From the NCBI RefSeq assembly GCF_012911005.2, contig NZ_WTVS01000016.1, positions 1-61,860 of the forward strand: a DNA stretch of 61,860 nt, read 5' to 3'. This document shows, one piece after another, positions 1 through 61,860 of the stretch (position 1 is its first letter; each line of letters starts with the position of its first letter). The notes under the pieces are model-generated. The model ran no database searches. It had not been told where the DNA came from and saw only the letters and a program-made list of their open reading frames with translations. The translations under genes were made by a program, and so were the position numbers. This DNA comes from Aromatoleum toluolicum. Its GTDB lineage: Bacteria; Pseudomonadota; Gammaproteobacteria; Burkholderiales; Rhodocyclaceae.

Positions 1-15
1 CGCCCGCTCGTCCCC

Positions 16-828
16 ATGCCCCGCCCCTGGCACCCCGGCGCACTGATCGGCTTTTCGGCCGCGCTTCACGCCGCCGCAGCGGCAGGCGTCGCCCTGCGCC
101 CCGAAGCGTGGCCGTGGGCAGCGGGCGCCGTCGCTGCCAACCACGGCCTGCTCACCGCGGCAGGGCTGCTGCCGCGCTGCTCGCTGCTCGGGACGAACTG
201 GACCCGGCTGCCCGGCACCGCGGCCGCGCGGGGCGAGATCGCGCTGACGATAGACGACGGCCCCGATCCGGACGTCACGCCGCGTGTGCTTGATCTCCTC
301 GATGCCCATCGCGCCCGGGCAACCTTCTTCGTCATCGGCCGGCTCGTGCGCGAACATCCGGCGCTCGCCCGAGAGATCGTCGCCCGCGGCCACGCCGTCG
401 AGAACCACAGCGAACACCACCTCAAGACCTTCTCGCTGCACGGCCCGCGCTGGCTCGTCCGCGAGATCGGCGCCGCGCAGGACACCATCGCGGAAGTCTG
501 CGGGCGGACACCGCGCTTTTTCCGCGCGCCGGCAGGCCTGCGCAACCCCTTCCTGGAACCCGTCCTCGCCCGGCTCGACCTGCAACTCGCATCGTGGACC
601 CGCCGGGCGTATGACACCCGCAACGGCGACGCCGATGCGGTTGCGTCCCGGCTGCTCGACGGCCGCGACGGGAAGATGCGCAGCGGCGACATCCTGCTGC
701 TGCACGACGGCAACGCCGCGCGCACGTCGTGCGGGCGGGCGGTGATCCTCGAAGCGCTCCCACGGGTGCTCGACGGATGCCGGGCTTCGGGCCTGATACC
801 GGTCACCCTCGAGCATGCCATCCCGTAA
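16..828 (+). CDS. Polysaccharide deacetylase (NodB-type) family protein
   Basis: 270 aa, complete within the window although it starts only 15 bases from the edge. Two hydrophobic N-terminal stretches (about residues 9-26 and 33-52) suggest membrane anchoring. The NodB homology domain follows: TIDDGPD at about 78-84 carries the catalytic and metal aspartates, and HSEHH at 131-135 supplies the metal-binding HxxxH. The family removes acyl groups from polysaccharides or other N-acetylated substrates; the substrate here is unknown. Upstream neighbours are outside the window, and the downstream cytochrome operon is separated by a 207-bp gap with a hairpin, so no operon link is visible. Confidence 0.88.
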   Translation: MPRPWHPGALIGFSAALHAAAAAGVALRPEAWPWAAGAVAANHGLLTAAGLLPRCSLLGTNWTRLPGTAAARGEIALTIDDGPDPDVTPRVLDLLDAHRARATFFVIGRLVREHPALAREIVARGHAVENHSEHHLKTFSLHGPRWLVREIGAAQDTIAEVCGRTPRFFRAPAGLRNPFLEPVLARLDLQLASWTRRAYDTRNGDADAVASRLLDGRDGKMRSGDILLLHDGNAARTSCGRAVILEALPRVLDGCRASGLIPVTLEHAIP

Positions 829-884
829 GCACGGCACCCGCCCGTCACCACGGCCAATGGCCGGAGCACCACGACAGCATGTAA

Positions 885-922
885 GGGCATCCCCCGATCA
901 TCCCGAATTGCGGGGGATACCC
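885..922 (+). terminator. Hairpin, possible terminator after the deacetylase gene
   Basis: ATCCCCCG (889-896) pairs perfectly with CGGGGGAT (911-918). The stem extends by three more G-C pairs (885-887 with 920-922) after one mismatch. The loop is 14 nt. No strong U tract follows directly, although a short T run lies near 938. It sits 57 bp after the deacetylase stop and 110 bp before the cytochrome gene. Confidence 0.45.
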
Positions 923-1035
923 TTTCGCTGCGCTTCATTTTTCCGCACCTCCGAATTCACGAGAATCCGCCCGACGCCAGGCATGTAACAAAGCGTATCC
1001 ATCCGGATCTGCCTGGTCAGCCTATCGGGGGTTCA

Positions 1036-2115
1036 ATGAAAACGGGAACACGATTCACGCGGCTTTTCGCAAGTCGCGGCGTCCGCCTCACGGCGGGCCT
1101 GCTGCTCATCCATCTCGGCGTAGGCCTCGCGCAGGCGGCCGTACTGCCGGCCAGCGCGGCCAACGCCCCGCTGATCCGCTTTGCCGAAGGCGCGGAATAC
1201 ATCGGTGAAGAGCGCTGCCTCGCATGCCACACCGTCGAGAACGACAAGTTCTCGCACACCACTCACGCCAAGGCTTTCCGCCTCAATCCGAAGAACGATC
1301 TCGAGCGCCGCGGCTGCGAGGCCTGCCACGGGCCCGGCTCGCGCCACGCCAACGAAAACTACATGGACAAGTCGCTCATCGTCAGCTTCACGCGCGAATC
1401 GACGAAAGCTGGCGAGCAACAAAAGGACAAGTCCCTGATCGTCGGCTTCACGCGCGAGGCGACGAAACCGGGTGAGGCGGCCAACAACAACGGGCCAGAC
1501 CAGAGCAACGCGGTATGTCTGCAGTGCCATGACGGCAATCAGCGCATCTTCTGGCGCTCGTCTACGCACCAGACCAGCGGCCTGGCCTGCACGGACTGCC
1601 ACAACCCGATGGCGAAGTTCTCGGCCACCGGCCTGCAGAAGGCCAACAGCATTTCCGAGACCTGCTACAGCTGCCATCAGCAGCAGCGCATGGAGTTCCG
1701 CAAGCGCTCGCACATGCCCTTGCCCGAAGGGAAGATGTCCTGCGTCGATTGCCATAACCCGCACGGCTCGCCGACGAAGCCGCTGCTCAAGGCAGATTCG
1801 GTCAACCAGCTCTGCTACAGCTGCCACCAGGAGAAGCGCGGCCCCTTCGTCTGGGAACACGCCCCGGTGCGCGAAAGCTGCCTCAACTGCCACAGCCCGC
1901 ACGGCTCGAACCAGGAAAAGCTGCTGACGACCCCACGCCCCTTCCTGTGCCAGCAGTGCCACACGCACACGACACACCAGAACAACCTCCTCACGCAGGC
2001 CAATACCGCCAGCGGCACGCTGCCTGACGAACGCGTGACCGGCCGCGGCTGCTCGACGTGTCATGCGCAGGTCCATGGCTCGAACCACCCGGCTGGCGCA
2101 CGGATGCATCGCTAA
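1036..2115 (+). CDS. mtrA: DmsE/MtrA-family decahaem c-type cytochrome
   Basis: 359 aa. An N-terminal signal peptide (charged start, hydrophobic segment about 16-33) is followed by exactly ten CXXCH haem sites: CLACH, CEACH, CLQCH, CTDCH, CYSCH, CVDCH, CYSCH, CLNCH, CQQCH and CSTCH. That count and length match MtrA/MtoA/PioA/DmsE, periplasmic cytochromes that insert into an outer-membrane beta barrel and pass electrons across the outer membrane. The barrel partner follows 21 bp downstream. An exact 60-bp period tandem duplication lies between haems 2 and 3 (1363-1482). No MtrC-like surface cytochrome is present, which resembles the Fe(II)-oxidising Mto/Pio arrangement more than the Shewanella one. 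Direction of electron flow cannot be told from sequence. Confidence 0.93.
   Translation: MKTGTRFTRLFASRGVRLTAGLLLIHLGVGLAQAAVLPASAANAPLIRFAEGAEYIGEERCLACHTVENDKFSHTTHAKAFRLNPKNDLERRGCEACHGPGSRHANENYMDKSLIVSFTRESTKAGEQQKDKSLIVGFTREATKPGEAANNNGPDQSNAVCLQCHDGNQRIFWRSSTHQTSGLACTDCHNPMAKFSATGLQKANSISETCYSCHQQQRMEFRKRSHMPLPEGKMSCVDCHNPHGSPTKPLLKADSVNQLCYSCHQEKRGPFVWEHAPVRESCLNCHSPHGSNQEKLLTTPRPFLCQQCHTHTTHQNNLLTQANTASGTLPDERVTGRGCSTCHAQVHGSNHPAGARMHR
1363..1482 (+). repeat. Two tandem 60-bp in-frame repeats inside mtrA
   Basis: Copy 1 is 1363-1422 and copy 2 is 1423-1482, both in frame. The 20-residue units align without gaps: copy 1 begins MDKSLIVSFTRE and copy 2 KDKSLIVGFTRE, with 14 of 20 residues identical. 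Silent and replacement differences are scattered, so the duplication is not very recent. It lies between haem motifs 2 and 3. Confidence 0.9.
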
Positions 2116-2136
2116 CGAGACTGAGGAACAACGATC

Positions 2137-4731
2137 ATGAAAAACAAGGAATTCGTCCTGCTCCCCATCGTCGCGATGCTCGCGATGATGGGTACCGGCC
2201 CCGCGCGCGCCGACTCCGCAGCCGGCGTCGACACCGTGCTCGGCAACGCGGCCGCCCCCGGTGGCGGCGACACCACGCGCTACACGGACCCGCAAGGCTT
2301 CTCCGCCGTGATGGGCGGCAAGGGCCCCTCGCATACACCGAGCGCGCAGCTCTACCAATACCCGCCGGTATCACCCGCTTACGTCGAAGGCAGCGGCGGC
2401 TGGCAATACTCGGGCAGCGTTGAAGCGGGCTACACCGGAGGCAAGGCCGACACCAAGGCCGCCGGCTTCCGCGAGTACGCGGACTGGAAGAACGGCGCAC
2501 TGATCAACAGTTTCAACGTCAGCGCAGAGAAGCCGGACGCTGCCCTTTATCTGCGACTGCGCGGCGGCGGCGTCGACCGGGACGACCAGTACTACGGTTT
2601 TGAGGCCGGGCGATACAACGGCATCAAGTTCTCGCTTTTTCTCAATGACACGCCACATATCTTCTCGACCAACGCGAGACCTCTGTGGAACGGTGTCGGG
2701 ACCGATAAGCTGACCCTGCCCGCCGGCCTCGCCGCCGGGACCCATACTCAGTCGGATCCGGCCAGTTACGCCGCACTGCAAGCGGCAGTGGCGAATGCCC
2801 GCGAAACGACGTTGAGCGTCGACCGGCAGAAGATCGGCCTGCGCATGGACGCGCCGATCAACGAGCGGCTCACCGGCTTCTTCAGCTACACGAACGAACG
2901 GCGCGAAGGCGAGCGCCCCTTCGGTGGCGGCTTCCTCTTCGACTTCATCCGCCGTTCTGCGGCAAATCCGGTCGGCAGCAACGTCCTGGGGGCAGTCAAC
3001 GAGACGGTCGAACCGATCGACTATACGACCCACGAGTTCCTCACGGGCCTGCGCTACGTCGGCGAGAAGGACCGCCTGAACCTCACCCTGTCGAGTTCGC
3101 TGTTTCGCAACGACAACAAATCCCTGACCTGGGAAAATCCCTTCTCGATCAACTTCGGCGCGGCCGGAACGACGAACTCGACCAGCTGGGAAAAAGGCCG
3201 TTTCGCCCTCAGCCCGGACAACGAGGCGTACAACATCAAGGCCGACTACGCTCGCATGCTGCCGCTGAACGGGCAGATCAGCGCGACCGTCGCCTTCGGC
3301 AGCATGCGCCAGAACGACGATCTGCTTCCGCCGACCATCAACGACGGCATCAATGCCGCCGGCGTGGCGACGACCTACGCCAGCGCAATCGCCGGCTACG
3401 ACACGACAGGCGTGCTCAGCCGTCTGAAGGCCGACGCGAGGATCGACACGCGCCTCGCCGACCTCGGCCTGTCTCTGCAACCCGCGGACGACCTCACCGT
3501 GCGCGCCAAGCTGCGCTACTACGACGAAGACAACCGCACGCGCTATACCGCCATCGATCCGGCCACCGGCAAGATCGGCTATCCGGCGCTGGATTACGCG
3601 CTGCCGGGCGTCTTTGGCGCGGCGTTCGGCTTCTACAACGGCACTAACAACATCCACTACCTGAGCATTCCGACCAGCTACACGCGCTGGACGGGAGGAC
3701 TTGGCGCCGACTACCGCCTCGGCCGCCAGAGCCAGGTCGGCGCAACCTGGGAAAGGGAGGAAACCGAGCGCCCGTACCGCGAAGTCAAGAACACCACCGA
3801 GGACCGTCTCAAGCTCACTTTCAACACCCGCGCCTTCGAACAATCGATGCTGCGCGCGTCGTGGGAGATCGGCGATCGTCGCGGCAGCGAATACCGCTAC
3901 GACATCTACGAACACTTCTACACCAGCTCGCGCGACGACTACACCGGTGCCGTGCCCGTGCACACCCTCGCCGAACTGCGCAAGTTCGATATCGCCGATC
4001 GCCGCCAGAACCTCATCAACCTGCGCTGGAACTACATGCTGCGCTCGGACATGGACGCGATGCTGTCCTTGCAGCACAAGCGGAGCGACTACCTCGACAG
4101 CGACTACGGCCGCACCGGCGACGAGAAACTCAGCACCGCGAATGCGGAATGGAACTACACGCCCGCACCGGGCAGCAGTTTCTTCACGTGGTACTCCTTC
4201 CAGACCGGCGAGATGAGCCAGCGCAACATCAACCAGGGCGTGAGCGGCACACGCGCCAGTTCCCATACCGGCGTCGACAACATGTATCCGCTGGCCGGCG
4301 CGTGGAACGCCAGCACCGACGACCTCAACCACGCGCTCGGCGCCGGCTTCACGCACAACTTCGGCTGGGTCCGCCTGGAAAGCCGCTACAGCTACATGTG
4401 GTCGTCGAGCAAGCAGAAGTACGGCTACGGCAATGCACAGGCGGCGACGGTGGGCAGCGGCACCAGGGAGACTCAGACCGCGGCGGTTGCGGGCGACGAG
4501 TTTGCCGACATGAAGTACCGCCTGCAGGTGCTCGAAACGAGCATCGTGCATGACCTGGACAAGAACAATTCGGTGCGACTGTTCCATCGCTGGGAGAAGC
4601 GCAACGTCGAGGACTGGCACTACACCGGCCTCGACGGCAACCAGCTGATCGGCCAGAAGCTGTACCTCGGCGCCACCCCGGAGGACTACAACGTCAACGT
4701 GCTGGGCGTGTTCTGGCAGTACCGCATGTAG
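2137..4731 (+). CDS. mtrB: MtrB/PioB-family decahaem-associated outer-membrane beta-barrel
   Basis: 864 aa. A signal peptide (about residues 1-25, ending ARA-D) precedes a long protein rich in alternating aromatic/polar strands with acidic and Asn-rich loops, typical of the 26-28-strand MtrB/PioB/MtoB porins that sheathe the decahaem cytochrome. It is preceded by a GAGG-like ribosome site and lies 21 bp after the cytochrome gene, so the two are one operon. No cysteine is visible in the whole protein, whereas Shewanella MtrB carries an N-terminal CXXC; this fits MtoB/PioB-like members. The predicted job is a trans-outer-membrane electron conduit. Confidence 0.9.
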   Translation: MKNKEFVLLPIVAMLAMMGTGPARADSAAGVDTVLGNAAAPGGGDTTRYTDPQGFSAVMGGKGPSHTPSAQLYQYPPVSPAYVEGSGGWQYSGSVEAGYTGGKADTKAAGFREYADWKNGALINSFNVSAEKPDAALYLRLRGGGVDRDDQYYGFEAGRYNGIKFSLFLNDTPHIFSTNARPLWNGVGTDKLTLPAGLAAGTHTQSDPASYAALQAAVANARETTLSVDRQKIGLRMDAPINERLTGFFSYTNERREGERPFGGGFLFDFIRRSAANPVGSNVLGAVNETVEPIDYTTHEFLTGLRYVGEKDRLNLTLSSSLFRNDNKSLTWENPFSINFGAAGTTNSTSWEKGRFALSPDNEAYNIKADYARMLPLNGQISATVAFGSMRQNDDLLPPTINDGINAAGVATTYASAIAGYDTTGVLSRLKADARIDTRLADLGLSLQPADDLTVRAKLRYYDEDNRTRYTAIDPATGKIGYPALDYALPGVFGAAFGFYNGTNNIHYLSIPTSYTRWTGGLGADYRLGRQSQVGATWEREETERPYREVKNTTEDRLKLTFNTRAFEQSMLRASWEIGDRRGSEYRYDIYEHFYTSSRDDYTGAVPVHTLAELRKFDIADRRQNLINLRWNYMLRSDMDAMLSLQHKRSDYLDSDYGRTGDEKLSTANAEWNYTPAPGSSFFTWYSFQTGEMSQRNINQGVSGTRASSHTGVDNMYPLAGAWNASTDDLNHALGAGFTHNFGWVRLESRYSYMWSSSKQKYGYGNAQAATVGSGTRETQTAAVAGDEFADMKYRLQVLETSIVHDLDKNNSVRLFHRWEKRNVEDWHYTGLDGNQLIGQKLYLGATPEDYNVNVLGVFWQYRM

Positions 4732-4755
4732 GGCCGGAGTCCGACGTGCCGAGTG

Positions 4756-4781
4756 CAAGGCCCCGGCAAGCCGGGGTCTTG
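4756..4781 (+). terminator. Terminator hairpin between mtrB and the LysR gene
   Basis: A 12-bp stem (4756-4767 with 4770-4781) with one G-T wobble and a 2-nt AA loop: CAAGGCCCCGGC / GCCGGGGTCTTG. It lies 25 bp after the mtrB stop and 22 bp before the convergent LysR stop, so it could act for both. No clear U tract follows on either side. Confidence 0.65.
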
Positions 4782-4803
4782 CGCATTAGCCTGGGGCTTG
4801 TGC

Positions 4804-5715
4804 TCACATGGCAGGATCGAAGGCCGGAAATTCCTCCTCGAACAGCGCCACCAGGAAGTCCAGCAAGGCCCGTATGCGCGCCGTATTGCGGCCGGCCGGC
4901 AGGAACACCGCGTGGGCCAGATTGGGGATCGTTTCGTAGTCGGGCAGTACACGCACGAGGCGGCCGGCACGCAGGTCGTCACCGACGATGAATGTCGGTT
5001 CGCAGATGATGCCCCGCCCCGCGAGCGCGGCGATGCGGTTCATGTCGCCGTTGTTGGAGCGGAACGTGCCGTTCACCGGAACGACGATCTCCTGCCCACC
5101 CCTGCGCAGCGTCCACCCGTTGCCGGACGCAAGATTGGTGTACAAGAGACAGCTGTGGCGCACCAGTTCGTCGGGCTTCTCCGGGACGCCGGCGCGCGCC
5201 AGATACTCCGGACTCGCACACAGCGCCGTGCGGATCACGGCGAGGCGTCGCGCGACATACATCCCCGAAACATTGCGCGTGATGCGCACCGCCAGATCGA
5301 CACCCTCCTGGGCGAGATCGACGATCCGGTCGGAAAAGCGGATCTCCGTCTTGAGCGCCGGATGGGATTCGACGAACCGTGAGAAATGCCGGGCAAGGAA
5401 GGCGTTGCTGAAGGAGTACGGGACGCTGATGCGCAGGCAGCCTCCAAGTGTGGCAGTGTCGGCGGATACGGCAAGTTCCGTCGCGGCGATTTCGTCCAGA
5501 TGCGTGCAACAGCGCTCGTAATACATCGTACCGGGTTCGGTCAGGCTGATCTTGCGCGTGCTGCGGTGAAGCAGCGACACGCCAAGCGACTGCTCCAGGT
5601 CCGCCACGTGACGCGATGCGGTGGTGGTTGAAATGGCGAGCTTGGCCGACGCCCGGGTGAACGAGCCACAATCGATGACCGTGCGGAAGACGTTCATCGC
5701 GGTCAGTTTGTCCAT
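4804..5715 (-). CDS. LysR-family transcriptional regulator
   Basis: 303 aa from the start MDKLTAMNVF, the usual N-terminus of CrgA-like LysR regulators; an upstream in-frame ATG at 5739 would add 8 residues. The N-terminal winged helix-turn-helix spans about residues 1-60 (AISTTTASRHVADLEQSLG), followed by a LysR substrate-binding domain. It is divergent from the ketosynthase operon (196-bp gap) and convergent with mtrB. LysR proteins usually control the divergent neighbour, so regulation of the pigment-type fatty-acid genes is the simplest inference. The co-inducer is unknown. Confidence 0.88.
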   Translation of the reverse strand: MDKLTAMNVFRTVIDCGSFTRASAKLAISTTTASRHVADLEQSLGVSLLHRSTRKISLTEPGTMYYERCCTHLDEIAATELAVSADTATLGGCLRISVPYSFSNAFLARHFSRFVESHPALKTEIRFSDRIVDLAQEGVDLAVRITRNVSGMYVARRLAVIRTALCASPEYLARAGVPEKPDELVRHSCLLYTNLASGNGWTLRRGGQEIVVPVNGTFRSNNGDMNRIAALAGRGIICEPTFIVGDDLRAGRLVRVLPDYETIPNLAHAVFLPAGRNTARIRALLDFLVALFEEEFPAFDPAM

Positions 5716-5798
5716 GAATCCGTCCGTATGCTGTTTCAATCGGGTCGCCGCAGTTTATGGGGATGCAGCACGCCGAAATAGCGCGCATCGAATGAAAT

Positions 5799-5821
5799 AC
5801 TGTTTCGCAAACCAAAACAGT
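5799..5821. promoter_or_regulatory. Inverted repeat, candidate LysR operator
   Basis: ACTGTTT (5799-5805) and AAACAGT (5815-5821) form a perfect 7-bp dyad with a 9-bp spacer in the gap between the LysR gene and the ketosynthase gene. A second CTGTTTC lies near 5730. The position fits a LysR site, but the half-sites are AT-richer and longer than a minimal T-N11-A box. Confidence 0.4.
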
Positions 5822-5911
5822 CGCTGACCGATACGCGGCCCGTGCAACCACATCCCGAACGCAGAGCGAGCACAGCCGCCATCGCGCACTTTGCTAGAAT
5901 AGCCCTCCTTC

Positions 5912-7117
5912 GTGCAATTGCGAGTCAAAGTGCATCCGCTGCTGATTTCCGCCTACACCGCCACGTCCTGCCTCGGGCACGGGCTGGCGCCGCTGCGCGA
6001 AGCCATGCTCGCCGGCCGGTCCGGGCTCAAGCCCTGTGATTTCGAGACCGTCTCGCTGCAGACATGGACCGGCGAGGTCGAGGGCACCGACGACGACCGG
6101 CTCCCTGCGGCGCTGGCGCGCTTCGACTGTCGCAACAACCGGCTTGCGCAACTCGGCCTCGTGCAGGACGGTTTCGCCGACTCCGTTCGCACGGCGATGT
6201 CCCGCTATGGTGCCGATCGCGTCGGCGTGTTCCTTGGCACGAGCACCTCCGGCATCCTCGAGACCGAACTCGCCTACCGCCGGCGCGCAGCGGACACCGG
6301 AGCGCTGCCGGCCGACTTCAACTACGCCGGCACGCACAACACCTTCTCGCTGGCCGATTTCGTGCTGCACTGGTTCGGACTGAAGGGACCCGCCGTGGTC
6401 GTCTCGTCCGCCTGCTCGTCGAGCGCCAAGGTGTTCGCCTCCGCCGCACGCATGATCGCGAGCGGTCTGATCGACGCGGCCCTCGTCGGCGGCGTTGACT
6501 CGCTGTGCCTCACGACGCTGTACGGCTTCAATTCGCTGGAGCTCACCTCCTCGCAGGCCTGCCGCCCCTTCGATCGCGCCCGCGACGGCATCTCGATCGG
6601 CGAAGGAGCCGCCTTCGCCCTGGTGGAACGGACGGCGGTTCCACTTCCGCCGGACGCGATCCTCCTGCTCGGTTATGGCGAATCGAGCGACGCCTACCAC
6701 ATGTCCTCGCCGCATCCGGAGGGTCGCGGCGCCCGTCAGGCGATGGACGCCGCGCTGGCACGCGCCGGCCTGACTGCGCGCGACATCGACTACATCAACC
6801 TCCACGGCACGGCGACGCCGAGCAATGACGCCGCCGAAGGCAAGGCCGTGACGGGGCTCTTCGGCGATGCGACGCCCTGCAGCTCCACCAAGGGCGCAAC
6901 CGGTCACACCCTCGGCGCCGCCGGGGGCGTCGAGGCCGTGATCGCCGCGCTCGCGATCCGCGACGGCTTCATTCCGGCGGGAGCCGGCACCACCGATCCC
7001 GAAGCGGGGCTCGACTACGTACTCGCCACGCGCCACCAGACGGTGCGACGTGTTCTCAGCAACTCGTTCGGATTCGGCGGCACGAACTGCAGCCTCATCC
7101 TTGGCTGCCCAGCATGA
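5912..7117 (+). CDS. Beta-ketoacyl-ACP synthase (KAS I/II, aryl-polyene type)
   Basis: 401 aa from a GTG at 5912; a second GTG at 5930 (VHPLLISAYTAT) is equally plausible because it places the first beta strand at the terminus as in relatives. The thiolase-fold Cys-His-His triad is complete: Cys in SSACSSSAK, His in INLHGTATPSND and His in KGATGHTLGAAGG. It condenses malonyl-ACP with a growing acyl or aryl-polyenoyl chain. The next three genes overlap by ATGA junctions, giving a four-gene KS/CLF/DH/KR operon that corresponds to the core of aryl-polyene or xanthomonadin loci. The LysR gene is divergent upstream. Confidence 0.88.
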   Translation: MQLRVKVHPLLISAYTATSCLGHGLAPLREAMLAGRSGLKPCDFETVSLQTWTGEVEGTDDDRLPAALARFDCRNNRLAQLGLVQDGFADSVRTAMSRYGADRVGVFLGTSTSGILETELAYRRRAADTGALPADFNYAGTHNTFSLADFVLHWFGLKGPAVVVSSACSSSAKVFASAARMIASGLIDAALVGGVDSLCLTTLYGFNSLELTSSQACRPFDRARDGISIGEGAAFALVERTAVPLPPDAILLLGYGESSDAYHMSSPHPEGRGARQAMDAALARAGLTARDIDYINLHGTATPSNDAAEGKAVTGLFGDATPCSSTKGATGHTLGAAGGVEAVIAALAIRDGFIPAGAGTTDPEAGLDYVLATRHQTVRRVLSNSFGFGGTNCSLILGCPA

Positions 7118-7923
7118 GTCCGACCATGACCAACCCGCCCGCGGCCTGGATCCGCAGCATCGGCCTCATCGGGCCCGGCATGTCCGACTGGCCGGCCTGC
7201 GCCGCGATCCTGCTGGGCAAGGCTGAGTGGCAGCCCGAAAAGACCGTGCTCAACGCCCCCGAGCAACTGCCGCCGGCCGAACGCCGTCGTGCGGTGCGGG
7301 TAGTGAAGCTCGCCCTGGGAATCGGCCTGCAGGCGACGACTGCTGCCGGCGTGGATCCGTCCGGGTTCGCGACCGTCTTCTCCTCCTCCGGCGGCGACGG
7401 CGTCAATTGCCATCAGATCTGCGAAACCCTCGCATCGGACGACCGCCAGATCTCGCCGACGCGTTTTCACAATTCGGTGCATAACGCCGCCGCCGGCTAC
7501 TGGGGCATCGCCACCGGCGCGACCGCCGCGTCGGCAGTGCTATGCGCCTACGACGCCAGCTTCGGCGCGGGCCTCCTCGAGGCCCTCGCGCAGGTCCAGG
7601 TCGAGCGCGCGCCCTGCCTGCTGCTCGCCTACGACGCCGACTACCCCGAACCGCTGCGGGCGGCGCGCCCCATCCCCGACGCCTTCGGCGTCGCGCTGCT
7701 GCTGACGCCCGAGCGGGAAGCAGAGAGCTGCGGACGCATCGCCGCGAGCCTGACCGACGCCCCCGCCGACACCCTGCCGGATTCCGCGCTCGACACCCTG
7801 CGATGCGCGATCCCCGCCGCGCGCAGCCTGCCCCTGCTGGGCGCGATTGCCGGGCGCCGCGCGGGCCGGATCGTCCTCGACTATCTGGACCACGTCCGCC
7901 TCGCGGTCGATTACGCGGCATGA
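7114..7923 (+). CDS. Beta-ketoacyl synthase-like protein (chain-length-factor type)
   Basis: 269 aa, short for a ketosynthase. It matches the N-terminal-half KS-like family found in aryl-polyene clusters (PF13723-type). The conserved region NSVHNAAAGYWGIATG is visible, but no His-containing HGT or GATGH motifs occur, so it should not condense alone and probably pairs with the upstream KS. The start overlaps the KS stop by 4 bp (ATGA) and its own stop overlaps the dehydratase start, implying translational coupling and fixed stoichiometry. Confidence 0.8.
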   Translation: MSPTMTNPPAAWIRSIGLIGPGMSDWPACAAILLGKAEWQPEKTVLNAPEQLPPAERRRAVRVVKLALGIGLQATTAAGVDPSGFATVFSSSGGDGVNCHQICETLASDDRQISPTRFHNSVHNAAAGYWGIATGATAASAVLCAYDASFGAGLLEALAQVQVERAPCLLLAYDADYPEPLRAARPIPDAFGVALLLTPEREAESCGRIAASLTDAPADTLPDSALDTLRCAIPAARSLPLLGAIAGRRAGRIVLDYLDHVRLAVDYAA

Positions 7924-8399
7924 CCGAACCCGTGACGCTCGACCGCAAAGGCATCGCCGCGCGCATCCCGCACCAGGGCAACATGTGCCTGCTCGCTGGC
8001 GTCGACGCCTGGGACGCCGACGCGATCCGCTGCCGCGCGACGAGCCACCGCGACGCCGACAACCCGTTGCGCGACGATCGCGGCCTGCCGGCGACGAGCG
8101 CCATCGAGTACGCCGCACAGGCGATGGCCGTGCACGGCGCCCTGCTCGCAACGCCGGGCGAGACCCCGCGCGCGGGTTTCCTCGCGAGCGTGCGCGGCGT
8201 CGAGATCGCGGTCGAACGGCTAGACACCGTCGCGGCCGATCTCGACATCCGCGCCGAACGCATCACCGGCAACGACAACCAGATCCTCTATTCCTTGACC
8301 GTCGCCGCGGACGGGCGAGTGCTCGTTTCCGGCCGCGCCGCGGTGATTCTCGACGCGGGCGCCCTCGGCGCCGGCGGTCTCAGCGGGAACCAGTCATGA
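7920..8399 (+). CDS. Hotdog-fold 3-hydroxyacyl-ACP dehydratase (ApeP/FabZ-like)
   Basis: 159 aa. The start ATG at 7920 overlaps the previous stop (ATGA); the open frame extends further upstream but that part is antisense-like sequence inside the preceding gene. Motifs IPHQGNMCLL and SAIEYAAQAMAVHGAL fit the ApeP-like dehydratase family, with GFLASVRGVE as the third strand region. It should dehydrate 3-hydroxyacyl-ACP to the trans-2-enoyl-ACP. With no enoyl reductase in the operon, double bonds would accumulate and give a polyene. The stop overlaps the ketoreductase start. Confidence 0.82.
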   Translation: MTEPVTLDRKGIAARIPHQGNMCLLAGVDAWDADAIRCRATSHRDADNPLRDDRGLPATSAIEYAAQAMAVHGALLATPGETPRAGFLASVRGVEIAVERLDTVAADLDIRAERITGNDNQILYSLTVAADGRVLVSGRAAVILDAGALGAGGLSGNQS

Positions 8400-9115
8400 A
8401 GCGCGCACTCGTCACCGGCGGAAGCGGCGCGATCGGCGCGGCAATCTGCCGCCGCCTCGCCCGCGACGGCCATCACGTCTTCATCCACGCCAACCGCAAC
8501 GCCGACAAGGCCGAAGCGCTTGCCGCGGAGATCCGCGGCGCGGGCGGCAGTGCGGAAGCGATCGCGTTCGACGTCACCGACGCCGCGGCCACCGCCGCCG
8601 CGCTCGAGGCGATCGGCGCGGATGGTCCGCTGCAGATCCTCGTGAACAATGCCGGCATCCACGACGACGCGGTGTTCCCCGGCATGCGCGCCGACCAGTG
8701 GCAGCGCGTCATCGACGTGTCGCTGAACGGCTTCTTCAACGTCACCCAACCGCTCACGATGCCGATGATACGCACCCGCTGGGGGCGCATCATCACGATA
8801 TCGTCAGTGGCGGCGATCACCGGCAACCGTGGCCAAACGAACTACGCTGCGGCGAAGGGCGCCCTGCATTCGGCAAGCAAGTCGCTCGCGCAGGAACTCG
8901 CGAGCCGGGGCATCACGGTGAATGTCGTGGCCCCCGGCATCATCGACACCGCGATGAGTGAGGACGCCTTCGACGCGGAGACGATCGCACGCATGGTGCC
9001 GATGAAGCGCGCCGGAAAGCCCGAAGAGGTCGCCGACCTGGTGGGTTTCCTCGCATCCTCCCAGGCGGCCTACATCAGCGGCCAGGTGATCTCGATCAAC
9101 GGCGGGATGATCTGA
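8396..9115 (+). CDS. fabG: 3-oxoacyl-ACP reductase (FabG-type SDR)
   Basis: 239 aa from the ATG at 8396, overlapping the dehydratase stop. Classical short-chain dehydrogenase: GGSGAIGAAICRRL cofactor loop, NNAG motif, catalytic Ser in TISSVAA, YAAAK for Tyr and Lys, and a C-terminal SGQVISINGGM. It reduces the ketone made by the upstream KS. The 3-prime end overlaps the convergent glycosyltransferase gene by 20 bp. Confidence 0.9.
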   Translation: MKRALVTGGSGAIGAAICRRLARDGHHVFIHANRNADKAEALAAEIRGAGGSAEAIAFDVTDAAATAAALEAIGADGPLQILVNNAGIHDDAVFPGMRADQWQRVIDVSLNGFFNVTQPLTMPMIRTRWGRIITISSVAAITGNRGQTNYAAAKGALHSASKSLAQELASRGITVNVVAPGIIDTAMSEDAFDAETIARMVPMKRAGKPEEVADLVGFLASSQAAYISGQVISINGGMI

Positions 9116-9914
9116 AGCGCCGCGCGAGCAGCATCGGCAGACGCACAAGGAAGCCGCAGAACAGCCGCGTGTGCATCCACGTCAGCAGCAGGTTGTCGCG
9201 CGCGTAGTTGAAATGCGACACCCCGCCTTCGTCGACGCGGAAGTACTTCACCGGCGCCGGAAGGTTCACCGGCCGCACCCCGAGCCAGGCCATGCGCACC
9301 ACGGCCTCGGGATCGAAATCGAAGCGGCGCATCCAGCGGTGGCCGTGCATCACCTTGGCCAGCGGAGCGATCGGGTAGACGCGGAAGCCGAACAGCGAAT
9401 CACCGATCCCCATCCACAGTGTCTCAAGGTTCGCCCACCAGTTCGACAACTTGCGCCCGCGTACACGCAGCGCCGGGGCGCTGGCGTCGAAGACCGGCAA
9501 GCCCAGCACCATCGCATCCGGTTGCGCCGCAGACGCCGCCATGAAGTCCGGAATCAGTTCCGCAGGATGCTGGCCATCCGAGTCCATCGTCAGTACGTGC
9601 GTGAAGCCCTGCTTCGCCGCCTGCTCGATGCCGTGCAGCACCGCTGCCCCCTTGCCCGAGTTCTTCGGCAGCACGATCACGCGCAGCCCGGGGTCGCCTT
9701 CCGCCATGCGCCGCAGCCCGTCGGTGGAGCCGTCCGTGCTGCCGTCGACGACGACCCATACGGGCATCCACTCGTGGCGCGCGGCGCGCACCGTCTCGAA
9801 CACCTTAGGTCCCGGGTTGTAGCTCGGGATTAGCACCAGGTGCGTGGCAGTGGGAGCCTCTACCGGACTGGGTAGCGGCGCGGATTTCGGACGGGTGACC
9901 TGGTGGGACGTCAT
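9096..9914 (-). CDS. Family 2 glycosyltransferase
   Basis: 272 aa. A GT-A nucleotide-sugar fold is evident: LVLIPSYNPG, VVVDGSTDGSTDG and TMDSDGQHP carrying the DxD metal site. It resembles dolichyl-phosphate-mannose-synthase-like GT2 enzymes, and a GT2 is a common member of aryl-polyene/xanthomonadin loci, where the polyene head is attached to a sugar or lipid. It is the last gene of the minus-strand operon that begins with the chorismatase, and overlaps fabG convergently. Acceptor and donor are unknown. Confidence 0.85.
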   Translation of the reverse strand: MTSHQVTRPKSAPLPSPVEAPTATHLVLIPSYNPGPKVFETVRAARHEWMPVWVVVDGSTDGSTDGLRRMAEGDPGLRVIVLPKNSGKGAAVLHGIEQAAKQGFTHVLTMDSDGQHPAELIPDFMAASAAQPDAMVLGLPVFDASAPALRVRGRKLSNWWANLETLWMGIGDSLFGFRVYPIAPLAKVMHGHRWMRRFDFDPEAVVRMAWLGVRPVNLPAPVKYFRVDEGGVSHFNYARDNLLLTWMHTRLFCGFLVRLPMLLARRFRSSRR

Positions 9915-9934
9915 GGCAGCATGAGAAACTGGGT

Positions 9935-10765
9935 TCAGATCGTGGACGACGACATTGTGCCACCGTCCCTTTCCGGCGGTCGCGGTAGAACTGCATCTTC
10001 GAGTTCGGCAACGAAATAGCGCTCGAGTTCGGCCATGAAGGGCTGCACGCTGGACGGCGGATCAAAGCGCCGCCCAAGGCGCACGCGATATACGACGGGC
10101 ATTTCCGGCTTGCGGAAAAGGGGCCAGCCCTTGCACAGGTAGGGCGAATCCGTTTCGATAAAAATCGTCTGCACCGGCACGCCGGCGCGCCGCGAAATCA
10201 GTCCGATGCTGCTCATCAGTGGGTTGACGGGCATGCGCGTCGTGCGCGTGCCCTCGGGAAATACCAGAAGGAAGCTGCCCGCAGAGAGGTCGCTGGTCGC
10301 GCTGCCCACCATGCGCACCGGCGAATCGTTGCGGATGTATCGGGCGAGCCGCGCGCCGGCGCCGAGGAAGATGTTGTCCATGAGGCCCGCCTTCATGATG
10401 CAGGCGACGTCGGGCAGGCGCGAGATCACCATCACCGCGTCAAGCAGGCTCGGGTGGTTGGGCGCGAGGATCAGCGGTCCCTGGCCACGTAGCTTGTCCA
10501 GTGCGGACAGGTCGAAACGGCATGCACCGATGAGCGTCAGGAAACCGATATAGCTCTTGAACCCCTGGTTGATGACGAAGCGCCCGAGCCGCCGTCCGGC
10601 ATGAGCCGGCAGCACCGGATGCAGCACCATCGCGAGGGGCGTCCACAGTAGGCAGATCGCACCGAGGTAGCCCAGCCCAAGGTAGAGCAGCACATACTCG
10701 TGCAGGCGCCGCAGCAGGCCCGGCCGCGTCGTCGGCCCGTCCCGCATCGGCCCGCCCTTATTCAT
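9935..10765 (-). CDS. PlsC-like lysophospholipid acyltransferase
   Basis: 276 aa. An N-terminal hydrophobic segment (about 25-50) precedes the acyltransferase signature: NHPSLLD gives the H-x4-D catalytic pair, and FPEGTRT is the second substrate motif. It transfers an acyl group from acyl-ACP or acyl-CoA. In aryl-polyene loci an acyltransferase is thought to attach the polyene chain to a membrane lipid; that role is inferred from neighbours. It overlaps the upstream MipA-like gene by 8 bp and precedes the glycosyltransferase by 20 bp. Confidence 0.85.
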   Translation of the reverse strand: MNKGGPMRDGPTTRPGLLRRLHEYVLLYLGLGYLGAICLLWTPLAMVLHPVLPAHAGRRLGRFVINQGFKSYIGFLTLIGACRFDLSALDKLRGQGPLILAPNHPSLLDAVMVISRLPDVACIMKAGLMDNIFLGAGARLARYIRNDSPVRMVGSATSDLSAGSFLLVFPEGTRTTRMPVNPLMSSIGLISRRAGVPVQTIFIETDSPYLCKGWPLFRKPEMPVVYRVRLGRRFDPPSSVQPFMAELERYFVAELEDAVLPRPPERDGGTMSSSTI

Positions 10766-11624
10766 CGGCGTCGACCCGACGCGAGGATTCGCCCAGCACC
10801 CAGGTTACCGCGAAGCCCGCGGCCACATAGTCCTTGCGCTTGACCAGCGGGCTGTCCTCGAACATCGCGCCGGCGAGGCTGTCGTAGCGCACGAAACCGC
10901 CGATCCACCAACCCGGATAGCGCTTCCACAGTGCGGCCAGCACCTGCGTTCCGCCGTAGCCGCCGCGGGCGTCGTAGGCCGGGCGCAGCGGCGTCGCCTC
11001 GTTGGCCTCGACCGTGTAGAAATAGCGGTGCTGCCGCCGGTCGCCATACACCGGCCCCGCGACGAGGCCGAGCGTCCAGCCGTTCATCCCGGCCGGATCA
11101 TGCCAGTCCAGGTTGAGCTGGGGCGTGAACTGCCAGCCTGTCGACTCGGGGCTGCCTTCCACGGTGAAACCTGCACGCAGCGGCAGCCGCGTGCGCAGTC
11201 GCAAGCGTTCATCCGCCGAACGCCACAGCCGGACATCGAGCGAAGGGCCGATCTCGACCGTCGGCTTCAGGTCGGGCATGCCCTCGCGTGCCTTCACGCG
11301 ATCGCTGCTGACCGGCGGAGACGCACCGAGACTGAGGTTCAGTTCGACGCGGTCGCTGTCGAAGAAGGTGCCACGGATCCCCTGTCGATCCGCCTTCAGG
11401 AATTCGCCGCGATAGACGACATAGGGCAGCGGGAGCAGGAACACCCGGTCCTCGTCCGAACCGCGGTAGGCGGGAAACTGCAACACCGTCAGGCCCGCAC
11501 CGAGTTCCCACAGCGGCTTCTCCGCGGCCGCTGCGACGACCGGAAGGGACGCGAGCGCCAGCAGCGCGGCGAGCGCTCCACGCCGCAGCAACCCGCTCTC
11601 CGTCCCTTCATCAGTCGCCCTCAT
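10758..11624 (-). CDS. MipA/OmpV-family outer-membrane protein
   Basis: 288 aa from the ATG at 11624, which overlaps the chorismatase stop as ATGA; an in-frame ATG at 11687 gives an unlikely Arg/Cys-rich extension. A signal peptide (about residues 14-33, ending VAAAAE) is followed by beta-strand-rich sequence typical of MipA/OmpV, with a C-terminal region rich in Gly and aromatic residues. Members are outer-membrane barrels often tied to envelope modification. Its place between chorismatase and acyltransferase suggests a part in exporting or housing the pigment. Confidence 0.85.
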   Translation of the reverse strand: MRATDEGTESGLLRRGALAALLALASLPVVAAAAEKPLWELGAGLTVLQFPAYRGSDEDRVFLLPLPYVVYRGEFLKADRQGIRGTFFDSDRVELNLSLGASPPVSSDRVKAREGMPDLKPTVEIGPSLDVRLWRSADERLRLRTRLPLRAGFTVEGSPESTGWQFTPQLNLDWHDPAGMNGWTLGLVAGPVYGDRRQHRYFYTVEANEATPLRPAYDARGGYGGTQVLAALWKRYPGWWIGGFVRYDSLAGAMFEDSPLVKRKDYVAAGFAVTWVLGESSRRVDADE

Positions 11625-12664
11625 CGGCCATCCTCCATCGCATGCCCGCCCGAGGCCTCGATCTCGACAAGCAGGTCGTCGCGGCACACATCGGCCTGCA
11701 CGAACACCACCGGCACCGCATCGCCGACGTGCTCGCGGAAACAGGCCCGCACGGCACCGAGATCGCCCGGATAGCGCACGTAGACCTTGTAGGCAAGATC
11801 CCTCGAATCGAGCCCGCTACCCGCCGGATCTGCCCGCCGCGCCTCGGCAAGCACCGCGGCAATGTTGCGGAAGGATTCCGCGGTCTGCGCGACCACGTCG
11901 CCCGGGTGCAGCGTCTTGTGCCCGACGATGCTCGCCGTGCCCGACACGAACAGCACCGGCGGCGTCTGCGACAGCGCCAGGCTCGCGCGAGCGAAGGTCG
12001 GGCTGCGCGGGCCGTATTGCTCGGGGTAATGATACGCGCAGACCTGGCGCGGATTCTCGATGGCCAGCGGCGCTTCGCGCAGTGCGATGAAATACAGCGT
12101 GAATGGACCGTGCGCCGAACCGAGGGCACATGCGGCCGGAACTCGGCCGGTCGTACTGCGGCCGCCGGCGCCGAACGCCTCCTGGCGGCCGGCGTTGAAC
12201 TGCCAGTAGCGCTCGCTGCCGTCTGCCACCGCATTGATTGCCGGGAAGTAGTTCCAGGCACGGAAGAGCGCCGGATATCCGGCCTCATCGAGCAGCGCGA
12301 ACACCTCCCGGTACACAGCCGCGGTGGCCCGCTGCAGCACCGAAACTCCCTCCATTCCTGCAGGCATGGCGCGCTCGTCGAGTTCGATGGCACCGAACAG
12401 CATCGTCTCGCTGCAGCGATAGCGCACTCGTCCGCGCGCGCCCGCCCTCACCGGCCCACCGGCGCGCCAGACCTCACATATGGCCTGCGGGCCCGCGAGC
12501 ACGGGCGTCGCCACACGGGCGAGCGGAACTCCGTTCGGCACGAAGCCCGCTTCGCCGTCCCCGAGGATCGCGACGCCAAGCACATCATCCCACCACTGCT
12601 GCGAGCACTGCCGGACAGACGACGTCGGCATGTATGCCAGGGACAAACCGCGAACCAGACTCAT
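11621..12664 (-). CDS. xanB2: Chorismatase (XanB2/FkbO-like), hydroxybenzoate synthase
   Basis: 347 aa from the ATG at 12664 (MSLVRGLSLAYMP). The open frame continues upstream, but that part overlaps the better-supported small zinc-ribbon gene, whose stop lies 7 bp before this ATG. The protein belongs to the two-domain YjgF-like chorismatases: a C-terminal half with FVSGTASIVGHKTLHPGD and a terminal LLVEIEA, the region of the family's catalytic glutamate. XanB2-type enzymes hydrolyse chorismate to 3- and 4-hydroxybenzoate, the aryl starter of xanthomonadin. With the KS/DH/KR genes next door this is the strongest sign of an aryl-polyene pigment. Other chorismatase outputs (dihydroxy-cyclohexadiene carboxylate) cannot be excluded. 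Confidence 0.8.
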   Translation of the reverse strand: MSLVRGLSLAYMPTSSVRQCSQQWWDDVLGVAILGDGEAGFVPNGVPLARVATPVLAGPQAICEVWRAGGPVRAGARGRVRYRCSETMLFGAIELDERAMPAGMEGVSVLQRATAAVYREVFALLDEAGYPALFRAWNYFPAINAVADGSERYWQFNAGRQEAFGAGGRSTTGRVPAACALGSAHGPFTLYFIALREAPLAIENPRQVCAYHYPEQYGPRSPTFARASLALSQTPPVLFVSGTASIVGHKTLHPGDVVAQTAESFRNIAAVLAEARRADPAGSGLDSRDLAYKVYVRYPGDLGAVRACFREHVGDAVPVVFVQADVCRDDLLVEIEASGGHAMEDGR

Positions 12665-12671
12665 CAGCACA

Positions 12672-12860
12672 TCAAGCTTTCCTGCACCCGGGGCAAACGA
12701 TCCCCGGCACGAACGACAGCAGTCGGAGGCCCCGTGCGATCCGGTGCTCGCACTGCCTGCAGGGCAGGCGCGGATCGCAACCGGAAAGGAAGACGTTCTG
12801 CACGGGAAAGACGGCGATTCCGGCAGTTCCCGCAATCTCGCCATTTTGCACGTTTTTCAT
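12672..12860 (-). CDS. Small zinc-ribbon-like protein upstream of the chorismatase
   Basis: 62 aa, not recognised as a named family. A hydrophobic N-terminal half is followed by a CRQC ... CPGC pair spaced for a zinc ribbon (LPCRQCEH, then IVCPGCRKA at the end). GC-rich third positions over most of the frame support coding. The stop is 7 bp before the chorismatase ATG on the same strand, so the two are probably co-translated. No strong ribosome site is visible before the ATG at 12860, and the upstream 40 bp are AT-rich, consistent with a promoter there. It could bind zinc or nucleic acid; function unknown. Confidence 0.55.
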   Translation of the reverse strand: MKNVQNGEIAGTAGIAVFPVQNVFLSGCDPRLPCRQCEHRIARGLRLLSFVPGIVCPGCRKA

Positions 12861-13055
12861 TACAAAACATGCAGTTACAAAGTCATCGAAAGATGACAAG
12901 GGGCGAATCTTCACACACCGCCGGACAAGTTGCAAGGCGCCCCGGAAGGGCCTCGCCGTCCGCCTTCGCCGCACCCACCGACCGCTTCGAGACTGGCGGG
13001 TGCCGAGTGCGACACCGACTATCCGACACTGACCGCGAGGCGGTCGTGCGAGTGC

Positions 13056-13787
13056 TCAGAACCGCTCCACCCATGGCCGCAGGTCGAGCTCCTGCGTCCA
13101 GGCGCTGCGCGGCTGCCGGTACAGCTGGAAATAGGCCTCGGCGATCGCGTCCGGGTCGAGCAGCGCGTCGCCATCGTGCGCATCGGTATGCTCGACGACG
13201 CTCGCTGGCCGGATCCGGCCGTCGATCAACACGTGCGCCACGTGGATGCCCTTGGGCTGCAGCTCGCGCGCCATGCTCTGCGCCAGCGCACGCAGGCCGA
13301 ACTTGCCGACCGCGAGGTTGTGGAACCCGGCGCTCCCGCGCAGGCTGGCGGTGGCTCCGGTAAACAGGATGGTCCCGCCGGGGCCGCCTTGACCGACGCG
13401 CTCCAGCATCGCCCGCGCCGCCTCGCGCCCGACAAGGAAGCCGCCCAAGCAGCCCACTCGCCAGCAGCGTTCGAACTCTTCCGCACTGGTCTCCACGATG
13501 CCGCGCGCAACGAAGGCGCCCGCGTTGTACACCACGACATCCGGGCATCCATAGTCGCTGCGTACCGCCCGGAACAGCGTCTGGACATCCTCCTCGCGCC
13601 CGGCATCGCAGCGGTAGGCATGGGCGCCGCGACCGATGCCGGCACATTCCACGCTGAGGTTCTCCAGCCGATCGAGATTACGCGCTGCAAGCGCGACATT
13701 CATCTCCGCAGCGCCGAAACGGCGCGCGAGCGAGCGGCCGAGCCCCGGCCCGGCGCCGACGATCAGTGCAAGTTTCCGCTGTTCCAT
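13056..13787 (-). CDS. Short-chain dehydrogenase-like protein lacking the catalytic Tyr
   Basis: 243 aa from the ATG at 13787 (MEQRKLALIVGAGPGLG), preceded by GAGGAG. A Rossmann cofactor loop GAGPGLG is present, and YNAGAF stands in place of NNAG. In the active-site region (GSAGFHNLAVGKFGLRAL) the position four residues before the Lys is Leu, so the usual YxxxK is absent. A subgroup of SDRs has the same change. It may bind NAD(P) without classical alcohol oxidation. It is divergent from ovoA, with a 226-bp gap, and about 195 bp from the small zinc-ribbon gene. Confidence 0.8.
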   Translation of the reverse strand: MEQRKLALIVGAGPGLGRSLARRFGAAEMNVALAARNLDRLENLSVECAGIGRGAHAYRCDAGREEDVQTLFRAVRSDYGCPDVVVYNAGAFVARGIVETSAEEFERCWRVGCLGGFLVGREAARAMLERVGQGGPGGTILFTGATASLRGSAGFHNLAVGKFGLRALAQSMARELQPKGIHVAHVLIDGRIRPASVVEHTDAHDGDALLDPDAIAEAYFQLYRQPRSAWTQELDLRPWVERF

Positions 13788-14013
13788 CGCTGTCTCCTCG
13801 AACCGGCGTCCGTCCGCCACGAATGGATACGCCCATCGGTGACTTCACTTTAGATCACGTCCGCCACTCATGCCTCACCCAACCCGCATGGACGAAGGCT
13901 CGCCACAGACAGCGACGGCCGTTTGCGAGTGGCCTGCTCCGGGGTTATCCTCGTCCGATGGGGCTCTGCGGGGTCTCCACACGATGGCGAATGCGTACCG
14001 AGGGCGATCCGAG

Positions 14014-16395
14014 ATGACAGACGACCTGACCGACGAAAGCTGGCGACAGAATCTCGAGGGGCGTTTCGACGATCGTCTCGGCCCCGTGCGCCCCCCAGAC
14101 TGGTGGACCGCCCTTACGCCCGAGCGCTGCCCGGGCTGGACGGCGGACGGCACGCTCACCTCGCTGCCGCTGCCTAACCTGGCGACCTGCACGCGCGACG
14201 AAGTCCGCGCCTATTTCGACAACGGCTGGACGCTCACCGAGCTGCTGTTCTCCGGGCTGATCGGTGAAGAGGCCTTCTACCGCCCCCCGTATCACCGTCT
14301 GCGGCATCCGATGGTGTTTTATTACTGCCACCCCCCGGCGCTCTACGTCAACAAGCTGCGCGTGGCCGGACTGATTCCCGCGCCGCTCAACCCCTACTTC
14401 GAGCGCATCTTCGAAACCGGCGTCGACGAGATGCGCTGGGACGACATGTCGAAGAACGCGATGCGCTGGCCCGCGTTCGACGAGGCCCACGCCTACCGCA
14501 AGGCGGTGTACGCGCTGGTTCGGCGCGTCATCGACGAGCATCCGGGCCTCGCCGACGGCCACCCGCCGATCAAGCAGGGCGATCCGCTGTGGGCGCTGTT
14601 CATGGGCTTCGAACACGAACGCATCCATCTCGAAACCTCGTCCGTTCTGATCCACGAGCTGCCGCTGCGCCTCGTGCGCAGGCCCGCGGGATGGGCGCCC
14701 CTGCATCCCTCCGCGACGAGCCCTGCCGCCTTTCCTCCGCTTCCCGGACGCGACTATCCGGAAATGGATCTCCTGCCCGTCGGTGCCGCGCGGCTGCAGC
14801 TCGGCAAACCCGCCGACTGGCCCACCTACGGCTGGGACAACGAATACGGCAGCCGCAGCGTCGACGTGCAGCCTTTCCGCGCCGCCCGCGGCCTCGTAAG
14901 CAACGGCGAGTTCTGGCAGTTCGTCACCGACGGTGGCTACCGCGAGCACGAATGGTGGTCCGACACGGGCTGGTCCTGGCGCACCTACCGCAACATCAAG
15001 TGGCCGACCTTCTGGGTACCCGACGGACCTGCCGGATCCCACCGCTTCCGCCTGCGCACGCTGTTCGAGGAAATCGGCATGCGCTGGGACTGGCCTGCCG
15101 AGGTCAACTGGCACGAGGCGAGCGCCTACTGCGCGTGGCTGAGCGCCCGGCGGGGCCAGCCCTGTCGCCTGCCGAGCGAAGCGGAGCACCATGCCCTGCG
15201 CGACCGGATCGGCGCCATCGCCGACGACCCGGTGATGAACATGAGTGGCGCGGCTCTGATGCACGAACGCGGCCTCAATCTCAATCTCGGCTGCGGCTCT
15301 TCCACCCCCGTCAATGGGGGCAGGCCGACCGCGAGGGGCTTCCACGACGTCTTCGGCAACGTGTGGCAATGGCTGGGCGACCAGTTCAATCCGCTGCCCG
15401 GCGCCGAGGTCCACCCCTACTACGACGATTTCAGCAGCCCGTGCTACGACGGCGAGCACCAGATGATCCTCGGCGGCTCTTGGATCTCGACCGGTGACGA
15501 GGCGAGCGTGTGGTCGCGCTTCCACTTCCGCCCGCACTTCTTCCAGCATGCGGGATTCCGCGTCGTGCAGGCCGCCCATGACGGCGGCGCCGTGCGTCTC
15601 GATGCTGCCGATGCGCCGGGCAGGGCCTACGAGAACGCGGGGATCACCAGCGAGTACCTGCTGCTGCACTACGGCAGCCCACAAGAGCAGATGCCGCACG
15701 AATCGGGGCCGCGCGACGCCTGCCAGTTCCCGCTGCGTTCGGCACGCTGGCTGATCGACGGCGCACACGAACTCGGCATCACGGCGGGCCGGGCCCTCGA
15801 CGTGGGCTGCGCAGTCGGCGGCGCGAGCTTCGAACTCGCGAGCGTGTTCCGCGAGGTGCTCGGCATAGACCTGAGCCGCTCCTTCATCGACGCGGCCGAC
15901 ACGCTGCGCGAAAAAGGCGTCCTCGAATACACCTGCCGCGACGAAGGCGAGCTCGGCCACCCGCTGCAGGCACGCGTCGATCCGGCCATCGACCGCAGCC
16001 GCGTCGCGTTCCGCCAGGCCGACGCCTGCTCGCTGCCCGCCGAGCTCATGGATTACGATGCGGTGCTGCTCGCCAACCTGCTGTGCCGCCTCCCGAGTCC
16101 GAAGTCGCTGCTCGGCCGACTCGGCGGGCCGCGCGGATTGGTGCGCACCGGCGGCGTCGTCGCCATCCTGTCGCCCTACACCTGGCTCGAACAGTTCACG
16201 CCGCGCGGCGCCTGGCTGGGCGGCTACATGGACGCCGAGCGCGCCGTGCGCAGCGCCGACACCCTGAAGGCCCTGCTCGACGCCGACGGCTTCGAACTCC
16301 GACGCGAAACCGAAATGCCCCTCGTGATCCGCGAGCACGCGCGCAAGTACCAGTACATCGTGACGCACGCGATGCTCTGGCAGCGCGTGCGCTGA
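14014..16395 (+). CDS. ovoA: 5-histidylcysteine sulfoxide synthase / thiolhistidine methyltransferase OvoA
   Basis: 793 aa from the ATG at 14014; in-frame ATGs at 13984 and 13870 exist but add low-complexity residues. Three domains are seen in order: a DinB-like helical domain with the iron-binding H-x3-H-x-E (HERIHLE, about 201-207); a formylglycine-generating-enzyme-like domain ending GGSWISTGDEAS and FRVVQ; and a C-terminal SAM methyltransferase with LDVGCAVGGASFELA. This is the complete fused OvoA form: it couples cysteine to histidine with O2 and then N-methylates the thiolhistidine on the way to ovothiol A. The sulfoxide lyase (OvoB) is not in the window. The next gene begins 33 bp downstream on the same strand. 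Confidence 0.93.
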   Translation: MTDDLTDESWRQNLEGRFDDRLGPVRPPDWWTALTPERCPGWTADGTLTSLPLPNLATCTRDEVRAYFDNGWTLTELLFSGLIGEEAFYRPPYHRLRHPMVFYYCHPPALYVNKLRVAGLIPAPLNPYFERIFETGVDEMRWDDMSKNAMRWPAFDEAHAYRKAVYALVRRVIDEHPGLADGHPPIKQGDPLWALFMGFEHERIHLETSSVLIHELPLRLVRRPAGWAPLHPSATSPAAFPPLPGRDYPEMDLLPVGAARLQLGKPADWPTYGWDNEYGSRSVDVQPFRAARGLVSNGEFWQFVTDGGYREHEWWSDTGWSWRTYRNIKWPTFWVPDGPAGSHRFRLRTLFEEIGMRWDWPAEVNWHEASAYCAWLSARRGQPCRLPSEAEHHALRDRIGAIADDPVMNMSGAALMHERGLNLNLGCGSSTPVNGGRPTARGFHDVFGNVWQWLGDQFNPLPGAEVHPYYDDFSSPCYDGEHQMILGGSWISTGDEASVWSRFHFRPHFFQHAGFRVVQAAHDGGAVRLDAADAPGRAYENAGITSEYLLLHYGSPQEQMPHESGPRDACQFPLRSARWLIDGAHELGITAGRALDVGCAVGGASFELASVFREVLGIDLSRSFIDAADTLREKGVLEYTCRDEGELGHPLQARVDPAIDRSRVAFRQADACSLPAELMDYDAVLLANLLCRLPSPKSLLGRLGGPRGLVRTGGVVAILSPYTWLEQFTPRGAWLGGYMDAERAVRSADTLKALLDADGFELRRETEMPLVIREHARKYQYIVTHAMLWQRVR

Positions 16396-16428
16396 CCGCC
16401 ACCGACAGACCCGACGCCCTCCCAGACC

Positions 16429-19134
16429 ATGAGCTTCCGATACCTGCAGAGCCTCTTCAATCCGCAGTCGATCGCAGTGATCGGCGCCAGCGCCCGGCCC
16501 CGCCGCATCGGCAGCGTCGTCATGCGCAACCTGCTGGCCGGCGGATTCGGTGGTGCGATCATGCCGGTCAACCCCAAGCGCGACGCCGTCGCCGGGGTGC
16601 TGACCTATCCGAATGTCGCAGCCCTGCCACGCACACCGGACCTCGCGATCATCTGCACCCCGCCATCCGCCATCCCGGGCATCCTCGACCAGCTCGGCGA
16701 ACGCGGCACGCGCGCGGCCATTGTCACGGCGAGCCAGCTCGGCACCACGCTGGGAACGGACGGACGGCCGCTCGACGTGACGATCCTCGAGATCGCCCGC
16801 CGTCACGGCATCCGTATCCTCGGGGGTAGCACGCTCGGCGTGATGGTGCCGCAGGCAGGCCTGAACGCGACCTTCTCGCAGGTCGGTGGGCTGTCGGGCA
16901 ACATCGGCTTCGTCTCGCAGTCCGACGCCGTTGGAACGATGGTGCTCGACTGGGCGCAGCCGAGGAAGATCGGTTTCTCGCACTTCGTGTCGCTCGGCGA
17001 GGCGCTCGACATCGGCTTCGGCGAAGTGCTCGACTTCCTCGGCAGCGATCCCGGCACGCGCGCGATCCTGATGTACATCGAATCGATCCGCGAACGCCGC
17101 AGCTTCATGGCGGCCGCACGTGCCGCGGCCCGCAACAAGCCGGTGGTGGCGATCAAGGCCGGACGCGCGCAGCGTGCCTTGGCGGGCATCGGCGACCCGC
17201 TGTTCCTCGACAGCCCCGGCCTGATCGGCAGCGACGACGTCGCCGACGCGGTGCTACGCCGCGCCGGCATCCTGCGCGTCGATCACCTCAACGAGCTGTT
17301 CGGCGCCGTCGAGACCGTCGTGCGTTCGCGCCCGATCCACGGCGACCGCCTTGTCGTCGTCAGCAATGGCGGCGGCGCGGGCATCATGGCCGAAGACAGC
17401 CTGCACCTGGGCGGCTACGCGCTGCCGGACCTCTACCCCAACACGCTCGCCCGCCTTCGCCGCCTGCTGCCACCCGACTGGAACGGGCGCAACCCGATCG
17501 CGATCCGTGTCGACGCGCCGCCCAAGCGCTACGAGGACGTGCTGAAGGTCCTCTGCGAGGAGCAGGACGGCGACGCGATCCTGGTGATCCATACGCCCAA
17601 CGCCCTCACTCCCAGCATGGAGATCGCCGAAGCGGCGATCAAGACCATCCGCAGCGTCGGCGGCAACCTCCTGACGTGCTGGATCGGCGACGAGACCGCC
17701 GCAGCCGAGCGCAAGCTGTTCGCGGATTCGGGCATCGCCACCTTCGACACGCCGGAAAACGCCACGCGCGCCTTCCTGCACATGGTCAATCACCGGCACA
17801 CCCGCGAAGTGCTGATGCAGGCGCCGCCCTCCACGTCGGAGAACTTCCGTCCCGATGTCGAGGGCGCACGCACCGTGGTGCGCAAGGCCGTCGCAGAAGA
17901 CCGCACGCGCCTGACCGAGCCGGAAGCCAAGCACATCCTGGCGGCGTACGAGATCCCGGTCGTGCAGACCTATCTGGCGGCGACGCCGCAGGACGTCTCC
18001 GCGATCGCCACCGAGCTCGGCATGCCGGTCGCGGTCACCGTCATGTCCCGCGACATCCGCCGCAAGTGGGAAGTGGGCGGTGTTGCGCTCGATCTAGAGA
18101 CCCCGGAGGCCGCCGAGTCGGCCGCGCAGGCCATGCTCGTGCGCGTTGCGGCCGCGCGGCCCGACATCAGGATCAGCGGCTTCGCCGTGCAGCCGATGGA
18201 AACGCGCGCCCATACCCGGCAACTGATCGTCGGCGTGGTGACCGACCCGCTGTTCGGGCCGATGATCGTCTTCGGCGAGGGCGGACGGGGATTGGAGGTG
18301 TACCGCAACCTCGCCATCGGCCTGCCGCCGCTCAACCTGCCGCTCGCGCACGACCTCATCAACCGCAGCCGGGCCGCAGGCCTGCTCGACGCCTACCACA
18401 ACCACCCGGCCGCCAATCGCGACGCCGTCGCCGTGATGCTGACCCGCATCTCGCAGCTGATCGTCGACATCCCCGAGATCGAGGAACTCGACATCAACCC
18501 GATGTTCGTCGACGAGCAGGGCGTTCTCGCGGTCGATGCGCATATCCAGATTTCGACGGCACCGCCGAATCCGCAGCGGCTGTCGATCCGCCCCTACCCT
18601 GAAGACCTCGCCGAACCGGCCAAGCTGCGCGACGGGCGTCAGATCGTCCTGCGCCCCATCCGTCCCGAAGACGAAGCCACGCATTACGACTTCCTCTCGC
18701 GCGTGACGCCCGAGGACATCCTGTTCCGCTTTTTCCACTACATCGGAACCCTGCCGCGCAGCGAAATGGCGCGACTGACGCAGATCGACTACGACCGCGA
18801 AATGGCCTTCATCGCCAGCGGGCGGGACAGCTCGGACCGCCCGGAAACCCTGGGCGTGGTTCGCGCCGTGGCCGACCCCGACAACCACACGGCGGAGTTC
18901 TCAATCCTGGTGCGCTCCGACATGAAGGGCCACGGCCTCGGCACGACACTGCTCAAGAAGGTGATCCGCTACGGCCGCGAGCGCGGCCTGCAGGTGCTCG
19001 CAGGCGAAGTCATGGCGGAAAATGAACCGATGCTGAAGCTGCTAAAAGTGTTCGGCTTCACCGTCAGGGCTTCGGAGGAGCCCGGAATCCTCGCCGTGCG
19101 CCTGATGCTGCAGGAGCAGCCCGTCACGACGTGA
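16429..19134 (+). CDS. Pat-like protein: NDP-forming acyl-CoA synthetase domains fused to GNAT acetyltransferase
   Basis: 901 aa. The N-terminal CoA-binding Rossmann domain (SIAVIGASARPRRIG) and ligase-CoA domain are followed by an ATP-grasp domain (LTEPEAKHILAAYEIPVV) and a C-terminal GNAT domain (VLRPIRPEDEATHYDFLSRV, with RSDMKGHGLGTTLL for acetyl-CoA). Active ADP-forming acetyl-CoA synthetases carry a phospho-histidine in an HTG motif before the GSD; here the region reads DSPGLIGSDDV, so the histidine is missing. That is the pattern of Pat/YfiQ lysine acetyltransferases, where the synthetase part senses ligands and the GNAT part acetylates proteins such as acyl-CoA synthetases. Several CoA ligases and dehydrogenases occur in this window. 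Confidence 0.88.
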   Translation: MSFRYLQSLFNPQSIAVIGASARPRRIGSVVMRNLLAGGFGGAIMPVNPKRDAVAGVLTYPNVAALPRTPDLAIICTPPSAIPGILDQLGERGTRAAIVTASQLGTTLGTDGRPLDVTILEIARRHGIRILGGSTLGVMVPQAGLNATFSQVGGLSGNIGFVSQSDAVGTMVLDWAQPRKIGFSHFVSLGEALDIGFGEVLDFLGSDPGTRAILMYIESIRERRSFMAAARAAARNKPVVAIKAGRAQRALAGIGDPLFLDSPGLIGSDDVADAVLRRAGILRVDHLNELFGAVETVVRSRPIHGDRLVVVSNGGGAGIMAEDSLHLGGYALPDLYPNTLARLRRLLPPDWNGRNPIAIRVDAPPKRYEDVLKVLCEEQDGDAILVIHTPNALTPSMEIAEAAIKTIRSVGGNLLTCWIGDETAAAERKLFADSGIATFDTPENATRAFLHMVNHRHTREVLMQAPPSTSENFRPDVEGARTVVRKAVAEDRTRLTEPEAKHILAAYEIPVVQTYLAATPQDVSAIATELGMPVAVTVMSRDIRRKWEVGGVALDLETPEAAESAAQAMLVRVAAARPDIRISGFAVQPMETRAHTRQLIVGVVTDPLFGPMIVFGEGGRGLEVYRNLAIGLPPLNLPLAHDLINRSRAAGLLDAYHNHPAANRDAVAVMLTRISQLIVDIPEIEELDINPMFVDEQGVLAVDAHIQISTAPPNPQRLSIRPYPEDLAEPAKLRDGRQIVLRPIRPEDEATHYDFLSRVTPEDILFRFFHYIGTLPRSEMARLTQIDYDREMAFIASGRDSSDRPETLGVVRAVADPDNHTAEFSILVRSDMKGHGLGTTLLKKVIRYGRERGLQVLAGEVMAENEPMLKLLKVFGFTVRASEEPGILAVRLMLQEQPVTT

Positions 19135-21706
19135 GCGTCGACAGCGCCCGCAGCCACTGGCCGAATTCCGCCGCGGGCATGGGCCGCGCGAACAGGTAGC
19201 CCTGCCCCTCGTCGCATCCTTCCCCGCGCAGGAAGCGGCGCTGCGCTTCCGTCTCGATGCCTTCGGCGATGACCTTGAACCCGAGGCTGTGTCCCAGCGC
19301 GATGACTGCGCGGCTGATCGCGATATCGGACGGATCGTCCGGCAGATCGTTCACGAAGGCGCGGTCGAGCTTGATCGTGCCGATGGGTAGCCGCTTCAGG
19401 TACGCCAGCGACGAATAGCCCGTGCCGAAATCGTCAATGGCGGTGGTGATCCCCAGCGCCATGATGTCGTTGAGGACACGGCGGCCGTGATCGGGGTTCT
19501 CCATGATCACGGTTTCGGTAATCTCGATCTCGAACACCGAGGGCGGCAGGCGCCAGCGCTCGATCACCGCACGCAGCGTTGCCACGATGTCGCTGCGGTC
19601 GATCTGCGGCCCCGCCACGTTGACCCCGAGCCGCCCGATCTCCAGCCCCTCGTCGAGCCAGCGGCGCGCCGCCGCACCGACCTGCTCGAGCACCTGCTCG
19701 CCCAGCGGGATCACGAGCCCGCTGCGCTCTGCAAGGGGAATGAAGTCGCCCGGCGGAACCAGTCCGCGCTCCGGGTCGCGCCAGCGCACGAGCGCCTCCG
19801 CACCGAGGTAGGCACCGTCCTCGAGGCTGAACTGCGGCTGGAACCACACCTCGAACTCGTTGCGGTCGATGGCGCGGCGCAAGGCGCTCTCCGTGTGCAG
19901 GCGCTTCTGCGCCTCGGCGGTCATGTTGCGCTGATAGAAGCGATAGGTGTTGCGCCCCGCCCCCTTCGCCTCGTACATCGCGGCGTCGGCGTTGCGGATC
20001 AGTTCGGTGACGTTCGGCCCGTCGTCGGGGAACACCGCCACGCCGATGCTGCTGGTCACCATCCCGGTGCCGCCTGCCATCTCGAAAGGCACCTGGATCG
20101 CGGCGAGGATGCGGCGGATGACCTCGACCGCATCGGCGCCATCGCCGAGCTCCGACAGGATCACCGCGAACTCGTCGCCGCCGAGCCGCGCAACGGTGTC
20201 CTCGACGCGCACGCAGGTGCCGAGCCGGGCCGCGACGAGCTGCAGCAACTGGTCGCCGACCGGATGCCCGAGGCTGTCGTTGATGGTCTTGAAACCATCC
20301 AGGTCGAGCAGCAGCACGCCGACCCGATGGCCATAGCGCTGTGCGCGATCGAGTGCATGCTGCATGCGGTCGTGGAACAGCACGCGGTTGGGCAGCGAGG
20401 TGAGCGGATCGAAATGCGCCAGCCGCTCGAGATCGGCCTGCGTGCGCTTGATCGCCGAGATGTCCGAGAACACGCCGACGAAGTTGCGGATCTCCCCGCC
20501 CGCGCCGCGCACCGCGCTGATCGTGAGCCACTCCGGATACACCTCGCCCGACTTGCGCCGGTTCCAGATCTCGCCCTGCCACTCCCCCGCGGTCAGGATG
20601 GACGTCCATAGCTGGCCGTAGAAGTCCTCCTCCTGGCGGTCGGATTTGAGGATGCTCGGCGTGCGCCCCCTGACCTCGTCGGCCGAATACCCCGTGATCT
20701 CGGTGAATGCCGGGTTGGTGGCGATGATGTGCCCGCGCGGGTCAGTCACGACCACGCCGTCGGCCGTGGATTCGACGATCGTCGACGCGAGCTGCAGCGC
20801 ATCGTGCGAGCGCTTGCGCTCCGTCACGCGCGCGACGAGCAGATTCGCCAGCCATGCGAGCAGGAGCGAGTTCAGAACGGCGATGACGAAATACTTCGAC
20901 TCGAACGCCGCCATCCGCGGCCAGCCTTCCATCGGCGTCGCCGCCAGCACCCAGTAGCCGCCGGGCACGCCCAAGCGCGTCCTGACCGGTTCGTCCTCGA
21001 ATACCCCCGGATCGCCACCGACCAGATCGCCGTCGTCGCCGCGCCCGTCCTTGCCGCGGACGGCGATGCGCAGCGCGTGCGACCCCGTGACCCCGCCGTC
21101 GGCCAGGATGGCCTCGATGTTGCCGACGATGGACACGGAGCCCCAATAGCCACTGCGACCGCTGATGCCGTCCTCGCGCAGCACCACCGGCGCGCGGATG
21201 ATCACCGCACGCCCGCCCTGCACGAGCGTCACCGGTCCGGACAGCACGGGCATTCCGGACTTCATCGCCCTTTCAACGGTCGCCCACTGCTCCGGGATGC
21301 TGCGGTAGTCGATGCCCAGCGCCTTCTCGTTCCCCTCCAGCGGATACAGGCGCGCAATCACGTTGTCGGGGGCGTAGGCGATGTTGCGGATCAGCCGCTG
21401 GTCGGCGATGGTCTGCTTCGCCATCGCATCGAACAGATGGGGCGGCAGGTCGCCCTGATGCTGGATCAGATGGACGATGCCGTCACCGCCGACGATCGCC
21501 TGCTTGAGCACCCCGTCGAGTTGCGCCTGCACCCTGGCGAGTTCGGCGATCGTGCGGCTGCGCGCCTCGCTCAGCGCCCGTGAAGCGTCGAGCGAGCCGA
21601 GCACCAGGCCGACCGCTGTGCCTGCAACCAACACCGCCGCTGCCGCCAGCCACGAGAGCCAACGAAAGAAAGCGGGAACGAGGCGATTGGCGACGGTCGT
21701 GGGCAC
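19124..21706 (-). CDS. CHASE-PAS-GGDEF-EAL bifunctional c-di-GMP protein
   Basis: About 860 aa from a GTG at 21706, chosen because the upstream part of the frame (to an ATG at 21907) is Arg/Pro-rich and unlike protein. Domains: TM1 (WLSWLAAAAVLVAGTAVGL), a periplasmic CHASE-type sensor, TM2 (YFVIAVLNSLLLAWLANLL), a PAS domain (TADGVVVTDPRGHIIATNPAF), GGDEF with intact GGDEF and the RVED inhibitory site five residues before it, and EAL with intact EALVRW and DDFGTGYSSL. Both synthesis and breakdown of c-di-GMP look possible. The 3-prime end overlaps the Pat-like gene by 11 bp, convergently. The sensed ligand is unknown. Confidence 0.9.
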   Translation of the reverse strand: MPTTVANRLVPAFFRWLSWLAAAAVLVAGTAVGLVLGSLDASRALSEARSRTIAELARVQAQLDGVLKQAIVGGDGIVHLIQHQGDLPPHLFDAMAKQTIADQRLIRNIAYAPDNVIARLYPLEGNEKALGIDYRSIPEQWATVERAMKSGMPVLSGPVTLVQGGRAVIIRAPVVLREDGISGRSGYWGSVSIVGNIEAILADGGVTGSHALRIAVRGKDGRGDDGDLVGGDPGVFEDEPVRTRLGVPGGYWVLAATPMEGWPRMAAFESKYFVIAVLNSLLLAWLANLLVARVTERKRSHDALQLASTIVESTADGVVVTDPRGHIIATNPAFTEITGYSADEVRGRTPSILKSDRQEEDFYGQLWTSILTAGEWQGEIWNRRKSGEVYPEWLTISAVRGAGGEIRNFVGVFSDISAIKRTQADLERLAHFDPLTSLPNRVLFHDRMQHALDRAQRYGHRVGVLLLDLDGFKTINDSLGHPVGDQLLQLVAARLGTCVRVEDTVARLGGDEFAVILSELGDGADAVEVIRRILAAIQVPFEMAGGTGMVTSSIGVAVFPDDGPNVTELIRNADAAMYEAKGAGRNTYRFYQRNMTAEAQKRLHTESALRRAIDRNEFEVWFQPQFSLEDGAYLGAEALVRWRDPERGLVPPGDFIPLAERSGLVIPLGEQVLEQVGAAARRWLDEGLEIGRLGVNVAGPQIDRSDIVATLRAVIERWRLPPSVFEIEITETVIMENPDHGRRVLNDIMALGITTAIDDFGTGYSSLAYLKRLPIGTIKLDRAFVNDLPDDPSDIAISRAVIALGHSLGFKVIAEGIETEAQRRFLRGEGCDEGQGYLFARPMPAAEFGQWLRALSTLTS

Positions 21707-21918
21707 GTTGGCGGGGCGGGAAATGATGGCTGGATGAATGCCCGAAGCCGGGAATCTTACACGCCTCTCCAGCGCCGCGCACCCACCGCGGAATACCCTC
21801 CCGCCCACGCCGCCTTGCGCCGGGTTTGCATTAATCCCACGTCCGGCGGCAACTCGTGACCGACGAGGCGAGCACCGCCTGGGGCGCGTTCGATGCGGGG
21901 TTTGCATCTGCCTGAATA

Positions 21919-21934
21919 CTGTATATAGTTCCAG
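21919..21934 (+). promoter_or_regulatory. LexA-like (SOS) box over a sigma70-type promoter
   Basis: CTGTATATAGTTCCAG: CTGT-N8-CCAG, one base from the CTGT-N8-ACAG consensus, with an AT-rich core. It overlaps a possible -35 TTGCAT (21902-21907) and -10 TATAGT (21924-21929) with a 16-bp spacer. It sits 18 bp before the start of the zinc-ribbon/helicase operon, so LexA binding there would block transcription. Confidence 0.5.
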
Positions 21935-21951
21935 CTCAGAAGGATCACGCC

Positions 21952-22200
21952 ATGTCTGCCCGATTCATTTGCCCCCACTGCCACGCTTCCCTGAATCCGC
22001 ACGCGATGGAGCGCGCTTACAGCGACCTCGCGGAATACCGCATCTGTCCGGCCTGCGATGAAGCGGTGTTCTTCGCGCTACGCGACGCACCACGCATTCC
22101 GCCGTGGCTGCAGCGGTCCTCCGCGAGCGACGGCGAGATCGAGGGGGCCTCCGTCGCGCTCGTCCGGTCCGGAACGGGCGCGGTGCCGGAATGCCGATGA
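21952..22200 (+). CDS. Small CxxC zinc-ribbon protein coupled to the helicase
   Basis: 82 aa. Two CxxC knuckles, CPHC (8-11) and CPAC (about 33-36), form a zinc-ribbon-like N-terminus; the C-terminal part is acidic and probably flexible. A ribosome site AAGGATC lies just upstream. The stop overlaps the start region of the downstream UvrD-like helicase, so they are translationally coupled and probably act together. No named family is recognised; a DNA-binding or helicase-accessory role is inference from the neighbour and the LexA-like box. Confidence 0.72.
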   Translation: MSARFICPHCHASLNPHAMERAYSDLAEYRICPACDEAVFFALRDAPRIPPWLQRSSASDGEIEGASVALVRSGTGAVPECR

Positions 22201-24290
22201 AGACGGCGAACGCGATGGAGACCGCGGATCCGGTCGCCTATCTGGATCACCTCAACGAAGCACAGCGTGCGGCCGTTCTTTTCGGCACCGAGCCCGACTC
22301 CGCCGAACATAACCACCCGCTTCTGGTGATCGCCGGCGCCGGTTCGGGCAAGACCAGCACGCTCGCCCACCGCGTCGCGCACTTGCTGGCCAGCGGTGCA
22401 GATCCCGGCCGCATCCTGCTGCTGACCTTTTCGCGCCGCGCTGCCGACGAAATGAACCGCCGCGTCACGCGCATCGTCGCACAACTGGCGAAGTCCCGTC
22501 CGCGGCTCGCCGGTGCGTCCCTCGAGTGGTCCGGAACCTTTCACGGCGTCGGCGCCCGCCTGCTGCGCGAGTTCGCCGGCCGCATCGGGCTCGAACCGGG
22601 ATTCACGATCCACGACCGCGAGGACTCAGGCGACCTGATGAACCTCGTGCGGCACGAACTCGGGCTCTCCGCGAAGTCGAAGCGCTTCCCGATGAAGGGA
22701 ACGTGCCTCGCGATCTACTCCTCCGCGGTCAACACCCAGGCGCCGCTCGGCGAGGTGTTGCAGCAGTCCTTCCCGTGGTGCAGCGAGTGGGAGGCCGACC
22801 TCAAACGCCTCTTTCTTGCCTACGTCGAGGCCAAGCAGGCGCAGCAAGTCCTCGATTACGACGACCTGCTGCTCTACTGGGCGCAAATGATCACCGACGC
22901 CGAGCTCGCGACGGAAATCGGCACGCGCTTCTCCCACGTGCTCGTGGACGAATACCAGGACACCAACCGCCTGCAGGCCTCCATCCTGCTCGCGATGAAG
23001 CCCGACGGACGCGGCCTCACCGTCGTCGGCGACGACGCGCAGGCCATCTACGCCTTCCGCGGCGCGACGGTGCGCAACATCCTCGACTTCCCCGCCCATT
23101 TCGACCCGCCGGCCCACCAGATCACGCTCGACCGCAACTACCGCTCGACCCAGCCCATCCTCGGCGCGGCGAACGCCGTCATCGCCCTCGCAAGCGAACG
23201 CTTCACCAAGGACTTGTGGACCGAGCGCGCAGGGGCGCAGAAACCGCGCCTGATCGCGGTACGGGACGACGCGGACCAGGCGGCCTGCGTCGTCGAATCG
23301 GTCCTCGCGCGCCGCGAGGAAGGTGTGCGCCTCAAATCGCAGGCCGTGCTCTTCCGCGCGTCGCATCACAGCGCCCGCCTCGAGGTCGAACTCACCCGCC
23401 GCAACATCCCCTTCGTGAAATTCGGCGGGCTCAAGTTCCTCGAAGCGGCACACGTCAAGGACGTGCTCGCCGTGCTGCGCTGGGCCATCAATCCGCGCGA
23501 CCGCGTGTCGGGTTTCCGCGCCATCCAGCTTCACGCCGGCATCGGCCCGAAGACCGCCGGGCGGGTGCTCGACAACATCGCCGGCGCCACGCCCGGCTGC
23601 CTCCTGCTTGCAGAGCAGCCCGTCCCGGATGCGGCACGCGGCGCGTGGACGGCCTTCGCTGCCCTGCTGGAATCGGTCGCCGCCGCCACATGGCCTGCGA
23701 GCCTCGAACCGATCTGCCAGTGGTATGTAGGCGAGATGGCTCGCCTGTACGACGATGCAGCGATCCGCGCTGGCGACATCGAACAGCTCGCACGGATCGC
23801 GGCGACCTACCCGAACCTCGAACGCTTCCTCACCGAACTCACGCTCGACCCGCCCAGCGCGACGAGCGACGAAGCGGGCATCCCGCTGCTCGACGAGGAC
23901 TACCTGATCCTGTCCACCATCCACTCGGCGAAGGGGCAGGAATGGTCCGCGGTGACGCTGCTGAACGCGGTCGACGGCTGCCTGCCCTCGGACCTCGCGA
24001 CCGGCAGCAGCAGCGAGATCGAAGAGGAGCGCCGCCTGCTGTACGTCGCGATGACGCGGGCGAAGGATGCGCTCGACCTGATCGTGCCGCAGCGCTTCCA
24101 TGTGTCACAGCAGCCCGGTCATGGCGACCGTCACGTGTACGCCAGCCGGACGCGTTTCATCCCGAACCGGATCCTGGAAAGCTTCGAGCAGACCTCGTGG
24201 CCGCCGCCCGCGGCCGCCCCCCGCCCGACGGCGGAATCGCGCCGCATCGCATTCGACCTCGCCGAGAAGATGCGTTCGATGTGGAAGTAA
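22191..24290 (+). CDS. UvrD/Rep-family superfamily 1 DNA helicase
   Basis: 699 aa from the ATG at 22191; the ATG at 22197, which overlaps the preceding stop as ATGA, is equally likely. All SF1A helicase motifs are visible in order: Q motif LNEAQRAAV, Walker A AGAGSGKTSTL, Ib LTFSRRAADEM, II DEYQDTN, III GDDAQAIYAFRGA, IV LDRNYRST, V IHSAKGQEW, VI VAMTRAKD. At about 700 aa it is UvrD/Rep/PcrA size. It unwinds DNA 3-prime to 5-prime. Co-transcription with a zinc-ribbon protein behind a LexA-like box suggests DNA repair; it is probably an accessory helicase rather than the housekeeping UvrD. Confidence 0.92.
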   Translation: MPMKTANAMETADPVAYLDHLNEAQRAAVLFGTEPDSAEHNHPLLVIAGAGSGKTSTLAHRVAHLLASGADPGRILLLTFSRRAADEMNRRVTRIVAQLAKSRPRLAGASLEWSGTFHGVGARLLREFAGRIGLEPGFTIHDREDSGDLMNLVRHELGLSAKSKRFPMKGTCLAIYSSAVNTQAPLGEVLQQSFPWCSEWEADLKRLFLAYVEAKQAQQVLDYDDLLLYWAQMITDAELATEIGTRFSHVLVDEYQDTNRLQASILLAMKPDGRGLTVVGDDAQAIYAFRGATVRNILDFPAHFDPPAHQITLDRNYRSTQPILGAANAVIALASERFTKDLWTERAGAQKPRLIAVRDDADQAACVVESVLARREEGVRLKSQAVLFRASHHSARLEVELTRRNIPFVKFGGLKFLEAAHVKDVLAVLRWAINPRDRVSGFRAIQLHAGIGPKTAGRVLDNIAGATPGCLLLAEQPVPDAARGAWTAFAALLESVAAATWPASLEPICQWYVGEMARLYDDAAIRAGDIEQLARIAATYPNLERFLTELTLDPPSATSDEAGIPLLDEDYLILSTIHSAKGQEWSAVTLLNAVDGCLPSDLATGSSSEIEEERRLLYVAMTRAKDALDLIVPQRFHVSQQPGHGDRHVYASRTRFIPNRILESFEQTSWPPPAAAPRPTAESRRIAFDLAEKMRSMWK

Positions 24291-24544
24291 CCCGAGTTGT
24301 CCCCAGCGAATGTGGATAACCCTGTGAGCCGCTGCTGGATGACGCTCACAAGTCCTTAACCCGACAGGAAATTCGTTTCGTGCTGCATCGATAGGCAATC
24401 GCAGCCGGACATCGCTCATGCAATCGGCAGGGCCCGCCCCGCTTACAGGCGGGCAGGCGAATGCGCTACTCTTGCCGTCTGCATGCGCGCGCCTGCGTCA
24501 CCGACAGGGCCGCCCCTTCTTTCCTTGATCCACCGGGAGCTGAC

Positions 24545-25450
24545 ATGACCCCCGAGACGACCCACGACACGAGCCGGCACCAAGCCGGAATCCTGAAGGC
24601 CGTGCCAGCGTTGGCGCGCCACCTGTTCTTCGCCCTCGACTCGGTCACCGAACTGCCCAATGCGCTGAACCGCATCGCGCCGCTCGCCGACGGCGACGCG
24701 ACCGTCGTCGGCCTCGGCGAATCGCTCGTTCGTGCCGCAGGGGGGCGTATGGACGGCCTGCGCCCTTTCCCGACGCTGAGCGGCAGCCCGGTCGACATCC
24801 CCTCGACCCAGCATGGCCTGTGGTGCTGGTTGCGCGGCGACGATCGCGGCGAACTCTTGCACCGCGGCCGCCGCATCGAGGCGGCCCTCGCACCGGCCCT
24901 ACGCCTCGTGCTGGCGACGGAAGCCTTCCGCTACGGCAAGGGGCTGGACCTGACCGGGTACGAGGACGGCACCGAGAACCCCGAGGGCGACGAGGCGCTC
25001 GCCGTCGCCTTCACCTCGACCGGAGCAGACTCGCTGTTGGGCGGAAGCTTCGCGGCGGTTCAGCACTGGCGGCACGATCTCGATCATTTCGAACGCCTGC
25101 CCGGGAACGAGCAGGACCACATCATGGGCCGGCGCAAGAGCGACAACCAGGAACTGGAGGACGCGCCGGAATCCTCCCACGTGAAGCGCACCGCGCAGGA
25201 GAGCTTCGACCCCGAAGCCTTCGTGGTGCGGCGCTCCATGCCGTGGACCGACGGTGCGCAGTCCGGACTCGTGTTCCTCGCCTTCGGACATTCCGTCGAC
25301 GCATTCGAAGCGCAACTGCGCCGCATGGCGGGGCTCGACGACGGCATCGTCGATGCGCTGTTCCGCTTCAGCCAGCCCGTGACGGGCGGTTATTACTGGT
25401 GCCCCCCGATGCGCGACGGCCGCATCGACCTCCGTATTCCGGGTCGCTGA
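24545..25450 (+). CDS. Dyp-type haem peroxidase
   Basis: 301 aa from the ATG at 24545, preceded by GGGAG. The signature GYEDGTENP contains the GxxDG motif with the distal catalytic Asp; a conserved His (FGHSVDAFEAQLRRM) and FRFSQPVTGGYYWCPP close the fold. Length and lack of any signal sequence resemble cytoplasmic class B enzymes such as YfeX. No encapsulin gene lies next to it. The upstream 254 bp hold no other gene. Confidence 0.92.
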   Translation: MTPETTHDTSRHQAGILKAVPALARHLFFALDSVTELPNALNRIAPLADGDATVVGLGESLVRAAGGRMDGLRPFPTLSGSPVDIPSTQHGLWCWLRGDDRGELLHRGRRIEAALAPALRLVLATEAFRYGKGLDLTGYEDGTENPEGDEALAVAFTSTGADSLLGGSFAAVQHWRHDLDHFERLPGNEQDHIMGRRKSDNQELEDAPESSHVKRTAQESFDPEAFVVRRSMPWTDGAQSGLVFLAFGHSVDAFEAQLRRMAGLDDGIVDALFRFSQPVTGGYYWCPPMRDGRIDLRIPGR

Positions 25451-25481
25451 TCACGGCGGGGGCTCCGGCCCCTCGACCGTT

Positions 25482-25841
25482 CTACTCGGCCCCGGACGCG
25501 GTTCCGGTTCCAGAGGCGGCGCCGAGTGTCTGCAGCGCCTCCGAGATTTCCGCGGCGCTGCCGGGACGCACGATGCGCGCAATTTCGACGCCGTCGCGCA
25601 GGAACACCAGCGTCGGCCACAGCTTGACCCTGAAGGAGCGTCCCAGCGGCCGGCCGGGCCCGTCCTCGATCTTCAGGTGGCGGACCTGCGGATATGCAGC
25701 GAAGGCTTCCGCGATCAGCGGTTGCGAACCGCGGCAGAAACCGCACCATCCGGTGCCGAATTCCAGCACCGTTGCCTCCTTCAGCGCGTCGATCTCCCTG
25801 CGCTCGGGCGCAACCGTCGAATACTCAGCGTTCGATACCAT
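25482..25841 (-). CDS. Thioredoxin-family protein
   Basis: 119 aa from the ATG at 25841 (MVSNAEYSTV). The active site is WCGFC, within EFGTGWCGFCRGSQPLI, and the cis-Pro region reads KLWPTLVFL. No signal peptide, so cytoplasmic. It converges on the Dyp peroxidase (gap 31 bp) and lies 47 bp after the end of the amino-acid dehydrogenase gene on the same strand. The WCxFC form differs from classical WCGPC and is usual for stand-alone thioredoxin-like reductants of unknown target. Confidence 0.88.
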   Translation of the reverse strand: MVSNAEYSTVAPERREIDALKEATVLEFGTGWCGFCRGSQPLIAEAFAAYPQVRHLKIEDGPGRPLGRSFRVKLWPTLVFLRDGVEIARIVRPGSAAEISEALQTLGAASGTGTASGAE

Positions 25842-25888
25842 CCGTGGTTCCCAATCCCGTTGCCGACTCCGTGACTCCGTGACTTCGC

Positions 25889-27001
25889 TCACGCCGGACG
25901 CCAGCGGCCGAAGGACATCGCTTTCCTGATTCGCGCCGTCGCGAGCGCGATCGCCGCGTCGCGCGGCAGTATCGACTGCGCGGACGCCGTCTTGATCACT
26001 GCGCGGGTATTCTCGCGCACTTTCTCCGCGATCGTCGCGAGTGCGGCGGCCTGGCTGCCGCCTGCATATTCCACGGCACCGCAGATGACGCCGCCCGCAT
26101 TCGCGATGAAGTCGGGTACGCACAGCACCCCTTTGCGGTGCAGGTATTCCTCGGCCGCACGCGTGAAGGGAATGTTGGCGCCCTGCAGCACGAGCCGCGT
26201 GCGCAGGCGCCCGACGTTGTCCTCATGCACTACGTCAGGCCGCGCCGCGGGAATCCAGATGTCGCATTCGACGTCGATGACGGCGTCGGGCCCGCCCTTC
26301 TGCCCGCCCGGATAGTCGAGGACGGAGCGGCCCTCGGCCTTGAGCACGTCCAGCACGGCGAGGTCTATCCCGCGCGAGTCCCACAGCGTCCCGGCCGAAT
26401 CGGCGGCCCCGACGACGACGGCCCCCTTCTGCGTCAGGAAATGCGCGGAGTGCCGGCCGACCGCACCGTAGCCCTGGATCACGACGCGCGCGCCAGCCAG
26501 TTCGAAGCCGCAGGCGGCGGCCGCCACTTCGCCGGCGTGCGCGACGCCCCACCCGGTCGCCCCGATCTGGTCGAGCGGGATGCCGCCGAGCTCGCGCGGC
26601 AGGCCCACTGCACGGCCGATCTCGTCGCGCACCCACGCCATGCAGGTCTCGTCCGTGCCCATGTCGGGACCGAAGATGTAGTCGCGGATGTCGCGCAGCG
26701 CGCACGCGAGCCCGCGGACGAGGCGCTCCTTGTCGGGGCGCGGCATCCGGGGATCGCCATACAGCACGACCTTGCCGCCGCCGTGGCGCAGGCCCGCCGC
26801 GGCGTTCTTGAATGTCATCGCGCGCGCGAGGCGGAAGCATTCTTCCGTGCTGACGTCGGGCGCCATGCGCACGCCGCCGATCGCGGGCCCGATGGCGACG
26901 TTGTCGATCACCAGCACCGCCTTCAGGCCGATGCCGGGATCATGGACATGAATGATCTTGGCCGGACCAAGATCGTCGGCAAAATCGAACGCGTCGCTCA
27001 T
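25889..27001 (-). CDS. Leu/Glu/Phe/Val-type NAD(P)-dependent amino acid dehydrogenase
   Basis: 370 aa. The catalytic glycine-rich motif with lysine (AAGLRHGGGKVVLYGDP), the DMGTDETCM region and a C-terminal NAD domain (VVIQGYGAVGRHSAHFL) identify the ELFV dehydrogenase family; length is typical of leucine/phenylalanine dehydrogenases (about 350-380) rather than glutamate dehydrogenases. It interconverts an amino acid and its 2-oxo acid. A 2-oxo acid dehydrogenase operon lies 2 kb away and a phenylpyruvate decarboxylase 8 kb away, but no direct operon link is visible. The exact substrate cannot be assigned. Confidence 0.88.
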   Translation of the reverse strand: MSDAFDFADDLGPAKIIHVHDPGIGLKAVLVIDNVAIGPAIGGVRMAPDVSTEECFRLARAMTFKNAAAGLRHGGGKVVLYGDPRMPRPDKERLVRGLACALRDIRDYIFGPDMGTDETCMAWVRDEIGRAVGLPRELGGIPLDQIGATGWGVAHAGEVAAAACGFELAGARVVIQGYGAVGRHSAHFLTQKGAVVVGAADSAGTLWDSRGIDLAVLDVLKAEGRSVLDYPGGQKGGPDAVIDVECDIWIPAARPDVVHEDNVGRLRTRLVLQGANIPFTRAAEEYLHRKGVLCVPDFIANAGGVICGAVEYAGGSQAAALATIAEKVRENTRAVIKTASAQSILPRDAAIALATARIRKAMSFGRWRPA

Positions 27002-27037
27002 CGCCCCATCCTCCGGCTGCCGGGCGAGCGCAGGCGG

Positions 27038-28672
27038 TCAGGTATGGAAGCGGCCCACCGCCCCCTGCAGTTCCCCTGCAAGCGCGCCCATGTTGCGCGC
27101 CGCCGCAGCCGTCTGACCGGCGGCCTCGCTGTTGCCCTGCGCCATCTGCTTGATCGTCTCGATGCCCGAGAAGACGTCGGCGCTCACCCGCTCCTGCTCC
27201 TGCGTGGCCGCGGCGATGCTGTCCAGGCCGCTCCCGACGGCGACCACGGACTCGCTGGCTGCGGCGAGCACACCATTCACCGTCATCATAGACGCGCGGC
27301 TGGTGGCGATGTGATCCATCGCGTCGGCGATCGCGCGCTTGACCTGCTCGGACTGCTTGCCCAGCGTGTGCGTGATCGCGTCGATCTCGTTGGCCGAGGA
27401 GGCCGATTTCTCGGCGAGCTTGCGCACCTCGTCGGCCACCACGGCAAAACCACGCCCCTGCTCGCCGGCCCGCGCGGCCTCGATGGCTGCGTTGAGCGCG
27501 AGCAGGTTGGTCTGTTCGGCCAGTTCCTTGACCTCGCTGGTGATGTGCGTGATCGCCGTCGTGCTCGACACGAATTCACCGACCGAATCGGCGATGCCGC
27601 GCACGGTGGTCTCGACCATCCCGACACGCTCATCCAGCGTCGTGAGGCTGGCGTTGCCTTCGTCCGAGCGGCGCAGGCTCTCGCGCGACAGCTGGCGCAC
27701 TTCCTCGGCGCTACGGGCAACCGTGGCGATGCTTGCGACCATTTGCTCGACCGCCTGCGCCGTGGTCGCGGAGGTCGCGCTCTGGCTCTGCGACGACGCG
27801 ACGACCTGGTCGGCGCGCACGACGAGTTCGGCTGCAGCACTCGACACCTGCGCGGCCGACTCACCGACGTGGCGCACCAGTCCCGCGATCTTCGCCATCA
27901 TCTCGTTGAACACCGCCGACGCGACGCCGATCTCGTCGCTGCCGCGCACCTCGAGGCGGCGCGTGAGGTCGCCCTCGCCCGAGACGATCGCGCGCAGGCC
28001 TGCGACCATGCGATCGAGCGGTCCGGTCACGGCGCCGCGGATGAAGGACCAGATGAACAGGAGCACGACAAGGCTCGCGACCAGCGCGACCCCCAGCGAT
28101 TCGAACCGCTTGGCAGTGATCGCCTTGTCCGTCTTGTCGAGCGCGATCTTGATCCCGATCGTGCCAATCGTCGCGCCCTCCGGCGCGTCGTGGCACTCGA
28201 CGCAGTTCTTGCCGAGGTACTTGGTGACGTTCTTCGTCGGACGGATCGCGAGCAGGTAGGCGCCCTTCTCGTCCTCGCGGACCTCGACGTAAGGTTCGCC
28301 GGTGCGCAGCACCTGCGCCTCGAGTTCGTTGGGCTTCAGGTCGTTGCGCGGCTTGCCCTCGTCCTTGGAGCTTTCAACACCCTCGCGCGCGAGCTCGCCC
28401 GGGACGACGCGCAGTTCGCGGATCGCCGCGAGATGGCTGATCTGGTCGAGCAGCACATGCTTCTTGTGCATCGTCTCGGTGATCATCATCGCCGTCAGCC
28501 CGGCCAGCGCCGAGTCGTGCATGCTGAGCGAAAAATCAATAGCCTGCTCGACCGCGAGCTTGCGGCTGTTGTGACTATCCCAGAAGATCATCCCCGCCCA
28601 CACGACGATCAGCAGGGCCCAGATCGACGCGGTCAGTCGTACCCAGATCTTGATATCGGAAGTCCGCAGCAT
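27038..28672 (-). CDS. Methyl-accepting chemotaxis protein with a periplasmic c-type haem motif
   Basis: 544 aa from the ATG at 28672 (AAGGTGG upstream). TM1 is about 11-31 and TM2 about 193-211; between them is a periplasmic sensor domain of the DUF3365/Tll0287-like kind that ends with CVECH at 157-161, a covalent haem-binding site. HAMP follows ([26 protein letters not shown]), then the long signalling hairpin with its conserved tip [36 protein letters not shown] split across 20-residue segments. A haem sensor suggests redox, O2 or NO taxis. It stands alone, 428 bp from the divergent E1 gene. Confidence 0.92.
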
Positions 28673-29100
28673 TTCGTTCCACCTTCGCCCCGCACAGGGG
28701 TGCAAAAAATTTCGGGTCGCGCCCGGGGCTGAACCCCGATCGTGTGCGATTCGCCGACTGGCACTGGTCGCGCGCCCTTCAATGCTCACGTATCACATTC
28801 TATCTACATCGCCCCAGCGCCACGTCATGAAGAGGCCGGGAAATATTCGTCATTTCGGTGTTTTGACGATCCACCCACGCGGAGGAAACTGCCGCGAACG
28901 GTGACGGTCGACGGAGTGGCCCCCTGATCGCCAGCGGCCACTCCGCGGCGTTGCATGGACCGGGTGGAACCGCCGCGAATCCGAACGTCGCCGTGACGTC
29001 TTTCCTTCGATGCGGGGTATGGGCGCCCGGGCCGAGGGGGCATGCATTAGACTGGAGTTGGACAGGGTCAATAAGAAAGAGACGAACGAGGAGACTGGCC
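28673..29100. other. 428-bp intergenic region between the chemoreceptor and E1alpha genes
   Basis: No convincing gene. It holds an inverted repeat CGGAGTGGCC / GGCCACTCCG (28912-28921 with 28936-28945, 14-nt loop) of unknown role. Just before E1alpha is a ribosome site GAGGAG. Promoters for both divergent genes must lie here, but no clear -35/-10 pair was identified. The open frames that cross it have poor coding character. Confidence 0.5.
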
Positions 29101-30192
29101 ATGGCTACCGTTGCCCGGTTCGAAGTCGAATTCACCCGGTTTCTCGATGCGGAGGGCGAGGCGACGCAGGAACTTCCCGCCTTCGCGCTCGATCCCGCCA
29201 ACCTGCTTCCCCTTTACCGCGCGATGCAGCTCACGCGCGCCTTCGACACGAAGGCGATCGCGCTGCAGCGCACCGGCAAGATCGGCACCTTCGCCTCTGC
29301 GCTTGGCCAGGAGGCGATCGGCGTCGGCGTCGCCGGCGCAATGCGCCAGGAGGACGTGCTCGTGCCTTCCTACCGCGACCATGCGGCCCAGTTCGTGCGC
29401 GGCGTGACGATGACCGAGAGCCTGCTGTACTGGGGGGGCGACGAGCGCGGCAGCAATTTTTCCGTGCCGCGCGAGGACTTCCCGATCTGCGTGCCGATCG
29501 GCACCCAGGTGTGCCACGCCGCAGGCGTCGCCTACGCCTTCAAGGTGCGCAAGCAGGCGCGCGTCGCCGCCTGCTTCCTTGGCGATGGCGCGACTTCCAA
29601 GGGCGACTTCTACGAGGCGCTCAACTTCGCCGCCGTGTGGCGGGCCCCGCTGGTGGTCGTGATCAACAACAACCAGTGGGCGATCTCGGTGCCGCGCGAT
29701 CACCAGACCACAACGCCGACGCTGGCACAGAAGGCCATCGCGGCGGGCATCGAGGGCGTGCAGGTCGACGGCAACGACGTGATCGCCGTGCATGACGCCG
29801 CGCGCAAGGCCATCGACAAGGCGCGCGCGGGCGGCGGGCCGAGCCTGATCGAGGCGATCAGCTACCGGCTGGGCGACCACACGACGGCCGACGACGCGAC
29901 CCGTTACCGCGATCCGGACGTCGTGCAGCAGCAGTGGGCGAACGAGCCGATCCGGCGGCTGCGCAACTATCTCGCGCGCATCGGTGCGTGGGACCAGGAG
30001 AAGGAAGAGCACCTGCTCAAGGAGAGCACCGAGCAGCTCAATGCCGCGGTCGAGGCCTATCTCGCGATTCCGCCGCCCACCACGACGGCGATGTTCGATC
30101 ACCTGTACGCGACGCTGCCGGCCGGCCTGCAGGAACAGCGCGAGGCCGCACAATGGTTCGCGTCGCACGACGGAGGAAGCAGCCATGGCTGA
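29101..30192 (+). CDS. 2-oxo acid dehydrogenase E1 component, alpha subunit
   Basis: 363 aa from the ATG at 29101 (GAGGAG upstream). The thiamine-diphosphate motif begins at GDGATSKGDFYEALNF and ends at INNNQW; PSYRDHAAQFVRG is the usual alpha-subunit cofactor region. It decarboxylates a 2-oxo acid and, with the beta subunit, passes the acyl group to the E2 lipoyl arm. Alpha/beta split E1 is typical of Gram-positive-like pyruvate, branched-chain and acetoin complexes. The substrate (pyruvate, branched-chain or aryl 2-oxo acid) is not resolved by sequence alone. The stop overlaps the beta gene by 8 bp. Confidence 0.9.
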   Translation: MATVARFEVEFTRFLDAEGEATQELPAFALDPANLLPLYRAMQLTRAFDTKAIALQRTGKIGTFASALGQEAIGVGVAGAMRQEDVLVPSYRDHAAQFVRGVTMTESLLYWGGDERGSNFSVPREDFPICVPIGTQVCHAAGVAYAFKVRKQARVAACFLGDGATSKGDFYEALNFAAVWRAPLVVVINNNQWAISVPRDHQTTTPTLAQKAIAAGIEGVQVDGNDVIAVHDAARKAIDKARAGGGPSLIEAISYRLGDHTTADDATRYRDPDVVQQQWANEPIRRLRNYLARIGAWDQEKEEHLLKESTEQLNAAVEAYLAIPPPTTTAMFDHLYATLPAGLQEQREAAQWFASHDGGSSHG

Positions 30193-31165
30193 GCTGAATC
30201 TGGTCGAGGCCATCAACCGCGCCCAGGCCTGGGAGATGGCGCACGATCCGTCGGTGGTCGTGCTGGGCGAGGACGTCGGTGTGAATGGCGGCGTGTTCCG
30301 CGCGACTGTCGGGCTGCAGGAGCGCTTCGGCCCCGATCGCGTGCTCGACACGCCGCTCGCCGAGACGGCCATCGTCGGCACGGCGATCGGAATGGCGGCG
30401 CAGGGCCTGAAACCGGTCGCGGAGATCCAGTTCTCGGGTTTCATCTACCCCGCGATGGACCACATCTGGAATCACGCCGGGCGCCTGCGCAACCGCACGC
30501 GCGGGCGGCTGTCCTGCCCGCTGGTGGTGCGTGCGCCCTGCGGTGCAGGCATCCATGCGCCGGAACACCATTCGGAAAGCCCCGAGGCGCTGTTCGCCCA
30601 CCTGCCGGGCGTGCGCGTCGTGATCCCCTCGTCCCCGACGCGCGCCTACGGGCTGCTGCTCGCCGCGATCCGCGACCCGGACCCGGTGATCTTCCTCGAA
30701 CCGACGCGGCTCTACCGCCTGTTCAAGCAGGAAGTGGCGGACGACGGCGAGGCGCTGCCGCTTGACGTGTGCTTTACGCTGCGCGCGGGCACCGACGTGA
30801 CGCTGGTGAGCTGGGGTGCGATGCTGAACGAGACCCAGGCCGCAGCCGAGGCGCTCGCGCAGGAAGGCGTGATGGCCGAGGTGATCGACGTCGCGACGCT
30901 GAAGCCGCTCGACATGACGACGATCCTCGAATCGGTGGCCCGCACCGGGCGCTGTGTCATCGTGCATGAGGCGACGCGCACCGGCGGCTTCGGCGCGGAG
31001 ATCGCGGCGAACCTCGCCGAGCACGGGTTGTATTCGCTGCTGGCACCGGTTCAGCGGGTCACCGCATGGGACGTCGTGGTGCCGCTGTCGCGGCTCGAAT
31101 ACCAGTACATGCCGAGCGTCGAGCGTATCGTCGCGGCGGTCAGGAAGACGTTGGAGGGCGCATGA
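30185..31165 (+). CDS. 2-oxo acid dehydrogenase E1 component, beta subunit
   Basis: 326 aa from the ATG at 30185, overlapping the alpha gene by 8 bp. It begins with LNLVEAINRAQAWEMAHDPSVVVLGEDVG, the standard E1beta start with the catalytic glutamate region, and has TPLAETAIVGTAIGMA and the C-terminal transketolase domain (VIDVATLKPLDMTTI). Its stop overlaps the E2 start (ATGA). It completes the alpha2beta2 E1 heterotetramer. Confidence 0.9.
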   Translation: MAELNLVEAINRAQAWEMAHDPSVVVLGEDVGVNGGVFRATVGLQERFGPDRVLDTPLAETAIVGTAIGMAAQGLKPVAEIQFSGFIYPAMDHIWNHAGRLRNRTRGRLSCPLVVRAPCGAGIHAPEHHSESPEALFAHLPGVRVVIPSSPTRAYGLLLAAIRDPDPVIFLEPTRLYRLFKQEVADDGEALPLDVCFTLRAGTDVTLVSWGAMLNETQAAAEALAQEGVMAEVIDVATLKPLDMTTILESVARTGRCVIVHEATRTGGFGAEIAANLAEHGLYSLLAPVQRVTAWDVVVPLSRLEYQYMPSVERIVAAVRKTLEGA

Positions 31166-32265
31166 AGATCTTCAAACTGCCCGACCTGGGCGAAGGGCTG
31201 CAGGAAGCCGAGATCGTCGAGTGGCACGTCAAGCCGGGCGACGAGGTGCAGGCCGACCAGCCGCTGCTGTCGGTCGAGACCGCGAAGGCGATCGTCGAGA
31301 TTCCCGCCCCGTGGGCCGGGCGCATCGAGAAACTGTTCGGCGCGGCGGGCCAGATCGTGCTGGTCGGCGCGCCGCTGATCGGCTTCGAAGGCGCGGCCGG
31401 GGATGCGGATGCGGGGACGGTGGTCGGCGAAGTGAAGGTCGGCTCGCAGGTGCAGCAGGAGGCGCCGGCCGCGGTCGGACGGCCTGCAGCGGCGATCAAG
31501 GCGACCCCCGCGGTGCGCGCGCAGGCGCGGCAGCTCAACGTGGATCTGTCCATGGTCACCCCGTCGGGGCCGGACGGGCTCATCACCCTCGCCGACGTGC
31601 AGCGCGTCGCGAAGATCCTCGCCGAAGTGGGCCCGCCCGAGATCCTGCGCGGCGTGCGGCGCGCGATGGCGCAGAACATGGCGCTCGCACAGAGCGAAGT
31701 CGCCGCCGCGACCGTGATCGACGACGCCGACATCCACGCCTGGCCGGCCGACACGGACATCACGATCCGCCTGATCCGCGCGCTGGTGGCCGGCTGCAAG
31801 GCCGAGCCGGGGCTCAACGCCTGGTACGAGAGCCACACGATGGGCCGGCGCGTGCTGGCGAAGATCGACGTCGGGATCGCCGTCGATCTCACCGACGGGC
31901 TCTTCGTTCCGGTTCTGCGCGACGTCGCGAACCGCGAGCCGGCCGACCTGCGCGCAGGGCTCGACCGCATGCGCGCGGACGTCGCGGCGCGCAAGATCCC
32001 GGCCGAGGAGATGCGCGGCAACACGATCACACTGTCGAACTTCGGCATGATCGCGGGCAAGTACGCGGCGCCGATCGTCGTGCCGCCCACGGTCGCGATC
32101 CTCGGCGCGGGGCGCGTGCATGATGCGGTCGTCGCGTTCGACGGCAAGCCAGCGGTGCACCGTGTGCTGCCGCTCAGCCTCACCTTCGATCACCGCGTCG
32201 TGACGGGCGGCGAAGCGGGCCGTTTCCTCGCCGCGGTGATCGCGGACCTCGCGAAGCCGGCCTGA
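31162..32265 (+). CDS. 2-oxo acid dehydrogenase E2 (dihydrolipoyl acyltransferase)
   Basis: 367 aa from the ATG at 31162. One N-terminal lipoyl domain with the lipoylated Lys in VETAKAIVEIPAP, a peripheral-subunit-binding domain (about 110-150, ATPAVRAQARQLNVDL) and a short catalytic domain. The catalytic motif is FDHRVVTGGEAGRF: His is kept, but the usual Asp of HRVVDG is Thr (about residue 348). No E3 dihydrolipoamide dehydrogenase gene follows; a shared one elsewhere must serve. The operon ends here, facing the LdtD gene 12 bp away. Confidence 0.9.
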   Translation: MKIFKLPDLGEGLQEAEIVEWHVKPGDEVQADQPLLSVETAKAIVEIPAPWAGRIEKLFGAAGQIVLVGAPLIGFEGAAGDADAGTVVGEVKVGSQVQQEAPAAVGRPAAAIKATPAVRAQARQLNVDLSMVTPSGPDGLITLADVQRVAKILAEVGPPEILRGVRRAMAQNMALAQSEVAAATVIDDADIHAWPADTDITIRLIRALVAGCKAEPGLNAWYESHTMGRRVLAKIDVGIAVDLTDGLFVPVLRDVANREPADLRAGLDRMRADVAARKIPAEEMRGNTITLSNFGMIAGKYAAPIVVPPTVAILGAGRVHDAVVAFDGKPAVHRVLPLSLTFDHRVVTGGEAGRFLAAVIADLAKPA

Positions 32266-32277
32266 GCGGGCGGCCGC

Positions 32278-34014
32278 TCACCTCCCCGGCCCGGTGCGCC
32301 CGACCGTGCTGAAGCGGAACGGGCGCGCGAGGGCTTCGAGCACCGCGCCATCCTGGGCGTACAGGTCGGGGTGGAAATAGGTGCGTCCGTCCTCGCCGAC
32401 CTCGGCCGTGTGATACAGGATCAACACCGGCGCCCGTCGCCCGATCTGCACGTTGCGCGTCTCGCCTTTCGCGATCTCCGCCTCCAGCGCCTCCGTACTC
32501 CACTGCCCGGGGTCGTCGAGCAGTAACACCGCAAGTTCCATCGGCCGTTCGAGCCGGATGCAGCCTGAGCTGTACGCGCGCTCGCTGCGCTGGAACAGCG
32601 TCTTCGCCGGGGTGTCGTGCAGGTACACCGAATACGGGTTGGGCAGCATGAACTTGACGCGCCCAAGCGGGTTTTCCGGCCCCGCCGCCTGCACGATCTG
32701 ATACGGGAAGCCACCCCTGCGGTAGCCCGACCAGTCGACCTCGCCGGGATCGATCTCCCGCCCCGCATTGGTCACCACGCGCATGTCGTGCTCGGCGAGA
32801 TAAGCCTGGTCGCGCGCCACCTTGGGCAGGACATCCTCCTTCAGGATCGTCGGCGGAAGCACCCACTCCGGATTCAGCACGAGGTACTGCATCTCGGCAC
32901 GGAACGCCGGTGTCTTGCGATAGGGACGGCCGACGACGACACGCGACTGCCACGCGAGTTTTCCATCCAGGTACAGGCGGGCATTGAAACCGGCGATGTT
33001 CACGAGCAGGTAATCGCCCGCGACGTCCTGCGCGATCCAGCGGAGGCGTTCCAGATTCACGCGGATCTGGTCGATGCGGCCGCCCACGTCGACCTGCAGC
33101 GCAGCGACTGTCTTGCGCCCGACGGCCCCGTCCGGCTCGAGTCCGTGGCGAGCCTGGAACGCGACCACCGCCTCGCGCAACCCATCATCGAAGAGTTCGC
33201 GGTCGGACGGCGGGGGGCTAAGTTGGTCGCCGCTCGCTCTGAGGCGTTCACGCAGGGTCAGGACGCGCGTGTCGCGATCTCCGGGCCGCAGTGTCGGGCC
33301 GACCGGAACCGATGGCCAGCCGCCCAGAACCTCCATCGCCCGGTACGCGAGCAGGGCCACGCGCAGCTGACGATAGTCTTCGAGCCGCGGCGCAAACTGT
33401 TCGATCGCCGCTCCGAGCGCTTCGGCACCGACCAGCGCGTCCAGCGCCTGGACCGGTTCGACTGCGCCCAGGGAGCGCGAGAAATTCCAGCCCTCGTAGA
33501 GTTCATGCGGGTCGACCTTGCCGAAGCGCAGATGATAGACGAGGCGGACCAGCGCCTCGGTGAACAGCAGGTCGCGGTCCGCGAGCCGGCCGGCGTCCCG
33601 CATGCCGTCATCGGCGTGGCGGCGCAACAGATCGAACTGGTAATCGGCCGGATCGAGTCCGTGGCTCGCGCTGTCATCCACCGCCCGCAGCAGGGCGCGC
33701 CGCCGCTCCGGGCTGCTCCAGACGGGCGCATAGTCGCGGCTCGCGTAGAAGTCGGGGATCAGACGGCGCGCGGCGATCTCCCCACCCCCCGGACGCAGGT
33801 CGCCGTTGGTGCGCAGCGCAACCACACGTTCGCGCAGCGCGAGGCGCACCGCGTCGCCGCCAGCCTCGCCAAACAGGCCCGCCGACGCGCTCCCGACGGC
33901 CACGCACAATGCCAGCGCGACGAGTTGTAACACCCGCCCGATCAGCTGCCCAATCCGCGCCGCCCGGTTTACGATTGCGCCCTTGTCCGGTCGCTTCGTT
34001 TCCCGCATCTCCAT
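32278..34014 (-). CDS. ldtD: Murein L,D-transpeptidase, LdtD/YcbB type
   Basis: 578 aa; an ATG at 34008 is a near-equal start. Signal-anchor segment about 20-46 (IGQLIGRVLQLVALALCVAVG). A YcbB-type scaffold region follows, then a peptidoglycan-binding domain (LREAVVAFQARHGLEPDG) and a YkuD catalytic domain with the nucleophile Cys in AYSSGCIRLERP. It makes 3-3 (L,D) cross-links in peptidoglycan. It is divergent from the MepK-like gene with overlapping start codons; E. coli ldtD and mepK (ycbB-ycbK) are also neighbours. Confidence 0.9.
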   Translation of the reverse strand: MEMRETKRPDKGAIVNRAARIGQLIGRVLQLVALALCVAVGSASAGLFGEAGGDAVRLALRERVVALRTNGDLRPGGGEIAARRLIPDFYASRDYAPVWSSPERRRALLRAVDDSASHGLDPADYQFDLLRRHADDGMRDAGRLADRDLLFTEALVRLVYHLRFGKVDPHELYEGWNFSRSLGAVEPVQALDALVGAEALGAAIEQFAPRLEDYRQLRVALLAYRAMEVLGGWPSVPVGPTLRPGDRDTRVLTLRERLRASGDQLSPPPSDRELFDDGLREAVVAFQARHGLEPDGAVGRKTVAALQVDVGGRIDQIRVNLERLRWIAQDVAGDYLLVNIAGFNARLYLDGKLAWQSRVVVGRPYRKTPAFRAEMQYLVLNPEWVLPPTILKEDVLPKVARDQAYLAEHDMRVVTNAGREIDPGEVDWSGYRRGGFPYQIVQAAGPENPLGRVKFMLPNPYSVYLHDTPAKTLFQRSERAYSSGCIRLERPMELAVLLLDDPGQWSTEALEAEIAKGETRNVQIGRRAPVLILYHTAEVGEDGRTYFHPDLYAQDGAVLEALARPFRFSTVGRTGPGR

Positions 34015-34573
34015 GTCGAAACACCTCCGCCATGCCGCCGCGCACCGCCGGCTCCTGCTGAAAGGCCTCGCCGCCCTGCCCCTGGGCCTGAATTTCGGCA
34101 GGGCGCAGGCCAGCGTCGCCGACTCCGACTGCGAGCTGTGCTTCCGTCACACGCATACCGACGAGAGCCTGCGCATCGTTTACCGCAGCGGCGGCACCTA
34201 CGTGCCATCGGCGCTGGAGCGCATCGACTGGCTGATGCGCGACTTCCGCACCGGCGACGTCGCCCGCATAGATCCACGCCTGCTCGATATTCTCCATACA
34301 TTGCGGACGAATTGCGGTGGAGAAAGTTTCGAAATCATCTCGGCTTTCCGCTCGCCGACGACCAACGAAAAACTGCACAAGGCCGACGGAACGGGCGTCG
34401 CAACGCGCAGCCTGCACATGGACGGCCGCGCGATCGACGTGCGCATCCCCGGCTTCGATACCGCCGCACTGCGCGACGCCGCGTTGGCTCTGAAGGCCGG
34501 CGGCGTGGGCTATTACCCGGAATCGGACTTCGTGCACCTCGATACCGGGCGCGTGCGCCACTGGGGTGCCTAA
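34013..34573 (+). CDS. mepK: MepK/YcbK-like murein endopeptidase (DUF882, M15 family)
   Basis: 186 aa from the ATG at 34013. Twin-arginine-type signal HRRLLLKG (11-18) followed by a hydrophobic stretch, as in E. coli YcbK. The catalytic M15 zinc motif SLHMDGRAIDVRI (H-x6-D) and the C-terminal FVHLDTGRVRHW with the third zinc His are present. MepK-type enzymes cleave 3-3 and 4-3 cross-links, the reverse of the neighbour LdtD, so the pair sets the balance of cross-link types. It ends overlapping the stop of the Lrp gene. Confidence 0.9.
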   Translation: MSKHLRHAAAHRRLLLKGLAALPLGLNFGRAQASVADSDCELCFRHTHTDESLRIVYRSGGTYVPSALERIDWLMRDFRTGDVARIDPRLLDILHTLRTNCGGESFEIISAFRSPTTNEKLHKADGTGVATRSLHMDGRAIDVRIPGFDTAALRDAALALKAGGVGYYPESDFVHLDTGRVRHWGA

Positions 34574-35091
34574 GCCGACGCGAACTGCATTCGCCGCCGC
34601 GGCTGTGGCGCATGCATGATGTGGTCGAGCGGCAACACGCTCGTCTGCTTCACCGTCTTCAGCGCGATGTTCGTCTTCAGGTGCGTGAGCCCGGGCAGGC
34701 GCATGATGCGCTTCATCATCACGTTCGAGAACGCCACCAGGTCCGGCGCGACGATGTGCATCACGTAGTCCGCGTCCCCGCTCACCGAGAAGCACGCCAC
34801 CACCTCGGGTAGCGCCGCCACGGCGCGCTCGAAGGCGTCGCTGCGCGACTCGCCGTGCCGCTCCAGCGTGACCTGCGCGAAGGCGGAAACGTCCAGCCCG
34901 ATGGCGGCGGGGTCCAGCAACGCCGCGTAGGACGCGATGATGCCGCCCTGCTCCATGCGGCTGATGCGCCGGCTGATCTGCGACGGCGAGAGGTGGATTT
35001 CCTCGCCGAGGGCGCTGTTGGTCGCGTTGCCGCGGCGCTGCAACGCATCGAGAATCTGCAGGTCGAACTTATCCACGACGATCTGTTGCAT
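34570..35091 (-). CDS. Lrp/AsnC-family transcriptional regulator
   Basis: 173 aa. Helix-turn-helix (about 8-60; DLQILDALQRRGNATNSALGE ending LSPSQISRRISRM, quoted in part), then a RAM ligand-binding domain with VVACFSVSGDADYVMHIV. It is divergent from the phenylpyruvate/indolepyruvate decarboxylase gene with a 120-bp AT-rich gap, an arrangement that usually means direct control. The likely effector is an amino acid such as phenylalanine or tryptophan, by inference from the target. The stop codon overlaps that of mepK, convergently. Confidence 0.88.
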   Translation of the reverse strand: MQQIVVDKFDLQILDALQRRGNATNSALGEEIHLSPSQISRRISRMEQGGIIASYAALLDPAAIGLDVSAFAQVTLERHGESRSDAFERAVAALPEVVACFSVSGDADYVMHIVAPDLVAFSNVMMKRIMRLPGLTHLKTNIALKTVKQTSVLPLDHIMHAPQPRRRMQFASA

Positions 35092-35211
35092 CGTTTTGCT
35101 TCCTCATACGTATTTCGTGCATTAATAACCCCATTATGCGCATATAACGAACGCAATGTGCGCGATGCGCGCGCAATAATGCTCTACAACAACGTATAGG
35201 AGGAGCAACCC

Positions 35212-36834
35212 ATGAACCTGGTCGAATCCCTGCTGCACGCGCTCAAGGACCACGGCGCCCGCGAAATCTTCGGCATCCCCGGCGACTTCGCGCTGCCGTA
35301 CTTCCGCATCATCGAAGAGTCGGAGATCCTGCCGCTGTACACGCTCTCGCACGAGCCGGGCGTCGGCTTCGCGGCGGACGCGACCGCGCGCATCCGCGGT
35401 GGCCTGGGCGTCGCCGCCGTCACCTACGGCGCGGGCGCGTTCAACATGGTCAATGCCGTCGCGGCGGCCTATGCGGAGAAGTCGCCGGTGGTCGTGCTCT
35501 CGGGTGGCCCCGGCAAGGGCGAGGCGAGTTCGGGCCTGCTGCTGCACCATCAGGCCAAGACGCTCGACTCGCAGCTGCAGATCTTCAAGGAGATCACCTG
35601 CGACCAGGTCAAGCTCGACGACGCGGCGCGCGCACCGGCCGACATCGCGCGGGTGCTGGCGAGTTGCCTGCGCAACTCCGAGCCGGTCTATATCGAGATC
35701 CCGCGCGACATGGTGCGCGAACCGTGCGCACCGGTGGTGCGCGAGGCGCCGCGCGCGATCGACCGCGACGCGCTGGCCGCCTGCGTGGACGAGATCCTCG
35801 GCCGGCTCGACGTCGCGAAGCGCCCGGTGCTGATGGCGGGCGTCGAGGTGCGCCGCTTCGGCCTCGAGGAGAAGGTCGCCGACCTCTCGCGCCGCCTCGG
35901 CCTGCCGGTCGTCACCAGCTTCATGGGCCGCGGCCTGCTCACCGACTGCGACGCGCCGCTGGTCGGCACCTACATGGGTGTCGCGGGACTGCCGGACGTG
36001 ACGCAGCTCGTCGAGAGCTCGGACGGCCTCTTCCTGCTCGGCGAGATCATCTCGGACACGAACTTCGCGGTGTCGGAGACCCGCATCGACCTGCGCCAGA
36101 CGATCCAGGCGCACAACGGCCAGGTCACGCTCGGCTACCACATGTACGCGAACATGCCGCTCGCCGCGCTCGTCGACGAGATGCTCGCGCGCGTCAAGGG
36201 CAATGCCGACAAGGCCTTCCCGGTCGCACACTATCAGTACCCGAAGGGCCTCGTCGCGGACGGCGAGACGATCGCGCCGACCGACATCGCGAAGGCGGTG
36301 AACGACCTTTTCGCCGAGCACGGCAGGCTGCCGATCGCCTCCGACATCGGTGACTGCCTGTTCACTGCTATGGAGATCGAGCAGACGGCGCTCATCGCCC
36401 CCGGCTACTACGCGACGATGGGCTTCGGCGTGCCCGCCGGCCTCGGCCTGCAGGCGACCAGCGGCCAGCGCCCGCTGATCCTGGTCGGCGACGGCGCCTT
36501 CCAGATGACCGGCTGGGAACTCGGCAACTGCAAGCGTTACGGCTGGGATCCGATCGTGCTCTTGTTCAACAACGCGAGTTGGGAGATGCTGCGCACCTTC
36601 CAGCCGGAATCGGGTTTCAACGACCTCGGCCACTGGGGATTCGCGGAGATGGCGGCGGGCCTCGGCGGCGACGGCGTCCGCGTGTCCACGCGCGCCGAAC
36701 TGAAGGCCGCGCTCGACAAGGCGATCGCGACGCGCGGCCGCTTCCAGCTGATCGAGGTGACGATCCCGCGCGGCGTGCTGTCGACGACGCTCGCGCGCTT
36801 CGTCGCCGGGGTGAAACGCATCAGCACGAAATAG
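35212..36834 (+). CDS. ipdC: Phenylpyruvate/indolepyruvate decarboxylase (ThDP-dependent)
   Basis: 540 aa, preceded by GGAGGAG. Conserved N-terminal catalytic Glu in TLSHEPGVGFAADA and the ThDP motif GDGAFQMTGWELGN ... NNASWEM. Overall pattern matches Azospirillum-type indole/phenylpyruvate decarboxylases. It converts phenylpyruvate to phenylacetaldehyde (or indolepyruvate to indoleacetaldehyde). In denitrifying Aromatoleum this step belongs to phenylalanine degradation to phenylacetate; phenylacetate-type beta-oxidation genes lie 2.5 kb away and an aldehyde dehydrogenase at 60.3 kb. The divergent Lrp regulator fits amino-acid induction. Confidence 0.88.
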   Translation: MNLVESLLHALKDHGAREIFGIPGDFALPYFRIIEESEILPLYTLSHEPGVGFAADATARIRGGLGVAAVTYGAGAFNMVNAVAAAYAEKSPVVVLSGGPGKGEASSGLLLHHQAKTLDSQLQIFKEITCDQVKLDDAARAPADIARVLASCLRNSEPVYIEIPRDMVREPCAPVVREAPRAIDRDALAACVDEILGRLDVAKRPVLMAGVEVRRFGLEEKVADLSRRLGLPVVTSFMGRGLLTDCDAPLVGTYMGVAGLPDVTQLVESSDGLFLLGEIISDTNFAVSETRIDLRQTIQAHNGQVTLGYHMYANMPLAALVDEMLARVKGNADKAFPVAHYQYPKGLVADGETIAPTDIAKAVNDLFAEHGRLPIASDIGDCLFTAMEIEQTALIAPGYYATMGFGVPAGLGLQATSGQRPLILVGDGAFQMTGWELGNCKRYGWDPIVLLFNNASWEMLRTFQPESGFNDLGHWGFAEMAAGLGGDGVRVSTRAELKAALDKAIATRGRFQLIEVTIPRGVLSTTLARFVAGVKRISTK

Positions 36835-36846
36835 CGCAGGAGTTCG

Positions 36847-37683
36847 ATGACGGCCGGACCCGACACTCCCGCGGCATTCGCCGCCCGGCCGCTCTTCGAA
36901 CCGATCGCGGCACTGCTCGCGCGCTTCACCGGTCCCACGCTGCCCGGCACCGCGCAGCTCGACGCGCTGCTGCGCGAGGTCGCGCCGGGCACCGCGAGCG
37001 GGGGCGGACAGCTGATCCGCTTCATCCTGCCTCCCGCGGAAGCCCTCGCCTACGAAGAGCACATTTACGCGACTGGCGAGGTGCCGACCCGTACGTACGA
37101 GTGGCACGACTTCTTCAACGCGCTCGCGTGGTGCGTCTGGCCGCGCACGAAGGCAGCCTGCAACATCCTCCATCGCCAGGAGCGCGACGCACGCATTGCC
37201 GCCGGACTTCCCGGACGGGGGCCGCGGCGCGATGCCCTGACCCAGTTCGACGAATGCGGCATCGTGGTCGTGTCGAGCGATGCGGAGATCCCGGCCCTCC
37301 TCGCCACCCATGCATGGGAAGAGTCCTTCTGGACGCGGCGCGCGCGATTGATCGCAAGTACCCGCTTCCTCATCTTCGGTCACGGCAGCTGGGACCAGCT
37401 GCGCGAGCCCTTCTTCGGACTGTGCGGCAAGGCGCTGTATCGCGTCGTCGATGAAGGATGGCTGGCACTGGCCGTCGCGGAGCAACAGGCCGAGACCGAC
37501 GTTTGGCTCGCCACGCAACTGCTCGACGCCGGCCTCCTCCACTCGCCCCGCGCGCTCGCGCCGTTGCCACTGCTTGGGATTCCCGGCGTCACTCCAGAAA
37601 ACGAATCCGCTGCGTATTACCGCGACACGCGACAGTTTCGCCCGAAGCGGTCCCCCGCAATACGTAGGGCGGGAGAAGCGTAG
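36847..37683 (+). CDS. DUF3025-family protein
   Basis: 278 aa. The conserved DUF3025 core WHDFFNALAWCVWPRTK is clear (about 89-105), with further conserved segments FDECGIVVVS and FGHGSWDQLREPF. No function is established for the family. It lies 12 bp after the decarboxylase gene on the same strand. The last seven codons and the stop are formed by the left end of a 99-bp intergenic repeat (37662-37760), so the original C-terminus was probably different. Confidence 0.85.
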   Translation: MTAGPDTPAAFAARPLFEPIAALLARFTGPTLPGTAQLDALLREVAPGTASGGGQLIRFILPPAEALAYEEHIYATGEVPTRTYEWHDFFNALAWCVWPRTKAACNILHRQERDARIAAGLPGRGPRRDALTQFDECGIVVVSSDAEIPALLATHAWEESFWTRRARLIASTRFLIFGHGSWDQLREPFFGLCGKALYRVVDEGWLALAVAEQQAETDVWLATQLLDAGLLHSPRALAPLPLLGIPGVTPENESAAYYRDTRQFRPKRSPAIRRAGEA

Positions 37684-37760
37684 CGCATCCCGCCACAACG
37701 CGGATGGAAGCTCCCGACCGCCGCGTGGCGGGATCCGTCTTCGACTCCTCCCGCCCTACG
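37662..37760 (+). repeat. Interspersed ~98-bp repeat with inverted ends, copy 1
   Basis: The ends are inverted: CGTAGGGCGGGAG at the left, CTCCCGCCCTACG at the right, with an internal GCATCCCGCCACAACG ... GGCGGGATC pair. The outer sequence could fold into a long stem. Copy 2 at 39183-39280 is in the opposite orientation. The repeat overlaps the end of the DUF3025 gene and supplies its stop codon. Confidence 0.85.
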
Positions 37761-37826
37761 GCTACCCGCTCTAACCGCTGCTGAAGCCCGTAGAATGCAG
37801 GCCTGACCGAAAACCTCCCTCCATCG

Positions 37827-38483
37827 ATGCCGCGCTTCCAGTACATCCTCTTCGACCTCGACGGCACGCTGATCGACTCCGCGCCCGCGATCCTCGCGAG
37901 CTACCGCCAGGCCTTCGCCTCCACGGGGCGCGCGCCGGCCGTGACGATCGACGAGTCAATCGTCGGGCCGCCGCTGATCGAGACGCTGCACATCCTCGCC
38001 GGGTCGAAAGATCCGCAGGTCATCGACGAGCTCGCCGTCCACTTCAAGGCGAGCTACGACACGACGGGTTACCGCGAGACCGCGGCCTACGCCGGCGTCG
38101 GCGACATGCTCGAGCGCCTCGCGGCCAGCGGACGCACGCTCGCCATCGCGACCAACAAGCGCCTGCATCCGACCCGCCTGATCCTCGATCATCTCGGCTG
38201 GAGCGGCTACTTCAAGACGGTGTATGCGCTGGATCTCTTCGAGCCGCGCCTGCCGAGCAAGGCGGCGATGATCGCGCGCCTGATGGCCGACCACGACATT
38301 CCCGAGCACGTGTCGGTGTACGTCGGCGACCGCAGCGAGGACGGCGAATCGGCCGACGCGAACCGCCTGCCCTTCTTCGCCGCGACCTGGGGCTATGGCA
38401 GCCTGGTGCCGGAGGAAATGGCCACCCACTGGCGAGCCTTTGCAAGCCCGGCGGCGCTGACCGAGGCGCTGCTGGACGACTGA
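37827..38483 (+). CDS. gph: HAD-family phosphatase, Gph-like
   Basis: 218 aa. HAD motif I FDLDGTLIDSAPAIL (about 7-21), motif II IATNKR, motif III region SKAAM and motif IV YVGDRSEDGESADAN give a complete catalytic set. Phosphoglycolate phosphatases of this size salvage 2-phosphoglycolate; other small phosphates are possible. It lies between the two copies of the interspersed repeat and converges on the MocA-like gene. Confidence 0.85.
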   Translation: MPRFQYILFDLDGTLIDSAPAILASYRQAFASTGRAPAVTIDESIVGPPLIETLHILAGSKDPQVIDELAVHFKASYDTTGYRETAAYAGVGDMLERLAASGRTLAIATNKRLHPTRLILDHLGWSGYFKTVYALDLFEPRLPSKAAMIARLMADHDIPEHVSVYVGDRSEDGESADANRLPFFAATWGYGSLVPEEMATHWRAFASPAALTEALLDD

Positions 38484-38499
38484 AACAAGCGTGCGCGCT

Positions 38500-39090
38500 T
38501 CAGGGGCGCAAGTCGTCGGGAACGTCGATATCGGCAAGGATACCCGCATCGTCGCAGTCGATGCGGTGCAACTGCTCCTTGTGCGCGACGATCACGCGGC
38601 GCGCCCCCTCGTCGCCCGCGATCGCCAGTAGTTCGTCCTTCAGCGGCGCCGCAAATCCGACCGGGTGGCCACGCTGTCCGTCGACGAACGGTGCGGCGAG
38701 CAGAGCGCCCTCGGCGATCGCCGAGGCGACCGCAGCCATCGTGCCTGGACGGATATAGGGCATGTCGCCCAGCGCGATGATCCAGCCCCCGGCATCGGCC
38801 CTCGCACGGACACCGCAGGCGAGCGTTGCCGCCATTCCCTGCCCCGCGTCCGGACACAGGACGTACGGAACTCCCGCAACGTCGAAATGCCCGCGCAGGA
38901 CGGAATCCTCCGGCCGCAGGACCGCGAGCACCTCGCCCAGTGCATCCCGCAGGTTCTCGGCGCTACGCACTGCGACGGGCGTGCCGTCGGCGAGCGGATG
39001 ACACAGCTTGTTGCTGCCGAAGCGCGAACCCTGCCCCGCCGCGAGCAGGATACCGACGATGCCGCGGGACGATGTCGGACGGTCTTCCAA
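38500..39090 (-). CDS. MocA/MobA-like nucleotidyltransferase
   Basis: 196 aa from a TTG at 39090, chosen for an excellent ribosome site (GGAGGTGGGG) just upstream; a GTG at 39126 adds 12 residues but has no such site. N-terminal nucleotide-binding motif GILLAAGQGSRFGSNKL and IALGDMPYIRPGTM are typical of the MobA-like NTP transferase family, which includes molybdenum-cofactor cytidylyl- and guanylyltransferases. It may finish the Mo cofactor of a hydroxylase-type enzyme; no molybdoenzyme gene is in the window. Confidence 0.85.
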   Translation of the reverse strand: MEDRPTSSRGIVGILLAAGQGSRFGSNKLCHPLADGTPVAVRSAENLRDALGEVLAVLRPEDSVLRGHFDVAGVPYVLCPDAGQGMAATLACGVRARADAGGWIIALGDMPYIRPGTMAAVASAIAEGALLAAPFVDGQRGHPVGFAAPLKDELLAIAGDEGARRVIVAHKEQLHRIDCDDAGILADIDVPDDLRP

Positions 39091-39182
39091 AACCCCACCT
39101 CCACGCGAACACGATTGCCGGACCACAGCTTAGCTGATGCGTATTGCCCGCGAGAGCTGCCGGCCCGTATCGGTGTCCGGGT

Positions 39183-39280
39183 CGTAGGGCGGGAGGAGCC
39201 GGAGGCGTATCCGGCCATCCGCACGCCGGACATGATGACACGCCGTTGTGGCGGGATGCGCTGCGCTCCTCCCGCCCTAC
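39183..39280 (-). repeat. Interspersed ~98-bp repeat with inverted ends, copy 2
   Basis: Read on the minus strand it begins GTAGGGCGGGAGGAGCGCAG and continues CGCATCCCGCCACAACG, matching copy 1 with two substitutions over the first ~38 bp; the other end CTCCCGCCCTACG is also shared, while the middle has diverged. It lies between the MocA-like gene and the thiolase stop. Confidence 0.85.
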
Positions 39281-39305
39281 TGGATCGCGCCCGTTCGCCC
39301 CTGCT

Positions 39306-40514
39306 TCAGCCCGGAATACGCTCGATCACCAGCGCGATGCCGTGGCCGACGCCGATGCACAGGCTGACCACCGCGTAGCGGCCGTTGCGCCGCTCCAGCT
39401 CGCGCGCGGCCGACAGCGCGATGCGCGCACCCGATGCGCCGAGCGGGTGACCGATCGCAATTGCGCCGCCGTTGGGGTTCACGCGCGGGTCGTCGAACGC
39501 CACACCCATCACCTTCAGGCAGCTCAGAACCTGTGGCGCGAAGGCTTCGTTGATCTCGATGACGTCCATGTCCTTCAGCGTGAGCCCGGCGCGCTCGAGC
39601 GCCTTCGGGATCGCATAGGCGGGACCGACGCCCATGATGCGCGGCTCGACGCCCGCGACCGCACCTGCGAGGATGCGCGCCATCGGCTTCGCGCCGGCCT
39701 TCTCGCCCGTCGCCTTGCTGCCGATCAGCAGCGCAGCGGCGCCGTCGTTGATGCCGGAGGCGTTGCCGGCGGTGACGACCCCGTTCGGGAACAGCGACTT
39801 GAGCTTCGCCAGCGAGTCGTAGGTCGACTCCGGACGGGGATGCTCGTCCTCGGCGACAACCAGCGGCGGGGTCTTGCGGCCGGTCGGGACCGAGATCGGC
39901 AGGATCTCGCCGGCGTAGAAGCCCGCTTCCTTCGCGGCCGCGTACTTCGACTGGGATGCGGCGGCGAAGCGGTCCGAATCCTCGCGCGAGATACCGAATT
40001 CCGCGGCGACGTTGTCGCCCGTCTCCGGCATGCTGTCGTTGCCGTACTGCTCGACGATCTTCGGGTTCGGGAAGCGTGCGCCGATGGTCGTGTCGAACAC
40101 CTTGAAGTCGCGGCTATAGGCTGATTCGGCCTTCGCGACGACGAAGGGCGCGCGGCTCATGCTCTCGACGCCGCCGGCAATGTAAAGCTCGCCCTCGCCC
40201 GCCGTGATCGCACGCGCGGTGTCCAGCACTGCGGCGAGGCCGCTGCCGCACAGGCGGTTCACCGTCTGACCGGCAATGTTGGTCGGCAGGCCCGCGAGCA
40301 GCGCCGCGTGACGCGCGACGTTGCGCGAATCCTCACCGGCCTGTGCGGCGCAGCCGAGGACCACGTCCTCGATGTCGGCGGCAGCGAAAGGCGAGCGTGC
40401 GACAACCTCGCGGATCACGGTGGCGACGAGGTCGTCGGGACGGACCGGGGCGAGCGAGCCGGCGTGGCGGCCGATGGGGGAACGCAGACCGGCGTAGATG
40501 TAGGCGTCGAGCAT
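39306..40514 (-). CDS. paaJ: Thiolase, 3-oxoadipyl-CoA thiolase type (PaaJ/PcaF-like)
   Basis: 402 aa from the ATG at 40514; the open frame continues far upstream, but that part is the other strand's shadow of the dehydrogenase gene. Active residues: nucleophile Cys in NRLCGSGLAAV, His in GHPLGASGARI and Cys in VSLCIGVGHGIA. Cleaves a 3-oxoacyl-CoA with CoA. Operon partners PaaH- and PaaF-like suggest 3-oxoadipyl-CoA from phenylacetate. Because a bad-ali cluster lies next door, C7 dicarboxyl-CoA beta-oxidation (pimeloyl-CoA) is a serious alternative. Confidence 0.85.
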   Translation of the reverse strand: MLDAYIYAGLRSPIGRHAGSLAPVRPDDLVATVIREVVARSPFAAADIEDVVLGCAAQAGEDSRNVARHAALLAGLPTNIAGQTVNRLCGSGLAAVLDTARAITAGEGELYIAGGVESMSRAPFVVAKAESAYSRDFKVFDTTIGARFPNPKIVEQYGNDSMPETGDNVAAEFGISREDSDRFAAASQSKYAAAKEAGFYAGEILPISVPTGRKTPPLVVAEDEHPRPESTYDSLAKLKSLFPNGVVTAGNASGINDGAAALLIGSKATGEKAGAKPMARILAGAVAGVEPRIMGVGPAYAIPKALERAGLTLKDMDVIEINEAFAPQVLSCLKVMGVAFDDPRVNPNGGAIAIGHPLGASGARIALSAARELERRNGRYAVVSLCIGVGHGIALVIERIPG

Positions 40515-40543
40515 GGAATCTCCTTTGGTAACGGGTATGTTTG

Positions 40544-42064
40544 TCAGTTGTCGGGCGTCAGCAACGACACGCCCAGGCGCGCGCGGCGGGTGAGCCAGGG
40601 GCTCGGGCGATAACGCGGATCGCGGTAGAACTCGTGCATGCCGTCGAGGATCGCGAGGATCGTCGAGGCGCCCAGCGAATCGCCCAGCGCGAGCGGCCCC
40701 TTCGGATAGCCGAGGCCGAGGCGCACGGCCGAATCGATGTCGTCCGGCGTCGCGATGCGCTGCTGCGCGATGTCGCAGCCGATGTTGACGATCGCGGCGA
40801 CGACGCGTTGCGCGACAAGCCCCGCGCTGTCGCGCACCAGGGATACGGCCTTCCCGCCGGCGGCGAGTGCGGCCCACGTGGCGTCGCGTGCTTCGGTTGC
40901 GGTCAGCGGCGTCGTCATCAGGGTCAGGTGCTTGTCGACGAACAGCGGGTCGAGCGCCAGGGTGCGCTTCGGATCCAGCCCCTCGGCCAGCGCGCAGGTG
41001 GTCGCATCCCTGCCGACCGGCAGCACGATGCATACCGAACCCTCGGCGGGACGTTCGCCGCGGTCGAGCGCGACGCCTTGCGCCTCCAGCGCCGCGACGA
41101 CACGCGCGTGCAGGGCGGCGTCGGCGCGGCTCACCCACAGGGGCTGCGGCGCGACGGCCGGCACGGACGGCATGGCGACCGGCACGGCACTGCCGTCCTT
41201 ATAGACGTAGAAGCCCTGCCCGCTCTTGCGCCCGAGCAGCCCGCCGGCGAGGCGCTGGCGCGTGATGGGGGACGGCCGGTAGCGCGGCTCCTGGTAGTAC
41301 TGGTCGTAGATCGACTCCATCACCGGATGCGACACGTCCAGCCCGGTGAGGTCGAGCAGCTCGCACGGCCCCATGCGGAAGCCGACCGATTCCTTGAGGA
41401 TGCGGTCCAGCGTCGCGAAGTCCGTGATGCCTTCGCCGAGCACGCGCAGCGATTCGGTGAGGTAGCCGCGGCCGGCGTGATTGACGATGAAGCCCGGGGT
41501 GTCGGCGGCACGCACGGGGGTGTGACCCATGCGGCGTGCCAGCGCGGTCAGCGCGTCGCCTGCCGTGCGGTCGCCGCGCACGCCGTCGATGACCTCGACG
41601 ACCTTCATCAGCGGCACGGGACTGAAGAAGTGGAAGCCCACCACCCGCTCGGGACGGCGGCAGGCGGCGGCGATCGAGGTCACCGACAGCGACGACGTGT
41701 TGGTCGCCAGCACGCAGCCGTCAGCCACGACTTCTTCGAGATCGCGGAACAGGCCACGCTTGGCGTCGAGGTTCTCGACGATCGCCTCGACGACGACGTC
41801 ACAGCCGGCAAGCTCGGCGAGGCTCGCCGCGACCGTCATCCGCTCGGTCGCCGTGCGCGCGGCAGCGGCGTCCATCTTGCCCTTCTCGGCGAGCTTGGCG
41901 AGCATGCCGCCCACCGCATCGCACGCTTCCGCGGCTGCACCCGCGCGGGTGTCGAAGAGCCGCACCGCCACGCCCGCCTGCACCGCGATCTGGGCGATCC
42001 CGCGGCCCATCAGGCCGGTGCCGACGACGCCGAGCGTCAGGTCATTACGCATTGCATCGAACAT
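40544..42064 (-). CDS. paaH: 3-hydroxyacyl-CoA dehydrogenase, PaaH type
   Basis: 506 aa, the long form with a duplicated C-terminal domain as in PaaH/PaaC. NAD motif GVVGTGLMGRGIAQIA, then ATNTSSLSVTSIAA and the catalytic HFFSPVPLMKVVEV with its His; a second C-terminal domain is repeated at about 410-490. It oxidises 3-hydroxyadipyl-CoA (or a related dicarboxyl-CoA). The start lies 3 bp after the paaF stop, and the thiolase begins 29 bp after its own stop, so the three genes form one operon. Confidence 0.88.
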   Translation of the reverse strand: MFDAMRNDLTLGVVGTGLMGRGIAQIAVQAGVAVRLFDTRAGAAAEACDAVGGMLAKLAEKGKMDAAAARTATERMTVAASLAELAGCDVVVEAIVENLDAKRGLFRDLEEVVADGCVLATNTSSLSVTSIAAACRRPERVVGFHFFSPVPLMKVVEVIDGVRGDRTAGDALTALARRMGHTPVRAADTPGFIVNHAGRGYLTESLRVLGEGITDFATLDRILKESVGFRMGPCELLDLTGLDVSHPVMESIYDQYYQEPRYRPSPITRQRLAGGLLGRKSGQGFYVYKDGSAVPVAMPSVPAVAPQPLWVSRADAALHARVVAALEAQGVALDRGERPAEGSVCIVLPVGRDATTCALAEGLDPKRTLALDPLFVDKHLTLMTTPLTATEARDATWAALAAGGKAVSLVRDSAGLVAQRVVAAIVNIGCDIAQQRIATPDDIDSAVRLGLGYPKGPLALGDSLGASTILAILDGMHEFYRDPRYRPSPWLTRRARLGVSLLTPDN

Positions 42065-42067
42065 CTC

Positions 42068-42838
42068 TCACACCCCCTCGAAACCGGCCGGACGCTTGTC
42101 GAAGAAGGCCTGCATGCCTTCCTTCTGGTCGCGGCTCGCGAACAGCAACTGGAACGCCTTGCGCTCGAGCATCAGCGCCGCGTCGAGCGAGGCGTCCTGG
42201 CCGGCGAGCAGCACTTCCTTGATCTGCATGATCGCGAGCGGCGGCAACGCGGCGATCTGCGTCGCCAGCTCCATCGCGCGCGACTGCACCTCGGCATCCG
42301 GCACGACCTCGCTCGCGAGGCCCATCTCGCCGGCCTCGCGCCCGCTCACCGGCTGCCCGCTCAGCACCATCTTCATCGCCTTGAACTTGCCCACCGCGCG
42401 CGCCAGGCGCTGGGTGCCGCCGGCCCCGGGCATGATCCCGACCTTGACTTCCGGCTGGCAGAACGACGCGCCCTCGCCCGCGACGATGATGTCGGCGTGC
42501 ATCGCGAGTTCGCAGCCGCCGCCCCATGCGAAGCCATTCACCGCGGCGATCACCGGCTTCGGGCAGCTCGCGATGGCGCCCCACAGGCGATGGGTGTGGC
42601 GCAGCATGATCTCGATCGCACCCGCCTCGGCCATCTCGCGCAAGTCGGCGCCGGCGGCGAAGTACTTGTCACCGCCCGTCAGGACGATGGCACGCACTTC
42701 GGGGTCGCGGCCGAGCGCGGTGAAGTGCTCGGCGAGCTGCATGCGCACCTGCTGGTTCAACGCGTTGCGGGCCTCGGGCCGGTTGAGCCGCACCACCGCG
42801 ACCTGCGGATTCGGCCGTTCGACGACTACTGCATCCAT
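42068..42838 (-). CDS. paaF: Enoyl-CoA hydratase, PaaF type
   Basis: 256 aa from the ATG at 42838 (AAGGAG upstream); an ATG at 42862 adds 8 residues. Crotonase fold: oxyanion hole FAAGADLREM and WGGGCELAM, with catalytic Glu in GGGCE and FCQPEVKVG, both present. Hydrates a 2-enoyl-CoA such as 2,3-dehydroadipyl-CoA. First gene of the paaF-paaH-thiolase operon; divergent from paaY across 215 bp that contain a perfect TATAAT (42952-42957) without a convincing -35. Confidence 0.87.
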   Translation of the reverse strand: MDAVVVERPNPQVAVVRLNRPEARNALNQQVRMQLAEHFTALGRDPEVRAIVLTGGDKYFAAGADLREMAEAGAIEIMLRHTHRLWGAIASCPKPVIAAVNGFAWGGGCELAMHADIIVAGEGASFCQPEVKVGIMPGAGGTQRLARAVGKFKAMKMVLSGQPVSGREAGEMGLASEVVPDAEVQSRAMELATQIAALPPLAIMQIKEVLLAGQDASLDAALMLERKAFQLLFASRDQKEGMQAFFDKRPAGFEGV

Positions 42839-43053
42839 CTCTCGCTCTCCTTGGGTCCGCACTGCGAACCATTGTTCTGTCTATTTTGGAAAATGCACGA
42901 TACTGCTTTTCCGCCGATGGATAAACCCCTAGAATCGAATAATCCGGGCAATATAATGCCTTTAAGGCCTGATCGGGCGCGTAACGCCGCAAAGACCGCG
43001 CCGGACCGAACCCCGCCCCACGAGCCCGCACTGCGTGCACACAAGGAGTTTCG

Positions 43054-43668
43054 ATGACCACACCCCGAGTATTCGCGATCGACGGCGTCGTGCCGGTCGT
43101 TGACCCGACCGCCTACGTCCATCCCACTGCCGTGCTGATCGGCGACGTGATCGTCGGCCCTGGCTGCTACGTCGGCCCCTGTGCCAGCCTGCGCGGCGAC
43201 TTCGGCCGCCTGATCCTGCAGGCAGGCGTGAACGTGCAGGACACCTGCGTGATCCACAGCTTCCCCGAGCACGACACGGTCGTCGAAGAGAACGGGCACA
43301 TCGGCCACGGCGCCGTGCTGCATTGCTGCACGATCAAGCGCAATGCGCTGGTCGGCATGAACGCCGTCGTGATGGACAACGCCGTGATCGGTGAGAACAC
43401 CTTCGTCGCTGCGTGCAGCTTCGTGAAGGCGGGGATGGAGGTGCCGGCCAACTCGTTGGTCGCCGGCGTACCTGCCAAGGTCGTACGCGCGCTGACCGAG
43501 CAGGAAATGGCGTGGAAGGTGCGCGGCACCGGGATCTACCAGAACCTCGCCGTGCGCTGCCTCGCGACGATGGAAGAGACTAATGCGCTGACCGCGGAGG
43601 AACCGGGACGCAAGCGCATCGTGATGCCTGAAATCGTGCCGCTGAGCGAACAGAAACAGCGGGGCTGA
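43054..43668 (+). CDS. paaY: PaaY-like hexapeptide-repeat protein (gamma-carbonic anhydrase fold thioesterase)
   Basis: 204 aa, preceded by AAGGAG. Left-handed beta-helix hexapeptide pattern from about residue 12 ([20 protein letters not shown]), zinc ligands in IHSFPEHD and [12 protein letters not shown]. PaaY proteins hydrolyse dead-end CoA thioesters of the phenylacetate pathway. Divergence from a PaaF-PaaH-thiolase operon supports a phenylacetate module, although the ring epoxidase and ligase genes (paaABCDE, paaK) are not in the window. Confidence 0.88.
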
Positions 43669-43670
43669 GC

Positions 43671-43705
43671 AAAAAATCCGGCTCGACGCGTTCGCGTCGA
43701 GCCGG
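43671..43705 (-). terminator. Rho-independent terminator of the badHI operon
   Basis: A perfect 13-bp stem CCGGCTCGACGCG / CGCGTCGAGCCGG (43678-43690 with 43693-43705) with a 2-nt loop. On the minus strand it is followed by A then six T (43671-43677 read in reverse), so it ends transcripts of the nitroreductase/badHI operon. It could also slow the convergent paaY transcript. Confidence 0.85.
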
Positions 43706-43792
43706 CCAGAACTCCGGCGAGTTTGGGAGAAGGGAGCAGGACGAACTGCACCGGAGGCGGGCCGATCAGCTCGATCGACCCGCAGGAAAAAC
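43671..43792 (-). ncRNA. Structured 3-prime UTR element, copy A (candidate RNA)
   Basis: Between the nitroreductase stop and the terminator. Three helices on the minus strand: stem 1 from 43758-43767 with 43773-43782 (10 bp, including a U-G wobble that is a C-A mismatch on the other strand); stem 2 from CTCCGG 43712-43717 with CCGGAG 43751-43756; and the terminator stem. Copy B at 53050-53167 after livM conserves the same three helices although stem 1 differs in sequence. Confidence 0.5.
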
Positions 43793-44533
43793 TCAGTGTT
43801 CCGCAACGGCAGCCTCGCCGTGCATGACCACGAATTCCGACAGCGGCGCGCGCTCGGTCACGAGCGCGTTCTCGGGTGCGTCGGGGTCGCCGTAACCGAG
43901 CGCCATGCCGCACACCAGTTGCTCGTGCTCGTCAAAGCCGAGCACGTCGGAAATGACGCGGTGGTACGGAGTCCAGGCCGCCTGTGCGCAGGTGGAAAGC
44001 CCGCGTGCCTCGGCCGCCAGCATCACGTTCTGCAGGAACATGCCGTAATCGATCCAGCTGCCCTGCCCCAGGCGGCGGTCGATGGTAAAGATCAGGCCGA
44101 CCGGCGCATCGAAGAAGCGGAAGTTGCGCCGCGTCTGCACGCGCATCCGCTCGCGGTCGCTCTTCTCGATGCCGAGTCGGGCGTAGAGTCCCCAGCCGCT
44201 GCGGCGCCGCCTGCCCAGATACGGCTCGAAGAACTCGTCAGGGTAATAGGCGTACTCCGGCACATGGCTGTCGCCGCCCTCGTCGAAGGCGGCGCAGACG
44301 GCGCTCACCAGGGACTCGAGCTTCGCGCCGGCCACGACGTGCACCCGCCACGGCTGGATGTTGTTGCCAGACGGCGCGCGCGCGGCGATCCGCAGCACAT
44401 CCTCGATCGTGCCCGTATCGACGGTGACCGGCAGGAAGGCGCGTATCGAACGGCGACGCGAGATCAGCCAGTCGAGCGCCGCCTCGTCGCCGCCGAAGGA
44501 CACGACGGGATCCTCACGCACGCGCGCGTTCAT
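43793..44533 (-). CDS. Nitroreductase-family flavoprotein
   Basis: 246 aa from the ATG at 44533, overlapping the acyl-CoA dehydrogenase stop (ATGA). FMN-binding start RRRSIRAFLP and ARAPSGNNIQPWRVHVV, then SWIDYGMFLQNVMLAAEARGLSTCAQ split over the FMN/dimer region. The family reduces nitro groups, quinones or enoates, or fragments flavins. It is the last gene of the badH-badI-acyl-CoA dehydrogenase operon; no such enzyme is a known step in cyclohexanecarboxylate degradation, so its role there is open. Confidence 0.85.
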   Translation of the reverse strand: MNARVREDPVVSFGGDEAALDWLISRRRSIRAFLPVTVDTGTIEDVLRIAARAPSGNNIQPWRVHVVAGAKLESLVSAVCAAFDEGGDSHVPEYAYYPDEFFEPYLGRRRRSGWGLYARLGIEKSDRERMRVQTRRNFRFFDAPVGLIFTIDRRLGQGSWIDYGMFLQNVMLAAEARGLSTCAQAAWTPYHRVISDVLGFDEHEQLVCGMALGYGDPDAPENALVTERAPLSEFVVMHGEAAVAEH

Positions 44534-45684
44534 TCGCCGGCAGCCCGGATCATGTTGCGGGCGATCACAAGCTGCTGGATCTGGCTCGTGCCCTCGAAGA
44601 TGCGGAACAGACGCACGTCGCGATAGAAGCGCTCGATGCCGTATTCCGACAGGTAACCGGCGCCGCCGAAGATCTGCACGGCGCGATCGGCCACGCGGCA
44701 GCACATTTCCGAAGCGAAGAGCTTGGCGCAGGCCGCTTCCGTGCCGACATCGCGGCCGTCGTCGCGCTTGCGTGCCGCATCGACCACCATCGTGCGCGCG
44801 GCGTAGATCTCGGCCTTGCTGTCGGCGAGCATCGCCTGGATCAGCTGAAATTCCGCGATCGGCTTGCCGAACTGCTTGCGTTCCATCGCATACCGCAGCG
44901 CGTCTGCAAGCATGCGCTCTGCAACGCCGACGCAGATCGCGGCGATGTTGATGCGCCCCTTGTCGAGCACCTTCATCGCAGTCTTGAAGCCGACCTCTTC
45001 CTTGCCGCCGATCAGGTTCGAGGCCGGCACGCGGCAGTCTTCGAAAATCACGTCGCAGGTATGGGCGCCCTTCTGGCCCATCTTCTTGTCGATGTTGCCG
45101 AGCGACAGGCCCGGCGTACCCTTCTCGACGATGAACGCGGAGATGCCGTGCGGCCCCTTCGCGTCGGGATTCGTACGCGCCATCACCGTGAAGATGCCCG
45201 CTTCGGGCGCGTTGGTGATGTAGCGCTTGGTGCCGTTCAGCACGTAATGGTCGCCATCGCGGCGGGCGCTGGTGCGCAGGCTGCCGGCGTCCGAACCGGC
45301 ATCCGGCTCGGTGAGCGCGAAGGAGCCGATGATCTCGCCGGACGCGAGACGCGGCAGATAGTCGCGCTTCTGCTCGGGCGTACCGTCGATGACGATACCT
45401 TGGCCACCGATGCCGTTGTTCGTCGCGAACAGCGAACGGAAGCACGGCGAGGTCTGGCCGATCTCGAAAGTCGCGAGGACTTCCTCTTCCATCGTCAGAC
45501 CCATGCCGCCGAATTCCTCGGGAATCGACAGGCCGAACAGGCCCAGCTCCTTCATCTCGGCGACCAGTTCCGGCGGGATCTGGTCGGTCTCGGCGACGTG
45601 CGCCTCCTGCGGCACGAGGCGCTCGCGCACGAAGCGCGAGATCGTGTCGAGAAGAATGTTGAGTGTCTCCTGGTCGCGGATCAT
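44530..45684 (-). CDS. Acyl-CoA dehydrogenase in the badHI operon
   Basis: 384 aa. Typical flavin motifs FALTEPDAGSDAGS and YITNAPEAG, and the catalytic base Glu in RIFEGTSQIQ. It lies 103 bp after badI and overlaps the nitroreductase. After BadI makes pimeloyl-CoA, the next step is alpha-beta dehydrogenation, so a pimeloyl-CoA dehydrogenase role is a reasonable inference; cyclohexanecarboxyl-CoA dehydrogenation is the alternative, but AliB is encoded separately. Confidence 0.87.
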   Translation of the reverse strand: MIRDQETLNILLDTISRFVRERLVPQEAHVAETDQIPPELVAEMKELGLFGLSIPEEFGGMGLTMEEEVLATFEIGQTSPCFRSLFATNNGIGGQGIVIDGTPEQKRDYLPRLASGEIIGSFALTEPDAGSDAGSLRTSARRDGDHYVLNGTKRYITNAPEAGIFTVMARTNPDAKGPHGISAFIVEKGTPGLSLGNIDKKMGQKGAHTCDVIFEDCRVPASNLIGGKEEVGFKTAMKVLDKGRINIAAICVGVAERMLADALRYAMERKQFGKPIAEFQLIQAMLADSKAEIYAARTMVVDAARKRDDGRDVGTEAACAKLFASEMCCRVADRAVQIFGGAGYLSEYGIERFYRDVRLFRIFEGTSQIQQLVIARNMIRAAGE

Positions 45685-45787
45685 GTCGTGTTCCCTCTCC
45701 GATGCTGCGTTTTGTTTGTCAGGGTGATGCTAGGGGGACCTGCGCACCGCCCGGCCATCTGCCGGCCGGCGCGCGGTCCGCGGGTGC

Positions 45788-46570
45788 TTACTTCTGGTGC
45801 TTGCGGAACTCGGGCTTGCGCTTCTCGCGGAAGGCATTGCCGCCTTCGGCCGATTCGGCGGTCTCGTAGTAGAGCTTGAGCGCGTGCATTGCCAGGCCGC
45901 CCATGCCGCGGATCATTTCCGTATCGACGTTGAACGACTTCTTCGCCAGCGCGATCGCGGTCGGGCTCTTCTCGACGATCTCGTCGCACCACTTCTTCAC
46001 TTCGGCGTCGAGCTGGTCGTGCGGCACGACGGCGTTGACGAGGCCCATCGCGAGCGCTTCCTGCGCGTTGTAACGGCGGCACAGGTACCAGATTTCGCGC
46101 GCCTTCTTCTCGCCGACCACACGCGCCAGCAGCGCGGTGCCGAAGCCGGGGTCGACCGAGCCGACGCGCGGACCGGCCTGGCCGAGCTGGGCCTTGTCGG
46201 AGGCGATCGCGAGGTCGCAGATCGTCACGAGCACGTTGCCGCCGCCGATCGCAAAGCCGTTCACGCGAGCGATCACCGGCTTGGAGATGTCACGGATCGC
46301 GCTCTGCACTTCCTCGATCGGCAGGCCGATCACGCCGCGGCCACCGTAGCCGCCGTCCTGCGTACCTTGGTCACCGCCGGTGCAGAAGGCCTTGTCGCCG
46401 GCGCCGGTCAGCACGACTACGCCGATGCTGCGGTCGTAATCCGCATCCTTGAGCGCGTGGATCATTTCCTCGCAGGTCTGGGCGCGGAAGGCGTTGTACT
46501 GGGCGGGACGGTTGATCGTAACGGTCGCGATGCCGTCCTGCTTGGTGTAGAGAATGTCCTGGTATTCCAT
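45788..46570 (-). CDS. badI: 2-ketocyclohexanecarboxyl-CoA hydrolase BadI
   Basis: 260 aa. Crotonase family with features of BadI rather than a plain hydratase: KAFCTGGDQGTQDGGYGGRG, VNGFAIGGGNVLVTICDLAI and GQAGPRVGSVDPGFGTALLA, ending EKRKPEFRKHQK. The GGGNV in place of GGGCE marks loss of the hydratase glutamate. BadI hydrolytically opens the ring of 2-ketocyclohexane-1-carboxyl-CoA to pimeloyl-CoA. It is 34 bp downstream of badH, as in Rhodopseudomonas palustris. Confidence 0.92.
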   Translation of the reverse strand: MEYQDILYTKQDGIATVTINRPAQYNAFRAQTCEEMIHALKDADYDRSIGVVVLTGAGDKAFCTGGDQGTQDGGYGGRGVIGLPIEEVQSAIRDISKPVIARVNGFAIGGGNVLVTICDLAIASDKAQLGQAGPRVGSVDPGFGTALLARVVGEKKAREIWYLCRRYNAQEALAMGLVNAVVPHDQLDAEVKKWCDEIVEKSPTAIALAKKSFNVDTEMIRGMGGLAMHALKLYYETAESAEGGNAFREKRKPEFRKHQK

Positions 46571-46604
46571 GTTCTGCTCCTCGTCGTTGTCGTGAATTGG
46601 GTGC

Positions 46605-47372
46605 TTAGCCGGCCATCGTCAGGCCGCCCGACACGCTGATCACCTGACCGGTGATGAACGCGGCGTCGTCGCTGGCGAGGAAGGTCACGGCGCCAGCCAG
46701 GTCGCCCGGCTGGCCGAGACGGCCGAAGGGCACGGCGCGGGTGAAGGCGGTACGGAGCTTCTCGCCGCGCTCGCCTTCGCCGCAGATGTCATCCAGCAGC
46801 GGGGTGTCGGTCGGGCCGGGGCACACGACGTTGATGTTGATCTGCTGACGGGCGACTTCGCGCGCCAGCGTCTTCGAGAACGAGATCAGGCCGCCCTTGC
46901 AGAACGAATACACTGCCTCGCCCGACGAACCGACACGGCCGGCATCGGACGCGACGTTAATGACACGGCCGCGGCCGCGCTCGCGCATGCCCTTGACGAC
47001 CGCGTGATGCATGTACAGCGCGCCGTACAGGTTGATCGCGACGATCTTGTCCCACAGCGGCTTCTCGGTGTCGAGGAAGTTGCCGACCTTGTCCCAGCCG
47101 GCGTTGTTCACCAGCACGTCGATCGGGCCGAGTTCAGCTTCGGCGGCCGTTACGGCCGAGATCACCGAATCCTGGCTCGTCAGGTCGACCGCAAAGGCAC
47201 GCGCCTTGCCGCCGGCGGACTGGATTTCCGCTACAACGGCTTCGGCCGCTTCGCGGTTGATGTCGAACACCGCGACGCTCGCACGCTCCTCGCCGAAACG
47301 GCGGCAGATTGCGGAACCGATGCCGCCGGCGCCACCCGTCACGATCACGACCTTGCCTTCAAGACCTCTCAT
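46605..47372 (-). CDS. badH: 2-hydroxycyclohexanecarboxyl-CoA dehydrogenase BadH
   Basis: 255 aa. Classical SDR: GGAGGIGSAICRRF, NNAGWD, VASDAGRVGSSGEAVY with YSFCK, and PGPTDTPLLDDI. Oxidises 2-hydroxy- to 2-ketocyclohexanecarboxyl-CoA with NAD. First gene of the minus-strand badH-badI-dehydrogenase-nitroreductase operon, with GGAGG 5 bp upstream, and divergent from badR (99-bp gap). No exact CAA-N4-TTG is seen in that gap. Confidence 0.92.
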   Translation of the reverse strand: MRGLEGKVVIVTGGAGGIGSAICRRFGEERASVAVFDINREAAEAVVAEIQSAGGKARAFAVDLTSQDSVISAVTAAEAELGPIDVLVNNAGWDKVGNFLDTEKPLWDKIVAINLYGALYMHHAVVKGMRERGRGRVINVASDAGRVGSSGEAVYSFCKGGLISFSKTLAREVARQQININVVCPGPTDTPLLDDICGEGERGEKLRTAFTRAVPFGRLGQPGDLAGAVTFLASDDAAFITGQVISVSGGLTMAG

Positions 47373-47471
47373 TTCACTTCCTCCTGTTGGATAACCATCA
47401 ATCAGGCCCGTTGCGTCCGAGCCATGCTTTGCGCTTCAATGGGCGCCGTTCGAAACCAACCCGACGCCCCG

Positions 47472-47942
47472 ATGAAAGACCTTTCCGCTGCCAAGGACCT
47501 CGCCACAATGGAGATCAGCAACCGGCTGTTCTTCCGTTTCTTCCAGGCTGCGAACACGCTGCACACCAAGGGCACTCAGGCCCTCGACGAATTCGGCGTG
47601 ACGACGCAGCAATGGTCCGTACTCGGCGCGCTGTCCCGCCCGAAGGTCAAGGAGGGCATGGGCGTCGGCGAACTGTCGCGCTTCCTCCTCGTCAGCCGCC
47701 AGAACCTGTCGGGCATCCTCACCCGCCTTGAACGCGACGGCCTGATCGAGCGCGTCACCAGCGCCGAAGACCGTCGCTCGCGCAAGGTGAAGCTCACGCC
47801 CAAGGGCGAGGAACTGTGGGTCAAGCTCATCGACCCGATTCACACGTTCTACGACGAGGCGCTGAAAGGCTTCTCGTTCGACGACCGCTTGCAGTTCATC
47901 CATTACGTGAGCCTCCTGCAGCGCAACATGGCCAAGCTTTAG
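47472..47942 (+). CDS. badR: MarR-family regulator BadR
   Basis: 156 aa from the ATG at 47472 (MKDLSAAKDLATMEISN). Winged helix MarR core: TTQQWSVLGALSRP, SRQNLSGILTRLERDGLI and the wing SAEDRRSRKVKLTPKG. Divergent from badH, as badR is in known bad clusters. BadR represses bad-ali genes until a CoA ester of the pathway binds. From memory, the Aromatoleum BadR operator core is CAA-N4-TTG, which occurs in the aliA, aliB and livK promoters here and, with one mismatch, in livG. The stop codon overlaps that of aliB convergently. Confidence 0.88.
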   Translation: MKDLSAAKDLATMEISNRLFFRFFQAANTLHTKGTQALDEFGVTTQQWSVLGALSRPKVKEGMGVGELSRFLLVSRQNLSGILTRLERDGLIERVTSAEDRRSRKVKLTPKGEELWVKLIDPIHTFYDEALKGFSFDDRLQFIHYVSLLQRNMAKL

Positions 47943-49087
47943 ATCTCGTGCGCCGCGAGCTTCTCGCGGCCGATGATCATCTTCATGATGTTCGCGGTGC
48001 CGTCGCCGATCTGCAGACCCATCACGTCGCGATAGCGCTGACCGAAGTCGTAGTCGCTCGCGTAGCCGCCGTGGCCGTGCGTGAGCAGGCACTGGTGGAT
48101 GATTTCGCACGCCAGCTTGGGCGCCCACCATTTGCACATCGCCGCTTCCGCCGTGTGCTCGAGGCCCTGATCCTTCAGCCACAGCGTCTTCAGGCATAGC
48201 GCGCGACAGGCCTCGTACATCGTCTCCGCTTCGGCGAGCGGGAAAGTCACGCCCTGGAACTCGCCGATCTTCTTGCCGAAGGCCTCGCGTTCCTGCACGT
48301 AACGCCAGGTCTCATCGAGCGAGGCGCGCACCACACCCATGCACTGGATGCCGATGAGCGCTCGGCTGTAGTCGAAGCCCTGCATCACCTGCACGAAACC
48401 CTTGCCCTCGTCGCCGAGCATCATCTCGGCGGGCACGCGCACGTCGTCGAAGAAGATCGAGCCGCGGCCCACCGGGCGGGTGCCGATGTCGTCGAAAGCC
48501 GTGCGGGTGATACCCGGCAGATCCATCGGCACAAGGAAGGCGCTGATGCCGCGGGCACGATCGGCTTCGCTGCCGGTGCGGGCGAACACGACCGCCACAT
48601 CCGCCTGCGTCGCCATCGAGATCGAGGTCTTCTCGCCGTTGAGCACCCATACATCGCCGTCGCGCGTCGCCTTCAGTTTCAGGCGTGCCGCGTCGGAGCC
48701 GGCGCTGGGTTCGGTCAGCGCGATCGCGATCGACTTCTTGCCGGCGATGACCTGGCCCAGCCACTCCTTCGCAATTTGCGGCTGCGCGTAGTTCGCAACG
48801 ATCTGGCCGCACAGCGAGGTGAGCAGATTCACGTATGACACGTTGAAGTCGCCGTACGAGATCTGCTCCAGCAACAGGCCGCTGGTCAGGCAATCGACCC
48901 CCATACCGCCATGCTCCTCGGGCAGCTCGGGTCCGAGAAAGCCCAGCTCGCCCATCTCCCGAATCACTTCGCGCTCGATGCGCTCAGCCTTTTCGCGGGC
49001 TTTGTAACCGGGAGCGAGACGCTCACGGGCGAAACGGCTTGCGGTATCGACGAGCGCCTGCTGCTCGGGACTGAGACTGAAATCCAT
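47939..49087 (-). CDS. aliB: Cyclohexanecarboxyl-CoA dehydrogenase AliB
   Basis: 382 aa. Acyl-CoA dehydrogenase fold: IALTEPSAGSDAARLKL, VLNGEKTSISMATQAD, GFDYSRALIGIQCMG. Where most family members have the catalytic Glu (FEGTS), this protein has IGDGTANI, i.e. Asp; cyclohexanecarboxyl-CoA dehydrogenases are known to deviate in their catalytic base. Forms cyclohex-1-ene-1-carboxyl-CoA. GGAGGAG upstream; divergent from aliA with a strong promoter overlapping a BadR-type operator. Confidence 0.88.
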   Translation of the reverse strand: MDFSLSPEQQALVDTASRFARERLAPGYKAREKAERIEREVIREMGELGFLGPELPEEHGGMGVDCLTSGLLLEQISYGDFNVSYVNLLTSLCGQIVANYAQPQIAKEWLGQVIAGKKSIAIALTEPSAGSDAARLKLKATRDGDVWVLNGEKTSISMATQADVAVVFARTGSEADRARGISAFLVPMDLPGITRTAFDDIGTRPVGRGSIFFDDVRVPAEMMLGDEGKGFVQVMQGFDYSRALIGIQCMGVVRASLDETWRYVQEREAFGKKIGEFQGVTFPLAEAETMYEACRALCLKTLWLKDQGLEHTAEAAMCKWWAPKLACEIIHQCLLTHGHGGYASDYDFGQRYRDVMGLQIGDGTANIMKMIIGREKLAAHEI

Positions 49088-49115
49088 CGCTGCTCCTCCT
49101 GTGTAGGTTTAGCGC

Positions 49116-49152
49116 ATTCTAGGAAGAGTCGAGCTTTTCTGTCAATACATTG
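49116..49152 (-). promoter_or_regulatory. aliB promoter with BadR-type operator
   Basis: Minus strand: -35 TTGACA (49140-49145), 18-bp spacer, -10 TAGAAT (49116-49121). The operator core CAATGTATTG (49143-49152) overlaps the -35 and is an exact CAA-N4-TTG. Spacer length and -10 are identical to those of livG. Confidence 0.7.
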
Positions 49153-49287
49153 CTATTTCTTTTTTTAGGTTGGCGAAGAGAGGGATCGTCGCAAATATTC
49201 CTTCAATGCTGCGCGGCCTTGCTGTGCAGATGATGTAACGAAATTCTGCGACCAACCGCACGCTGCTTTCCACATGCGCCGTTGTGC

Positions 49288-49323
49288 CAACCTATTGACT
49301 TGCTTTCGCAAAGGTAATAGCTT
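49288..49323 (+). promoter_or_regulatory. aliA promoter with BadR-type operator
   Basis: CAACCTATTG (49288-49297), an exact CAA-N4-TTG, overlaps -35 TTGACT (49295-49300); 17 bp later TAGCTT (49318-49323) is a weak -10. The 14-bp string CAACCTATTGACTT recurs exactly in the livK promoter with the same spacing. Confidence 0.65.
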
Positions 49324-49359
49324 TGCGACGCCGTCGGTGAAGGCCGGAGGCGAACATCA

Positions 49360-49479
49360 ATGAGCGAGACGCGCCCCGGCAAGCCGGGCGCAACGGGCAC
49401 TGCCGAACCGCATTTCCACATCGACGCGTCGCCGTCGTCGCTGTGGCCGAAGCGCTGCCGTCTCGCAAGACGCCATTAA
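49360..49479 (+). CDS. Possible 39-aa leader ORF before aliA
   Basis: 39 codons, beginning MSETRPGKPGATG and ending in a basic KRCRLARRH. A strong ribosome site GGAGG lies 9 bp before the ATG, and third positions are GC-rich. It follows the aliA promoter and ends 45 bp before the aliA start. It could be a regulatory leader, a true small protein or chance; no known family is recognised. Confidence 0.35.
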   Translation: MSETRPGKPGATGTAEPHFHIDASPSSLWPKRCRLARRH

Positions 49480-49524
49480 GGGTTATTCGCGGGCCAAGCC
49501 CCCGCCAAGAGAGGAGAGAAGACG

Positions 49525-51153
49525 ATGAATTTCGACCCGGTGCTGATCGCCGACCGCATGACAACGATGAAGGCCGCAGGCCTGTGGCGCGACGAGACGA
49601 TCGACGTGTATTTCCAGCGCGCGCTGGAAAACTGCCCCGACAAGCTGGCCGTGGTCGCGTACCGCGACGGTCAGGCCGAACCGGTCCGTCTCAGCTATCG
49701 CGAACTCGACCAACGCGTCGACCGCATCGCCCGCGGCCTCGTGGCGCTGGGCGTCGGCCGCAGCGACGTCGTGAGCTTCCAGCTGCCCAACCGCTGGGAA
49801 TTCGTGGCGCTTTCGCTCGCCTGCGCGCGCATCGGCGCGGCAGCGAACCCGGTGATGCCGATCTTCCGTCAGCACGAACTCAGCTACATGCTGAACTTCG
49901 CCGAGACCAAGGTCTTCATCGTCCCGAACGTGTTCCGCAAGTTCGACCACGCGGCGATGGCGCGCGAACTGCAGCCCAAACTGCCCAACCTGAAGCAGGT
50001 TGTCGTCGTGGACGGCGACGGTGAAGACAGCTTCGATCGCGTGCTCATGCGCGACGACACGCCGCCGCTTGCCGGCCCTGGCCTCGGACCCGACGACGTG
50101 TCGCTCCTCATGTACACGTCCGGCACGACGGGCGAGCCCAAGGGCGTGATGCACACCTCGAACACGCTCTTCTCGAATCTGCACGCGTACATCGCGACGA
50201 TGGAGCTGAGCGCTTCGGACGTCGTCCTCGGCGCGTCGCCGATGGCGCACCTCACCGGCTATGGCTACCTCGCGATGCTGCCGCTGATCCTGAACTCGAC
50301 GACCGTGCTGCAGGAGATCTGGGACGCCGCGCGTGCGCTGGAGATCGTGCGTGACGAGGGCGTAACCTTCAGCATGGCGTCGGCCGCCTTCATCTCCGAC
50401 ATGTGTGCAGCGGTCGAAGCGGGCGCTCCGGTGTCGCCGCAATTCACCAAGTTCAACTGCGCCGGCGCACCCATCCCGCCGGTAACGATCCAGCGCGCCT
50501 GGGACATGATGGGGCTGCGCGTGTGCTCGGCCTGGGGCATGACCGAATGCGGCGCGGTCACGATCACCGAACCTGCCCGTGCGCTCGAGAAGTCGGGCGT
50601 CTCCGACGGTCGCGCCCTGCCCGGCATCGAGGTCCGCATCATCGACTCGAACGGCGACGAGGTACCCACTGGCGAGACGGGCGAACTGCTGATCCGTGGC
50701 TCGTCGCTGTTCGCCGGTTACCTCAAGCGTCCCCAGCTGAACAGCGTTGACGCGAATGGCTGGTTCGACACCGGCGACCTCGCCTTCCAGGACGCCGAGG
50801 GCTACATCCGCATCAACGGCCGCAGCAAGGACATCGTGATCCGCGGCGGCGAGAACATCCCGGTCGTCGAGATCGAGAACCTGCTCTACCGTCACCCGTC
50901 CATCACCACCGTCGCAGTCGTCGGCTACCCCGATCGCCGCCTTGGCGAGCGCGTGTGCGCCTTCGTCTCGCTGAAACCCGGCTGCACGCTGACTTTCGAG
51001 GATCTCACGGCTTATCTCGACAAGCAGCAGGTCGCCAAGCAGTACTACCCGGAGCGCCTGGAGATCGTCGAAGACCTGCCCCGCACGCCGGCCGGCAAGC
51101 TACAGAAGTTCAAGCTGCGCGAAACCGCCAAGTCCTTCGGCAACGACCAGTGA
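49525..51153 (+). CDS. aliA: Cyclohexanecarboxylate-CoA ligase AliA
   Basis: 542 aa, GAGGAG upstream. AMP-forming acyl-CoA synthetase: P-loop MYTSGTTGEPKGVMHT, SAWGMTECGAVT, GWFDTGDLAF, GRSKDIVIRGGENI and the terminal catalytic Lys in RTPAGKLQKFKLR. Activates cyclohexanecarboxylate to its CoA ester with ATP, the entry step and the source of the BadR inducer. First gene of aliA-badK-MaoC. The terminal Lys is a plausible acetylation target of a Pat-type enzyme such as the one at 16.4 kb. Confidence 0.9.
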   Translation: MNFDPVLIADRMTTMKAAGLWRDETIDVYFQRALENCPDKLAVVAYRDGQAEPVRLSYRELDQRVDRIARGLVALGVGRSDVVSFQLPNRWEFVALSLACARIGAAANPVMPIFRQHELSYMLNFAETKVFIVPNVFRKFDHAAMARELQPKLPNLKQVVVVDGDGEDSFDRVLMRDDTPPLAGPGLGPDDVSLLMYTSGTTGEPKGVMHTSNTLFSNLHAYIATMELSASDVVLGASPMAHLTGYGYLAMLPLILNSTTVLQEIWDAARALEIVRDEGVTFSMASAAFISDMCAAVEAGAPVSPQFTKFNCAGAPIPPVTIQRAWDMMGLRVCSAWGMTECGAVTITEPARALEKSGVSDGRALPGIEVRIIDSNGDEVPTGETGELLIRGSSLFAGYLKRPQLNSVDANGWFDTGDLAFQDAEGYIRINGRSKDIVIRGGENIPVVEIENLLYRHPSITTVAVVGYPDRRLGERVCAFVSLKPGCTLTFEDLTAYLDKQQVAKQYYPERLEIVEDLPRTPAGKLQKFKLRETAKSFGNDQ

Positions 51154-51173
51154 TGGTGACGGGAGACGACACG

Positions 51174-51947
51174 ATGACTTCGGTAATCCTCACTGAAACG
51201 CGCGGCAAGGTCGGGCTCATCCGCATCAACCGCCCGGAAGTGTTCAACGCCCTCAATGACGACGTGATGACCGGGATCGGCCAGGCGCTCGACCGCTTCG
51301 AAGCCGACCCCGGCATCGCCTGCGTCGTCGTGACAGGCTCCGAAAAGGCCTTCGCCGCCGGCGCGGACATTGCCGCGATGCGCGAGATGGACTACATGGA
51401 CGCGTACAAGTCCGATTTCATCACACGCAACTGGGAGCGTCTCAAGACCTTCCGCAAGCCGACCATCGCCGCCGTCTCGGGCGTCGCGCTGGGTGGCGGT
51501 TGCGAGCTCGCGATGATGTGCGACATCGTCTTCGCGGCGGAAAATGCCCGCTTCGGCCAGCCGGAGATCAAGATCGGCACGATCCCCGGTGCAGGCGGCA
51601 CGCAGCGCCTGCCGCGTGCCGTGGGCAAGACCAAGGCGATGGACCTGTGCCTGACCGGCCGTCTGATGGACGCGCAGGAAGCGGAGCGCAGCGGCCTGGT
51701 CGCGCGCATCTATCCGCCCGAGAGCGTGCTCGACGAGGCGCTCGCGGCAGCAGCGAAGATCGCGGAGTTCTCACTTCCCGTCCTCATGATGATGAAGGAA
51801 ACGGTGAACCGCGCCTTCGAAGGCCCGCTCAACGAAGGCCTGCTGTTCGAGCGTCGCACGTTGCACGCGACCTTCGGGCTGGCGGACCAGAAGGAAGGCA
51901 TGGCGGCCTTCGTCGACAAGCGCCGCCCGCAGTTCGCCGACCGTTGA
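51174..51947 (+). CDS. badK: Cyclohex-1-ene-1-carboxyl-CoA hydratase BadK
   Basis: 257 aa from the ATG at 51174 with GGGAG 8 bp upstream; an ATG at 51153 overlaps the aliA stop but lacks a site. Crotonase fold: FAAGADIAAMREMDY, GGGCELAMMCDIVF and FGQPEIKIGTIPGAGG, so both hydratase glutamates are kept, and SDFITRNWERLKTFRKP resembles BadK. Adds water to give 2-hydroxycyclohexanecarboxyl-CoA. Confidence 0.88.
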   Translation: MTSVILTETRGKVGLIRINRPEVFNALNDDVMTGIGQALDRFEADPGIACVVVTGSEKAFAAGADIAAMREMDYMDAYKSDFITRNWERLKTFRKPTIAAVSGVALGGGCELAMMCDIVFAAENARFGQPEIKIGTIPGAGGTQRLPRAVGKTKAMDLCLTGRLMDAQEAERSGLVARIYPPESVLDEALAAAAKIAEFSLPVLMMMKETVNRAFEGPLNEGLLFERRTLHATFGLADQKEGMAAFVDKRRPQFADR

Positions 51948-51948
51948 A

Positions 51949-52866
51949 ATGATGTCCAACCGCGCAGGCGACGCGACGACCGGCGACGCAGCCGGATTCG
52001 CCGTGTGCGCCGACGCCGACCGGCTGCGGCGATTTGCCGCGGCCATCGGCGAAACGACGCCGCTGTACGTGGATGAGGACGCGGCACGGCGGGCGGGCTA
52101 CCGCTCGCTCCCGCTGCCGCCCTCGTTCCTGTTCGGTCTTGCACTCGAACCCGGCGAACCCTTCCCATGGTTCGCCAGCGTCGGCCTCGACCTGCCGCGC
52201 GTGCTGCACGGCGAGCAGACCTTCACCTATCACGCCGTGCCCTGCGCGGGCGAGCGGCTGCATGTCCAGCCGCGCATCAGCGCCATCTACGACAAACCCG
52301 AGCGCGGCCTGCGCTTCGTGGTGCGCGACATCCGCATCACGAGCGAGCTGGGCGCGCCGGTCGCAGATTTGCACAGCATCTTCATCCAGCCCGACCCGGC
52401 ACGCGATCTCGCGCCGCCCAAGGCTGCACCGTCCACCCGCTTATCTGCAACCGCTGCGGAAGCCGGGCGAGAGCCGCAGTCGGCCTCCGCGTGGCAGGCC
52501 GAGTTGCGCCTGCCCCCGATCACGCGCGCGACACTCGCGGATTTCGCCACGGCTTCGGGCGACCTAAACCCGATCCACCTCGATCCCGAGTTTGCGCGCA
52601 GCGTGGGCTTCGACGACGTCTTCGCCCAGGGCATGCTGAGCATGGCCTATCTCGGCCGGTTGCTGACCGGCCAGGTGCCGCAGGAGCGGCTCCGCCAGTT
52701 CCGCGTCCGCTTCACCGGTCGCACGCTCCTGGGCGAGGCGCCGATCTGCACCGGCACGGCGCTACCGGCCGACGATCCGCTGGAGCAGCGGATCGTCCTG
52801 CGCGTGACTAATCAGGCCGGCGAGGAAAGGCTCTCCGGCGAGGCTATCGTTTCCGCCTCGCGGTAA
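51949..52866 (+). CDS. Two-domain MaoC-like (double hotdog) hydratase
   Basis: 305 aa; start at 51949 or 51952, one base after the badK stop. The N-terminal half is a degenerate FAS1-like/MaoC-N hotdog; the C-terminal half is a MaoC domain with the hydratase-2 motif ASGDLNPIHLD (Asp and His four residues apart) and FDDVFAQGMLSM. This is an R-enoyl-CoA hydratase architecture. The characterised CHC pathway to pimeloyl-CoA does not need it, because BadK already hydrates. It might act on a later enoyl-CoA or on a related alicyclic substrate. Confidence 0.83.
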   Translation: MMSNRAGDATTGDAAGFAVCADADRLRRFAAAIGETTPLYVDEDAARRAGYRSLPLPPSFLFGLALEPGEPFPWFASVGLDLPRVLHGEQTFTYHAVPCAGERLHVQPRISAIYDKPERGLRFVVRDIRITSELGAPVADLHSIFIQPDPARDLAPPKAAPSTRLSATAAEAGREPQSASAWQAELRLPPITRATLADFATASGDLNPIHLDPEFARSVGFDDVFAQGMLSMAYLGRLLTGQVPQERLRQFRVRFTGRTLLGEAPICTGTALPADDPLEQRIVLRVTNQAGEERLSGEAIVSASR

Positions 52867-53049
52867 CCAACGCACACGGGCCGGCGCCGAACGGGCCGGT
52901 TCCGAGCGCATCCCCAGCGCTCGGCCCGATGGAAAACTCACTGGGCGCCCCCTGCCCGGCTCCCGGCCGCCCGCGCGCAACTCGCCCATCACATTTCCTC
53001 CGCTGACAGTGCGCTCACACCGGAAGGATTCCGCCCACGCCGCACGCAA

Positions 53050-53088
53050 AAGGAAACACCGGCTCGGCGCATCAACGCCGAGCCGGTG
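53050..53088 (-). terminator. Rho-independent terminator of the liv operon
   Basis: A perfect 13-bp stem CACCGGCTCGGCG / CGCCGAGCCGGTG (53057-53069 with 53076-53088), 6-nt loop. On the minus strand it is followed by TTTCCTTTT. It ends the livGFHM transcript. Confidence 0.8.
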
Positions 53089-53167
53089 AAAACTCCGGCG
53101 AGTCCGTAGGGAGGGAGAAGCGTGAACCGCGCCGGAGGCGGGCGAAGCGCCCGCAAGAGAAACCGCC
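53050..53167 (-). ncRNA. Structured 3-prime UTR element, copy B (candidate RNA)
   Basis: Same layout as copy A at 43671-43792: stem 1 GCGGGCG/CGCCCGC (53138-53144 with 53148-53154), stem 2 CTCCGG 53093-53098 with CCGGAG 53132-53137, then the terminator. Conserved blocks include ACTCCGGCGAGT and CCGGAGGCGGGC. The adjoining 52867-53049 (after the MaoC gene) holds no gene; it has two ACGGGCCGG direct repeats near 52880 of no clear role. Confidence 0.5.
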
Positions 53168-54109
53168 TCAGCCGACCTTCTCGCCGATCATGCGGCGATA
53201 CAGCGCGATACCCTCGCCGACGATGCCGCGGCGGAACGCCAGCACGCAGACGACGAAGATCGCGCCCATGATGACGGTCACCAGCGAGCCCGCGACCACG
53301 GCGAGCTCATTCTGAAGCGTGACGATGAGTGCCGCACCGACGACAGGCCCGAACACCGTGCCCATCCCGCCCAGCAGCGTCATCAGGACGACCTCGCCGG
53401 ACATGTGCCAGTGGGCGTCGCCGAGCGTCGCGAAGTTGAACACCAGCGTCTTGGTCGCACCGGCGAGCCCGGCCAGCGCCGCCGACAGCACGAAGGCGAT
53501 CAGCTTGTAGCGGGCTACGTCGTAGCCGAGCGACACGACGCGCGGCTCGTTCTCGCGGATGGCTTTCAGGATCTGCCCGAACGGGGAGTCGATCGTACGG
53601 CGGATCAGCCAGAACGCACCCACGAAAAGGGCAACGACGAGGTAGTACAGCGCGTAGTCGTTCGTGAGATCGATCCCGAACAGCGTGCCGCGCGGCACGC
53701 CTTGCAGGCCGTCATCCCCATGCGTGAAAGGTGCCTGCATCAGCACGAAGAACACGAGCTGCGCCAGCGCGAGGGTGACCATCGCGAAGTAGATGCCCTG
53801 CCGACGGATCGCGAGGCTGCCGATCACCCAGCCCAGGGCCGCCGCCCCCACCGTGCCAAGGATGAGGCCGACGAGCGTGGGAACCTCCCACACCTTGAGC
53901 GCGTGGCCGGTCAGGTACGCGGCAGTACCGAGGAAGGCCGCGTGGCCGAACGACAGCAGCCCGGTGAAGCCCAGCAGCAGGTTGAACGCGCAGGCGAACA
54001 GCGCGAAGCACAGCACCTTCATCACAAGCACGGGGTAGACGACCGCAGGGGCGACGAGCAGCAGCGCCACCCCGGCGACGCTCGGCCAGGAAAGCTTGGT
54101 CCGCATCAT
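53168..54109 (-). CDS. livM: Branched-chain-type ABC transporter permease LivM
   Basis: 313 aa from the ATG at 54109, overlapping the livH stop. About eight to ten hydrophobic helices; family landmarks FNLLLGFTGLLSFGHAAF, ATLGDAHWHMSGEVVLMTLLGG split at the domain boundary and RENEPRVVSLGYDV, the coupling region. Pairs with LivH. Last gene of livG-livF-livH-livM. Transports branched-chain amino acids or, in this family, aromatic/alicyclic acids. Confidence 0.88.
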   Translation of the reverse strand: MMRTKLSWPSVAGVALLLVAPAVVYPVLVMKVLCFALFACAFNLLLGFTGLLSFGHAAFLGTAAYLTGHALKVWEVPTLVGLILGTVGAAALGWVIGSLAIRRQGIYFAMVTLALAQLVFFVLMQAPFTHGDDGLQGVPRGTLFGIDLTNDYALYYLVVALFVGAFWLIRRTIDSPFGQILKAIRENEPRVVSLGYDVARYKLIAFVLSAALAGLAGATKTLVFNFATLGDAHWHMSGEVVLMTLLGGMGTVFGPVVGAALIVTLQNELAVVAGSLVTVIMGAIFVVCVLAFRRGIVGEGIALYRRMIGEKVG

Positions 54110-54993
54110 TTTTCTCTCCCGAAGAGTCCCGCGGGGCGGAACATCAGAACAATTGCCATTGCGATGAACACCACGGTCGAGGCGGCCTCCGCGTAGAACA
54201 CCTTGGTGAGCCCCTCGACGAGGCCGAGCCCGAGGCCGGTCACGACCGAGCCGAGAATCGAGCCCATGCCGCCGATGACGACCACCGCGAACACGACGAT
54301 CAGCAGGTTGGAGCCCATCAGCGGACCGACCTGCGTGGTCGGCGCCGCGAGCACGCCGGCGAGACCCGCGAGGCCGACGCTGAAGCCATAGGTGAGCAGC
54401 ACCATCAGCGGCACGTTGATGCCGAGCGCCTGGGTCAGCTTGGCGTTCTCGGTCGCAGCGCGCAGGTAGGCACCCAGCCGCGTCTTCTCGATCATGTACC
54501 AGGTGAACAGGCACACCGCGAGCGACGCAACGATGACCCATGCGCGGTACTTCGGCAGGAACATGAAGCCGAGGTCCAGTGCCCCCGTGAGCTGGCTCGG
54601 AACCGCGTACGGCTGGCCGGCGGCGCCGTACAGGTGGCGGAAGAGGCCTTCGATCATCAGCGCCAGGCCGAAGGTCAGCAGCAGGCCGTACAGGTGGTCG
54701 AGTTTGTACACATGGCGCAGCAGCACGCGCTCGATGAGGATGCCGATGAGGCCGACCCCCACCGGAGCGAGGAGCAGCGACCACCAGTAGCCGACCCCCG
54801 TGTACTCGAGCAGCATCCACGTAAACATCGCGCCCATCATGTAGAGCGCACCGTGGGTGAAGTTGATGATGTTGAGCATGCCGAAGATCACCGCGAGCCC
54901 GAGGCTCAGCACGGCATAGAACGAACCGTTGACCAGGCCCAGCACGAGCTGGCCCATCAATGCCTGCAATGGAACACCGAAAATCTCAGTCAT
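54106..54993 (-). CDS. livH: Branched-chain-type ABC transporter permease LivH
   Basis: 295 aa from the ATG at 54993 (AGGAG upstream); an ATG at 55029 adds 12 residues. Features LGLAVIFGMLNIINFTHGAL, ATENAKLTQALGINVPL and VIGGMGSILGSVVTG are diagnostic. Its stop overlaps the livM start (ATGA), so the two permease chains are translated together. Confidence 0.9.
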   Translation of the reverse strand: MTEIFGVPLQALMGQLVLGLVNGSFYAVLSLGLAVIFGMLNIINFTHGALYMMGAMFTWMLLEYTGVGYWWSLLLAPVGVGLIGILIERVLLRHVYKLDHLYGLLLTFGLALMIEGLFRHLYGAAGQPYAVPSQLTGALDLGFMFLPKYRAWVIVASLAVCLFTWYMIEKTRLGAYLRAATENAKLTQALGINVPLMVLLTYGFSVGLAGLAGVLAAPTTQVGPLMGSNLLIVVFAVVVIGGMGSILGSVVTGLGLGLVEGLTKVFYAEAASTVVFIAMAIVLMFRPAGLFGREK

Positions 54994-55051
54994 GGGGCGA
55001 CACTCCTGAATTGGGCGACGGGGCCGCACACGGGCGGCATTGCGATCGTCT

Positions 55052-55759
55052 TCATACGCCGAGCAGCTCCTGCAGCATGTCCTTGCGCTGGCGCAGCTCG
55101 TGCTGTGCGATCTCGGCGACGATCTGGCCGTGTTCCACGACCAGCATCCGATCCGCGAGCGGCGCGGCGAAGCGGAAGTTCTGCTCGACGAGCAGGACCG
55201 TGTAGTCGCGCTGCTTGAGCTCGCGGATGACGTCGGCGAGCTTCTGCACGATCACCGGCGCGAGGCCTTCGGAGATCTCGTCGAGCAGCAGCAGGCGCGC
55301 GCCGGTGCGCAGGATCCGCGCGAGCGCCAGCATCTGCTGTTCGCCGCCGGAGAGCTTCGTCCCCTGGCTGTGGCGCCGTTCCCACAGGTTCGGGAACATC
55401 GCGTAGATCTCGTCGACGCTCATGCCCCCGCTTCCGACCACGGGCGGCAGCAGCAGGTTTTCTTCCGTGCTGAGCCCGGCGTAGATGCCGCGCTCCTCGG
55501 GGCAATAGCCCACGCCAAGCTGCGTGATCCTGTGCGGGGGAAGATTGATCGCTTCACGCCCGTTGAGCATGATCGAGCCCGTGCGCTTGCCCGTCAGCCC
55601 CATGATCGCTCGCAGGGTCGTGGTCCGTCCTGCGCCGTTGCGGCCGAGAAGGGTCACGCATTCGCCCCGCCTGACGGTGAAGTCGATGCCGTGCAGGATG
55701 TGCGACTCGCCGTAGAAGGCGTGCAGGTCCGATACCCGCAGATATTCTGTCGGGCTCAT
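55052..55759 (-). CDS. livF: ABC transporter ATP-binding protein LivF with Arg in Walker A
   Basis: 235 aa. Walker A reads LLGRNGAGRTTTL: the invariant Lys is Arg at residue 45 (codon CGG at 55625-55627). The rest is intact: signature LSGGEQQMLALAR, Walker B RLLLLDEISEGLAP with its Glu, and a final His region. The LivG partner keeps GAGKTT. The start overlaps the livG stop (ATGA). Either one ATP site is degenerate, as in asymmetric ABC pairs, or there is a sequence error. Confidence 0.88.
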   Translation of the reverse strand: MSPTEYLRVSDLHAFYGESHILHGIDFTVRRGECVTLLGRNGAGRTTTLRAIMGLTGKRTGSIMLNGREAINLPPHRITQLGVGYCPEERGIYAGLSTEENLLLPPVVGSGGMSVDEIYAMFPNLWERRHSQGTKLSGGEQQMLALARILRTGARLLLLDEISEGLAPVIVQKLADVIRELKQRDYTVLLVEQNFRFAAPLADRMLVVEHGQIVAEIAQHELRQRKDMLQELLGV

Positions 55760-56607
55760 GACACCACCTCCGTCGCGGGGACCCGCGTACTCGTCGCTTG
55801 CGTCGGCTCCTCGCCGAACAGGTCTTCGGATTCGGCCCCCATGTAGGCCTCGATCACTGCAGGGTTCGCCGACACCGTCGCATAGTCGCCCTCCGCGAGG
55901 ACTGCGCCGCGCGCGAGAACCGTGATGCGATCGCAGATGCCCGCGACGACCTTCATGTTGTGTTCGACCATCAGGATGGTGCGGTTCGCAGAGACCTGCT
56001 TGATCAGCTCCATCACGCGATCAACGTCCTCGTGCCCCATGCCCTGCGTCGGTTCGTCGAGCAGCATCAGTTCGGGGTCGAGCGCCAGCGTGGTCGCGAG
56101 TTCAAGCGCCCGCTTGCGCCCGTAGGGCAGTTCCACGGCGACCATCGTCGCGAATTTCTCGAGGCCGACCGACTCGAGCAGCTCCATCGCCCGGGCATCC
56201 AGACTGTCGAGCGTGCGGCCCGACTTCCAGAAGTGGAAGCTTGTTCCCAGTTCCCGCTGCAGCGCGACGCGGACGTTGTCGCGCACGCTCAGGTGCGGAA
56301 ACACCGACGATATCTGGAACGAGCGCACCATGCCGCGGCGTGCGACCGCCTGGGGGGCTGCCCGAGTGATGTCCTCGCCCTTGAAGCGGATCGTGCCGCG
56401 GGTGGGTTCGAGAAACTTCGTCAGCAGGTTGAAGCAGGTCGTCTTGCCGGCGCCGTTGGGGCCGATCAGCGCATGGATATGGCCGCGCCGGACGGTCAGG
56501 TCGACGCCATTGACGGCGATGAAACCGCGGAACTCCTTGACGAGTCCTCGCGTTTCGAGAATCGGCGGCGGATCGTGCGCGTCACCGGGTAATGGTTGGC
56601 CTTGCAT
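55756..56607 (-). CDS. livG: ABC transporter ATP-binding protein LivG
   Basis: 283 aa. Walker A IGPNGAGKTTCFN, Walker B LMLLDEPTQGMGH and switch His in ILMVEHNMKV. The usual LSGG signature is not evident: the segment before Walker B reads VAVELPYGRKRALELATTLALDP, where LPYGRKR takes its place (livG proteins often have LSYGQQR-type variants). First gene of the operon, preceded by a promoter with a BadR-like operator. Confidence 0.88.
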   Translation of the reverse strand: MQGQPLPGDAHDPPPILETRGLVKEFRGFIAVNGVDLTVRRGHIHALIGPNGAGKTTCFNLLTKFLEPTRGTIRFKGEDITRAAPQAVARRGMVRSFQISSVFPHLSVRDNVRVALQRELGTSFHFWKSGRTLDSLDARAMELLESVGLEKFATMVAVELPYGRKRALELATTLALDPELMLLDEPTQGMGHEDVDRVMELIKQVSANRTILMVEHNMKVVAGICDRITVLARGAVLAEGDYATVSANPAVIEAYMGAESEDLFGEEPTQATSTRVPATEVVS

Positions 56608-56712
56608 CTTTCGGGTCTCCTCCGAGTTGGGATCGTTATTGGCCGGTTTGCCGCGCGATTTTTCATTTCACGGTGGCGCAACAATTAATTGCGCTTCGGC
56701 CTGGTTAAATTA

Positions 56713-56749
56713 ATTCTATGGAGCGAGCGGACAGTACGTCAATACATTT
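56713..56749 (-). promoter_or_regulatory. livG promoter with BadR-like operator
   Basis: Minus strand: -35 TTGACG (56737-56742), 18-bp spacer, -10 TAGAAT (56713-56718). The overlapping operator reads AAATGTATTG (56740-56749), one base from CAA-N4-TTG. ATGTATTGAC is shared with the aliB promoter. Confidence 0.65.
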
Positions 56750-56883
56750 ACTCATCAGCGCAATTTCAAGCTGGACGCAGGAATTCGCCGAATCCATTTA
56801 ATAGCCCACGCTTACTAATAAATACGGGGTTCTTGAAGTACCAATGACCGGCGGTATCCTGCACTCAATAGAGAACTTTGTAT

Positions 56884-56919
56884 CAACCTATTGACTTACT
56901 TACCCCAGAAAGTTAGCGT
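56884..56919 (+). promoter_or_regulatory. livK promoter with BadR-type operator
   Basis: CAACCTATTG (56884-56893), an exact CAA-N4-TTG, overlaps -35 TTGACT (56891-56896); TAGCGT (56914-56919) follows after 17 bp. CAACCTATTGACTT is identical to the aliA promoter. The 361-bp livG-livK gap holds this, the livG promoter and no gene. Confidence 0.65.
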
Positions 56920-56968
56920 TACCCCATCCCGTGCGAACCGATGCGGGCATCAAACAAAGGAGAGAGAC

Positions 56969-58237
56969 ATGCACTCGAATCGAACGGCAGCGAACGCAGC
57001 CGGAAAGCCTGCGAACCGCCGCCGCAACGTCCTGGCCGCGAGCCTTGCGGCCTTGGCTGTGACGTCGGCACCGGCGGTCCTGGCGCAGCAGAAGATCAGC
57101 GATGACGTGGTCAAGGTAGGGGTGCTCACGGACATGTCCGGCATCTACTCCGACTTCACCGGCACCGCCTCGGCCATCGCCGCGCAGATGGCAGTCGAGG
57201 ATTTCTCCAAGGACGCCACGGTGCATGGCAAGAAGATCGAAGTCGTCAGCGCCGATCACCAGAACAAGGCCGATATCGGCGCCGAGCGCGCGCGCGCGTG
57301 GTTCGACCGCGACAAGGTCGATGTCATCGTCGAACTGGTGAACACCAGCGTCGCGCTGGCGGTGATGGACGTCGCGGCCCAGAAGAACAAGCTCGCGCTG
57401 GTCTCGGGCGCTGCCTCGCTGCCGATTACCAACGAGCGCTGCAACGCGAACACCGTGCACTGGGTATACGACTCGTATGGCCTCGCCTCCGGCACCGCTA
57501 AGGCCGTGGTTGGCTCGGGCAAGAAGAACTGGTTCTTCATTGCGGCCGACTATGCGGCGGGCGCGGCGATGACCAACGATGCAAGCCGCGTCGTCACCGC
57601 GAACGGCGGCAAGGTCGTCGGCGTCGCAAAGCATCCCTTCCCGACCGCTGACTTCTCGTCCTTCCTGCTGACCGCGCAAAGCTCCAAGGCCGACGTCATC
57701 GCACTCGCCAACGGCGGGCAGGACACGATCACCGCGATCAAGCAGGCCGCCGAGTTCGGCATCACCGGCTCGAAGCAGACCATCGTGCCGATCGTGCTGT
57801 TCATCAACGACGTTCACGCGCTGGGGCTGAAGACCGCCCAGGGCCTGACGCTGACCGAAGGCTTCTACTGGAACCGCGACGCAAAGACGCGTGCCTGGGC
57901 GCGCCGCTTCTTCGAGAAGACGAAGAAGATGCCGAGCATGGCCCAAGCCGGCGTCTATTCGTCCACGCTAAATTTCCTGAAGGCGGTCGAGAAGACCGGC
58001 ACGGACGACGCCGCGACGGTCATGAAGTATCTCAAGTCGAACGAGATCGACGACGGTCTCTTCAAAGGCAAGATTCGCGCCGACGGCAAGTTCGCCCACG
58101 ACATGCTGCTGCTAGAAGTCAAGAAGCCCGCCGAATCGACCGAGCCGTGGGACTACTACCACGTCCGCGGCATCATCCCCGCCGAGGACGCTGCCCTGCC
58201 GCTCAGCGAATCGAGGTGCAGCCTGGTCAAGCGCTAA
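56969..58237 (+). CDS. livK: Periplasmic binding protein of the branched-chain-type ABC transporter
   Basis: 422 aa from the ATG at 56969 (AAGGAG upstream). A long signal peptide (charged RRR at about 18-20, hydrophobic to about 38, ending VLAQ) precedes a type I periplasmic-binding fold: VKVGVLTDMSGIYSDFTG, VVSADHQNKADIGAERAR, IAADYAAGAAMTNDA. Captures the solute for LivHMGF. Ligand unknown; the shared operator with aliA suggests cyclohexanecarboxylate or another pathway acid rather than leucine. Confidence 0.88.
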   Translation: MHSNRTAANAAGKPANRRRNVLAASLAALAVTSAPAVLAQQKISDDVVKVGVLTDMSGIYSDFTGTASAIAAQMAVEDFSKDATVHGKKIEVVSADHQNKADIGAERARAWFDRDKVDVIVELVNTSVALAVMDVAAQKNKLALVSGAASLPITNERCNANTVHWVYDSYGLASGTAKAVVGSGKKNWFFIAADYAAGAAMTNDASRVVTANGGKVVGVAKHPFPTADFSSFLLTAQSSKADVIALANGGQDTITAIKQAAEFGITGSKQTIVPIVLFINDVHALGLKTAQGLTLTEGFYWNRDAKTRAWARRFFEKTKKMPSMAQAGVYSSTLNFLKAVEKTGTDDAATVMKYLKSNEIDDGLFKGKIRADGKFAHDMLLLEVKKPAESTEPWDYYHVRGIIPAEDAALPLSESRCSLVKR

Positions 58238-58353
58238 GCTCGAACCTCGTCACGGCGCGCCTCGACGCCTCGCGCCTGCCCACCATCGCCGCCGTCCCGG
58301 ACATCGCACCGGGGCGGGCGTTTGGCGGCACGGGATTGGATACGTACCTGGGG

Positions 58354-58668
58354 CGACCGTCGTTCATGCCCCTTTTCGTGGCACTGAAACCGGGGGTCAC
58401 CCTGGACCAGGCCTTGGTCGAACGTATCCGACAACAAATTCGCACCAAGGCCTCGGGTCGCCATGTGCCTGACCCAGTGGTCCAGGTGAGCGAGATTCCG
58501 CATACGCTGACTGGCACGAAGATGGAGGTGCCGGTGCGCAAGCCTCTCTTGGGCGCGGACCCCGGCAATGTGGCCAGTCCGGATGCAATGCAGAACCCCG
58601 CCAGCCTGGAATTCTTTGTCGAGTACGCCAAGACCATCGAACGCCCTGATAGCCGATGGTTCGCGGAG
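58354..58668 (+). pseudogene. 3-prime remnant of an acetoacetyl-CoA synthetase gene
   Basis: About 100 residues in one frame match only the C-terminal end of acetoacetate-CoA ligases: FMPLFVALKPGVTLDQAL, then RHVPDPVVQVSEIPHTLTG and KMEVPVRKPLLG including the catalytic Lys region, and DAMQNPASLEFFVEYAK. The other ~550 residues, including the ATP-binding domain, are missing, and no start fits. It lies just after livK; the stretch 58238-58353 has no recognisable content. Probably debris of a deletion or rearrangement. Confidence 0.75.
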
Positions 58669-58711
58669 GGAGCCTCCGTGCGGGGGCCCTCGTCGCGCCC
58701 CGCTCCCGTCC

Positions 58712-60004
58712 TCACAGCCTGCGACTGCCGTTCGCTTCCAGCGGCCACTGCAAGTCCGGCACCACGGCCGCGCGGTTCATGCATGAGCGATAGCGGGTGG
58801 CCACCCGCTCGGCGAACCAGCCGGTCGTGATCTTGCTCGTGATCTTCGGACTCTTCAGGCGGATCTGCGGCATCGCCTCGCGCGGCACCGGCCGCCCGGC
58901 CGCTTCGTCGGCGAGCGCGAAGACGCGCTGATACAGTTTCGTCCGCCCGAAAGACTCCGCCTTCTCCTGACGCAGTGCGGCCTCGATCTCCACTTCGTTC
59001 AGACGCAGCCTGCGCGCAGTCTTCAGCGCGGCCCGCTGCGTGGAGCTGGCGACCTCGCTCGGGCGACCATCCTCGTAGCGCAACAGGTCACCATCGGGCA
59101 CCAGCGTCTGCCCCGCCAATTTGCCCAGGGCCAGCTGGAAGGCCGCGTTGCGGCTCGCATAGTGCCCGGCGTTGAAATCCGCGAAGCGGTAGAGCGGACT
59201 GCGGTACGGCGCCGGGTAATCGAGGAGATGCGCGATGCCGAAATAGACACCGCCGCGGCGCGTGAACACCGCCTCGCGCACCTTGCCGTTCGTCGCCCCG
59301 GCGTAGGGCTTCTCGCGCGCATGCGTCTCCGCGAACGCGACACTCACCTGCATTGGACCGCCGGTACGCACAGGGTTGTAACCTCTCAGCAACAGCTTGC
59401 CGCCCGGCACCTCGTCGATGATGTCGCCGTAGAGGATGCTCATCTGGCGCTCGGTCTTCAGCGCGTTGATGCGCTGGCGGTAGGTTTTCCCGTCGCGCGA
59501 CGGCTGCGACAGCGCGGCATCGAGCGCCATCTTCGGAATCAGGTAGCGTTTGCGGCGTGTCTCGATCTCGCGCCACACGATGCGGGACAGGCCCGGCACC
59601 ACCGGATCCGCCTGAAAACTCGATTCCTGCTCGATGACCGCGATCGACGCACAGAAGTTTTCCGCGCTCGGCACCAGGCGCAACGCCGTGAAGGCCGAGA
59701 CAATGTCTGCCGTCCACTCGTCGCGCTCGCGCGTGACGCCCGGCGGAAGCAGCGCATACACGAACCTGCGTGCGTCCTGTTCCTGCACCCGCGGCGGGAA
59801 ACCCGGCACGAATCGCCCGTCTGCCGGCGCTGCCGGCACTGTGCCCTGCGGTTGTGGTGCGGACGGAAGGGGGTCGGCCGTGCGTATTTCGACCGGCGCG
59901 GGCGCCTGGACGGCAGGTGGTGCGGGAACGGCCGCACAGCCGCCGACAACTGCGGCGAGAACGGAAAGGACGGGAACGAGTCGGGGAATGTGCTGCGTAT
60001 TCAT
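58712..60004 (-). CDS. DUF1615-family lipoprotein
   Basis: 430 aa. A lipobox VGGC places the acylated Cys at about residue 23 after a hydrophobic signal, so it is an outer- or inner-membrane lipoprotein. After a Pro/Ala-rich linker comes the conserved DUF1615 domain, with SIAVIEQESSFQADP, a motif reminiscent of lytic-transglycosylase-like catalytic glutamate regions, and GGPMQVSVAFAE. Biochemical function of the family is not established; a murein-active role is inference. Confidence 0.83.
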   Translation of the reverse strand: MNTQHIPRLVPVLSVLAAVVGGCAAVPAPPAVQAPAPVEIRTADPLPSAPQPQGTVPAAPADGRFVPGFPPRVQEQDARRFVYALLPPGVTRERDEWTADIVSAFTALRLVPSAENFCASIAVIEQESSFQADPVVPGLSRIVWREIETRRKRYLIPKMALDAALSQPSRDGKTYRQRINALKTERQMSILYGDIIDEVPGGKLLLRGYNPVRTGGPMQVSVAFAETHAREKPYAGATNGKVREAVFTRRGGVYFGIAHLLDYPAPYRSPLYRFADFNAGHYASRNAAFQLALGKLAGQTLVPDGDLLRYEDGRPSEVASSTQRAALKTARRLRLNEVEIEAALRQEKAESFGRTKLYQRVFALADEAAGRPVPREAMPQIRLKSPKITSKITTGWFAERVATRYRSCMNRAAVVPDLQWPLEANGSRRL

Positions 60005-60173
60005 CAGGCGACGGATGCGGATATCGGGCCGCGCCTTCCGGCGGACTCCGGATGCGGCGGCGCGCGGGGAACGCCGGCTCTCGCCGGGGCCGCCGCGCGG
60101 AGCGCAACAGTATCAGATTGCGTGCCCCGGATTCGCCCTTTTTCGCACCCCGCCGCGTCCCGCGCGCGGGACG

Positions 60174-60205
60174 AAAAAAAACAGGCTCCGCAATCGCGAA
60201 GCCTG
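60174..60205 (-). terminator. Rho-independent terminator after the aldehyde dehydrogenase gene
   Basis: Minus strand stem CAGGCTTCGC / GCGGAGCCTG (60182-60191 with 60196-60205), a 4-nt GATT loop and one wobble, followed by eight T (60174-60181 read in reverse). Classical and strong. Confidence 0.9.
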
Positions 60206-60284
60206 CCAAGGGAATGACGGGGGCAGCGTCCGCCGCAGCCCAAACGAAAGACGGCGGCCGCCCTCCCCGTCGGGAGAGTCGGTA

Positions 60285-61775
60285 TCAGCGACGGATGAAC
60301 GGATTTGGCACGTCGAGATCGGTCGAGATCCATACGCACTTGGTCTCGAGGTATTCCTTGATCGCATCCGCACCGGACTCACGGCCGATGCCCGAGCGCT
60401 TGTAGCCGCCGAAGGGCGAGGTGAAGCTGGTCGCGCGGTAGTTGTTTACCCACACGGTGCCGGCCTTGAGCTTGTCGGTGACGTACATCGCGCGGTGCAG
60501 GCTCTTGGTCCACACGGCGCCGGCGAGGCCGTACAGCACGTCGTTGCCGATGCGCACGGCGTCCTGCTCGTCCTTGAACGGGATCACGCACAGCACCGGG
60601 CCGAACACCTCTTCCTGCGCGATGCGCATCTTGTTGTTCACGCCGGTGAAGATGGTCGGCTCGACGAACTGGCCCGCGCCGAGATCGGGGCGCGACTTGC
60701 CACCGAGCACGCAGTTCGCGCCTTCATCCTTGGCGATCTGGATGTAGCTCATGATCTTGTCGAACTGCGGACGGGTGGCGATCGGGCCGACCTGGGTGTC
60801 GAGCTGCGACGGGTCGCCGATCTTCGCGGTGCTGACGAACTCGACGAGGCGGCGCACGACTTCGTCGTGGATGCTTTCCTGCACCAGCAGACGCGAGCCG
60901 GCCTGGCAGGTCTGGCCGGAAGCGGCAAACACGCCCGACACGATGCCCTTCACGGCCTGGTCGAGGTCCGCGTCGTCGAAGACGATGTTGGGCGACTTGC
61001 CGCCGAGCTCCAACGTCACGGTCTTGAGGCCGCGCGCGGCCGCTTCGTAGATCTTCTGGCCGGCGATCTCGCCGCCGGTGAAGCCGATGTGGGCGGTGTC
61101 GGGATGCTCGACGAGGGGCGCGCCGACTTCATGGCCGAAGCCGGTGACGACGTTGACGACGCCCGGCGGGAAGCCGGCCTGCGCGAAGAGCTTGGCGAAT
61201 TCGATCGCCGAGGCCGAGGTGAACTCCGAGGGCTTGATGACCACCGTGCAACCCGCGGCGAGCGCCGGCGCGAGCTTCCAGCTCGTCAGCGTCAGCGGCG
61301 AGTTCCACGGCGTGATGATCACGACCACGCCCTTCGCCTCGTACTTCGTGTAGCAGAACACGCCCTTCTTGTCGGTCGGGATCACGTGGCTCTCGATCTT
61401 GTCGGCGAGGCCCGCGTAGTAGTGGAAGTAGTCGCCCATGTACTTCACCTGAGCGACGACCTCGGCGGCGAGCTTGCCGTTGTCGCGGCGCTCGATCTCG
61501 GCCAGGTGTTCGGCATTTGAGACGATCAGGTCGGCCAGCTTGCGCATCAGCTTGCCGCGCTGGCTCGCAGTCAGCGAGGGCCATTCGCCCTCCTCGAAGG
61601 CGGCGTGCGCGGCGGCGACTGCGGCGTCGGCATCCGCCTTGCCGCCCCGGCCAATCAGCGCCCAGGCTTCGCCGCTATAGGGATTCTCGGTCGGGAAGTA
61701 CTCACCGGACACGGGCGGCACCTCGGCACCGTTGATGTACTGGCCGTACTTGGGGAGGGAATCGAGATTCGACAT
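60285..61775 (-). CDS. NAD(P)-dependent aldehyde dehydrogenase
   Basis: 496 aa from the ATG at 61775 (GGAG upstream); an ATG at 61844 gives an unconvincing extension. Family landmarks: TPWNSPLTLTSWKLAPALAA, GFTGGEIAGQKIYE, catalytic Glu in LELGGKSPN and Cys in GQTCQAGSRLL. Oxidises an aldehyde to the acid. With a phenylpyruvate decarboxylase in the same window, phenylacetaldehyde is a sensible candidate substrate, but the genes are 24 kb apart and the assignment is inference. Monocistronic by its own terminator. Confidence 0.88.
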   Translation of the reverse strand: MSNLDSLPKYGQYINGAEVPPVSGEYFPTENPYSGEAWALIGRGGKADADAAVAAAHAAFEEGEWPSLTASQRGKLMRKLADLIVSNAEHLAEIERRDNGKLAAEVVAQVKYMGDYFHYYAGLADKIESHVIPTDKKGVFCYTKYEAKGVVVIITPWNSPLTLTSWKLAPALAAGCTVVIKPSEFTSASAIEFAKLFAQAGFPPGVVNVVTGFGHEVGAPLVEHPDTAHIGFTGGEIAGQKIYEAAARGLKTVTLELGGKSPNIVFDDADLDQAVKGIVSGVFAASGQTCQAGSRLLVQESIHDEVVRRLVEFVSTAKIGDPSQLDTQVGPIATRPQFDKIMSYIQIAKDEGANCVLGGKSRPDLGAGQFVEPTIFTGVNNKMRIAQEEVFGPVLCVIPFKDEQDAVRIGNDVLYGLAGAVWTKSLHRAMYVTDKLKAGTVWVNNYRATSFTSPFGGYKRSGIGRESGADAIKEYLETKCVWISTDLDVPNPFIRR

Positions 61776-61860
61776 CGTGAGCTCCGTAAAGGAATTCCAA
61801 ATCGGCGCGCGGCCGGTGCAGCGGTTGCCGGAGCTGTCTCGCACGCTCCGTCGCGTTGCA

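Follow-up and report, generated by a model that had tools for sequence, protein, structure and literature searches.

A Liv-type ABC importer beside the bad-ali genes of Aromatoleum toluolicum: likely BadR control and a promoter that may be a copy

The window analysed here is a stretch of 61,860 nucleotides from Aromatoleum toluolicum, and it holds a bad-ali cluster in the gene order of the relatives. Both AliB (47939..49087, minus strand), a cyclohexanecarboxyl-CoA dehydrogenase, and AliA (49525..51153, plus strand), a cyclohexanecarboxylate-CoA ligase, score above their equivalog cut-offs (TIGR03207, 732 bits against 575; TIGR03208, 973 bits against 792). Downstream of aliB lie badH, badI and an acyl-CoA dehydrogenase gene at the place of aabA (44530..47372, minus strand), a name given by position only, after PMC9795900, which has also supplied the name of badK (51183..51947, plus strand). 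The MarR-type repressor gene badR (MarR_2; 47424..47942, plus strand) is located antisense between badH and aliB. Among 12 loci compared by AliA, the window matches those of seven named genomes, six of Aromatoleum and one of Azoarcus sp., at 87-96%, and the other five at 27-38%. In the related strain CIB, BadR binds CAATnnATTG at PaliB, as defined by gel shifts (Sanz and Diaz 2022, PMC9795900), which agrees with the core CAA-N4-TTG given in an earlier note on this DNA. The same report describes that CIB BadR represses PaliB in E. coli, that cyclohexanecarboxylate (CHC) relieves this repression when AliA is present, and that aliB-badH-badI-aabA are co-transcribed (PMC9795900). The gap between badH and badR does lack an exact site, which had been regarded as odd; the absence is usual, being seen, with the window included, at 38 of the 39 bad-ali loci compared.

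The importer genes lie in a block (52909..58695) that is absent at the matching place of the close relative G015, homology to which stops near 52908 and restarts near 58696. The block comprises livK (56969..58237, plus strand), encoding a periplasmic binding protein, and on the minus strand the ATPase genes livG (55756..56607) and livF (55052..55759) and the permease genes livH (54106..54993) and livM (53168..54115, start codon uncertain). By Pfam, one Peripla_BP_6 protein, two ATPases and two BPD_transp_2 permeases make this a Liv-type (HAAT) ABC importer. All curated models of branched-chain-amino-acid Liv systems have remained below cut-off for these genes, so the system is of the Liv type and yet is not filed as an amino-acid importer. 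Inside the block, an acetoacetate--CoA ligase gene survives as a C-terminal remnant (58231..58677, plus strand), which covers profile positions 559-654 of the 657 of NF002937. Taking together this remnant and the gap in G015, the block has either moved in the lineage of the window or been lost in G015. A plasmid location of liv has been rejected, as a protein search of plasmids has yielded 256 records, none of which reaches 60% identity.

Reading the window directly, we have found a common operator overlapping the -35 box of PaliB, PaliA, PlivG and PlivK, in agreement with the note, which had placed CAA-N4-TTG there. PaliB (49116..49152, minus strand) has the layout CAATGTATTGACA-18-TAGAAT, in which the operator CAATGTATTG (49143-49152) overlaps the -35 box TTGACA and is followed after an 18-bp spacer by the -10 box TAGAAT (49116-49121); it is the same operator that has been gel-shifted in strain CIB (PMC9795900). 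PlivG (56713..56749, minus strand) is arranged alike as AAATGTATTGACG-18-TAGAAT, with the operator AAATGTATTG (56740-56749), the -35 box TTGACG, an 18-bp spacer and TAGAAT at 56713-56718. On the plus strand, PaliA (49288..49323) reads CAACCTATTGACT-17-TAGCTT, with the operator CAACCTATTG (49288-49297), TTGACT, a 17-bp spacer and TAGCTT at 49318-49323, and PlivK (56884..56919) reads CAACCTATTGACT-17-TAGCGT, with the same operator CAACCTATTG (56884-56893), an exact CAAN4TTG, followed by TTGACT, a 17-bp spacer and TAGCGT at 56914-56919. The count of three exact sites and one mismatch at livG stands as the note had given it, although the note had overlooked a second operator, a perfect CAATTAATTG (56682..56691) in the livG leader at about +15 to +24 from the inferred start, 58 bp downstream of the PlivG operator.

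The single mismatch of PlivG against CAAN4TTG replaces C by A at the first base of the operator. This base is the weak point of the case for BadR, a problem of which PlivK is free. The CIB data call it essential, the text on essential bases being silent on whether one or both half-sites were altered (PMC9795900). The same A occupies the first base in 16 of 32 aliB promoters of bad-ali loci, and therefore the mismatch may be tolerated in PlivG.

The motif alone is common: CAAN4TTG occurs nine times in the window against 5.4 +/- 2.4 expected, and 11 of 100 shuffles reach nine. A matrix has been built from 36 hand-picked elements of relatives, drawn from 21 of the 24 aliB/aliA regions; it includes no liv promoter and leaves out the window itself as well as G242 and G202 (near copies of G109a), the right-hand element is unused for six of the 21 regions, and the -10 hexamer was picked as the best fit to TAGAAT, a choice that favours this motif. 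Its top four matches in the window are the promoters PaliB, PaliA, PlivG and PlivK (36.4, 29.6, 29.1 and 26.6), followed by a next score of 15.5, and 24 Mb of simulated sequence, scanned on one strand, have yielded no match of at least 26.6. Within selected stretches of the own genome (196,852 bases with overlaps), a palindrome of another kind, lying in a repeated element (C1/C220), reaches 27.0, just above PlivK. Throughout the 6.16-Mb genome, CAATNNATTG occurs at 20 places, two of which are the aliB/aliA and livG/livK intergenic regions, and TATTGAC-N18/19-TAG gives 15 rows, four of which are the promoters named above, while two pairs of the 15 are identical sites counted on both of the redundant contigs C1 and C220. 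When the AT-rich liv intergenic region was shuffled 20,000 times, 176 shuffles contained one CAATNNATTG, 86 contained at least two CAAN4TTG, and a single one reproduced the full promoter pattern on any strand.

The distribution among relatives supports a link between the importer and the pathway. LivK with at least 74% identity has been found in 10 of the 395 family genomes sampled, the window included, and all ten hold BadR, which is present in 42 of the 395; calculated by hand and ignoring relatedness, a random overlap of this kind has a probability of about 6e-11. Within the genus, only two of 17 genomes carry this LivK, and the order sample (399 genomes) contains no LivK of at least 74% outside the family. 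LivK proteins of 66-68% occur in six genomes of 1.7-2.1 Mb of another family; in the flanks examined for one of them, G727, no bad-ali gene lies near its LivK. The comparison of intergenic regions that had been proposed as a check has revealed that livK shares the divergent promoter region of aliB in eight of the ten genomes (type A), of which G363 is cut by a contig end after livK, while the window and G257 carry a free livG/livK pair (type B), which in G257 and its bad-ali genes lie on separate contigs. At the seven loci of type A that are visible on both sides, livK runs into aliA-badK with a gap of 12-38 nt. The complete set of livG, F, H and M follows the aliB genes there in the same orientation, with a gap of 44-110 nt between the dehydrogenase gene and livG (both gaps between alignment ends). 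Among the seven named loci, that of A. anaerobium (L016) is of type A, its livK being placed between aliB and aliA and its livGFHM set behind the acyl-CoA dehydrogenase gene that follows badI; the other six show no liv gene within the stretch compared. Since aliB-badH-badI-aabA form one transcript in CIB (PMC9795900), livGFHM is by analogy probably transcribed from PaliB in type A.

The element itself is retained at all ten livK promoters, of which six match CAAN4TTG exactly and four have its first C replaced by A, so that the motif is not missing upstream of the relatives' liv genes, an outcome that the note had named as speaking against its proposal; the weakest, in G293, has a matrix score of 20.0 and was just missed at a cut-off of 20. 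By comparison, none of 24 control liv loci (two of the own genome, 22 of other genomes, 368,906 bases; 20 of them hand-picked from LivK match lists) reaches 20, the maximum being 18.0. Where the sequence of a bad-ali locus extends upstream of aliB, a matrix hit is present in that region. The four loci without a hit are G379 and G196, with no aliB in the stretch examined, G100, which ends 67 bases beyond aliB, and G109b, which does not qualify as a true bad-ali locus (BadR 46%, aliB absent). With the exact operator on the -35 box of PlivK, the one-mismatch operator of PlivG and its additional leader site, conservation and gene order in the relatives support the earlier proposal that livKGFHM belongs to the BadR regulon, and BadR control of the liv promoters is considered likely at the level of sequence comparison. 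An importer of branched-chain amino acids that merely sits near bad-ali would agree with the fold and with the annotation of Liv systems, but we regard it as quite improbable, given the co-occurrence with BadR in ten of ten genomes, the livK-aliA and dehydrogenase-livG adjacency at all seven loci with both sides visible, the lack of such an operator at the 24 other liv loci and the failure of all curated amino-acid Liv models. Moreover, 37 binding proteins tested in R. palustris have been found to bind compounds not predicted by sequence (PMC3223731).

The doubled promoter architecture can be followed through 34 intergenic regions with both genes within 900 bp (24 aliB/aliA, eight aliB/livK, two livG/livK), G314, G054, G266, G111, G379, G080, G100, G191, G196, G109b, G003 and G070 having been dropped for contig ends or an absent pair. 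The two operators are spaced by 139-154 bp in 30 of the 34, the exceptions being G073, G055 and G008, which have no right element, and G040 with 489 bp. As this range exceeds a helical turn, a phased loop is not argued. A resemblance of the four promoters by chance, as sigma-70-type promoters, draws on the frequency of CAAN4TTG and on the one unrelated site at 27.0; against the leading matrix ranks, unmatched in 24 Mb of simulated sequence, the scores below 20 at the control liv loci and the conserved spacing of the two operators, it is hardly credible, and we have rejected it.

A common descent explains these features better. The operator pair of the window liv region is spaced by 144 bp, as is the aliB/livK pair of G001, and livK starts 85 bp from its operator in the window and 83 bp in G001, compared with 237 bp for aliA in the window; the liv pair of G257 has 150 bp, and the same-genus G282 and G293 have 150 and 151. 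Furthermore, the livG/livK region of G257 has kept 26 residues from the start of aliB (77% to its own AliB) and 25 residues from the 3' end of the second acyl-CoA dehydrogenase gene (68%), and in DNA comparisons these relics match both of the places concerned in other loci, by which the G257 liv promoter is recognised as an aliB/livK promoter after internal loss. A corresponding aliB relic was searched in the livG leader of the window and has not been found. Between the window liv region and G001 aliB/livK, the elements are identical at 25/37 and 24/37 positions and the stretch between them at 44/134; the own ali region gives 23/37, 26/37 and 43/134. The elements are thus about equally close to both and do not settle the source of the copy. 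Trees of LivK, LivF and LivG pair the window with G001 (supports 87/93, 94/94 and 83/92; the AliB tree was built on 21 selected rows). Transfer of liv from another genus is unsupported by these trees, whose support is moderate, though G015 lacks the block. Judged by spacing, leader length, element identity and trees, the divergent livG/livK promoter of the window has the appearance of a copied aliB/livK promoter. The doubled architecture, which the note had rightly held to be beyond chance, would then be explained most simply by descent from one ancestral divergent promoter, and not by independent recruitment of two designs.

Descent of the liv promoter region from an ali region would also suit operators that are leftovers, the ali-derived promoters having escaped BadR control in this strain, and the mismatch of PlivG at a base essential in CIB (PMC9795900), as well as the character of the block as a rearranged island with a gene remnant, points in the same direction. 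We nevertheless hold such an escape to be unlikely, as the elements have retained the identities of 25/37 and 24/37 against 44/134 in the middle (window liv compared with G001 aliB/livK), the -35, -10 and operator cores are intact, and an extra perfect operator stands in the livG leader.

Regarding the substrate, it is plausible from the gene partners that livKGFHM imports cyclohexanecarboxylate or a related acid. The CIB strain grows on 3 mM CHC, its aliA-aliB region of 440 bp has no room for livK, and an E. coli biosensor without importer has answered to 0.1 uM CHC (PMC9795900). Growth and biosensor response together indicate that CHC enters without this importer, which speaks against an essential role; most likely the importer matters when the substrate is scarce, or it serves a relative of CHC that is less permeable. 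A BadR-controlled importer of an acid other than CHC (an aromatic acid, a dicarboxylate, or an alicyclic acid that is unsaturated or hydroxylated), which would feed AliA or the lower pathway, appears possible yet is the less favoured reading. Both the entry of CHC into E. coli at 0.1 uM and the missing room for livK in CIB (PMC9795900) are in its favour, as are the related R. palustris proteins, among which RPA0668 has benzoate and 4-hydroxybenzoate as ligands and is encoded between the bad and hba operons (PMC3223731). On the other hand, livK runs straight into aliA at seven of the seven loci with both visible, and the CIB AliA/BadR pair in E. coli responds strongly to CHC, little to benzoate and not significantly to dicarboxylates (PMC9795900). 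An acyl-CoA ligase gene beside liv has been considered as a further indication of acid import; it is found at only seven of 23 non-ali liv loci, one of them the query source, which makes it weak support. The predicted structure of LivK (pLDDT 86) has lower-ranked matches that include R. palustris proteins solved with hydroxybenzoate ligands. A difference to other Liv systems that would also fit another acid is seen in A197 and G249, which are fixed in the ten bad-ali LivKs and replaced by F and A in all 19 chosen outgroup sequences aligned; both lie at strand-helix turns of the predicted secondary structure. Such turns usually line the cleft in binding proteins of this kind, and A197 and G249 as candidate binding-pocket residues may be taken as a hint.

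Based on these comparisons, we consider it likely that livKGFHM is a Liv-type ABC importer which serves the bad-ali pathway under BadR control, is an old part of the locus and has a copied promoter. Without substrate, BadR would occupy the -35 operators of PaliB, PaliA, PlivG and PlivK together with the operator of the livG leader and block RNA polymerase. Upon entry of CHC or a close analogue, AliA would form the CoA thioester and BadR would be released, so that enzymes and importer would be induced together in a feed-forward loop. Within the family, the importer would be an old component of the bad-ali locus that has frequently been lost, and the liv genes of the window a detached block whose divergent promoter was copied from an aliB/livK one. 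Going further, we lean slightly towards the view that LivKGFHM of this clade is a dedicated high-affinity importer of alicyclic carboxylates, ancestral and often lost, which has kept its regulon through the copied divergent promoter, the operator pairs marking the break-up of the operon. The bad-ali pathway is known in its enzymes and repressor, and we have found no importer described for it in the open-access literature. A Liv clade otherwise annotated as amino-acid importers thereby gains a specific, testable substrate and regulator, and the G257 relic together with the matching operator spacings suggests how a transporter may leave an operon and yet keep its control.

Among known systems, the closest solved relatives of LivK are the Burkholderia periplasmic binding proteins PDB 3I09 and 3N0W (53% and 41% identity), whose titles name no ligand. 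HbaEFGHI (RPA0668) of Rhodopseudomonas palustris is alike in being a Liv-type ABC importer, with its gene cluster placed between the bad and hba operons (PMC3223731). It differs in its aromatic ligands, in the identity of only about 20% between LivK and RPA0668 (structure match 4evq), and in that the accessible text of PMC3223731 makes no mention of BadR sites, in contrast to the sites at the liv genes of the window. The BadR regulon of Aromatoleum sp. CIB (PMC9795900) shares with the window the MarR-type badR antisense in the aliB-badH-badI unit as well as the divergent aliB/aliA promoters with CAAN4TTG operators on the -35 boxes. The main text of PMC9795900 contains no word starting with 'transport', 'ABC' or 'liv', whereas in the window these operators also stand at the genes of a Liv importer.

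A second livGFKHM operon has been found in the same genome on contig C177 (locus L091, 6276-13056); its LivK shares 57% identity with the periplasmic binding protein of the window, and an acyl-CoA ligase gene directly precedes the operon. LivK proteins of similar identity (54-58%) occur in 16 of the 17 genomes of the genus, this genome included. In two other genomes (L191 in G054 and L200 in G068), LivGFHM are 78-84% identical to those of the window but LivK only about 50-58%, and these loci perhaps represent one transporter core with an exchanged binding protein.

In the liv block, a C-terminal remnant of an acetoacetate--CoA ligase gene (window 58231-58677) lies between livK and a gene which we take to be of the DUF1615 type, although a family search of this window gene matched no family. 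The remnant is regarded as a sign that the block has been moved.

The operator-like palindrome CAAACTATTGAC-GGTCAATAGTTTG with TAGAAT is repeated on contigs C1, C220 and C240 of the same genome; either it belongs to an element present in several copies, or the contigs are redundant. Three relatives have a promoter element of the BadR type, scoring 25-27, immediately 5' of a gene for a BadK-like enoyl-CoA hydratase (45-46%), namely near 3985 in L080, 4603 in L083 and 18342 in L139, and the BadR regulon may extend to the lower pathway there. At a further locus (L078, G003), which lacks aliB, Liv genes (54-73%) adjoin badK/badI/badH-like genes, a CoA ligase gene and a MarR gene (46%), a gene content that would perhaps correspond to another alicyclic pathway, its own importer included.
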